This document shows positions 1-25,688 of a DNA stretch of 25,688 nucleotides, one piece after another. Source of the DNA: a virus; IMG/VR virus record IMGVR_UViG_3300032265_002353, positions 1-25,688 of that record. One strand, written 5' to 3'. The translations under genes were made by a program, and so were the position numbers. A model generated the notes under the pieces. That model saw only the letters and a program-made list of their open reading frames with translations. It was not told the origin of the DNA and searched no databases. How positions within the stretch are numbered: position 1 is the first letter of the stretch; the number at the start of each line of letters is the position of its first letter.

Positions 1-91
1 GATGACGATTTGGACGTGAACCATCAGATACTTGAGCATCAGCACCCATAACTACATTACCATTTTTACATGTGGCAACAATTGTTGTCAT
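1..91 (-). CDS. HslV/proteasome beta-type Ntn peptidase, N-terminal 30 residues (cut by window edge)
   Basis: The frame from the ATG at 91-89 is open to the window edge and encodes a start like that of HslV and proteasome beta subunits: Met followed by T-T-I-V, then N-G-N-V-V-M-G-A-D-A-Q-V-S-D-G. In that family Met or a propeptide is removed so that Thr becomes the N-terminal nucleophile. Counting the Thr after Met as 1, an Asp falls at position 17, as in active members; the catalytic Lys33 would lie outside the window. The ATG overlaps the thioredoxin stop (ATGA, 88-91), and a GAGGA ribosome site lies about 9 nt upstream. By family it would be a peptidase working with an AAA+ unfoldase, here perhaps the host's. 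HslV versus proteasome beta cannot be decided from 30 residues. Confidence 0.72.
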   Translation of the reverse strand, partial: MTTIVATCKNGNVVMGADAQVSDGSRPNRH

Positions 92-384
92 TTGCCCAAC
101 TCCTCTAATATATCTTCGGCTTTTCTGGATAAAATAGTGTTTGTGATTTTGCCCTTTTCCATGACAAAAATTTGTGGAATGCTTAATACGTTATATGATT
201 TTAACACATCTTGATCAATACTGTCAACGTCTACTAGATAGTAATTGGTATCTGGATCTATTACTGAAACCCGACCATAATGTGGCTTTAATTGTTTACA
301 TGGATTACACCATGAGGCTGTAAAATAAACTACACATTCATTTTCTGCTTGAAATTCAGACACATCATTGGTGATTTTAAGCAA
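88..384 (-). CDS. Thioredoxin-like protein
   Basis: A 98-residue protein with the thioredoxin active site W25-C26-N-P-C29 after a hydrophobic strand (CVVYFTAS), a V-D-V-D-S segment, and a conserved Ile-Pro (S-I-P-Q) matching the cis-proline opposite the active site. It should be a cytoplasmic dithiol/disulfide oxidoreductase; small phage thioredoxins may feed ribonucleotide reductase or other redox enzymes, but no reductase gene lies in this window. The start is TTG at 384-382, supported by an ideal GGAGG (391-395) 6 nt upstream. It overlaps the upstream zinc-finger gene by 8 nt and the downstream protease-like gene by 4 nt, so translation is probably coupled. Confidence 0.88.
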   Translation of the reverse strand: MLKITNDVSEFQAENECVVYFTASWCNPCKQLKPHYGRVSVIDPDTNYYLVDVDSIDQDVLKSYNVLSIPQIFVMEKGKITNTILSRKAEDILEELGK

Positions 385-607
385 TTATTTCCTCCGCAGA
401 AATAGGTCTTCCAAAATAACGACGTTTAATAATGTAATCTCTTACAAATTCAGCGCCCTTTTGTCTTCCGCCCAATATAACAACCCACCTAGGCTCATAC
501 TTACCATCTATGCACTCTTGGCACATAAATAGGTTTACTCCCTCTAGTATACTGGATTGACACGGATGAAGCTCGTTTTTTTGTTTAGAACACGAAAAAC
601 ATAGCAT
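377..607 (-). CDS. Small zinc-finger protein, function unknown
   Basis: A 76-residue protein with two CxxC pairs (C3/C6 and C29/C32), the usual layout of a structural zinc ribbon, then a basic C-terminal half (G-G-R-Q-K-G-A-E-F-V-R and I-I-K-R-R-Y). The zinc site is inferred from spacing. A nucleic-acid or protein-binding accessory role is likely, but I do not recognise a named family. Its ATG shares one base with the stop of the upstream gene (TAATG), and its end overlaps the TTG-started thioredoxin gene by 8 nt, so it belongs to the same tight polycistron. Confidence 0.75.
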   Translation of the reverse strand: MLCFSCSKQKNELHPCQSSILEGVNLFMCQECIDGKYEPRWVVILGGRQKGAEFVRDYIIKRRYFGRPISAEEIIA

Positions 608-837
608 TATAAATTTTCTTCCTCTTCTGGATAGCTTATACCCTCTTCTTCTTCTAAATAGTAGCCTACGCCTATTTCATCTACAACAATATATTCATCA
701 TTTGGGACTTCAATTGTATATCCGATCCCGCCTTCAAAATATTCTATTAAAGATGACCAAGCGCCATATCTTACAACAGTTCCATACACACCTTCATCTG
801 GTATGTAGACATATTCAACAACTTCTTCATCAGACAT
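607..837 (-). CDS. Acidic hypothetical protein
   Basis: A 76-residue, very acidic protein ending in a Glu-rich stretch (L-E-E-E-E-G and P-E-E-E-E-N-L). The first 55 residues alternate hydrophobic and aromatic residues (V-V-E-Y-V-Y-I, G-T-V-V-R-Y-G-A-W) and look like a small beta-barrel rather than a helix bundle. The family is not recognised. The gene sits in the overlapping string between the WhiB-like gene and thioredoxin, overlapping its upstream neighbour by 8 nt. Reality is supported by position and overlaps; function is unknown. Confidence 0.68.
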   Translation of the reverse strand: MSDEEVVEYVYIPDEGVYGTVVRYGAWSSLIEYFEGGIGYTIEVPNDEYIVVDEIGVGYYLEEEEGISYPEEEENL

Positions 838-1081
838 TGTTAGATTTTATCCCTTCTATTTCACATGGAGAGCCATAAGAAATTATTAATTCTCTTACTA
901 AAAGCAAGTATTCCATTAATTGCATTCTTTGTGACTCGTTATACTCCATAACATTTTCTTCATATACAGTTAAAGCTAGGTAGTTAGGTCTTCCCCTAAC
1001 ATCCATCTTAAGGCCTTTTACAGGACATTTAATTTCCCGTATTTTTTTAGCCATCTCTATCGTATATTTAATTTTTGCCAT
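830..1081 (-). CDS. Hypothetical protein
   Basis: An 83-residue protein with a basic N-terminus (M-A-K-I-K-Y-T-I-E-M-A-K-K-I-R-E-I-K) followed by a strand-like segment and a helix with a run of hydrophobics (M-E-Y-L-L-L-V-R-E-L-I-I). No catalytic motif or cysteine cluster is visible. It overlaps the WhiB-like gene by 14 nt upstream and the acidic gene by 8 nt downstream. It is kept as real because the packing would otherwise leave a gap in an otherwise gapless operon. Confidence 0.65.
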   Translation of the reverse strand: MAKIKYTIEMAKKIREIKCPVKGLKMDVRGRPNYLALTVYEENVMEYNESQRMQLMEYLLLVRELIISYGSPCEIEGIKSNNV

Positions 1082-1382
1082 GAAGCTTTTTTAACTGTTT
1101 CCATGTTTCTGGATCTTTATGTAAGTTATGTTGTTTATCTGGTCTTCCTAAATCCATATATACTCCACCTCTTACGCCCTTTTCTTTATTTTCAATGCCT
1201 TCAGCGTGACATTGTTTAATGACTGGGCAATGCATACAAATTTGATCAACTTGCTTTGCCAATTCTTTGTCAATTTCGTAGTCATCATAAAACCAATTAA
1301 TTGACATGTTTTTACATGCAGCAAGATGATACCATTTTAAATCTTGTTCATCAAGACCTAATTTTTCAAATAAGGTTGGCAT
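1068..1382 (-). CDS. WhiB-family Fe-S transcription factor
   Basis: A 104-residue protein with the four WhiB cysteines C23, C49, C52 and C58 (spacing C-x25-C-x2-C-x5-C), which bind a [4Fe-4S] cluster, followed by the G-V-R-G-G-V-Y turn (residues 69-75) matching the family's G[I/V]WGG motif, here with Arg in place of Trp, and a basic tail for DNA contact. WhiB proteins bind the housekeeping sigma factor and redirect transcription; they are essentially confined to Actinobacteria and their phages, so this gene points to the host. Phage copies such as WhiB_TM4 of mycobacteriophage TM4 act on host gene expression. Which genes this one controls cannot be seen here. Confidence 0.93.
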   Translation of the reverse strand: MPTLFEKLGLDEQDLKWYHLAACKNMSINWFYDDYEIDKELAKQVDQICMHCPVIKQCHAEGIENKEKGVRGGVYMDLGRPDKQHNLHKDPETWKQLKKLHGKN

Positions 1383-1596
1383 ATTTGTCGCTTATTTCCC
1401 AAGTGCCATTGGGTTTTAATTCGTGACGACTTGAATATCCCCACTTATTATTTTTAAACATGCCCTTTGGATCCATGTATCCATTATTACTTGGAGACCA
1501 TTTTACAATAGTCCAACCATCCCAAAAAAATCCAAGTGCTTTGTTTTTTTCAACAAACTTATGAGCTGTATCATAATCTAGTGATACTTTAGGCAT
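1366..1596 (-). CDS. Hypothetical protein, aromatic-rich
   Basis: A 76-residue protein rich in Trp, Phe and Tyr (G-F-F-W-D-G-W-T-I-V-K-W, N-N-K-W-G-Y, G-T-W-E-I-S). It lacks cysteines and has no recognisable catalytic motif; the pattern suggests a small all-beta domain. It overlaps GroES by 8 nt upstream and WhiB by 17 nt downstream, so it is translated from the same message that starts at the promoter near 1926-1955. Confidence 0.65.
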   Translation of the reverse strand: MPKVSLDYDTAHKFVEKNKALGFFWDGWTIVKWSPSNNGYMDPKGMFKNNKWGYSSRHELKPNGTWEISDKYANLI

Positions 1597-1891
1597 TCTC
1601 TACTCCAAACAAATTTCTCCAGTTAATAAATTCATATTTGTCACCAGATTCATCTGTGACTTCTGTTCCATGATTATCAGAATAAATAACAACATCACCT
1701 TCATTTAAAGGGATTGTATGTACTTTTCCTTCTTGATCCCGCTCGCCTGGTCCAACCTTTACAATTGTTCCACGCTGTAATTCAGAATCTAATGATGCTG
1801 CAGTAAGAATTAACCCCGATTGGGTTTGAGTGTCTTTTACTTCATTCTTTTTTACTAGAATTAGACCACCAAGTGGTACTATTTTTGTCAT
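1589..1891 (-). CDS. groES: GroES-like co-chaperonin (Cpn10)
   Basis: A 100-residue protein of normal Cpn10 length. It starts I-V-P-L-G-G-L-I-L-V-K, has a flexible segment matching the mobile loop (T-Q-T-Q-S-G-L-I-L-T), the V-G-P-G-E-R turn, and the core strand G-D-V-V-I-Y-S-D-N-H-G-T-E. Cpn10 caps the GroEL cylinder; no GroEL gene is in the window, so it may work with host GroEL, as T4 gp31 does during capsid folding. Here the sequence is GroES-like rather than gp31-like. It is the first gene after the strongest promoter of the left region (TTGACA/TACAAT at 1926-1955) and has an AAAGGA ribosome site 5 nt before ATG. Confidence 0.9.
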   Translation of the reverse strand: MTKIVPLGGLILVKKNEVKDTQTQSGLILTAASLDSELQRGTIVKVGPGERDQEGKVHTIPLNEGDVVIYSDNHGTEVTDESGDKYEFINWRNLFGVENA

Positions 1892-1925
1892 GCTTTTCCT
1901 TTGTTAGTAGGGACCGTGTTTATAT

Positions 1926-1955
1926 ATTGTATCAGTTTTATATATGCTATGTCAA
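1926..1955 (-). promoter_or_regulatory. Sigma70-type promoter for groES operon
   Basis: Reading the minus strand, TTGACA (1955-1950) is followed after 18 nt by TACAAT (1931-1926). The -35 is perfect and the -10 matches 5 of 6. Transcription should start near 1919, giving a leader of about 28 nt containing the AAAGGA ribosome site of groES. The box lies in the 66-bp gap between the SLOG gene and groES, one of the few real gaps in this region. It would drive groES, whiB, thioredoxin and the HslV-like gene. Confidence 0.7.
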
Positions 1956-1957
1956 GC

Positions 1958-2326
1958 TTATTCTACAAAATATCTATATGGAACTTGCATTGCTTCAAGC
2001 ACTTTTATACATTGCCTATTTCTTGGACAATCCCCAAAAACTAATGCAATACTGGGCTCTGATTCAATCATAGTCACATCTGAAAATGATGACTTATCTC
2101 TAATTAATTCTTCTTTGATTTTATAGCCTTTTTGACGTAAAAACTTTTCCGTTTTACCAATATACTCAGTAATCATGTTTTCAGCACCTTTTAACCCTTT
2201 ATGAACAAATAAATATTCTTTGTCATCTGGGTATATGTGCTTGTTATCTTCAATTAGCAATGTAACTTGTCTAATTAAATCGTTATAATCTGTCCAGTCT
2301 TTGCTTCCAAAAACTAATACTTTCAT
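1958..2326 (-). CDS. SLOG-fold nucleotide-binding protein (YspA/DUF2493-like)
   Basis: A 122-residue protein opening with M-K-V-L-V-F-G-S-K-D-W, the diagnostic Rossmann-like first strand and G-S-(R/K)-D-W of the DUF2493/YspA SLOG family, with later F-V-H-K-G-L-K-G-A-E (matching the family's H-G-x-A-x-G-A-D) and A-L-V-F-G-D-C-P-R-N. SLOG domains bind nucleotides or nucleotide-derived ligands; the exact ligand of YspA-type members is not settled. It may act in phage nucleotide signalling or salvage, but this is inference. The start is supported by an AGAGAGGA site 4 nt before ATG. It sits downstream of the hairpin at 2345-2370. Confidence 0.75.
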   Translation of the reverse strand: MKVLVFGSKDWTDYNDLIRQVTLLIEDNKHIYPDDKEYLFVHKGLKGAENMITEYIGKTEKFLRQKGYKIKEELIRDKSSFSDVTMIESEPSIALVFGDCPRNRQCIKVLEAMQVPYRYFVE

Positions 2327-2344
2327 GATTTCCTCTCTAAATAC

Positions 2345-2370
2345 ACAAGGACGGGGGAAACCGTCCTTGT
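2345..2370 (-). terminator. Perfect 10-bp hairpin (terminator or 5' stem)
   Basis: ACAAGGACGG (2345-2354) and CCGTCCTTGT (2361-2370) form a perfect 10-bp stem with a 6-nt loop in the 68-bp gap after the gene ending at 2395. No U-run follows on the minus strand (GTATTTAGAG comes next), so it is not a canonical intrinsic terminator; it may be a processing or stabilising stem in front of the SLOG gene, whose ribosome site begins a few nt later. Confidence 0.5.
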
Positions 2371-2374
2371 ATAC

Positions 2375-2390
2375 ATATATACGTATATAT
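2375..2390. other. 16-bp perfect AT-rich palindrome
   Basis: ATATATACGTATATAT reads identically on both strands. It directly abuts the GC-rich hairpin at 2345-2370 in the same intergenic gap. It could be an operator for a dimeric regulator, part of a promoter -10 region, or chance in AT-rich sequence; nothing here decides between them. Confidence 0.35.
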
Positions 2391-2394
2391 AGTT

Positions 2395-2991
2395 TTACTT
2401 AAGTGGTGCGAATGCACCCTTCCAAATTGGTGAACCTACAGACTTTTGAATTGATTCTGTTGGTGCATCTACTGACTTTTCTACAGTCTCATCATCTGCT
2501 GGTGATTCTGTAACTTCATCTTCTGCTGCTGCTTTTTCAACTTTTGATTCATCATCTGCTGATGCATCAGCTGCACACTTGTGCTCAATTGCTTGATGGC
2601 AATCTGGGCAAGTCATGCCTGCCTTGTAAACTCCAGCACCGCCTGTTGAGACGTCTGCATTTGAATCTACATTAGGGGCATCTGAAACTGAAACTCCGTC
2701 TACTGGACGTGTCTCTTGATTTACTAGATCTGTTGTTGCTGGTTGATTTGCAATAGGAAGATCCTTTTGCACTGCAACGTCGCCCTTTGGATCTGGTTCT
2801 GTTGTATTGTTTGACATGTTGTTACCTCCAATCGTGTAATCGCCAACATTAACTGGTGGTGTATTAACATTACCAGTTTGTCGGACGTAATTTTCTACGG
2901 TTCTTTCATCCCGCTCTTGGTCTACTGAAGAAGATGTTCCAATTGCTTTAATTAGATTAACCATCTCATCATAAAACTCTTTTGTATTCAT
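2395..2991 (-). CDS. Disordered acidic protein with CxxC knuckle and C-terminal W-K-G-A-F motif
   Basis: A 198-residue protein. The first 15 residues form a helix (E-F-Y-D-E-M-V-N-L-I-K-A-I), followed by about 100 low-complexity residues rich in N, T, D, V and P. A small zinc-knuckle-like C-P-D-C-H-Q-A-I-E-H-K-C lies around residue 130, then an acidic Ala/Glu/Asp tract, and the protein ends with S-P-I-W-K-G-A-F-A-P-L-K. The last element recurs twice in the protein at 5162-5956 (W-D-G-V-F-A-P-V and W-D-G-V-F-V-P-V). Disorder and the shared motif suggest a virion- or assembly-associated protein, but this is inference. The ATG follows immediately after the upstream stop (TAA then ATG). Confidence 0.7.
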   Translation of the reverse strand: MNTKEFYDEMVNLIKAIGTSSSVDQERDERTVENYVRQTGNVNTPPVNVGDYTIGGNNMSNNTTEPDPKGDVAVQKDLPIANQPATTDLVNQETRPVDGVSVSDAPNVDSNADVSTGGAGVYKAGMTCPDCHQAIEHKCAADASADDESKVEKAAAEDEVTESPADDETVEKSVDAPTESIQKSVGSPIWKGAFAPLK

Positions 2992-3228
2992 TTACTTTGA
3001 CCCCGCCTCTGTTGTCGTGATATTTCCTCCAGCATATTGCGGAGTGGTCATTGAAAAATCACGCCCCGTGAAAGGGCTTGCGACGTTAAGGGTTCCAGCG
3101 TTATTAACGCCAAGATCAGTCTTAGCATCTGTGCGAAGACCAGCCTCTGGACCAGCTTGCTCTGTAACAGTAGTAGCTGCAGCAGGTTGCTGTACTCCAC
3201 CCTCTTTACCTTGTTGGTTATTATCCAT
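2992..3228 (-). CDS. Small disordered Ala/Gly/Thr-rich protein
   Basis: A 78-residue protein of low complexity (Q-Q-P-A-A-A-T-T-V-T-E-Q, G-V-N-N-A-G-T-L-N-V-A) without cysteines, membrane segments or catalytic motifs. Its base composition is visibly richer in G+C than its neighbours, consistent with its Ala/Gly content. It abuts the next gene with no gap, and both are low-complexity, so they may form a functional pair such as scaffold- or virion-associated components. Function is not recognised. Confidence 0.6.
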   Translation of the reverse strand: MDNNQQGKEGGVQQPAAATTVTEQAGPEAGLRTDAKTDLGVNNAGTLNVASPFTGRDFSMTTPQYAGGNITTTEAGSK

Positions 3229-3248
3229 ATTTAAATCACCGCCTTATT

Positions 3249-3575
3249 TTATTGTTCTGTATCTTCATCATCATCTAAACTAAATCCAGCTTCTATCAAA
3301 GATTTTTTACCTTCTTCAGATATAGCCATAATTGCATTTAAATCTTCATCATAAGATACATCAATTAAGCCTTTTTGAAACAGATCAACCAAAACTTGAT
3401 CCATATCCTCTTGCATTACAGCATGTAATTCTGGCATAACTTCTTCCAAAACTTCCATGTCAAACATGTACACTGGTTCACCCTCTTCATCAACACCATC
3501 AAGCATTGCGGCTCCTTCTGCAAGAAGGTATTCCATTAGTTCTCTGTGGTGCTCATCTGAAGGATCGTATTCCAA
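3249..3575 (-). CDS. Acidic protein with possible winged-helix-like C-terminal half
   Basis: A 108-residue, strongly acidic protein. Residues 60-97 (Q-V-L-V-D-L-F-Q-K-G-L-I-D-V-S-Y then A-I-M-A-I-S-E-E-G-K-K-S-L) resemble the last helix and wing of winged-helix proteins, where 'x-L-x-x-K-G-L-I' is followed by a beta-wing and 'T-x-x-G-x-x-x-L'. The start is TTG (3575-3573); no in-frame ATG exists upstream, and GAGGA (3585-3589) lies 9 nt before it. A TATAAT (3597-3602) precedes the ribosome site. The family is unrecognised; the winged-helix idea is weak inference. Confidence 0.65.
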   Translation of the reverse strand: MEYDPSDEHHRELMEYLLAEGAAMLDGVDEEGEPVYMFDMEVLEEVMPELHAVMQEDMDQVLVDLFQKGLIDVSYDEDLNAIMAISEEGKKSLIEAGFSLDDDEDTEQ

Positions 3576-3596
3576 AGTGTCACTTCCTCATCTCTT

Positions 3597-3602
3597 ATTA
3601 TA
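3597..3602 (-). promoter_or_regulatory. -10 box before the TTG-started gene
   Basis: TATAAT on the minus strand in the context G-T-G-TATAAT-AAGAG, 8 nt before the GAGGA ribosome site of the gene starting at 3575. No convincing -35 lies 16-19 nt upstream. It matches the recurrent GTATAAT intergenic context seen at 4454, 7134 and 17354. Confidence 0.5.
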
Positions 3603-3639
3603 CACTTAATCAAACTAAACGCATTCGTCTACAAATAGG

Positions 3640-3661
3640 AAGGGCCACTTTCGTGACCCTT
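3640..3661 (-). terminator. Hairpin with GAAA tetraloop downstream of dps
   Basis: On the minus strand AAGGGTCAC, loop GAAA, GTGGCCCTT: nine pairs including one G-U, closed by a GNRA tetraloop. It lies 25 nt beyond the dps stop and before the TATAAT at 3597-3602, the expected place for a transcript end. The downstream T content is modest (CCTATTTG), so termination may be partial. Confidence 0.6.
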
Positions 3662-3686
3662 TATATGGACTGCATTTGACTGCTAT

Positions 3687-4145
3687 TTACATTATAGTTG
3701 GCTTAAGGGTTGATGTCAATTGCCATTGCCAAAACGAGTGTTTATCTTGACGATCAGCTAAAAAGTTGGCAATTCCTTGTTCTTTAAGAGCTGAAGCAAC
3801 ATCAAAGCCATCTTTCAATTTATCAATAATTTGTAGGTTTGTTTTGCTTAATTCAATAAACATTTGCTCTGCTGTTAAATCAAGAGAATCATTAATTTTT
3901 AATGCACTATTTTGTTGAAGTTGTTCTAAGCCAAATGGTGCTTTAGCCTTAATCTTTCTTAAATTTTCGGCATATGCGTCAATTGAATCAAATACATCTT
4001 CATAAATCTCTAGTAGGAAAGCGTGATCTTGTTTAAAATCCCGCCCTTCAATATTCCAATGATACCCATGAGATTGGGCATAAATTTTCATTGCCATTGA
4101 TTGTAATTCTTTTAATGCGTTAACTAACTCCTGGGACGTAGCCAC
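3687..4145 (-). CDS. dps: Dps-like ferritin (DNA-protecting mini-ferritin)
   Basis: A 152-residue protein, normal for Dps. The inter-subunit ferroxidase set is present with Dps spacing: H29, H41, D56 and E60 within H-W-N-I-E-G-R-D-F, D-H-A-F-L and D-A-Y-A-E-N-L-R. Dps forms a 12-mer that oxidises and stores Fe(II) using peroxide and can coat DNA. I choose the GTG at 4145-4143 (reading M-A-T-S-Q) because an AAGGAG site lies exactly 7 nt upstream; in-frame ATGs at 4151 and 4166 are too close to, or upstream of, that site. The gene overlaps the upstream membrane-protein gene by 26 nt. A phage Dps could limit oxidative damage in infected cells or protect packaged or replicating DNA (inference). 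Confidence 0.88.
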   Translation of the reverse strand: MATSQELVNALKELQSMAMKIYAQSHGYHWNIEGRDFKQDHAFLLEIYEDVFDSIDAYAENLRKIKAKAPFGLEQLQQNSALKINDSLDLTAEQMFIELSKTNLQIIDKLKDGFDVASALKEQGIANFLADRQDKHSFWQWQLTSTLKPTIM

Positions 4146-4446
4146 TACCATTCTCCTTGTCAACATGTTGATTACCGTGTACTTTTTTTAACATTTCCAC
4201 TAGTATTTGTTCATCAGATTTTTGAGGATCATTGCCAACATATAATGCCCCAATAGTTTTTTTATCTTCCATTCTTTGGCTTCCTTCACCAAGCAATATA
4301 AGCAACATTGCTGTAGGAATTAAAAGTCCTGTAGGAAAACCTTTAAAATAAATAGCCGTATTTAATACAATAGCAGAAATATAACCAGATACTCTGGCAG
4401 GATATTTCTGAATATAAAAAGATATATGGGCTTTAAAATTATTCAT
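4120..4446 (-). CDS. Small membrane protein with two TM segments (holin-like candidate)
   Basis: A 108-residue protein: a short amphipathic N-terminus, two hydrophobic segments at about residues 19-36 and 38-54 (S-G-Y-I-S-A-I-V-L-N-T-A-I-Y-F and F-P-T-G-L-L-I-P-T-A-M-L-L-I-L-L), then a charged cytoplasmic tail of about 50 residues. Size and topology fit a class II holin, but no endolysin lies next to it, so the holin label is only a candidate. The start codon is 7 nt after a TATAAT box (4454-4459), leaving almost no leader, which suggests a leaderless message. Confidence 0.65.
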   Translation of the reverse strand: MNNFKAHISFYIQKYPARVSGYISAIVLNTAIYFKGFPTGLLIPTAMLLILLGEGSQRMEDKKTIGALYVGNDPQKSDEQILVEMLKKVHGNQHVDKENGSGYVPGVS

Positions 4447-4453
4447 ATATCTT

Positions 4454-4459
4454 ATTATA
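4454..4459 (-). promoter_or_regulatory. -10 box placed for a leaderless message
   Basis: TATAAT with 7 nt to the ATG at 4446. A start site 6-8 nt after the box would fall on or next to the A of the ATG. No Shine-Dalgarno sequence is present between the box and the ATG. The -35 region is weak. Confidence 0.5.
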
Positions 4460-4461
4460 CA

Positions 4462-4593
4462 TTATTTATTTACTTTAGCGTATCCAGTCTTCTTTTTATT
4501 CATAGATCCTGGCTTTTTAAATCCCGCCCCTTTTGGCATGTTTACTTGACGGATTTCTAAAGCTTTTTTAATTTTTTCAAAATTCTTGCCCAT
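4462..4593 (-). CDS. Small basic protein (43 aa)
   Basis: A short frame encoding a 43-residue Lys-rich protein (M-G-K-N-F-E-K-I-K-K-A-L, K-G-A-G-F-K-K-P-G-S, N-K-K-K-T-G-Y-A-K). It has a good ribosome site, AAAGGA, 6 nt before ATG, and an upstream promoter (TAGACA/TATAAT, 4642-4671). High charge suggests nucleic-acid or virion association; no family is recognised. It is below the usual length cutoff of automated calling. Confidence 0.6.
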   Translation of the reverse strand: MGKNFEKIKKALEIRQVNMPKGAGFKKPGSMNKKKTGYAKVNK

Positions 4594-4612
4594 TATTTAT
4601 CCTTTGTTAGAA

Positions 4613-4635
4613 ACCCCGCCCATAATAGGCGGGGT
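4613..4635 (-). terminator. GC-rich hairpin between hsp20 and the small basic gene
   Basis: ACCCCGCC, loop TATTATG, GGCGGGGT: eight perfect pairs in otherwise AT-rich DNA, followed on the minus strand by TTTCTAAC. It lies just beyond the hsp20 stop, so it can act as its terminator. It also begins where transcripts from the promoter at 4642-4671 would start, so it may double as a 5' protective stem or attenuator for the small basic gene. Confidence 0.65.
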
Positions 4636-4641
4636 CCTTTT

Positions 4642-4671
4642 ATTATACCTTACTTGATTTTAATTTGTCTA
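4642..4671 (-). promoter_or_regulatory. Promoter for the small basic gene
   Basis: TAGACA (4671-4666), 18 nt, TATAAT (4647-4642) on the minus strand: 5 of 6 plus 6 of 6 consensus positions. The -35 lies inside the 3' end of hsp20. The predicted start near 4635 coincides with the first base of the GC-rich hairpin. Confidence 0.6.
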
Positions 4672-5084
4672 GGCTTGTGTTCTTCTGGTATTTCTTTTTC
4701 AATTTTAATGGTCAACAGACCATTTTCAAGTGAAGCAGATTTAACCAACATGTATTCACCTAGAGTGAATGTTTGTGTAAAATTGCGTCCTGCAATTCCT
4801 TTATGTAGAAAATCTGAATCTTCATCATTTTCTCTATCACTTTTGATAATTAATGTATCTTTATCTACAGTAATATCAAGATCTTCACGATCATATCCCG
4901 CAACAGCCAACTCAACAATATAATTGTCTTCGTCAACCTTTTTTACATTATATGGGGGAAATGAAGATGTTGTTTTTTTATTTGATTCCCATCTTACAAA
5001 TTGATCATTAAACCCCAAAAAAAATGGGTCATTAAAAATAGATTGAATTTGTGCAAATGGATCTTTATATACTAGATGTGTCAT
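4650..5084 (-). CDS. hsp20: IbpA-like small heat-shock protein (Hsp20)
   Basis: A 144-residue class A small heat-shock protein. After a phenylalanine-rich N-terminus (F-N-D-P-F-F-L-G-F-N) comes F-P-P-Y-N-V, then the alpha-crystallin domain (about residues 42-130) with E-L-A-V-A-G-Y, G-I-A-G-R-N-F and L-E-N-G-L-L-T-I, and a tail I-P-E-E-H-K-P-R-Q-I-K-I-K carrying the I-x-I oligomerisation motif. The PPYN, GIAxRNF and IPExxKPRxIxI signatures are those of E. coli IbpA/IbpB. It should hold unfolding proteins for refolding by ATP-dependent chaperones. Its leader carries a ROSE-like hairpin over the ribosome site, an arrangement known for ibpA-type genes. Hsp20 genes also occur in cyanophages. Confidence 0.93.
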   Translation of the reverse strand: MTHLVYKDPFAQIQSIFNDPFFLGFNDQFVRWESNKKTTSSFPPYNVKKVDEDNYIVELAVAGYDREDLDITVDKDTLIIKSDRENDEDSDFLHKGIAGRNFTQTFTLGEYMLVKSASLENGLLTIKIEKEIPEEHKPRQIKIK

Positions 5085-5087
5085 TTT

Positions 5088-5141
5088 ACTTAGCTCCTTT
5101 TCAGCAAGTTAGTTAGATTGGCACTCCCCGAAGGCAAGTGC
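5088..5141 (-). promoter_or_regulatory. ROSE-like RNA thermometer candidate in the hsp20 leader
   Basis: The predicted leader (about 5142-5085) folds into two hairpins. The 5' one (5141-5121) is GCACTTGCC, loop TTCG, GGGAGTGC: eight pairs with a bulged G and a C(UUCG)G tetraloop. The 3' one (5109-5088) pairs ACTT with AAGT and GCT with AGC, placing AAGGAG (5099-5094) in the loop and stem opposite TTGCT. U-U/C-G-C-U facing the Shine-Dalgarno sequence is the signature of ROSE elements, which melt on heating and repress translation at low temperature, typically before ibpA-type hsp20 genes. The pairing is seen directly; temperature response is inference. Confidence 0.6.
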
Positions 5142-5148
5142 TAAATAT

Positions 5149-5157
5149 ATTATATCA
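5149..5157 (-). promoter_or_regulatory. Extended -10 promoter of hsp20
   Basis: TGATATAAT on the minus strand is a full extended -10 (TG-n-TATAAT). No good -35 is visible, which extended -10 promoters tolerate. The predicted start near 5142 puts the UUCG hairpin exactly at the 5' end of the message. It lies between the stop of the gene ending at 5162 and the hsp20 leader. Confidence 0.65.
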
Positions 5158-5161
5158 GATT

Positions 5162-5956
5162 TTACTGGTTACTACGACCATTTGAATCGCTGTGGTTGCC
5201 ATAACCTACGCTTGGCTTGCCATCGTTTTGAGGAGGAGAATTATATGTGGACATCCATCCAGTATCACCATAAAGTGAACCATAATTTGTTCCAGAAGTT
5301 GCGTCACCAACTGGCACAAATACGCCATCCCAAATAGAAGTTGAATCTTTTGTAGGTGTAGGATTAACTGCTTTTTTAATTGGTATACAATTAGGAACAG
5401 TTTTTTTACCTTTTTGTTTTGTTCCAGCATATTCGTAGCCATCCCAACAAGGACCTTGACCCTTACTCATGCAATACATACATTTTTCTGTATCAGAAAT
5501 GTAGTGATGATCATTGCCTAAATCATCGCAACCACAAGTCATGCATTTGCGAACATAATTTTTTTCTAATTTTACTGGGGCAAATACACCATCCCATGAT
5601 GCTTTTACAATTGGTTCCGTCACTGCAAGTGCCTCCAATGCCGCTTTTGCGTCTTCTTCTTTAAAAAAACATCCGATAGATTGTCCTGATCCAACTTTAA
5701 TTACTGACCAACCATGTTGACAATCTGGCGTATTAAATTCAATTTTCCAGCCAACCCCGCCACTTATGCGACCAGAATTTGCTGATGATTCTTGTGCTAC
5801 TGTGCCACGTTCTTTTTTTACGTCTTCAACGTTAGCATAAAGAGCAGCAAGCTGTGCTTGTGCTTTCTTTTTAGAAGGATGTGTACCTACAACTTTGCCC
5901 GTGTTTGTAGCGACTACCGCAAACTTATCTCCAACTTGCTTAATATTGTATGGCAT
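5162..5956 (-). CDS. Modular phage protein with repeated W-D-G-V-F motif and Cys-rich segment
   Basis: A 264-residue mosaic. N-terminal module (1-45): M-P-Y-N-I-K-Q-V-G-D-K-F-A-V-V then H-P-S-K-K-K-A-Q-A-Q-L-A-A-L-Y-A-N-V, a module I associate with phage head-region proteins. Next G-V-G-W-K-I-E-F-N-T-P with E-E-D-A-K-A-A-L, then W-D-G-V-F-A-P-V, then a Cys-rich part (C-M-T-C-G-C-D, C-M-Y-C) and G-P-C-W-D-G-Y-E-Y-A-G-T-K with V-P-N-C-I-P, a second W-D-G-V-F-V-P-V, and a Gly/Ser/Asn-rich tail. It is probably virion- or assembly-associated. The ATG at 5956 has GGAGG 5 nt upstream; upstream ATGs at 5968 and 5974 lie before or inside that site. Confidence 0.72.
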   Translation of the reverse strand: MPYNIKQVGDKFAVVATNTGKVVGTHPSKKKAQAQLAALYANVEDVKKERGTVAQESSANSGRISGGVGWKIEFNTPDCQHGWSVIKVGSGQSIGCFFKEEDAKAALEALAVTEPIVKASWDGVFAPVKLEKNYVRKCMTCGCDDLGNDHHYISDTEKCMYCMSKGQGPCWDGYEYAGTKQKGKKTVPNCIPIKKAVNPTPTKDSTSIWDGVFVPVGDATSGTNYGSLYGDTGWMSTYNSPPQNDGKPSVGYGNHSDSNGRSNQ

Positions 5957-5973
5957 ACTGACCTCCATGACCA

Positions 5974-5979
5974 ATTATA
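5974..5979 (-). promoter_or_regulatory. -10 box of the modular protein gene
   Basis: TATAAT in the context A-T-T-A-A-T-G-G-TATAAT, directly after the upstream gene ends at 5983. The predicted start near 5967 gives a leader of about 11 nt holding only the GGAGG site. No clear -35 is present. Confidence 0.45.
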
Positions 5980-5982
5980 CCA

Positions 5983-6681
5983 TTAATAAGAATTATAGGC
6001 TTCATCGTCTTTTTTGAATAAATCAATAGAGTTTTTTGCATCAAAATTTTCATCACTTTTAAACAAATCTTCTAAATCAAAGGTAAACCACATTGGCATT
6101 GTATACCTATTATTTGAGCTTTTTACCTCAGTAACCAGATGTTTGTGATTGCTTGGGAATATTACTAAATCGCCTGAAGATGGTTTCAAATAAAAATCAT
6201 ATTCTGGAAATTCTATGGCACCACCTTCATAATTATCATTAATATAAATAAGTGAAGATATATTTAGTCTATAAAAATTTGCTTCAAAAACAGGAGTGCC
6301 ATCTTGTTTTTCACAATCTGCATGTAATACAGAATTCATTCCATTTTCCCATTTAATAAAGTGAAGAGGTGTATTTGGTGCTTTTCTAACCTTGACACCT
6401 AATTTTTTTACAAAATAATTTTTTACCTCTTCGTAAACTTTATTTTGATATTCAATTAAAAAATTATAAACATCAATATCGTCTTTTTTTATAAAATTTT
6501 GATTTAAGCTTTTACCACCTCTAAAATCTTTATTATCTTTATATTTTTCAACATAATCATAAAAAATTTTTATATGTTCTTTTTTAAGAAAATTATTAAT
6601 TAAAATAATATTTTCTTTTCTTTTACCAATTTTGTCCCATTCTTTTTGAAATGAAGAAAAATCAATTTTAAAATCAGACAT
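5983..6681 (-). CDS. 2-oxoglutarate/Fe(II)-dependent oxygenase (prolyl-4-hydroxylase-like)
   Basis: A 232-residue protein whose C-terminal half is the double-stranded beta-helix of 2OG-Fe(II) dioxygenases: iron ligands H120 and D122 in L-H-A-D, H181 in N-H-K-H-L-V-T-E-V, and R192 for the 2-oxoglutarate carboxylate in N-N-R-Y. Between them are S-S-L-I-Y-I-N-D-N-Y-E-G-G-A-I-E-F-P and P-S-S-G-D-L-V-I-F-P, typical of P4H-like members. It would hydroxylate a protein side chain or another substrate, which cannot be told from sequence. The gene is very AT-rich and Lys/Asn-rich compared with its neighbours, like the second oxygenase at 22592, suggesting cargo of recent arrival. Two nt separate it from the HNH gene. 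Confidence 0.88.
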   Translation of the reverse strand: MSDFKIDFSSFQKEWDKIGKRKENIILINNFLKKEHIKIFYDYVEKYKDNKDFRGGKSLNQNFIKKDDIDVYNFLIEYQNKVYEEVKNYFVKKLGVKVRKAPNTPLHFIKWENGMNSVLHADCEKQDGTPVFEANFYRLNISSLIYINDNYEGGAIEFPEYDFYLKPSSGDLVIFPSNHKHLVTEVKSSNNRYTMPMWFTFDLEDLFKSDENFDAKNSIDLFKKDDEAYNSY

Positions 6682-6683
6682 TT

Positions 6684-7124
6684 TTATTTACCCTTTTTTG
6701 TTATAACTTCTGCTGCTGGAAGTGTTCCATTTTTTCTAAATCGGAGGGATTCCCAAAGAGCGTGTGGCAATGTATGTATCCCATAATGTGTTCTATGATG
6801 ATTTGTACACAATACCTCAAGATTTCCTGGAGACTCCAGCCAAATTTGAAATTCATTATCATCTGTAAAATTTAAACCAAAATATGCTTCTATTTTAGCT
6901 TTATCAGCATTTGGAATTTGTGAAAATTCTACGTGTGTATGATGTAATTCCATTTGTCCACCGCATAAATCATCATTTATAGCACATTTCCAAAGTCCCG
7001 CCTTTTTTATTTTCTTTTTAGCAGCTATAAAATATTTATAATTTGGATCTTTTTCTCGTGGATCATGTTCTGGTATGTGTGCCAGAATTGAAAATGTCAT
7101 ATTTTGATCATGTGCAGCAGTCAT
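6684..7124 (-). CDS. HNH endonuclease
   Basis: A 146-residue protein with the HNH core: E-L-H-H-T-H (H61/H62), S-P-G-N-L-E-V-L-C-T-N-H-H (N101, H109/H110) and R-T-H-Y-G-I-H. C47 and C54 before the core and C106 within it may bind structural zinc. HNH nucleases near the terminase often help packaging (needed for some cos phages) or are free-standing homing enzymes; the terminase lies 1.1 kb upstream across the tRNA block, which favours but does not prove a packaging role. The ATG is 9 nt after a TATAAT (7134-7139) with no ribosome site between, suggesting a leaderless or very short leader. Confidence 0.85.
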   Translation of the reverse strand: MTAAHDQNMTFSILAHIPEHDPREKDPNYKYFIAAKKKIKKAGLWKCAINDDLCGGQMELHHTHVEFSQIPNADKAKIEAYFGLNFTDDNEFQIWLESPGNLEVLCTNHHRTHYGIHTLPHALWESLRFRKNGTLPAAEVITKKGK

Positions 7125-7133
7125 TATAAACTA

Positions 7134-7139
7134 ATTATA
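7134..7139 (-). promoter_or_regulatory. -10 box of the HNH gene, near-leaderless layout
   Basis: TATAAT in the context A-T-T-A-A-T-G-TATAAT, 9 nt before the ATG at 7124, with no Shine-Dalgarno between. A second overlapping TATAAT at 7123-7128 includes the ATG itself and is unlikely to be used. The box lies 10 nt past the end of the structured RNA. Confidence 0.45.
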
Positions 7140-7149
7140 CATTAATGGG

Positions 7150-7266
7150 GGCTATATACGGATTCCAGCACTAATGGCTGCCCTTAAGAGTCTCCCGCAG
7201 AACTCATCTCACGGGTTACTTGGTATACGTAACTATATCCATCACTAAGGTGTGCCGTATATAGCC
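7150..7266 (-). ncRNA. Unidentified structured RNA closed by a 12-bp stem
   Basis: A 117-nt element whose ends are perfectly complementary (GGCTATATACGG at 7150-7161 with CCGTATATAGCC at 7255-7266). Inside, on the minus strand, CCUUA (7250-7246) can pair UAAGG (7186-7182), enclosing hairpins GUUAC/GUAAC (7233-7215) and CCGU/GCGG (about 7214-7194), and CAGC-CAUUAGU-GCUG (7180-7166) follows: a multi-branched fold. It begins 3 nt after tRNA-Gln and contains no open frame with a ribosome site. It is not a tRNA (no T-loop or anticodon arm) and I match it to no known class. The strand is assumed from the adjacent tRNAs. Confidence 0.6.
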
Positions 7267-7269
7267 TTG

Positions 7270-7341
7270 CTTCCCGTCATGGATTCGGACCACGATTCTC
7301 GCCTCCAAAGGGCGATGTCCTGCCAGTTGGACGAACGGGAA
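7270..7341 (-). tRNA. tRNA-Gln (TTG)
   Basis: A full cloverleaf: acceptor TTCCCGT/ACGGGAA, D stem GTCC/GGAC, anticodon stem TCGCC/GGCGA with loop CTTTGGA (anticodon TTG), T stem CGTGG/CCATG with loop TCCGAAT, discriminator G as usual for tRNA-Gln. CCA is not encoded (CAA follows). One nt separates it from the CCA end of tRNA-Met. Confidence 0.93.
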
Positions 7342-7342
7342 T

Positions 7343-7419
7343 TGGTGAGGCAGGTCAGATTTGAACTGACGATTACCGAATTATGAGTTCGGGGCTTTGA
7401 CCAACTAAGCTACTGCCTC
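7343..7419 (-). tRNA. tRNA with CAT anticodon (elongator Met, or Ile if lysidinylated)
   Basis: Acceptor GAGGCAG/CTGCCTC, D stem GCTT/AAGC, anticodon stem CCGAA/TTCGG with loop CTCATAA (CAT), T stem GTCAG/CTGAC with loop TTCAAAT, discriminator A, and CCA encoded (7345-7343). The G1-C72 pair and the non-GGG anticodon stem exclude the initiator. Whether C34 becomes lysidine, making it Ile-AUA, cannot be seen. Confidence 0.92.
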
Positions 7420-7425
7420 TTAAAT

Positions 7426-7665
7426 TTAATTAGCAGAGCCTATTGGTTTATTTTGTATTAGTTTTTCTCTCTCATCAATAATTTCATATGAGAATTTAAT
7501 TAATGCTGCTTCATGCTTTGCATAATGATGACCACAAAACATAAGATCACCAGAAACACCTTTTACTAGAACGTAGGCTTGAGAATTGCAAGAATCACAA
7601 CGATCTGCAACTTTAAGAACATATTCTTTTTGAATTTCTTTTTCTTCTAATTTCTCAGCCATCAT
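7426..7665 (-). CDS. DUF7455-like zinc protein
   Basis: A 79-residue protein from the chosen start. The core V-A-D-R-C-D-S-C-N-S-Q-A-Y-V-L-V then G-D-L-M-F-C-G-H-H-Y-A-K-H matches the DUF7455 pattern of Actinobacteria (A-D-R-C-D-R-C-x-A-x-A, then L-L-F-C-x-H-H), with C-x2-C and C-x-H-H as likely zinc ligands. The function of this family is not known to me. A TATAAT box ends at 7672, directly before an ATG at 7671, so that ATG cannot be in the transcript; the ATG at 7665 lies 6 nt after the box and fits a leaderless start. The ATG at 7662 is an alternative. The gene lies between tRNA-Asn and tRNA-Met. Confidence 0.75.
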   Translation of the reverse strand: MMAEKLEEKEIQKEYVLKVADRCDSCNSQAYVLVKGVSGDLMFCGHHYAKHEAALIKFSYEIIDEREKLIQNKPIGSAN

Positions 7666-7671
7666 ATTCAT

Positions 7672-7677
7672 ATTATA
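7672..7677 (-). promoter_or_regulatory. -10 box for leaderless DUF7455-like gene and tRNAs
   Basis: TATAAT 6 nt before the ATG at 7665, in the context G-A-G-TATAAT. It lies 28 nt past the end of tRNA-Asn and would drive the DUF7455-like gene plus the Met and Gln tRNAs and the structured RNA. There is no ribosome site and no clear -35. Confidence 0.5.
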
Positions 7678-7705
7678 CTCTTTCTATTGGTTGGTTAATA
7701 ATTTG

Positions 7706-7778
7706 CTGGGGTGGTAGGACTCGGACCTACGACATTCCGATTAACAGTCGGACGCTCTGCCAGCTGAGCTACACCCCA
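7706..7778 (-). tRNA. tRNA-Asn (GTT)
   Basis: Acceptor TGGGGTG/CACCCCA, D stem GCTC/GAGC, anticodon stem TCCGA/TCGGA with loop CTGTTAA (GTT), T stem GTAGG/CCTAC with loop TCCGAGT, discriminator G. CCA is not encoded. It starts 7 nt past the stop of the upstream protein gene, so it is probably processed from a shared transcript. Confidence 0.95.
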
Positions 7779-7785
7779 TCATTGG

Positions 7786-8073
7786 TTATTCTACTTTACC
7801 AAATGGGTTTTTGTCAATCATCTTTAATAGATCTTCTGGATTATTAATCATTCTGCGTTGTGCTTCATATTTGCCCAATTCTACAGTTTCTTCTGCAATT
7901 GTATGCATCATGTCATATAAACCAGCAGCGTATCTTTTATCTAATGGGTTTGTATGTTTAATTTCTTGTCTCATGTTTAAAGAAGATTGTGCAAAATATT
8001 CACAAAGTGCTGTTAAACTAATATAAATATCATCTTCATCTTCAATGGTTTTTATAGTTCCATTTGCTAACAC
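7786..8073 (-). CDS. Hypothetical protein
   Basis: A 95-residue, mostly helical protein (I-S-L-T-A-L-C-E-Y-F-A-Q, A-G-L-Y-D-M-M-H-T-I-A-E-E-T-V-E-L-G) that resembles small phage proteins of unknown role. The start is GTG at 8073-8071, immediately after the upstream stop (TAA then GTG), which points to translational coupling; no strong ribosome site precedes it. It ends 7 nt before tRNA-Asn. Confidence 0.68.
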   Translation of the reverse strand: MLANGTIKTIEDEDDIYISLTALCEYFAQSSLNMRQEIKHTNPLDKRYAAGLYDMMHTIAEETVELGKYEAQRRMINNPEDLLKMIDKNPFGKVE

Positions 8074-8232
8074 TTACTCACTCTTTTCATTAAAGACTTC
8101 ATTAATCATCTGCATAATACTATTTGCTGCAGCATCAATTACTTTGGAATCATCCATTTGATTTAAAGCAGAGTAAGCTTTTCTTTTAGAAGCCCAATCT
8201 TGAAGCTTTAGCTCCATATCTTGTTTTTTCAT
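8074..8232 (-). CDS. Small helical protein (52 aa)
   Basis: A short frame encoding M-K-K-Q-D-M-E-L-K-L-Q-D-W then a helix-rich rest (A-A-A-N-S-I-M-Q-M-I-N-E-V-F). It has a clear AAAGGA ribosome site 6 nt before ATG, a promoter candidate upstream (8264-8292), and its stop abuts the GTG of the next gene. It is likely an amphipathic helix pair; function unknown. Confidence 0.65.
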   Translation of the reverse strand: MKKQDMELKLQDWASKRKAYSALNQMDDSKVIDAAANSIMQMINEVFNEKSE

Positions 8233-8263
8233 TTGTTATCCTTTGTTTGTTGTTGTATGCGTC

Positions 8264-8292
8264 AGTCTACTATAGTATTCTAAAGTTGTCAA
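8264..8292 (-). promoter_or_regulatory. Promoter candidate downstream of the large terminase
   Basis: TTGACA (8292-8287), 17 nt, TAGACT (8269-8264): perfect -35 and spacing with a 4/6 -10. The -35 lies inside the last codons of the terminase gene. It would drive the two small genes and tRNA-Asn. Confidence 0.5.
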
Positions 8293-10111
8293 CTATATCT
8301 TTGTATTCACTATCGTCATCATCAAAGAAATCTCTAATGTCTTGTGGCATTGTTTTTCTTTCAGGCATACGAATAGTATTTTTTAATCTTGCATCTGATT
8401 CTTCTTTTAATTTTGCTAATTCACCTGCAAATACCCCAGAATAAGTATAGATTTCTACTTCTTTGTCTGAATCTGGAGGGGTTAAAGCTATAGAATTATA
8501 TATTGCACCACAAACTGCATCAGAAAGGTCTTTAGAGCCCTTTCTAGGGTGGTCTACCTTGTCCCTAACAATACGTAATTGAAGTAATTCGTCAATCAAA
8601 AGTTGGATTTTTGGTCCATGCAATCTTTCTTCAGTTAAAGTAAGAGACATATCTTCATAGTGTTTTTTAGCAACAGATAAAACTTCTGTTTTAATTCCAT
8701 GTACCCCAAGTTGTTGCATCATGTCATGTGAGTTCCAACGGTCAAATGTAACCATTTTTAAATTAAATCCACGATCTCTAATGCTTGTAATATAATCTTT
8801 AACTTCTGTAAAATCTACAGATTTTGATGCTGTTGGTGTCCAATACCTTACTGCATCTACCACAATTCTGGGTGCTGCTTCTTTGTATTGTTCCCCAATT
8901 TTCATTGTAACCCAGCCATCAACATGTGCTAAAGCTACTGCACAATGGTCGTGCTTTTGTGCTAAGTCCACGTGCATAAAATATTTTATTTCATCTTTTG
9001 GTTTAAAATCGTCATCAATTCTTCCATATGAATCTACATTTAATTTAGGGTTGCTAAATGCTTTTTCAATTACTGCCCTATTCTTAAAGAAAGCATCTGT
9101 TGCGTCTGGTGGCATACAAGCAAAACGTGAAAGAGCATCTGTTGGATCTGTGTAAAAATCAATAGTAAAATCATCAATCTTTCTTGTAGGATTAATTTCC
9201 CAAGTAGGTCGTTTTAAAGCATACATTCTTGGAACTTTATAAGAGACAATATGGTCTTCTTCCCATTCTACTTCAAATTCATTCCCCTCTGTTCCATCTG
9301 GCAACTCTGGATCTACTTTAAATTTATGATGTCTAACAACAGTTTCTTTTTCAGCAATTGCTTCATTATACTTTTGCTGGATGTAATCATTTTTAAATCG
9401 TGGGAATGAAAGTAAAATTACTTTTCCAAAATCTGGAAAACGAGAGTTTACAGATGCACGATACATCTTGTAAATTGATGATGCAGTTTTTGCTTGTTCA
9501 TGCCCAGAAGTTGATTCAAGTTCAAATCCTGAAATTTCGTCAAGAATAACGACAAGAACGTTATATCCTTCCCAAGCTTCTCTTTCTGAGTGACCTGAGT
9601 GAACTGTAACTGATTTATCAAACTCAACCATGTTTGCTTTAGCAATATATTTTCCTTGAAACCAAGGTGACTTTTCAATACGTTGATTAAACCCTTTAAA
9701 GAAAACTCTGTTAGCCTGAATAGCATTAATAGCAATATTAATAATATCAATAGCATCACCTGGTGGTTTACCATAATATCTAGCAGGGTCTGCTAAGCAT
9801 AAGAGCAGATGAACCATGTATGCACAAGCAATAGTAGATGTATAGTCTTTTCCAGAACCTTTTCCAAGTTGTAGAATTACTTCATTACATGTTTGCTTAG
9901 ATATTTTTTCGCCTTGTTCATCACCCCAAAGATTTATGAGAGTTTCTTTTCTATAAATTTGAGTCATTGCACGAATCATTGTATATTGATGTTCTGACAA
10001 TGGGGGCAATCCAAGATAATTTTTATCTGTTACAAACTGTTCAATTGTTACTGGTTTTTCTGAAAATTCATCGCCTTCAAGTGCATCTAAAAATACATTA
10101 AAATCAGTCAT
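8270..10111 (-). CDS. terL: Terminase large subunit
   Basis: A 613-residue DNA-packaging motor. The N-terminal ATPase has Walker A L-G-K-G-S-G-K-D (82-89) and Walker B V-V-I-L-D-E (187-192), and the C-terminal RNase H-like nuclease shows M-H-V-D-L-A (D382), V-T-F-D-R-W-N-S (D457) and K-D-L-S-D-A-V (D528/D531). It cuts concatemeric DNA and pumps it into the prohead through the portal. Length and architecture are normal and the frame is intact. It overlaps the probable small subunit by 8 nt (ATGACTGA), so the two are translated as a pair. This gene is the firmest evidence for a tailed phage. Confidence 0.96.
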   Translation of the reverse strand: MTDFNVFLDALEGDEFSEKPVTIEQFVTDKNYLGLPPLSEHQYTMIRAMTQIYRKETLINLWGDEQGEKISKQTCNEVILQLGKGSGKDYTSTIACAYMVHLLLCLADPARYYGKPPGDAIDIINIAINAIQANRVFFKGFNQRIEKSPWFQGKYIAKANMVEFDKSVTVHSGHSEREAWEGYNVLVVILDEISGFELESTSGHEQAKTASSIYKMYRASVNSRFPDFGKVILLSFPRFKNDYIQQKYNEAIAEKETVVRHHKFKVDPELPDGTEGNEFEVEWEEDHIVSYKVPRMYALKRPTWEINPTRKIDDFTIDFYTDPTDALSRFACMPPDATDAFFKNRAVIEKAFSNPKLNVDSYGRIDDDFKPKDEIKYFMHVDLAQKHDHCAVALAHVDGWVTMKIGEQYKEAAPRIVVDAVRYWTPTASKSVDFTEVKDYITSIRDRGFNLKMVTFDRWNSHDMMQQLGVHGIKTEVLSVAKKHYEDMSLTLTEERLHGPKIQLLIDELLQLRIVRDKVDHPRKGSKDLSDAVCGAIYNSIALTPPDSDKEVEIYTYSGVFAGELAKLKEESDARLKNTIRMPERKTMPQDIRDFFDDDDSEYKDIVDNFRIL

Positions 10112-10631
10112 TGATTATCACTGCTTCAACTTGACCAGTTACTTGGGACAACCTTTTAGATACTTCCCACTTACAATGATCACATGAAGAAGTTACATCT
10201 TTAAGGATTCCTATAAGAATGTCTTGTTTTCTTTCTGATTCTAGGATTTGATCTGCCATGGAAGTATCTTCTAAAACTCCCGCTTTATTTAACATATCAA
10301 TGCGTTTTGCTTCAATATCAGCAATAAGTTTAATTACTTGTGCTTTAACGTTTGGAGAATCTTGAGCGTCTGCTTGATTTAATGTAACCCAAGCTTCTTT
10401 GATAAGCATGTTGTAATGCTCATCTGCTCCCGCCAAAGCTTCTTTAGCACGTTCACGAATTGCTTTGTTATCATGAACAAAACCTTTCCAAGCGTCAATA
10501 AAATTTTCTACTTGAACACGTGTAAGACTTAGGGAGCGAGCTATTTGTGCTGGAGAATTACCTTTAAGCAATTCTTCAACAACTTTATTCATTTGGTCAA
10601 ATTGACCTGCGACTTCTAATTCATTATCCAT
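10104..10631 (-). CDS. terS: Probable terminase small subunit
   Basis: A 175-residue protein immediately upstream of terL. Residues 20-45 (L-L-K-G-N-S-P-A-Q-I-A-R-S-L-S-L-T-R-V-Q-V-E-N-F) form a helix-turn-helix suitable for pac/cos recognition, followed by a long helical region for oligomerisation (A-I-R-E-R-A-K-E-A-L, K-L-I-A-D-I-E-A-K-R) and a C-terminal S-C-D-H-C-K-W-E-V-S-K-R-L element. I choose the ATG at 10631 (reading M-D-N-E-L-E-V), which overlaps the FmdB-like stop by 8 nt; a longer start at 10679 would overlap that gene much more and lacks a ribosome site. The assignment rests on HTH plus position. Confidence 0.72.
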   Translation of the reverse strand: MDNELEVAGQFDQMNKVVEELLKGNSPAQIARSLSLTRVQVENFIDAWKGFVHDNKAIRERAKEALAGADEHYNMLIKEAWVTLNQADAQDSPNVKAQVIKLIADIEAKRIDMLNKAGVLEDTSMADQILESERKQDILIGILKDVTSSCDHCKWEVSKRLSQVTGQVEAVIIND

Positions 10632-10803
10632 TGTCTGTTTTATAAAAACCTGATCCCTTAAATTGAATTCCTGGTGCATTCCAAACTCTGGTCATGTGAT
10701 AGCCACAAATTGAACATGGCGGGACTGACTCTGGTTCACTAATAAATCTAGTAATCTCTACAGATGTGTCACATTCAATACATGCATATTCATAAACAGC
10801 CAT
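10624..10803 (-). CDS. FmdB-type zinc ribbon protein (59 aa)
   Basis: A short gene encoding M-A-V-Y-E-Y-A-C-I-E-C-D, then P-P-C-S-I-C-G, then A-P-G-I-Q-F-K-G-S-G-F-Y-K-T-D: the FmdB family pattern (P-x-Y-E-Y-x-C, CxxC pair, F-K-G-x-G-F-Y). Ligands are C8, C11, C30 and C33. FmdB-like proteins are small regulators of uncertain role, frequent in actinobacteria and their phages. The ATG lies only 5 nt after the TATAAT of a near-perfect promoter (10809-10838), so its message must be leaderless or nearly so. Confidence 0.85.
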   Translation of the reverse strand: MAVYEYACIECDTSVEITRFISEPESVPPCSICGYHMTRVWNAPGIQFKGSGFYKTDNG

Positions 10804-10808
10804 CTTTA

Positions 10809-10838
10809 ATTATACCTCTCTATGACCGTCTTTGTCAA
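10809..10838 (-). promoter_or_regulatory. Near-consensus promoter of the FmdB-terminase operon, leaderless layout
   Basis: TTGACA (10838-10833), 18 nt, TATAAT (10814-10809): all twelve hexamer positions match consensus. The FmdB-like ATG follows after 5 nt (TAAAG), so initiation 6-7 nt downstream of the box falls on the ATG. It is embedded in the 3' end of the gene 10810-11151, and probably drives the packaging genes. Confidence 0.8.
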
Positions 10839-11151
10839 GAGCAATTTTAAGTAAAACTAAATAACCAATCAAATCATCAATATCATTGTCTCCTGCATAT
10901 CCCTGATTATTCTTAACCCTACTTAATTTATCATCAATACGGCTTTTTAAGCTATCAATATCGTTTTGATGTGAAAATATATTAATAGGTTCTAGTGCGG
11001 AATTGCCATAAGATATGTTTTTTTCTATAAGAAGTTGTGCTATTTCATGGCATGCATCCCAAATTTTTGATCCCGCTGGGGCATTAATTGCATGTTGATA
11101 AAGATCAACACAAGAAAAATCTTGTGCATCCTCATATACTGGTTTTAACAT
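10810..11151 (-). CDS. Nucleotide-modification-associated protein (DUF1599-like)
   Basis: A 113-residue protein with I-A-Q-L-L-I-E-K-N-I-S-Y-G-N-S-A, then I-D-D-K-L-S-R-V and D-D-L-I-G-Y-L-V-L-L-K-I-A-L. This is the pattern of the DUF1599 'nucleotide modification associated domain' (K-N-x-D-Y-G-x-S, D-K-x-x-R, E/D-D-x-x-D-L-x-x-Y), a MazG-like all-alpha fold frequent in phages. A role in nucleotide pools or DNA modification is inferred from the family. I choose the ATG at 11151 (TAATG junction with the epimerase stop) because AAAGG lies 8 nt upstream; the longer frame starts at a TTG without a site. Confidence 0.72.
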   Translation of the reverse strand: MLKPVYEDAQDFSCVDLYQHAINAPAGSKIWDACHEIAQLLIEKNISYGNSALEPINIFSHQNDIDSLKSRIDDKLSRVKNNQGYAGDNDIDDLIGYLVLLKIALDKDGHREV

Positions 11152-12152
11152 TACATCAACCTTTCTGACCAAGTTTTAGGAGTCTTATCTGTTATAAATT
11201 CTAACGGGAGGTGGTAGTTAAAAGGCCTTACACCTTTCATTTTAATCCATTCAATCAATTCTGTCAAGCCATCGTCTAAAGATTTACTTGTTTGATACCC
11301 TAGAAGTTCTCTTGATAAATCAGCTGAACAAACTGCATGCCTTACTTCTTGAGGGCGACCTGGCATATAAATAGGTTCTCCATCATAATTCATTATTTTT
11401 GCAATTCTTTTAAATAATTCATTAATAGTTACAAATTCTTCATCTGGACCTACATTAATTATTTTTCCTTTTGCTAACTCTGAATCACATGCAACCATTA
11501 ATGGATTTGTTACATCATCCATAAATGAAAAACATCTTGTTTGAGAGCCATCTCCATAAATTACTGGTTGCTTACCTTGCAAAATTCTATTAATCATAAT
11601 AGAAGCCACATTTCTAAACGGGTCATCATATTTTTGACGTGGACCAATTATGTTATGTGGAACAAGAATTACGTAATCCATTCCTTGAGTTTCACATATA
11701 TTTTTAACTAATAATTCAGAACTATATTTTGCAATACCATATGGATCTTCTGGCATAGGAATCATTGTTTCTACATATGGAGTCTTTTGATTACCATATC
11801 TAGCCATTGATGACATATGGATAAACTTTTTAACTCCCGCCCTAACTGATGCTGATAAAGCAACAGTTGTTATATGAGATGTATTTTTGGTAACAAGAGC
11901 TGGACTAAATACTGACAAGCCTTCGTATGCAGTACATGCTGAATGTACAACCAAATCAACCCCATTAAACATATCTTTAACTTGATCAAAATCTCCAAGG
12001 TTTGCTAATCTAAAATCAACACCTTCTGGAACATTGTCCATATAACCGCCAACAAGGTTGTCAATTCCAATTACTTCATCTCCACGAGAAAGAAAAGCAT
12101 CAGCTAAATGACTTCCCATAAATCCTGCAACACCTGTTACTAAAACTTTCAT
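11151..12152 (-). CDS. NAD-dependent epimerase/dehydratase (extended SDR)
   Basis: A 333-residue protein starting M-K-V-L-V-T-G-V-A-G-F-M-G-S-H, the G-x-x-G-x-x-G dinucleotide site of extended short-chain dehydrogenases, with the catalytic S114/S115 and Y138-x3-K142 (P-Y-G-I-A-K). N-V-G-P-D-E-E and the R-C-F-S-F-M-D-D-V segment are also typical of UDP-glucose 4-epimerase-like enzymes. It should interconvert or dehydrate a nucleotide sugar; the substrate cannot be assigned. The ATG at 12152 overlaps the methyltransferase stop (ATGA). With its two upstream neighbours it forms a sugar-modification cassette. Confidence 0.9.
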   Translation of the reverse strand: MKVLVTGVAGFMGSHLADAFLSRGDEVIGIDNLVGGYMDNVPEGVDFRLANLGDFDQVKDMFNGVDLVVHSACTAYEGLSVFSPALVTKNTSHITTVALSASVRAGVKKFIHMSSMARYGNQKTPYVETMIPMPEDPYGIAKYSSELLVKNICETQGMDYVILVPHNIIGPRQKYDDPFRNVASIMINRILQGKQPVIYGDGSQTRCFSFMDDVTNPLMVACDSELAKGKIINVGPDEEFVTINELFKRIAKIMNYDGEPIYMPGRPQEVRHAVCSADLSRELLGYQTSKSLDDGLTELIEWIKMKGVRPFNYHLPLEFITDKTPKTWSERLM

Positions 12153-12679
12153 TTGACCGCCTTCAAATCCCAAACTAAATGATAAGGTATTTCTTCTTTC
12201 CATTTTTGCTCTGTTACTGTGTATTGACCTTTAAATCCATAATATTCTTTACAGCCCTCTAGTTGACTCCACCAATTGGTTGTTGGTGATGGAAAAGAAA
12301 AATACTGTAATGTTGATGTAGTAATAAAATTAACATGTGTAGGATCTTGAAAAGCTTCTATATTAGGATAGGCTGGAGTACAAAAATAAGCACGACCACC
12401 TGGCTTTAGAACTCTCCATACTTCACTCATAACATCAATAAATGAATATTTTCTTTTGCCGTTATTATAAATTAGAACTGGGATATGCTCAAGAAAATCA
12501 TATCCAGTTACAATATCAAACGTATTGTCATCAAATGGAATTGGTTCTATTGCTAAATCAGCCATTTTAATGTTTGGCAAACCATGATCTACAATATCAA
12601 TTCCAAACATTTCATCAGCGTTAAAATCATTTCTTGGTTTTTTACCGCATCCTAAGTCTAAGGCTTTTGTGGTATCCAC
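12149..12679 (-). CDS. Class I SAM-dependent methyltransferase
   Basis: A 176-residue protein with motif I A-L-D-L-G-C-G-K-K-P (6-15), an acidic residue after strand 2 (F-G-I-D-I-V-D), motif F-D-I-V-T-G-Y-D-F-L-E-H-I and E-V-W-R-V-L-K-P-G-G-R-A-Y-F, i.e. the Methyltransf_11 fold. Its place between a glycosyltransferase and an epimerase suggests methylation of a sugar or glycan, rather than DNA, since it lacks a DPPY-type motif. The start is GTG at 12679, inside the 3' end of the glycosyltransferase (22-nt overlap). Confidence 0.88.
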   Translation of the reverse strand: MDTTKALDLGCGKKPRNDFNADEMFGIDIVDHGLPNIKMADLAIEPIPFDDNTFDIVTGYDFLEHIPVLIYNNGKRKYSFIDVMSEVWRVLKPGGRAYFCTPAYPNIEAFQDPTHVNFITTSTLQYFSFPSPTTNWWSQLEGCKEYYGFKGQYTVTEQKWKEEIPYHLVWDLKAVK

Positions 12680-13341
12680 TCATGATCCCGTCTCCTAGTT
12701 AAATCCCAACCTTTGCAAGTATAGTCACCGCTGTCTTTTTTTGAATGGTAATAAAGATGGTTTTGCCAATATGTATAATTATTTTTTTTAAAATAATCTT
12801 CATTGCTTTTAATTGTTTGTGATACACCATTTTCATCAGCATATACTTGTGAATGTAAAATATTTACATCAACAACAAAACCGTTTAAAACCATTCTGTC
12901 CCAATAATCATTGTCTTCATAGTAAGCTGGATAAATATATTCATCAAATATTCCAACTTTTTTTACAATTTCTTCCCCTACTGTAAATATATTCCACCCA
13001 GCATTTGCTGAAAGAACAAATTTATCTGACCCGCTTTTTTCTGCATAGTCTTGCCAAAGTCCTGGTGATGGAGTTGTATCTGCAGATGAAAACATCCAAT
13101 ACTTTGCATGAGGATATAATTTAATTCCTAGATTCCATCCACCTGTTATTCCCATATTAGATGGCAAATTTAAAACACGAATATTTAAATTTGGGTATTC
13201 TTCAATAAGTCCAGCGCTCATTGAATCATCGCCACTATTATTAATAATTAATATTTCACCAATTGGATAGTCAATTGTATCTAAAGACTTCCTTAAAAGA
13301 TCAAATCTATTAAGGACTGGATATATTAGTACTGGTATCAC
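12658..13341 (-). CDS. GT2-like glycosyltransferase
   Basis: A 227-residue GT-A-fold protein: P-V-L-I-Y-P-V-L-N-R-F-D-L-L nucleotide-binding start, I-L-I-I-N-N-S-G-D-D, N-M-G-I-T-G-G-W-N-L-G-I (the common N-x-G-x-x-G-x-x-N-x-G of GT2 rhamnosyltransferase-like enzymes), a S-S-A-D-T-T metal motif at about residue 88, and Y-Y-E-D-N-D-Y-W. It would transfer a sugar from a nucleotide donor to DNA, a virion protein or a surface glycan. The start is GTG at 13341, overlapping the upstream stop as GTGA. It is the first gene of the sugar cassette. Confidence 0.87.
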   Translation of the reverse strand: MIPVLIYPVLNRFDLLRKSLDTIDYPIGEILIINNSGDDSMSAGLIEEYPNLNIRVLNLPSNMGITGGWNLGIKLYPHAKYWMFSSADTTPSPGLWQDYAEKSGSDKFVLSANAGWNIFTVGEEIVKKVGIFDEYIYPAYYEDNDYWDRMVLNGFVVDVNILHSQVYADENGVSQTIKSNEDYFKKNNYTYWQNHLYYHSKKDSGDYTCKGWDLTRRRDHEWIPQKP

Positions 13342-13499
13342 TTAGTCCACTTTCTAGGTTTTTTAATCAATCCAAATCTTTCCAAAGATCTTTGAATGGT
13401 CATATGTGAGCATTTAGCTTCTATTGCCATATCAACAACCTTTTTCTTTTCTACTACATATCTTTTGTAGCACCAATCTTTACTGTCATATAATTTCAT
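13338..13499 (-). CDS. Small HTH-like protein (53 aa)
   Basis: A short frame encoding M-K-L-Y-D-S-K-D-W-C-Y-K-R-Y-V-V, followed by a helix-turn-helix-like segment K-K-V-V-D-M-A-I-E-A-K-C-S-H-M-T-I-Q-R-S-L-E-R-F-G. The 'C-S-H-x-T-I-x-R-x-L-x-x-F-G-L' end is typical of recognition helices in resolvase-like and homing-enzyme-associated DNA-binding modules. It has no catalytic domain, so it may be a small regulator or the remnant of a larger protein. It overlaps the ruvC stop by 14 nt and the glycosyltransferase start by 3-4 nt. Confidence 0.7.
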   Translation of the reverse strand: MKLYDSKDWCYKRYVVEKKKVVDMAIEAKCSHMTIQRSLERFGLIKKPRKWTK

Positions 13500-14043
13500 T
13501 TACTGCATACCACGCTATTCCCGCTGCATCAGCGACATTATCGGACTCAGTTTTAACGCCCAACGTTCTAACAAAATCAACAGTACGCTGTTTTCTACGT
13601 TCTCTGATCTTGCCTTTAATCCAGTTGTCGGACTTTCCTGGGAATTCAAGTTTTATCGCCTCTTTTTCAACCTTAGTGTAATTTTTATTTCCAAGATAGG
13701 ATTGCCAAGTTATAGGATGAACTTCAACAACCTCCACATTATCACTAAGTAACTCTCCCATTATAGCACCAAAAACGTATGCCATCTTCATTCCAGTCGC
13801 AACAGACTTTACAGATATTGCTGCTTCAATTACAACAAAATCAGTATCTAATTCATTTTTAAAAGCTTTAATTTTTCTTTTGGCGTCTAAAATTCTTTCA
13901 TAAACATCTCCGCCATCAAAATTTATTTCTCCCCATTTAACTGGAGTTTTTTCATCCATGAGGCAAAAAGCAAAGCTATTAGTACTAGCATCTATACCTA
14001 GTACTTTATGTGCTTTTGGACGAGTTAATTTAGCCAGAGACAC
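13486..14043 (-). CDS. ruvC: RuvC-like Holliday junction resolvase
   Basis: A 185-residue RNase H-fold nuclease. The acidic residues expected for RuvC are present: D18 in V-L-G-I-D-A-S-T, E73 in F-V-V-I-E-A-A, and D168/D172 in S-D-N-V-A-D-A-A-G-I-A. Between them V-E-V-V-E-V-H-P-I-T-W matches the V-x-P-x-x-V/W region. It should resolve four-way junctions in branched replication or recombination intermediates ahead of packaging. The start is GTG at 14043, overlapping the upstream zinc-finger gene by 14 nt, without a strong ribosome site. Confidence 0.88.
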   Translation of the reverse strand: MSLAKLTRPKAHKVLGIDASTNSFAFCLMDEKTPVKWGEINFDGGDVYERILDAKRKIKAFKNELDTDFVVIEAAISVKSVATGMKMAYVFGAIMGELLSDNVEVVEVHPITWQSYLGNKNYTKVEKEAIKLEFPGKSDNWIKGKIRERRKQRTVDFVRTLGVKTESDNVADAAGIAWYAVNEII

Positions 14044-14317
14044 GTTTAACCATTTCTATAAGGGCTTTTCTTTCTTTTTCTCTTTCAGCGCCCACACATT
14101 TATCACAAATCATTGTTTCATTATATCTACTTAAAATAACGTTGCAACCTTTTGTTTTACAAATTCTTTTTTTGCCAGCAAGTCTGGCTTTTTTATCATA
14201 ATAATTTTCTTTTAATTTTTCATTTGTGGCTATACGGCAACATTCATCTGAACAGTATTTTTGATTATGTGTTTTTGGTTCAAACTTATTTTTGCATTGA
14301 TTGTATGCACAAATCAT
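14030..14317 (-). CDS. Double zinc-finger protein
   Basis: A 95-residue protein with two Cys4 sites: C3-x4-C8 with C22-x3-C26 (C-A-Y-N-Q-C-K-N-K-F-E-P and Y-C-S-D-E-C), and C53-x4-C58 with C71-x2-C74. The first matches the 'C-x4-C-x-x-x-F-x-P ... Q-x-Y-C-S-x-x-C' finger common in phage DNA-binding proteins. A basic linker (K-K-A-R-L-A-G-K-K-R) joins them. It is probably nucleic-acid binding. ATGA overlap with the Cas4-like gene upstream. Confidence 0.77.
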   Translation of the reverse strand: MICAYNQCKNKFEPKTHNQKYCSDECCRIATNEKLKENYYDKKARLAGKKRICKTKGCNVILSRYNETMICDKCVGAEREKERKALIEMVKRVSG

Positions 14318-15093
14318 TTTGGTGGCACCATAGCTGGTATAAATACCTCACCATCACCAAGTTCTTTCCAACATGTTGTTTTTACTGGACAATACTTGCA
14401 AGATGAAGTTGATTTTGTAAAAGTTCTTTCTGGTAAAGTTCCTGCTTCAAAATTTGCATGAACAGTTCTTAACCAATCAAAAACATCATTAATTATTTCT
14501 TTAGTTCTATCATTAAGATTAACTGGAATAATTAAGATTGATTGATCGTTTTTGTTTTCATAAAATAAAAACCCCTGCTTAGCTTTTCTTATTTTCATAT
14601 AAGTAAGAATTTGAAGTAAATGATTACCAGAAGGTTTCATTTCTGCTTTTCTGGAATCCCACACCTCTTGCTTAGCAGTTTTTATTTCGCCTACAACTTC
14701 TTCCCCGTTCCATTCAACAATAACATCTGCAAATCCTCTAATTGGTGGATCATCGTGGATAATTTCAAGTTCTGTTGCTTTGACAATTCCCGTTTTAGCC
14801 ATAACTTTCTGCAACCTATCATGAGCAGCCGTACCGTTATCCATGTTAGCCCTAGCCATAGCATCAAACTGCTCTTCAAACTCAGCACCAGTAAAAGCAA
14901 TGAACCAATATCTAGGACAGTTACCATGACCGTAACCAATAGTACTAGGACTAAAAGTTTTCTTTTGAACAAATTTTTCTCTTCCTTCAACATCCCCATA
15001 TGCTTCCTCCATCATTTTAGCAAATTTATTTACATCAAACCCATCTGGATCTTGTTTTTGAAATTTTAAATTTCCAATAATTTCTCTAGCCAC
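14314..15093 (-). CDS. Cas4/RecB-like PD-(D/E)XK exonuclease with Fe-S cluster
   Basis: A 259-residue nuclease. H91 (A-A-H-D-R-L), D123 (R-G-F-A-D-V-I-V), E136 and K138 (G-E-I-K-T) form the RecB-type PD-(D/E)XK site, followed by H-L-L-Q-I-L-T-Y-M, the QhxxY-like motif. C59 near the N-terminus plus C232, C235 and C241 (C-K-Y-C-P-V-K-T-T-C) fit the four-Cys [4Fe-4S] site of Cas4 and AddB. In phages such enzymes process DNA ends for recombination; no CRISPR array or cas1/cas2 is nearby, so it is not a CRISPR gene. The start is GTG at 15093. Confidence 0.88.
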   Translation of the reverse strand: MAREIIGNLKFQKQDPDGFDVNKFAKMMEEAYGDVEGREKFVQKKTFSPSTIGYGHGNCPRYWFIAFTGAEFEEQFDAMARANMDNGTAAHDRLQKVMAKTGIVKATELEIIHDDPPIRGFADVIVEWNGEEVVGEIKTAKQEVWDSRKAEMKPSGNHLLQILTYMKIRKAKQGFLFYENKNDQSILIIPVNLNDRTKEIINDVFDWLRTVHANFEAGTLPERTFTKSTSSCKYCPVKTTCWKELGDGEVFIPAMVPPK

Positions 15094-15209
15094 TATCTAA
15101 TCCCTACTCTTAAATTACAAACTTTGCACATTATATATGTTCTTCCAGTATATGGGCATTGGACATCTTGTGTTTCATGTTTATGAAACATTCTTTTAAA
15201 TATATTCAT
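15093..15209 (-). CDS. Small Cys-containing protein (38 aa)
   Basis: A short frame reading M-N-I-F-K-R-M-F-H-K-H-E and C18, C28, C31 (M-C-K-V-C). It fits exactly into the only gap of this operon: its ATG overlaps the upstream stop by one base (TGATG) and its stop overlaps the next GTG by one base. An F-x-H-K-H-E N-terminus followed by a CxxC is common among tiny actinophage zinc-ribbon proteins. Function unknown. Confidence 0.65.
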   Translation of the reverse strand: MNIFKRMFHKHETQDVQCPYTGRTYIMCKVCNLRVGIR

Positions 15210-15535
15210 CATGCTCCATATCTTGCAGAATATTTAAGAGCATCTACTAGTCTATTAATTGCTTCTTCTGCTGTGTAATATACGTTCTTCTTTTTTGAAT
15301 TTTCCCCGCCCTTTTCAAAGGTGGTGTAGTATCTTGACATCATTGCAAACTTTGCAGACAACGCCTGCATTTTAACAATAAGGTCGGGAGCTTTGGTAGA
15401 TGGAACATCTGGCTTTGCAATTAACTTAATAATTAAATCAAGAGCATAATCAAGATCAGCATCATTCATGTATGTTTTCATATCATTAAACTCTGTAAGT
15501 TCGCTGATTAATTCTATAACTGGTTTATCTGTCAT
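15209..15535 (-). CDS. Hypothetical helical protein
   Basis: A 108-residue, mainly alpha-helical protein (D-Y-A-L-D-L-I-I-K-L-I-A-K-P, P-D-L-I-V-K-M-Q-A-L-S-A-K-F) with a conserved-looking aromatic end (Y-Y-T-A-E-E-A-I-N-R-L-V-D-A-L-K-Y). No catalytic residues are evident. It sits between nucleases and RecA, so a recombination accessory role is possible but unsupported. ATGA overlap with its upstream gene. Confidence 0.7.
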   Translation of the reverse strand: MTDKPVIELISELTEFNDMKTYMNDADLDYALDLIIKLIAKPDVPSTKAPDLIVKMQALSAKFAMMSRYYTTFEKGGENSKKKNVYYTAEEAINRLVDALKYSARYGA

Positions 15536-15714
15536 TCCATTATCCTAACGCAGAATTGGCAAGGGTCTCCGCCTTCTTCCCACTCATCTTCTTCTTCTTT
15601 AGAAAGTGAAGGTATTCCATCATGGGTTGCACAAAACATGTCTGTAATCCAGCCACGTTCAACACCATTGTTAAACCAAATTTGAAATTCATCTAAATTT
15701 TCTTCATCAATCAT
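15532..15714 (-). CDS. Small conserved-looking protein with C-A-T-H-D-G motif
   Basis: A 60-residue acidic protein containing M-F-C-A-T-H-D-G-I-P, an acidic stretch E-E-E-D-E-W-E-E-G-G, and D-P-C-Q-F-C-V-R. The Cys/His set (C-A-T-H and C-x2-C) suggests a small metal site, and I recall this C-A-T-H-D-G arrangement from unnamed actinophage proteins. The ATG at 15714 is chosen because GGGAG lies 7 nt upstream; a start further upstream at 15747 would lie deep in the preceding gene. Confidence 0.68.
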   Translation of the reverse strand: MIDEENLDEFQIWFNNGVERGWITDMFCATHDGIPSLSKEEEDEWEEGGDPCQFCVRIME

Positions 15715-16015
15715 TATGTGTCTCCCAACACTCAACCATTTGTTCAAACAAAGCCCATTCTATAACAGCAAGTCTAGTCTTTGCTCCATCTCCTCCAAGG
15801 ATAAGTTTGAGGACAGGATATTTTTCACGTGATACCTTAAAAGTATCAGTACAGATTTTTGCCCAAATCTCTTTACTAATGGATATTGACTTTGAATACT
15901 CTTTATAGTCAACCACAAAATCATGCCATATAGAGTCACCTTTTTGGTATTCCCCACGACCTGAATTTTTTTGAGCTTTTGCACCGTCCCTCTTAACTTC
16001 TGCACGTTCACTCAT
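15707..16015 (-). CDS. PD-(D/E)XK nuclease, possible Holliday junction resolvase-like
   Basis: A 102-residue protein. S-G-R-G-E-Y-Q-K-G-D27 then F-V-V-D36-Y-K38-E-Y, S-I-S-I-S-K-E-I-W, and L-K-L-I-L-G-G-D-G resembles small resolvase-type PD-(D/E)XK enzymes (S-G-A-G-x-x-K-G-D, then (E/D)-x-K, then S-F-S-L-x-x-x-x-W). D27, D36 and K38 would be the metal and catalytic residues. The family is inferred by pattern only. It lies 3 nt from, and overlaps, a zinc-ribbon gene downstream of recA, a suitable place for a recombination nuclease. Confidence 0.6.
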   Translation of the reverse strand: MSERAEVKRDGAKAQKNSGRGEYQKGDSIWHDFVVDYKEYSKSISISKEIWAKICTDTFKVSREKYPVLKLILGGDGAKTRLAVIEWALFEQMVECWETHND

Positions 16016-16203
16016 ACTGCCACGCTTGAATCGTGACCATTAGCACAAGTCCATTTAATTTTTCTATGACTATTGTCAAGAAAAGCTTCATAAGTAATTA
16101 AAGAACATTCTTTATTTTGACATTGAAAACTACCATCAACTGGTTCAAAAAAATCACTAACATGTGGTTCTTTTTTATTTAAGAACTCTTCAAGATTTGG
16201 CAT
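16012..16203 (-). CDS. Small zinc-ribbon-like protein
   Basis: A 63-residue protein with C28-x4-C33 (C-Q-N-K-E-C) and W-T-C53-A-N-G-H57, a likely CCCH zinc site. A predicted helical N-terminus (L-E-E-F-L-N-K-K-E-P) precedes V-D-G-S-F-Q-C. A strong GGAG site lies 6 nt before ATG. It overlaps recA by 14 nt upstream and the nuclease gene by 4 nt downstream. Similar little ribbons accompany phage recombination genes; role unknown. Confidence 0.72.
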   Translation of the reverse strand: MPNLEEFLNKKEPHVSDFFEPVDGSFQCQNKECSLITYEAFLDNSHRKIKWTCANGHDSSVAV

Positions 16204-17188
16204 TTATTTCTCCTTGTAATTTTTCTGCCACTTTAGGATTTTCTTTTACATATTCAATAACTTTAGCACGACCTTGAAATCTTTCACCATTAACGGTATA
16301 CCAAGCGCCACCCTTTTGTATAATGCCCATCATTTCAGCAACATCTACAATTTCTCCAACGGAATCAACTCCGACTTGATCCCCTTGGAAGTAAAAATCA
16401 TATTGACCGCTAAGTCCCATTGGTCCAGTTTTATTGTAGTCAACGATCCAGTTAACGGGCCTTCCAACTTTTTGTTCAATGATTTTATCACCAACTTGGA
16501 TTCCAGACTTAATAGAATTTGCATCAGCTTCCGATGCCCAAAGCTTGATAATGGTGCTGGAGAAAAACTTAACTGCCATGCCCCCTGTCGGGATATGCGA
16601 CGCATGCATAGAACCAAATTGGTTTCTCTGTTGAGAAATAAGAACGAGTAGCGTATTTTTGTTAGCGTAGTTAAGCATTTTGACTGCATGTGTCATGTCC
16701 TTTGCTTCTGCACCAATCTGTTTGGTGTCTTCTAATTTTTTAAGGTCAGCACTATCTTTTTCAAAATAAATTGCGGGAAGCAATGCTGAAATAGAATCTA
16801 CAACAATAATATCTACTCCTGCCTCCATCAATTGTTGTGCAACATCAACCATATCATTGATAGATTTAGCAGTAGAATAAATTAATTTATCAGAATCAAC
16901 GCCCAATCGGGATGCCCATGTTGGATCATAAGATGTTTCTGCATCAATCCAAGCACAAGTCTTTCCGTCTTTTTGAGCTAAGGCAATCATCTGTAAGCAA
17001 AAAGAAGATTTTCCTGCAGATTTATTTCCCCAAATCATTACTTGACGACCAAAGCCAAGCCCGCCTTTTAATGCGTTTGTTAATCCAATACTAGGAGTCT
17101 TTTGCTTTTCTATGTTTACTGTTGTTGCTAATTGTATTCTTGCCCTTGTTTTTGGATCTAGCTTTGCTAGGATCTCTTCCGTTATCAT
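16190..17188 (-). CDS. recA: RecA-like recombinase
   Basis: A 332-residue RecA-fold ATPase. Walker A is G-N-K-S-A-G-K-S (54-61), Walker B D-I-I-V-V-D-S-I-S (126-134), loop L1 L-I-S-Q-Q-R-N-Q-F-G-S-M, loop L2 region P-T-G-G-M-A-V-K-F-F-S-S, and the C-terminal region keeps G-E-I-V-D-V-A-E-M with K-G-G-A-W-Y-T-V-N-G-E. These agree better with bacterial RecA and its phage relatives than with Sak4. It should form filaments on ssDNA for strand exchange in phage recombination or recombination-dependent replication. Its first 33 codons overlap the upstream gene, an unusually long overlap in this window. Confidence 0.93.
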   Translation of the reverse strand: MITEEILAKLDPKTRARIQLATTVNIEKQKTPSIGLTNALKGGLGFGRQVMIWGNKSAGKSSFCLQMIALAQKDGKTCAWIDAETSYDPTWASRLGVDSDKLIYSTAKSINDMVDVAQQLMEAGVDIIVVDSISALLPAIYFEKDSADLKKLEDTKQIGAEAKDMTHAVKMLNYANKNTLLVLISQQRNQFGSMHASHIPTGGMAVKFFSSTIIKLWASEADANSIKSGIQVGDKIIEQKVGRPVNWIVDYNKTGPMGLSGQYDFYFQGDQVGVDSVGEIVDVAEMMGIIQKGGAWYTVNGERFQGRAKVIEYVKENPKVAEKLQGEINAKS

Positions 17189-17345
17189 GTAAACTCTTCT
17201 CTAATTCTGCTGCTACTGCTTTTATATCTTCGTTACGACTCGTTGCTAATAAATCTATTATGTTATAGATTGCTTTTTCGTCACCCGCTCTAACTACTAA
17301 CAGGAACTCGTTTTCCGCACCTTTAAGTATGTAGGACTGAGCCAT
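17091..17345 (-). CDS. Hypothetical protein overlapping recA by 98 nt
   Basis: An 84-residue protein. Residues 1-50 look like a small folded domain (Y-I-L-K-G-A-E-N-E-F-L-L-V-V-R, I-Y-N-I-I-D-L-L-A, A-V-A-A-E-L-E-K-S-L), while residues 52-84, encoded within the recA start, are a basic unstructured tail (K-A-R-S-K-N-K-G-K-N). The gene has its own TATAAT (17354-17359) 8 nt before ATG, a leaderless layout. The tail's low complexity is what an overprinted sequence would give. I keep it because of the promoter and the otherwise empty 157-nt stretch ahead of recA. Confidence 0.62.
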   Translation of the reverse strand: MAQSYILKGAENEFLLVVRAGDEKAIYNIIDLLATSRNEDIKAVAAELEKSLHDNGRDPSKARSKNKGKNTISNNSKHRKAKDS

Positions 17346-17353
17346 ATACTTAT

Positions 17354-17359
17354 ATTATA
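17354..17359 (-). promoter_or_regulatory. -10 box before recA operon, leaderless layout
   Basis: TATAAT in the context A-G-T-G-TATAAT, 8 nt before the ATG at 17345, no ribosome site between. TTGAAA lies 20 nt further upstream, too far for a standard -35. It would give a separate transcript for the small gene, recA and the nucleases. Confidence 0.55.
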
Positions 17360-17365
17360 CACTAT

Positions 17366-17572
17366 TTATTCAATCTCTGTTTCAACATCAACTATGTCTA
17401 CCAAATTAAATGTTAATTCTTTAGTATCTTCATTTTGATTGACAGCAATAGTTTTACCTGAATAATCTTTTAACAAATTTTCAAGTGGAATAACTATTTC
17501 CCCTACTGTTGAAAGAATTGCTGCACAAACTTGCTCTACTCCAATAGGTACTTTGTTTTGTTCTTCTGTCAT
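17366..17572 (-). CDS. Small hypothetical protein downstream of dnaE
   Basis: A 68-residue protein: a helical start (V-E-Q-V-C-A-A-I-L-S-T-V-G) then strands (K-T-I-A-V-N-Q-N and L-T-F-N-L-V-D-I-V). No motif or metal ligand set is seen. Its ATG shares a base with the dnaE stop (TAATG), so translation depends on dnaE readers. Function unknown. Confidence 0.7.
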   Translation of the reverse strand: MTEEQNKVPIGVEQVCAAILSTVGEIVIPLENLLKDYSGKTIAVNQNEDTKELTFNLVDIVDVETEIE

Positions 17573-20500
17573 TAGCTTACCTCCTTTACGAATAACGTTC
17601 CGTCTTCCATTTTTGCAATTGCTGGATCACAAATAGTTCCTGGCTTCATTTTACCAAGAGCTTTAGTATAAAGTTTGGGAAAAGCAATAACACGTTCTAA
17701 TTTTTTATTAGCATCAGACAAAATAATATGAGCCATCATTTTGTTTGCTTTAGTCTTATAATGTGTAAAATCAAGAACAAGCATCTTTCCATCTTCAATT
17801 TTTAATTTATCTTTATATAACCACTGAACAAAAGGCTCATCTACTTTATTTACAACATCATCAATTGTTACATATTTGTGGATACGATTATCGCCAACCA
17901 AAAAGAAATACATCATGCCTGGCTCAATTTGTGTGTTAACTGAATGAAAAATACCTACAGATCCAGTATCGTCTACAAGTTCAATTCTTGACCAAGTTGG
18001 ACCTTTCTTAATTGATTTAACCATTGCTAACAAAACAAAGCAACCTTCTTCAAGAAATTCTTCAAGAGGATTAACTTGTGATTTAATAGATGGGCTCAAT
18101 TTACCTGTATCAAATTTTGGTATGCCTAAATACTCATATAGCTTTTCGCCTTCATTTCCTCTTCTTGGATTGTCTGGAAATGCTGCTGCACCTATTGTAT
18201 TAAGAGAATCTATGGCTCTTGAATTAATACCACTACCTTTAATTCCCGACTTTTCTGTAAACTCTTTATAAGATTTAAAAGGTCTTAATGAAGTAATTTT
18301 GCTACCAATATTATCAGAAATATATTTTATGTTGGATAGTCCAAAACGAATTGAATTGCCTTGAATGCTAAAATCTAATTCAGATTCATTAATGTGAGGT
18401 AATAATACCTTGATTCCCAATCTTTTAGCTTCAAGCAAATAATCCGTTCTAGCATCTTTATCTTTTTCGTTTTTAAGAACGGCAAACATAAACTCAAGAG
18501 GATAATAGCGCTTAAGCCAAGCAGTGTAATAAGATAGCATACTGTAAGCAATAGCGTGACTACGGTTAAAAGAATAACCAGCATGGGCTTCAAAATCATG
18601 CCATAACTTTTGGGCATCTTCTGGAGTGATATGCTTACTTGCTCCAGATATAAACTGGTCTTTATATTGATCAAATTCTTTAGCATCTTTTTTCTTTCCA
18701 ATAATCTTTCTAACTTTATCAGCATCAGCCCATGACATCCCGCCTAAAAATACACAAGCCTGCATAACTTGCTCTTGGTAAATAATTACTCCATATGTCC
18801 TTGCTGTAAATTCTTGCATAAGAGGATGGGCATAAGTTACTATTTCTTCACCCTTTTTGCGTCGGATATAAGATCCTCCAACCGTATTCATGGCACCTGG
18901 ACGAACCAATGCGTTAGATGCAGCAAGGTCTTCAAATGTACTAACGCCCATTTTCATAAGCAAATTAGTATAAGGAGTTGCTTCTGCTTGAAACACGCCT
19001 TTTGTAAAACCACTTGAAAGCATTTCAAAAACTTTTTTATCATCAAGTTCAATTGACTTAAGGTTAACATCTTCTTTTTTAATATGCTTAATTGTTTTTA
19101 ATGTATCATCAATAACAGACAAGGTTTTAAGTCCAAGTACGTCAAGCTTAATTAGACCAAGATCTGCAGTTTGTTCCATATCGTAAGCAACTACTGGTAT
19201 GCGACCAGATACTGAATCATCTGGATCTTTGCGAGTTTCAATTGGAACATATTGACTAATGTCATCTTTTGCAACTACTACACCAGCAGCATGCATTCCG
19301 TTTCCACGAATCTTGCCACGTAACATGGATGCATATTTAGTTACTTCTGGATATTTTTTTCTGAATTCTTCTGTGCTTGAGGAAGATTCATATTCTTCAA
19401 ATGTCTCAACACCCTTAAGTGCTTTATTAACTTCACCAAGTGGGATAAGGAACGCTCTAGCAACATCACGAATAACTCCTTTATCTTTAAAATACTGATA
19501 AGTAGAAATAGAAGCAACGTGCTTAAATTTCTTACGCAAATACTCTTTAACTTCTCCACGACGGCGATCCATAAAATCTGTATCAATATCGGGAAAGTCA
19601 TTACGCTCTGGATTAATAAATCTAAAAAACAGCAAATCAAATTTAATTGGGTCTACTTCTGTAATACCCATTAAATAACAAACTAAACTTCCAGCAGCGG
19701 ATCCTCTGCCTGGTCCAACCAAGATTTCATTTTCTTTCGCCCAATTAACCATGTCACCAACAACAAGGAAATAACTAGCAAAATTTTTATCTGAGATAAC
19801 TTTGAGTTCTTCTTGGAGTCTTTCTTTATATGTCTCATTTTCTAAGCCCTTATCTACTAGAGACTTTTCACACATTTCTTTTAATGTTTTTAATGCATTC
19901 TTTTTTGGTACTGGAAGCAAATCAAGATTCTCATGAAACGTATAAGATTCAATCTTGTCTGCTATTTCTACTGATGACTTGTATATATCTTTTCTTGTAA
20001 TACCCGCTTTTTCAAAATCCATACTAATTTCAGAATAGGATTGAATATAAACGTTAATATCAGCGAAAGAAATAGGGCGATTGGGATAAAGATGATCAAA
20101 GCGGTCAAGAGTATTAGTGAATGCACGACCACTGGCGTAGTCTGCCTCTTTGTTTTCGGAAGGCTTTGTTGAGAGGATGAGGAGGAGTTCTTCCAGATCC
20201 CTCTCTTCTTTCTTTGCAAAATGACAATCGCCTGTTGCAACTGGTTTCACCCCAAACTTATCTGCTAAATTAAGCAGAGAGTTATTTAATTCTTTAGGGT
20301 TGTGTGCCTGTACTTCAATATAAAAATCATCACCAAAATTGTCTTTAAAAATATTTACAAGCTCTTCTGCCCTGTTTAATTCACCACGCTCAATAGCCTT
20401 AGAAATAAGACCATTCATACAGCCTGATACTACAATTATACCTTCTTTATATTCAAACAAGACATCCATATCAATTCTTGGTTTTCTATAATATCCTTCA

Positions 20501-20847
20501 GTCCAAGCAATCTGTGAAAGCTTTTGTAGATTCTTTAATCCTATATCGTTTTTAGCAAGCAAAATAATATGATTATAAACTGAAGTGTTATCATCACGCT
20601 TTTTAACTTCCCGCTTATCAAACCTATCTGTTTCTGAAATATAAGCTTCAATGCCAAGTATTGGCTTGATTCCTAATTCTTTTGCAGCAATCTGCATATC
20701 TCTGTGGGAAGATAATGTTCCGTGATCTGTAATTGAAAGAGATGTCTGACCTTGCTTTTTTGCAGCCTCCAAAAGCTCGTGAGGTGTATTAAGCCCATCC
20801 ATCAACGAGTAATGGCTATGGACATGCAAATGTACAAAGTCAGACAT
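17572..20847 (-). CDS. dnaE: DNA polymerase III alpha subunit (DnaE-type)
   Basis: A 1091-residue C-family replicative polymerase, close to full bacterial DnaE length. PHP domain: H-L-H-V-H-S (6-11), I-T-D-H-G (39-43), G-I-E-A-Y (65-69), S-G-C (141-143), G-D-C-H-F (206-210), so its metal ligands look intact. Polymerase: G-P-G-R-G-S-A-A-G-S (378-387) and P-D-I-D-T-D-F (419-425) with two catalytic Asp. Tandem HhH is followed by an OB-like segment (about 940-1010, K-G-P-T-W-S-R-I-E-L-V-D-D-T-G). Phages more often carry family A or B polymerases; DnaE-type enzymes are known in some actinophages such as mycobacteriophage cluster C. It follows the SSB-like gene by 25 nt. Confidence 0.96.
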   Translation of the reverse strand: MSDFVHLHVHSHYSLMDGLNTPHELLEAAKKQGQTSLSITDHGTLSSHRDMQIAAKELGIKPILGIEAYISETDRFDKREVKKRDDNTSVYNHIILLAKNDIGLKNLQKLSQIAWTEGYYRKPRIDMDVLFEYKEGIIVVSGCMNGLISKAIERGELNRAEELVNIFKDNFGDDFYIEVQAHNPKELNNSLLNLADKFGVKPVATGDCHFAKKEERDLEELLLILSTKPSENKEADYASGRAFTNTLDRFDHLYPNRPISFADINVYIQSYSEISMDFEKAGITRKDIYKSSVEIADKIESYTFHENLDLLPVPKKNALKTLKEMCEKSLVDKGLENETYKERLQEELKVISDKNFASYFLVVGDMVNWAKENEILVGPGRGSAAGSLVCYLMGITEVDPIKFDLLFFRFINPERNDFPDIDTDFMDRRRGEVKEYLRKKFKHVASISTYQYFKDKGVIRDVARAFLIPLGEVNKALKGVETFEEYESSSSTEEFRKKYPEVTKYASMLRGKIRGNGMHAAGVVVAKDDISQYVPIETRKDPDDSVSGRIPVVAYDMEQTADLGLIKLDVLGLKTLSVIDDTLKTIKHIKKEDVNLKSIELDDKKVFEMLSSGFTKGVFQAEATPYTNLLMKMGVSTFEDLAASNALVRPGAMNTVGGSYIRRKKGEEIVTYAHPLMQEFTARTYGVIIYQEQVMQACVFLGGMSWADADKVRKIIGKKKDAKEFDQYKDQFISGASKHITPEDAQKLWHDFEAHAGYSFNRSHAIAYSMLSYYTAWLKRYYPLEFMFAVLKNEKDKDARTDYLLEAKRLGIKVLLPHINESELDFSIQGNSIRFGLSNIKYISDNIGSKITSLRPFKSYKEFTEKSGIKGSGINSRAIDSLNTIGAAAFPDNPRRGNEGEKLYEYLGIPKFDTGKLSPSIKSQVNPLEEFLEEGCFVLLAMVKSIKKGPTWSRIELVDDTGSVGIFHSVNTQIEPGMMYFFLVGDNRIHKYVTIDDVVNKVDEPFVQWLYKDKLKIEDGKMLVLDFTHYKTKANKMMAHIILSDANKKLERVIAFPKLYTKALGKMKPGTICDPAIAKMEDGTLFVKEVS

Positions 20848-20872
20848 TTTAATCTTTTCTATTAGTTATTTA

Positions 20873-21550
20873 TTACCACTCAACAGCAGATGATGTTGAT
20901 TGTAGTGATTCTTCAGATGAATCAGATGTAATTCCTAGGTAGAAATTCTCTTGTTCATTATAAGGTACATCACGAACTGCAGACTTTTGTAAATCAAACA
21001 ATTCAAACTTATCAAAGTCAATTGCAGCAACATCAGCAGTTGGCAATGGGATAATTGAATAATTTGTATCTGTTGATGTTCCTGTACGCTTTAGCTTCCA
21101 ATTAAGATTGGAAATGCTACCTGTCTCACCAGCGTAATTAATAATTTCTGGTGTTGCAGACTTTGGTCCAGCGCCTTGTGAAAAAATTGCAACATATGGA
21201 TCTTCTGAACCATCATCAACTAACACGTTAGCATAAAAACGTGAACGGCCTTTCCAACCAGCCTTTGGATCACGGCGATGCATTTCGCAACCGTAACAAC
21301 GACCTTGATCTTCAATTGTGCAAAGCGCTTTACGCTTATAATCTTTTGGATTTGTATGTTCTACTGCAATAAAAGCTAAACCAGCTTTCTCAACATAACT
21401 CTTTGAGTCTGGATCAATTTCTTGCAAGAATCGGATTTTTAAAGATTGACCATCTTTAAGTTGTAGCCATCTTCCTTTTTGTGAATCAGTTGAATGAGAC
21501 TTTTGTTCCATTTGTTCATTCATTGCTTTTAAACCTGTTACGATACCCAT
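20873..21550 (-). CDS. Probable ssDNA-binding protein (gp32-like with zinc site)
   Basis: A 225-residue protein directly upstream of dnaE. It has K-D-G-Q-S-L-K-I-R-F-L-Q-E-I, an OB-fold-like strand pattern, a Cys/His cluster C77, C85, C88 and H91 (C-T-I-E-D-Q-G-R-C-Y-G-C-E-M-H), R-F-Y-A-N-V-L-V with aromatic residues, and an acidic Ser-rich C-terminus ending S-A-V-E-W. A zinc-bearing OB core plus an acidic tail is the layout of T4 gp32-type SSB. The match is by architecture only. It is first behind the strong promoter at 21598-21626 and has AAGGAG 9 nt before ATG, fitting a highly expressed protein. Confidence 0.68.
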   Translation of the reverse strand: MGIVTGLKAMNEQMEQKSHSTDSQKGRWLQLKDGQSLKIRFLQEIDPDSKSYVEKAGLAFIAVEHTNPKDYKRKALCTIEDQGRCYGCEMHRRDPKAGWKGRSRFYANVLVDDGSEDPYVAIFSQGAGPKSATPEIINYAGETGSISNLNWKLKRTGTSTDTNYSIIPLPTADVAAIDFDKFELFDLQKSAVRDVPYNEQENFYLGITSDSSEESLQSTSSAVEW

Positions 21551-21597
21551 AGTGTATTTCTCCTTGTATAGTGGGCTATATGATGCCCTGTTATTTA

Positions 21598-21626
21598 ATT
21601 ATAGCATGCAAAATTGTGTTTGTCTA
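21598..21626 (-). promoter_or_regulatory. Promoter of the SSB-dnaE operon
   Basis: TAGACA (21626-21621), 17 nt, TATAAT (21603-21598) in the 76-bp gap after the primase gene: 5/6 and 6/6 with ideal spacing. The start would be near 21591, giving a leader of about 40 nt with AAGGAG before the ATG at 21550, i.e. a conventional led message unlike the leaderless ones elsewhere. Confidence 0.72.
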
Positions 21627-22589
21627 CTATATATTTGCGTATTGAAAATGTGGAATAGCATTTTTTATACATTGCTTGATCTCTTCATCTGTGAGATCCC
21701 CCACATCTTTTGCCATATGGGGATAGATTACATCATTGTTATATCTAGCCCATAATACATTTTTATTCTTTAATTTATTAGCGATTGTAGTTCCTAGTGC
21801 TTTCCCTGCCTGATCATTGTCAGTCATAAGAATAATGGTTGATGAATACTTATTTAAATGTTTAATATTAACTTCAGATATACTGCCTCCTAAAGTAGCT
21901 ACTGCATTTGGAAATCCCGCCTGCCATAAACGTATTGCATCAAAGCTAGATTCTACTACTATAATAGTTCCTCCCTCACGCTTTGCCCTATGCAAATTAA
22001 ACATAGTTTTATTGCGTGGTAAGTTTGGCGTATTTTTAAAAGACTTGCCTTCTATTGACCTTCCAATCAAGCCAACTGGAATTCCGTCGGGGGAGTGCAA
22101 TGGTACTGTAACCATTTTTTGTTTGTATGAATAGCCAAGCTTAAAATGCTCCATTGCTTCTTCATTAATATTTCTGGACATAAAGTATTGTTTTCCATCA
22201 GTCATGTATTGAATAAGGTTATTGTGTAAAGTATCAATCTCGGCTTGACTGTATTCAGCAAATTCTGGTTTATCATCCAATAGATCTTTAAGCTCTTCTT
22301 CAAGAAGTTCTGCTTCTGAAAGCTTGTTTGCTGATATAAACCTAAGTGCTTCAAAATCATTTCTGTCTGTTAGTTTTTTAACTAAATCAAGAACTGTACC
22401 TGAAGCATCACAATTTTGATTATAGCAAATATAAAGCCCTTTAGAATAACTTACTGCAAAAGCTGGAGAATCTGTATTATGATGAAATGGGCATAGACAA
22501 AGAAAGTCTGTCCCAGTTTGTGAAATTATTTCAATCCCGCAAGATTGCAAAATAGAGCGAAGGTCCGCCTTTGTATATGCATCTAACAT
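21627..22589 (-). CDS. DnaG-type primase
   Basis: A 320-residue primase. The N-terminal CHC2-type zinc domain has C33, H36, C55 and C60 (C-P-F-H-H and C-Y-N-Q-N-C); the Toprim domain has V-V-E213-S-S-F-D and M-T-D257-N-D259-Q-A-G. It lacks the bacterial C-terminal helicase-interaction domain, as phage primases commonly do. It would lay RNA primers on the lagging strand for the DnaE-type polymerase encoded next, with the DnaB-type helicase encoded 0.9 kb upstream. The ATG lies 2 nt after the oxygenase stop. Confidence 0.92.
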   Translation of the reverse strand: MLDAYTKADLRSILQSCGIEIISQTGTDFLCLCPFHHNTDSPAFAVSYSKGLYICYNQNCDASGTVLDLVKKLTDRNDFEALRFISANKLSEAELLEEELKDLLDDKPEFAEYSQAEIDTLHNNLIQYMTDGKQYFMSRNINEEAMEHFKLGYSYKQKMVTVPLHSPDGIPVGLIGRSIEGKSFKNTPNLPRNKTMFNLHRAKREGGTIIVVESSFDAIRLWQAGFPNAVATLGGSISEVNIKHLNKYSSTIILMTDNDQAGKALGTTIANKLKNKNVLWARYNNDVIYPHMAKDVGDLTDEEIKQCIKNAIPHFQYANI

Positions 22590-22591
22590 TT

Positions 22592-23164
22592 TTACTCTGC
22601 TTTGCTTTCGTAATAAAAAGAATATTCTTTTATAATTTTTTGACTTATTAAGCTTTGCTCTTCATATGTACGTTCTTTGCTTGTTTCTAAATCGTTTAAA
22701 TCAATAAAATGAAAAAATATCATTGAAACAAAATCTTCGTTTTTAAATATTTTTTTAGGTCTCCAATGTACCGAATTTTTGCCAGAAAATATTAAGGCTT
22801 CGTTATCTTTTAATTGATATTTATTGTTTTCTACAAAAATTGGCCAATCAACGTTTGCTGATACCTGATAATCAAATATATATTTTGTATCATTTTTATC
22901 AACATGTGGCTGAAGGCTGGGTTCTCCATTTTTATTTGTATACTTAGAATATGCTCTACCAGTCATTTTTAACTTTGTTTTTGTTTTTTCTTCTGCTATT
23001 TTTGTTATTTTATCAACAATATTTACAGGTAAATTATTTAAATTATAAAAAGATCTTGACATATTAATATCTTCAACATTTAAATGTTCTTCATTTTTTA
23101 TTGCAACAAAAAGGATATCAAGCTCTTCTTTAGTAAAAATATTTTTTACTATTACTGGCTCCAT
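22592..23164 (-). CDS. Second 2-oxoglutarate/Fe(II) oxygenase-like protein
   Basis: A 190-residue protein with the iron triad H87-x-D89 (L-Q-P-H-V-D) and H133 (S-V-H-W-R-P), separated by D-N-E-A-L-I-F-S-G-K-N. F-D-Y-Q-V-S-A-N-V-D-W-P-I-F supplies core strands. The basic residue binding 2-oxoglutarate is not certain. It is not closely similar to the enzyme at 5983-6681. Like that gene it is very AT-rich and Lys/Asn-rich, and it interrupts the helicase-primase pair, so it looks like inserted cargo. Substrate unknown. Confidence 0.78.
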   Translation of the reverse strand: MEPVIVKNIFTKEELDILFVAIKNEEHLNVEDINMSRSFYNLNNLPVNIVDKITKIAEEKTKTKLKMTGRAYSKYTNKNGEPSLQPHVDKNDTKYIFDYQVSANVDWPIFVENNKYQLKDNEALIFSGKNSVHWRPKKIFKNEDFVSMIFFHFIDLNDLETSKERTYEEQSLISQKIIKEYSFYYESKAE

Positions 23165-23446
23165 TTAATTCCTTTCAATTAAGCTTTGTCCAGAAAACCC
23201 TTCATATTTTAAGGCTTTCTTTTTACCCAAATACATTCCATACATTACTAGGTTAAACGTATAATGATCTTTGCTTTCATTATATTTTACATTAAATTGT
23301 GGTTGCATGTCAAGAACTGGAACATAACCTTTGTCTCGCATTTGCTGAACTAAAAGTCTTTCGTAGTTTTCTCTTGAGCTTTGAAAAATAGAATCATCTT
23401 TAATAATTCCATTAATCCAAAAATCATGTATTTTTCTTGGATACAT
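23165..23446 (-). CDS. Hypothetical protein
   Basis: A 93-residue protein (M-Y-P-R-K-I-H-D-F-W-I-N-G-I-I, then R-L-L-V-Q-Q-M-R-D-K-G-Y-V-P-V-L-D, and H-Y-T-F-N-L-V-M-Y-G-M-Y-L-G-K-K). No family recognised. I use the ATG at 23446; TTG and GTG codons lie just upstream in frame. An extended -10 (23468-23476) precedes it with a leader of about 15 nt. It abuts the oxygenase start. Confidence 0.68.
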   Translation of the reverse strand: MYPRKIHDFWINGIIKDDSIFQSSRENYERLLVQQMRDKGYVPVLDMQPQFNVKYNESKDHYTFNLVMYGMYLGKKKALKYEGFSGQSLIERN

Positions 23447-23467
23447 TGTCACCAATCTTTCTTGATA

Positions 23468-23476
23468 ATTATATCA
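23468..23476 (-). promoter_or_regulatory. Extended -10 promoter upstream of the oxygenase-primase genes
   Basis: TGATATAAT on the minus strand, identical to the hsp20 extended -10, in the 52-bp gap after the helicase gene. No strong -35. The predicted start is near 23461. It would drive the hypothetical gene, oxygenase and primase. Confidence 0.55.
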
Positions 23477-23498
23477 ATTTAAAGATTGATTACATAAA

Positions 23499-24725
23499 TT
23501 AAACTATCGGATTATCATATAACTCTTGAATAATACCTCTATTTAAATCCCAATCAAGGTAAAAATCAAACTCAGTTCCATGACGGTTCTTGCGTGAAAC
23601 AACTTCAATAATATTGGTGTCTGGAGTTCTATGAACTGCCATAGCCATATCAGCATCGTATTCAATTGCCTTAGACCAAGCAACTTGTGAAAGTAGTGGC
23701 GGTGCATCTTGATCAGATATATCATCCATGGTTGCAGCAGTAATATCAATAATAGGAATATTATTTCTTACTGCTAACAATTTAAAATCACGAGAAATAT
23801 TTCTATTTCTTTCAACTTCCGATTTAGCCCCAGATGAATCATTAAATAGTTGGTGATAATCAAGAATAACAATATCAGGTTTATGTTGGTCAATTTTTGC
23901 TTGCACTGTATTTGGTGTAACTTGACCTGTACCTTCATTTGACACTAAGATAAATTGATTTTTATTAGCAAACTTTTTAGTTCCCCAATCATCAAATGCA
24001 CTAATATCTACTTGTCCTCTTGAGAAATCTGAGGCTTTAAAAAGTCCCGACCCCATCATAGTATAGATACGGTCACGCATATTTTCTGGAGTCATTTCAA
24101 GGGATATGATCATTGGTTTAAAGCCCTGTTCCCATGCCTTACAGGCCAAATAAGAGGAGAACCAAGTCTTACCCTTACCTGGCCAACCAATCATTACTAT
24201 AAGGTGTCCTGGAGCCATTCCTGTAGGATATGCATAGTCAATAGCTTTAAATCCAGTCATAATTCCTGGGCTACCGCCCATTGCATCAGAACGATTTTTA
24301 ACTGATTCAAAATGTTTTTCAGCCAGCTTAAAATCTGTTAAGTCCATATCTCGGACAGCAGAAGTAAGTTTTCCAAGGGAGTTAAGTTCTGATTGCATTT
24401 GTAAAATAACTCTTGAAGAAGCTTCTGTTTTAAGGCTTGCTCCTGAAGTTAAAAGCAAATTACGAAGGCGGGATGCAAGATATTCATTCTTTAATTGATC
24501 AAGATAATATGCTGTTTCGCCTTTTACCTTGACGGGTTCAAAATCTTTAAATTTTTCAGTAAGTACAGACACGTCTGGAACAGATTTAAATTTTAAATAA
24601 TAAGATTTAAGTCCTTCCCAAACATCTCTATGGGAAGTAAATACCTCATCAATATTTTCAGCAAGTACTGTAGCAATATCTTTATTAGTACATACTGATG
24701 TTATGACTGCGGATTCAGTGTTCAT
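23499..24725 (-). CDS. dnaB: DnaB-type replicative helicase
   Basis: A 408-residue hexameric helicase. The short N-terminal helical part is followed by the RecA-like motor from about residue 150 (T-G-F-K-A-I-D-Y): Walker A I-G-W-P-G-K-G-K-T, I-S-L-E-M-T (H1a), Walker B D-I-V-I-L-D-Y, R-N-I-S-R-D-F-K-L-L-A and Q-V-A-W-S-K-A-I with E-V-V-S-R-K-N-R. It should unwind the fork 5' to 3' on the lagging strand. The first in-frame ATG (24725) is chosen; a TTG further upstream lies deeper in the preceding gene. The overlap with that gene is 11 nt. Confidence 0.93.
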   Translation of the reverse strand: MNTESAVITSVCTNKDIATVLAENIDEVFTSHRDVWEGLKSYYLKFKSVPDVSVLTEKFKDFEPVKVKGETAYYLDQLKNEYLASRLRNLLLTSGASLKTEASSRVILQMQSELNSLGKLTSAVRDMDLTDFKLAEKHFESVKNRSDAMGGSPGIMTGFKAIDYAYPTGMAPGHLIVMIGWPGKGKTWFSSYLACKAWEQGFKPMIISLEMTPENMRDRIYTMMGSGLFKASDFSRGQVDISAFDDWGTKKFANKNQFILVSNEGTGQVTPNTVQAKIDQHKPDIVILDYHQLFNDSSGAKSEVERNRNISRDFKLLAVRNNIPIIDITAATMDDISDQDAPPLLSQVAWSKAIEYDADMAMAVHRTPDTNIIEVVSRKNRHGTEFDFYLDWDLNRGIIQELYDNPIV

Positions 24726-25047
24726 TATCTCTTTCTTCAACCATAAACTTTGTTTTACTTCTAATTAATTCCCTGCGTGTTTTATCTTCTTGTGTTTGAG
24801 ACAATGTAAGGTCTAGCTTTTCAAAATTATAAAAAAACCATTGCAAAGGATGTCCCGATTTTGTAATTTTAAAATAATATTCAAGAAGCTCTTTAGACCT
24901 ATCATAGCCAACGCTATCAATGACATCTTGCATTGCCCACTTTTCACGATATTTATTTACAATAGGAGGCTTTTTATAAGTTTCTTTATAAAGAGCACAA
25001 TATAAGGAAACTAAGCTGTAGGCAAGCTTTGCTTCATCTTTGGTCAT
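24715..25047 (-). CDS. Hypothetical protein upstream of dnaB, helicase-loader candidate
   Basis: A 110-residue helical protein: L-A-Y-S-L-V-S-L-Y-C-A-L-Y, V-I-D-S-V-G-Y-D-R-S-K-E-L-L-E-Y-Y-F, H-P-L-Q-W-F-F-Y-N-F-E-K-L-D, and a basic tail R-R-E-L-I-R-S-K-T-K. The 'W-F-F-Y-N-F-x-K-L' end resembles replisome organiser or loader C-termini, and the position just before dnaB is where phages often keep loaders. There is no ATPase motif, so it is not a DnaC-type loader. Weak inference. ATGA overlap upstream. Confidence 0.62.
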   Translation of the reverse strand: MTKDEAKLAYSLVSLYCALYKETYKKPPIVNKYREKWAMQDVIDSVGYDRSKELLEYYFKITKSGHPLQWFFYNFEKLDLTLSQTQEDKTRRELIRSKTKFMVEERDNEH

Positions 25048-25253
25048 TTTTTACCTTTTAACTCTGATTCAATCTCGCCAACTTTTTCCATTAATTTATT
25101 TTCAACAAAACCATAAATTCTATCTGTTGCTTCATCTGTTGATTCGCCTTGACGTTTAAAATCTTCAACAGCAATTCCAACTTTTAAACTTTCATAATTT
25201 CCAAGGTTGCGTGTGAATTGTAGATCAACTCTAATGCTCGTCTGGGTGTTCAT
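25044..25253 (-). CDS. Small hypothetical protein
   Basis: A 69-residue protein: S-I-R-V-D-L-Q-F-T-R-N-L-G-N-Y-E-S-L-K-V-G, then a helix rich in charges (R-I-Y-G-F-V-E-N-K-L-M-E-K-V-G-E-I). The 'N-L-G-N-Y-E-S' segment looks familiar from unnamed conserved phage replication-module proteins. The ATG at 25253 has AAGGAA about 7 nt upstream and is preferred over a start 6 codons earlier. It overlaps its upstream gene by 23 nt. Confidence 0.65.
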   Translation of the reverse strand: MNTQTSIRVDLQFTRNLGNYESLKVGIAVEDFKRQGESTDEATDRIYGFVENKLMEKVGEIESELKGKK

Positions 25254-25467
25254 CTTTTTCTTCCTTTTCAACTAAAGCAAAACCTGGCTTAAACTTCTTT
25301 GCACTACCTTCTGATAAATGTTGATACAACATCATTAGGCGGTCTGATATGGCTATCATAGCATCTAGGTCATCTTTTTGTCCAGCCAGCTCCATGGCGT
25401 ATTCTAGAACTCTTAATGCAGCATCAAGCGTTTGCTTTGCTTCTTTATTTAATTTCTTTTCTACCAT
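25231..25467 (-). CDS. Small helical hypothetical protein
   Basis: A 78-residue protein, mostly one or two amphipathic helices (A-K-Q-T-L-D-A-A-L-R-V-L-E-Y-A-M-E-L-A, D-R-L-M-M-L-Y-Q-H-L) with a Glu/Asp/His tail. The ATG at 25467 overlaps the upstream stop (ATGGTAG); a TTG 5 codons earlier is unlikely. Function not recognised. Confidence 0.68.
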   Translation of the reverse strand: MVEKKLNKEAKQTLDAALRVLEYAMELAGQKDDLDAMIAISDRLMMLYQHLSEGSAKKFKPGFALVEKEEKDEHPDEH

Positions 25468-25688
25468 TCTGGTTGCTTCCAAACTGGGACAAATTCCCCA
25501 TCGTTGTTTTTAACATATAAAATGTTTTCTTGCTTAATCATAGCCTCTAGTTCTGCTCTGCTTGGCATATTTCCTGGAGTAATCCCGCCATCAATTCTGG
25601 GTCTTCCCCTGTGAACTGTTTTAAAAAAATCATGCATTTCTCTAATGTTATCTTCGCTCCAAAAATATTTTCCTGGAGTTTTATTTCC
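25461..25688 (-). CDS. C-terminal 75 residues of an unidentified protein (cut by window edge)
   Basis: An open frame running in from the right edge: G-N-K-T-P-G-K-Y-F-W-S-E-D-N-I-R-E-M-H, then G-R-P-R-I-D-G-G-I-T-P-G-N-M-P-S-R, and the end N-D-G-E-F-V-P-V-W-K-Q-P-E-W. The start is outside the window. No family recognised. Its stop overlaps the next start, so it is part of the same operon. It contains one GGCGGGA site in the G-G-I codons (25583-25589). Confidence 0.7.
   Translation of the reverse strand, partial: GNKTPGKYFWSEDNIREMHDFFKTVHRGRPRIDGGITPGNMPSRAELEAMIKQENILYVKNNDGEFVPVWKQPEW

Follow-up and report, generated by a model that had tools for sequence, protein, structure and literature searches.

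A predicted short ROSE variant, widespread among phages, in the hsp20 leader of an actinophage

The short ROSE elements of Pseudomonas ibpA genes are proven RNA thermometers, in which a leader of 61–62 nt folds into two hairpins; warming melts hairpin II but leaves hairpin I intact, and the element becomes locked in the off state when one G is deleted and a U is replaced by C (Krajewski et al. 2013, PMC3669281). A second layer of control is known from the IbpA proteins of E. coli, Cedecea, and Vibrio, which repress their own ROSE-bearing mRNA via Arg93 and the aromatic residue 34 (PMC10474464). The phage RNA thermometers named in open-access papers are lambda cIII, the fourU element of SP-beta blyA, and a fourU element of a Caudoviricetes sigma-70 gene (PMC10586365, PMC11182007). 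Our search of open-access journal papers turned up no ROSE element described for any phage, in keeping with the original prediction for this locus, which knew of none described in an actinophage; papers on cyanophage Hsp20 make no mention of a thermometer or an untranslated region. The hsp20 gene itself is a core gene of T4-like cyanophages.

The stretch of DNA analyzed here (the window; 25,688 nt of IMG/VR record IMGVR_UViG_3300032265_002353) derives from an actinophage, given the presence of a WhiB gene and a terminase that shares ~66% identity with its counterparts in Streptomyces phages, e.g., Gilson. Every part of the promoter–leader–hsp20 locus lies on the minus strand of the window (Table 1). 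The extended −10 box, the UUCG-capped hairpin, and the IbpA-like hsp20 of the original prediction were all recovered, the protein sharing 41% identity with Pseudomonas IbpA across 121 residues, and the leader, earlier put at roughly 57 nt, measures 58 nt when counted from our putative transcription start, which probably lies at or just 5′ of hairpin I (~5142). A TATAAT-like or TATAAATA-like box occupies the promoter position in most of 187 leaders. Given the terminator-like stem that follows the gene, hsp20 looks monocistronic, served by a promoter and leader of its own. Hairpin I itself was ruled out as a terminator, as no T-run follows it. We also noted a cluster of stress genes around hsp20, namely a WhiB-like regulator, a ferritin/Dps-like protein, and a thioredoxin (1068–1382, 3687–4166, and 88–384, minus strand), together with three tRNA genes (Gln, Met, Asn; 7269–7778, minus strand) and a second chaperone gene, a GroES-like Cpn10 (1589–1891, minus strand; Pfam 6.7e-18). 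Elsewhere, on contig L164, a GroES-like gene carries TAACTTGCTGAAAGGAG 5′ of its start and is without hairpin I.

Table 1. Positions of the hsp20 locus features in the window, and of the leaders of the ~75-aa protein family in other records
Feature	Position	Strand	Description and basis
Extended −10, TGATATAAT	5157–5149	−	6–7 nt upstream of hairpin I; from sequence
Leader, 58 nt counted from putative start	5142–5085	−	Two-hairpin leader; AUG at 5084
Hairpin I, GCACUUGCC-UUCG-GGGAGUGC, bulged G5135	5141–5121	−	Covariation and sequence
Anti-SD CUUGCU, U(U/C)GCU hallmark, bulged G5105	5108–5103	−	Sequence and relatives
Shine-Dalgarno (SD) AAGGAG, facing anti-SD (hairpin II, GAAA loop)	5099–5094	−	Sequence
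Shifted hairpin II register, ACUUGCU (5109–5103) with AGCUAAGU (5095–5088)	5109–5088	−	Nearest-neighbour energies
hsp20, 144 aa, IbpA-like small heat-shock protein	5084–4650	−	Pfam HSP20 1.3e-18; PHROG 432 2.5e-39
Terminator-like G+C-rich stem directly 3′ of hsp20	4613–4635	unassigned	Pattern scan; near-palindromic, called on + with a T-run
Leaders of the ~75-aa family	L444–L523 (about 1001–1222), L071, L360 (G005:28908)		

The same type of leader precedes the small heat-shock genes of hundreds of other phages. To sample these, hsp20 genes were gathered by protein similarity alone, disregarding their leaders and including cultured phages, which yielded 145 distinct leaders. The motif [C/T]U[U/C]GCU..GGAG was present in the last 60 nt of 139 of them, and TYGCT stood 5′ of the SD in 140, against ~5.7 in shuffles. 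Cyanophages, pelagiphages, a methylophage, an agrobacterial phage, and actinophages are all represented; the Vibrio phage PWH3a is without this leader. Two scans blind to the gene gave a matching picture. The pattern TAACTYGCT..AGGAG..ATG, run over IMG/VR without hsp20 information, opened an hsp20 frame in 102 of 120 cases among the matches listed. A second pattern, requiring hairpin I, the anti-SD, and the SD and no start codon, fell before hsp20 in at least 99 of the 120 matches listed and before a single family of small proteins in 11, the other 10 being too short or unplaced (mostly frames running off the available sequence). A ROSE-type leader is the rule for phage hsp20, not the exception.

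Covariation among hsp20 leaders, proposed at the outset as a means of support, was found in hairpin I. In a structure-blind MAFFT alignment of 40 leaders (A2), 99.3% of the hairpin I cells were paired and 61 cells held double changes (13.9 in shuffles), spread over five of the seven pairs, and the signal dropped sharply when the alignment was slid by one column. The lower stem varies freely, while the core [U/C]GCC-N4-GGG and its unpaired G are kept. Judged from these alignments, the leader has the stable, covarying hairpin I of the short ROSE kind. We did note that both hairpins of the window (5121–5141 and 5094–5108, minus strand) share a common motif, UGCY-loop-RGG with an unpaired G.

Taken alone, the window leader is weak evidence, with an MFE z of only −1.8 and a different predicted fold for a transcript starting 6 nt earlier, and the case against chance rests on its relatives. 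A chance resemblance, or one due to recent descent only, would fit this unremarkable single-sequence fold and is refuted by the 145 distinct leaders, the covariation, the recovery of hsp20 by gene-blind patterns, and the reciprocal match with Pseudomonas ROSE described below, so that its probability is practically nil. We give hardly more credence to a reading of TYGCTTA as a DNA-level box of a T4 MotA-like middle promoter in place of an RNA structure. The TTGCTTA of many leaders does resemble the T4 MotA box, TGCTTtA (PMC9004378); however, many others read CTCGCT or TTGCTGAAA, the box abuts the SD on its 5′ side, which would leave transcripts without an SD, hairpin I covaries at the RNA level, and Pseudomonas RNAs share both parts. 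As a candidate T4 MotA-box middle promoter the locus was rejected, as the motif does not stand as a TGCTT box upstream of a −10 and of the RNA start.

In hairpin II, the original prediction had set UUGCU opposite AAGGAG, and this pairing does exist in the window, although it is not the nearest-neighbour optimum there, which is a shifted register. The ROSE-register pairs are C5108-G5094, U5107-A5095, U5106-G5096, C5104-G5097, and U5103-A5098, with G5105 bulged, such that the anti-SD pairs with AGGAG (5098–5094) around an unpaired G as in short ROSE elements. In a model-fitted alignment, 100% of the cells of this SD/anti-SD hairpin were paired in the ROSE register, and an A lies directly 5′ of GGAG in 143 of 144 distinct hsp20 leaders. 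The C variant of the anti-SD (U>C) occurs in three members of the window's clade and in 60 of the 144. Given the SD is fixed by the ribosome, the anti-SD can hardly covary, and the compensatory changes also proposed as a check came out in two parts: among close relatives, variation in the 5094–5108 pairing is limited to U-G/C-G, whereas leaders without the plain motif regain the same hairpin and unpaired G through matched changes. These are the cyanophage S-TIM54, in which CCACGCUU pairs with AAGGUGG, and the leaders L260 and L263, in which AGACGCU has extended partners (AGACGCUU paired with AGGAGGUCU in L263).

A departure is predicted in the window's own clade, where CUAAGU follows the SD and ACUUGCU can pair instead with AGC-U-AAGU. 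This shifted register has a 7-nt loop that includes AAAAGG and leaves part of the SD (AGG) unpaired, and for hairpin II of the window at 37 °C its nearest-neighbour energy is −4.0 kcal/mol, vs. +0.9 kcal/mol for the ROSE register. Three of the 36 distinct leaders of the clade, each with a different hairpin I sequence, carry a linked change of U>C plus the loss of the bulged U, which keeps the shifted register at −3.6 (single changes would give −1.8 or −7.8). The shifted register thus seems to be under selection, since the linked double change maintains its energy; by these computed energies, the window element may have two competing hairpin II states, and the opening point of hairpin II may have been retuned in this clade. 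Leaders from outside the clade are unable to adopt the shifted register, and a representative one folds into the ROSE register.

These features of the clade bear on whether the leader is a switch at all, given that it might be conserved simply for mRNA stability and efficient translation, hairpin I guarding the 5′ end and, for the window's clade, the loop of the shifted hairpin II displaying the SD. The preference for the shifted register there and its retention by the linked double change agree with such a role, as do the conservation that extends past the start codon into the MTHL codons and the lack of a known sensing role for hairpin I (PMC3669281). Outside the clade, however, UYGCU is near-invariant though the shifted register is impossible, and the SD is predicted to be mostly paired; moreover, a mere stabilizer would have no need of the ROSE hallmark, a motif with a bulged G set against the SD. 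We consider a leader without a switch improbable. Regarding the gene start, the leader and first hsp20 codons (ATGACACATCTA) are conserved within the window's clade (L001–L047), and the N-terminal codons that follow differ in length and sequence, as if the leader plus gene start behaved like a recombining unit.

The covariance search with the Rfam ROSE models suggested by the original prediction gave matches below threshold that fall exactly on the leaders of relatives, and only a marginal one in the window. A search at gathering cut-offs returned only tRNAs, and one covering 400 nt of the window with the threshold relaxed to E ≤ 10 returned no ROSE family. Run on the window leader, ROSE_3 scored 10 bits (E 0.38; cut-off 43), the best and only match of its record, and the best phage leaders reached 34–35 bits, none attaining the gathering score of 43. 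ROSE_3 matched 12 of 17 phage genomes, and in 11 of the 12 the best match genome-wide was on the element (ten hsp20 leaders and one small-protein leader). Since weak ROSE_3 matches (E ≤ 1) were also seen in six of 14 control genomes, only the position of such matches counts as evidence. None of the other Rfam ROSE families matched any phage leader scanned.

In the opposite direction, R1, a covariance model built from phage leaders only, matched the ibpA leaders of Pseudomonas at precisely the expected position in 18 of 20 cases; when ROSE_3 was run on six Pseudomonas-type loci, five scored 56–73 bits. In one Pseudomonas leader (GUACGCGAUGCCGAAGUCGGGUCGCGC..CCUCGCUGAUUUUCAGGAG), the core, the unpaired G, and the motif are as in the phages. 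A second model, R2, drew on 12 phages, none from the window's clade, and gave one significant match in the 25.7-kb window (5144–5094, minus strand; 30.4 bits, E 1.8e-7), the next best scoring 5 bits. The relation between phage leaders and ROSE_3 is therefore detectable at the profile level in both directions. On this basis, we regard the window leader as a putative short-ROSE variant that falls outside curated ROSE_3 membership, given that no phage leader reaches the Rfam cut-off.

Computed folding was less informative with regard to temperature. In the window's clade, the predicted unpaired fraction of the SD is ~0.6 and flat from 5 to 55 °C, and the temperature response of the window leader is uncertain, as the shifted register leaves part of the SD looped at every temperature. 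In the other phages, the predicted fraction rises from 0.18 to 0.36 over 5–55 °C, and scrambling the anti-SD of leaders outside the clade raises it to 0.43, vs. 0.18 intact (15 °C). The proven Pseudomonas type, for its part, goes from 0.12 at 5 °C to only 0.21 at 45 °C and 0.27 at 55 °C; given that a type known to melt opens so little in the model, the energy model cannot settle thermosensing for any leader, and we gave its melting curves no weight for function, as they do not separate proven thermometers from the rest. Thermosensing by the phage leader is something we only infer. With regard to the thermometer first proposed, what stands is that an actinophage carries a ROSE-type leader in front of an IbpA-like hsp20; the predicted optimum fold of the window leader has no temperature dependence.

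Our preferred reading builds on the observed architecture, on hairpin I and its covarying pairs, on an anti-SD that hardly varies and keeps an unpaired G, on the association with hsp20, and on the reciprocal ROSE_3 match, and we hold it with reasonable, though not full, confidence: a phage-borne short ROSE-type element in which hairpin II restrains translation and warming, or an equivalent disturbance, releases Hsp20. A phage promoter, not a heat-shock promoter, would make an mRNA that starts with the stable hairpin I; U(U/C)GCU of hairpin II would pair imperfectly with the SD and hold translation back, and warming or its equivalent would open hairpin II and free Hsp20 synthesis. Given that the phages use TATAAT-like or TATAAATA-like boxes, unlike Pseudomonas, the RNA would be the sole heat-linked step. 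That the leader represses translation in vivo, melts as temperature rises, and benefits the phage are parts of this reading that we infer.

The same leader could instead serve as a feedback or aggregation sensor, with phage Hsp20 binding its own leader and repressing translation, the hairpins acting as the binding platform and temperature being secondary or irrelevant; late in infection, misfolded protein would soak up Hsp20 and lift the repression. IbpA self-repression provides the precedent (PMC10474464), and the window Hsp20 has equivalents of both key residues in Arg100 (Arg93 of E. coli IbpA) and the aromatic Phe42, which precedes PPYN. The Arg is found in 67 of 72 distinct phage motifs, though an Arg at this position is common in small heat-shock proteins, and T4-late-like TATAAATA boxes precede many leaders. 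However, the equivalents of Arg97/Lys98, which E. coli IbpA needs, are Gln104/Thr105 in the window Hsp20, and the second target of the element (below) is not a small heat-shock protein. We see feedback as a live, though less likely, alternative to the short ROSE-type switch.

This second target is a family of ~75-aa proteins with a Q-x-x-K..KP..Q pattern, probably helical, for which no Pfam, PHROG, or NCBIfam family was matched and, for one member, no cultured-phage match was found. The ROSE-like leader motif is present in all 45 distinct leaders of these relatives, nearly all with a recognizable hairpin I, and in phage G005 both hsp20 and the ~75-aa gene carry the element. The leader probably marks the ~75-aa gene as a partner in protein folding. 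In G001, a phage with an hsp20 element, we also noted a second element (L361, 16190–16240) before the gene of a 63-aa protein (MSYIQHFSTQELLNN...), possibly a third target. Speculatively, and in our view improbably as a whole, tailed phages of unrelated hosts could share a two-gene ROSE regulon (hsp20 and the ~75-aa helical protein) run from phage promoters, with hairpin II answering to Hsp20 occupancy as much as to temperature and timing chaperone supply to capsid assembly.

By its sequence features, the element is best described as a short ROSE variant that is spread across phages and here extends to an actinophage, and RNA folding may be a common means by which phages limit chaperone supply. 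A leader belonging to the bacterial thermometer class that has received most study is here detached from heat-shock transcription and occurs in a phage whose hosts are Gram-positive; the purpose of Hsp20 in phages and the timing of its synthesis become approachable via the leader, the natural U/C variants at one position matching mutations already studied in Pseudomonas. Among known systems, the Pseudomonas ibpA ROSE (RF02523, ROSE_3) is alike in its ~60-nt leader, two hairpins, and small heat-shock gene downstream, in the AUGCC-loop-GGGU core and unpaired G of hairpin I, and in the U(U/C)GCU set against the SD with an unpaired G in hairpin II. It differs in its heat-shock promoter, where phage leaders use TATAAT or TATAAATA-like promoters, and in the seven pairs of its hairpin II, vs. 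five in the window; the phage leaders, in turn, have mostly 4-nt hairpin I loops, a second, non-chaperone target, and, in the window's clade, the shifted-register option. The classical ROSE elements of Bradyrhizobium hspA and of ibpA in E. coli and Salmonella likewise hold U(U/C)GCU and the SD in a 3′ hairpin before a small heat-shock gene (PMC3669281) but have three to four hairpins, compared to two in the window leader. The self-repressing IbpA 5′ UTR (PMC10474464) shares the ROSE-bearing mRNA and the two key residues and differs in two cationic residues absent from the window Hsp20. Finally, the known phage thermometers share a temperature-linked RNA structure before a phage gene, a link that would be presumptive for the window leader, but belong to other fold classes and genes in single or few phages, none being ROSE-type and none preceding hsp20.
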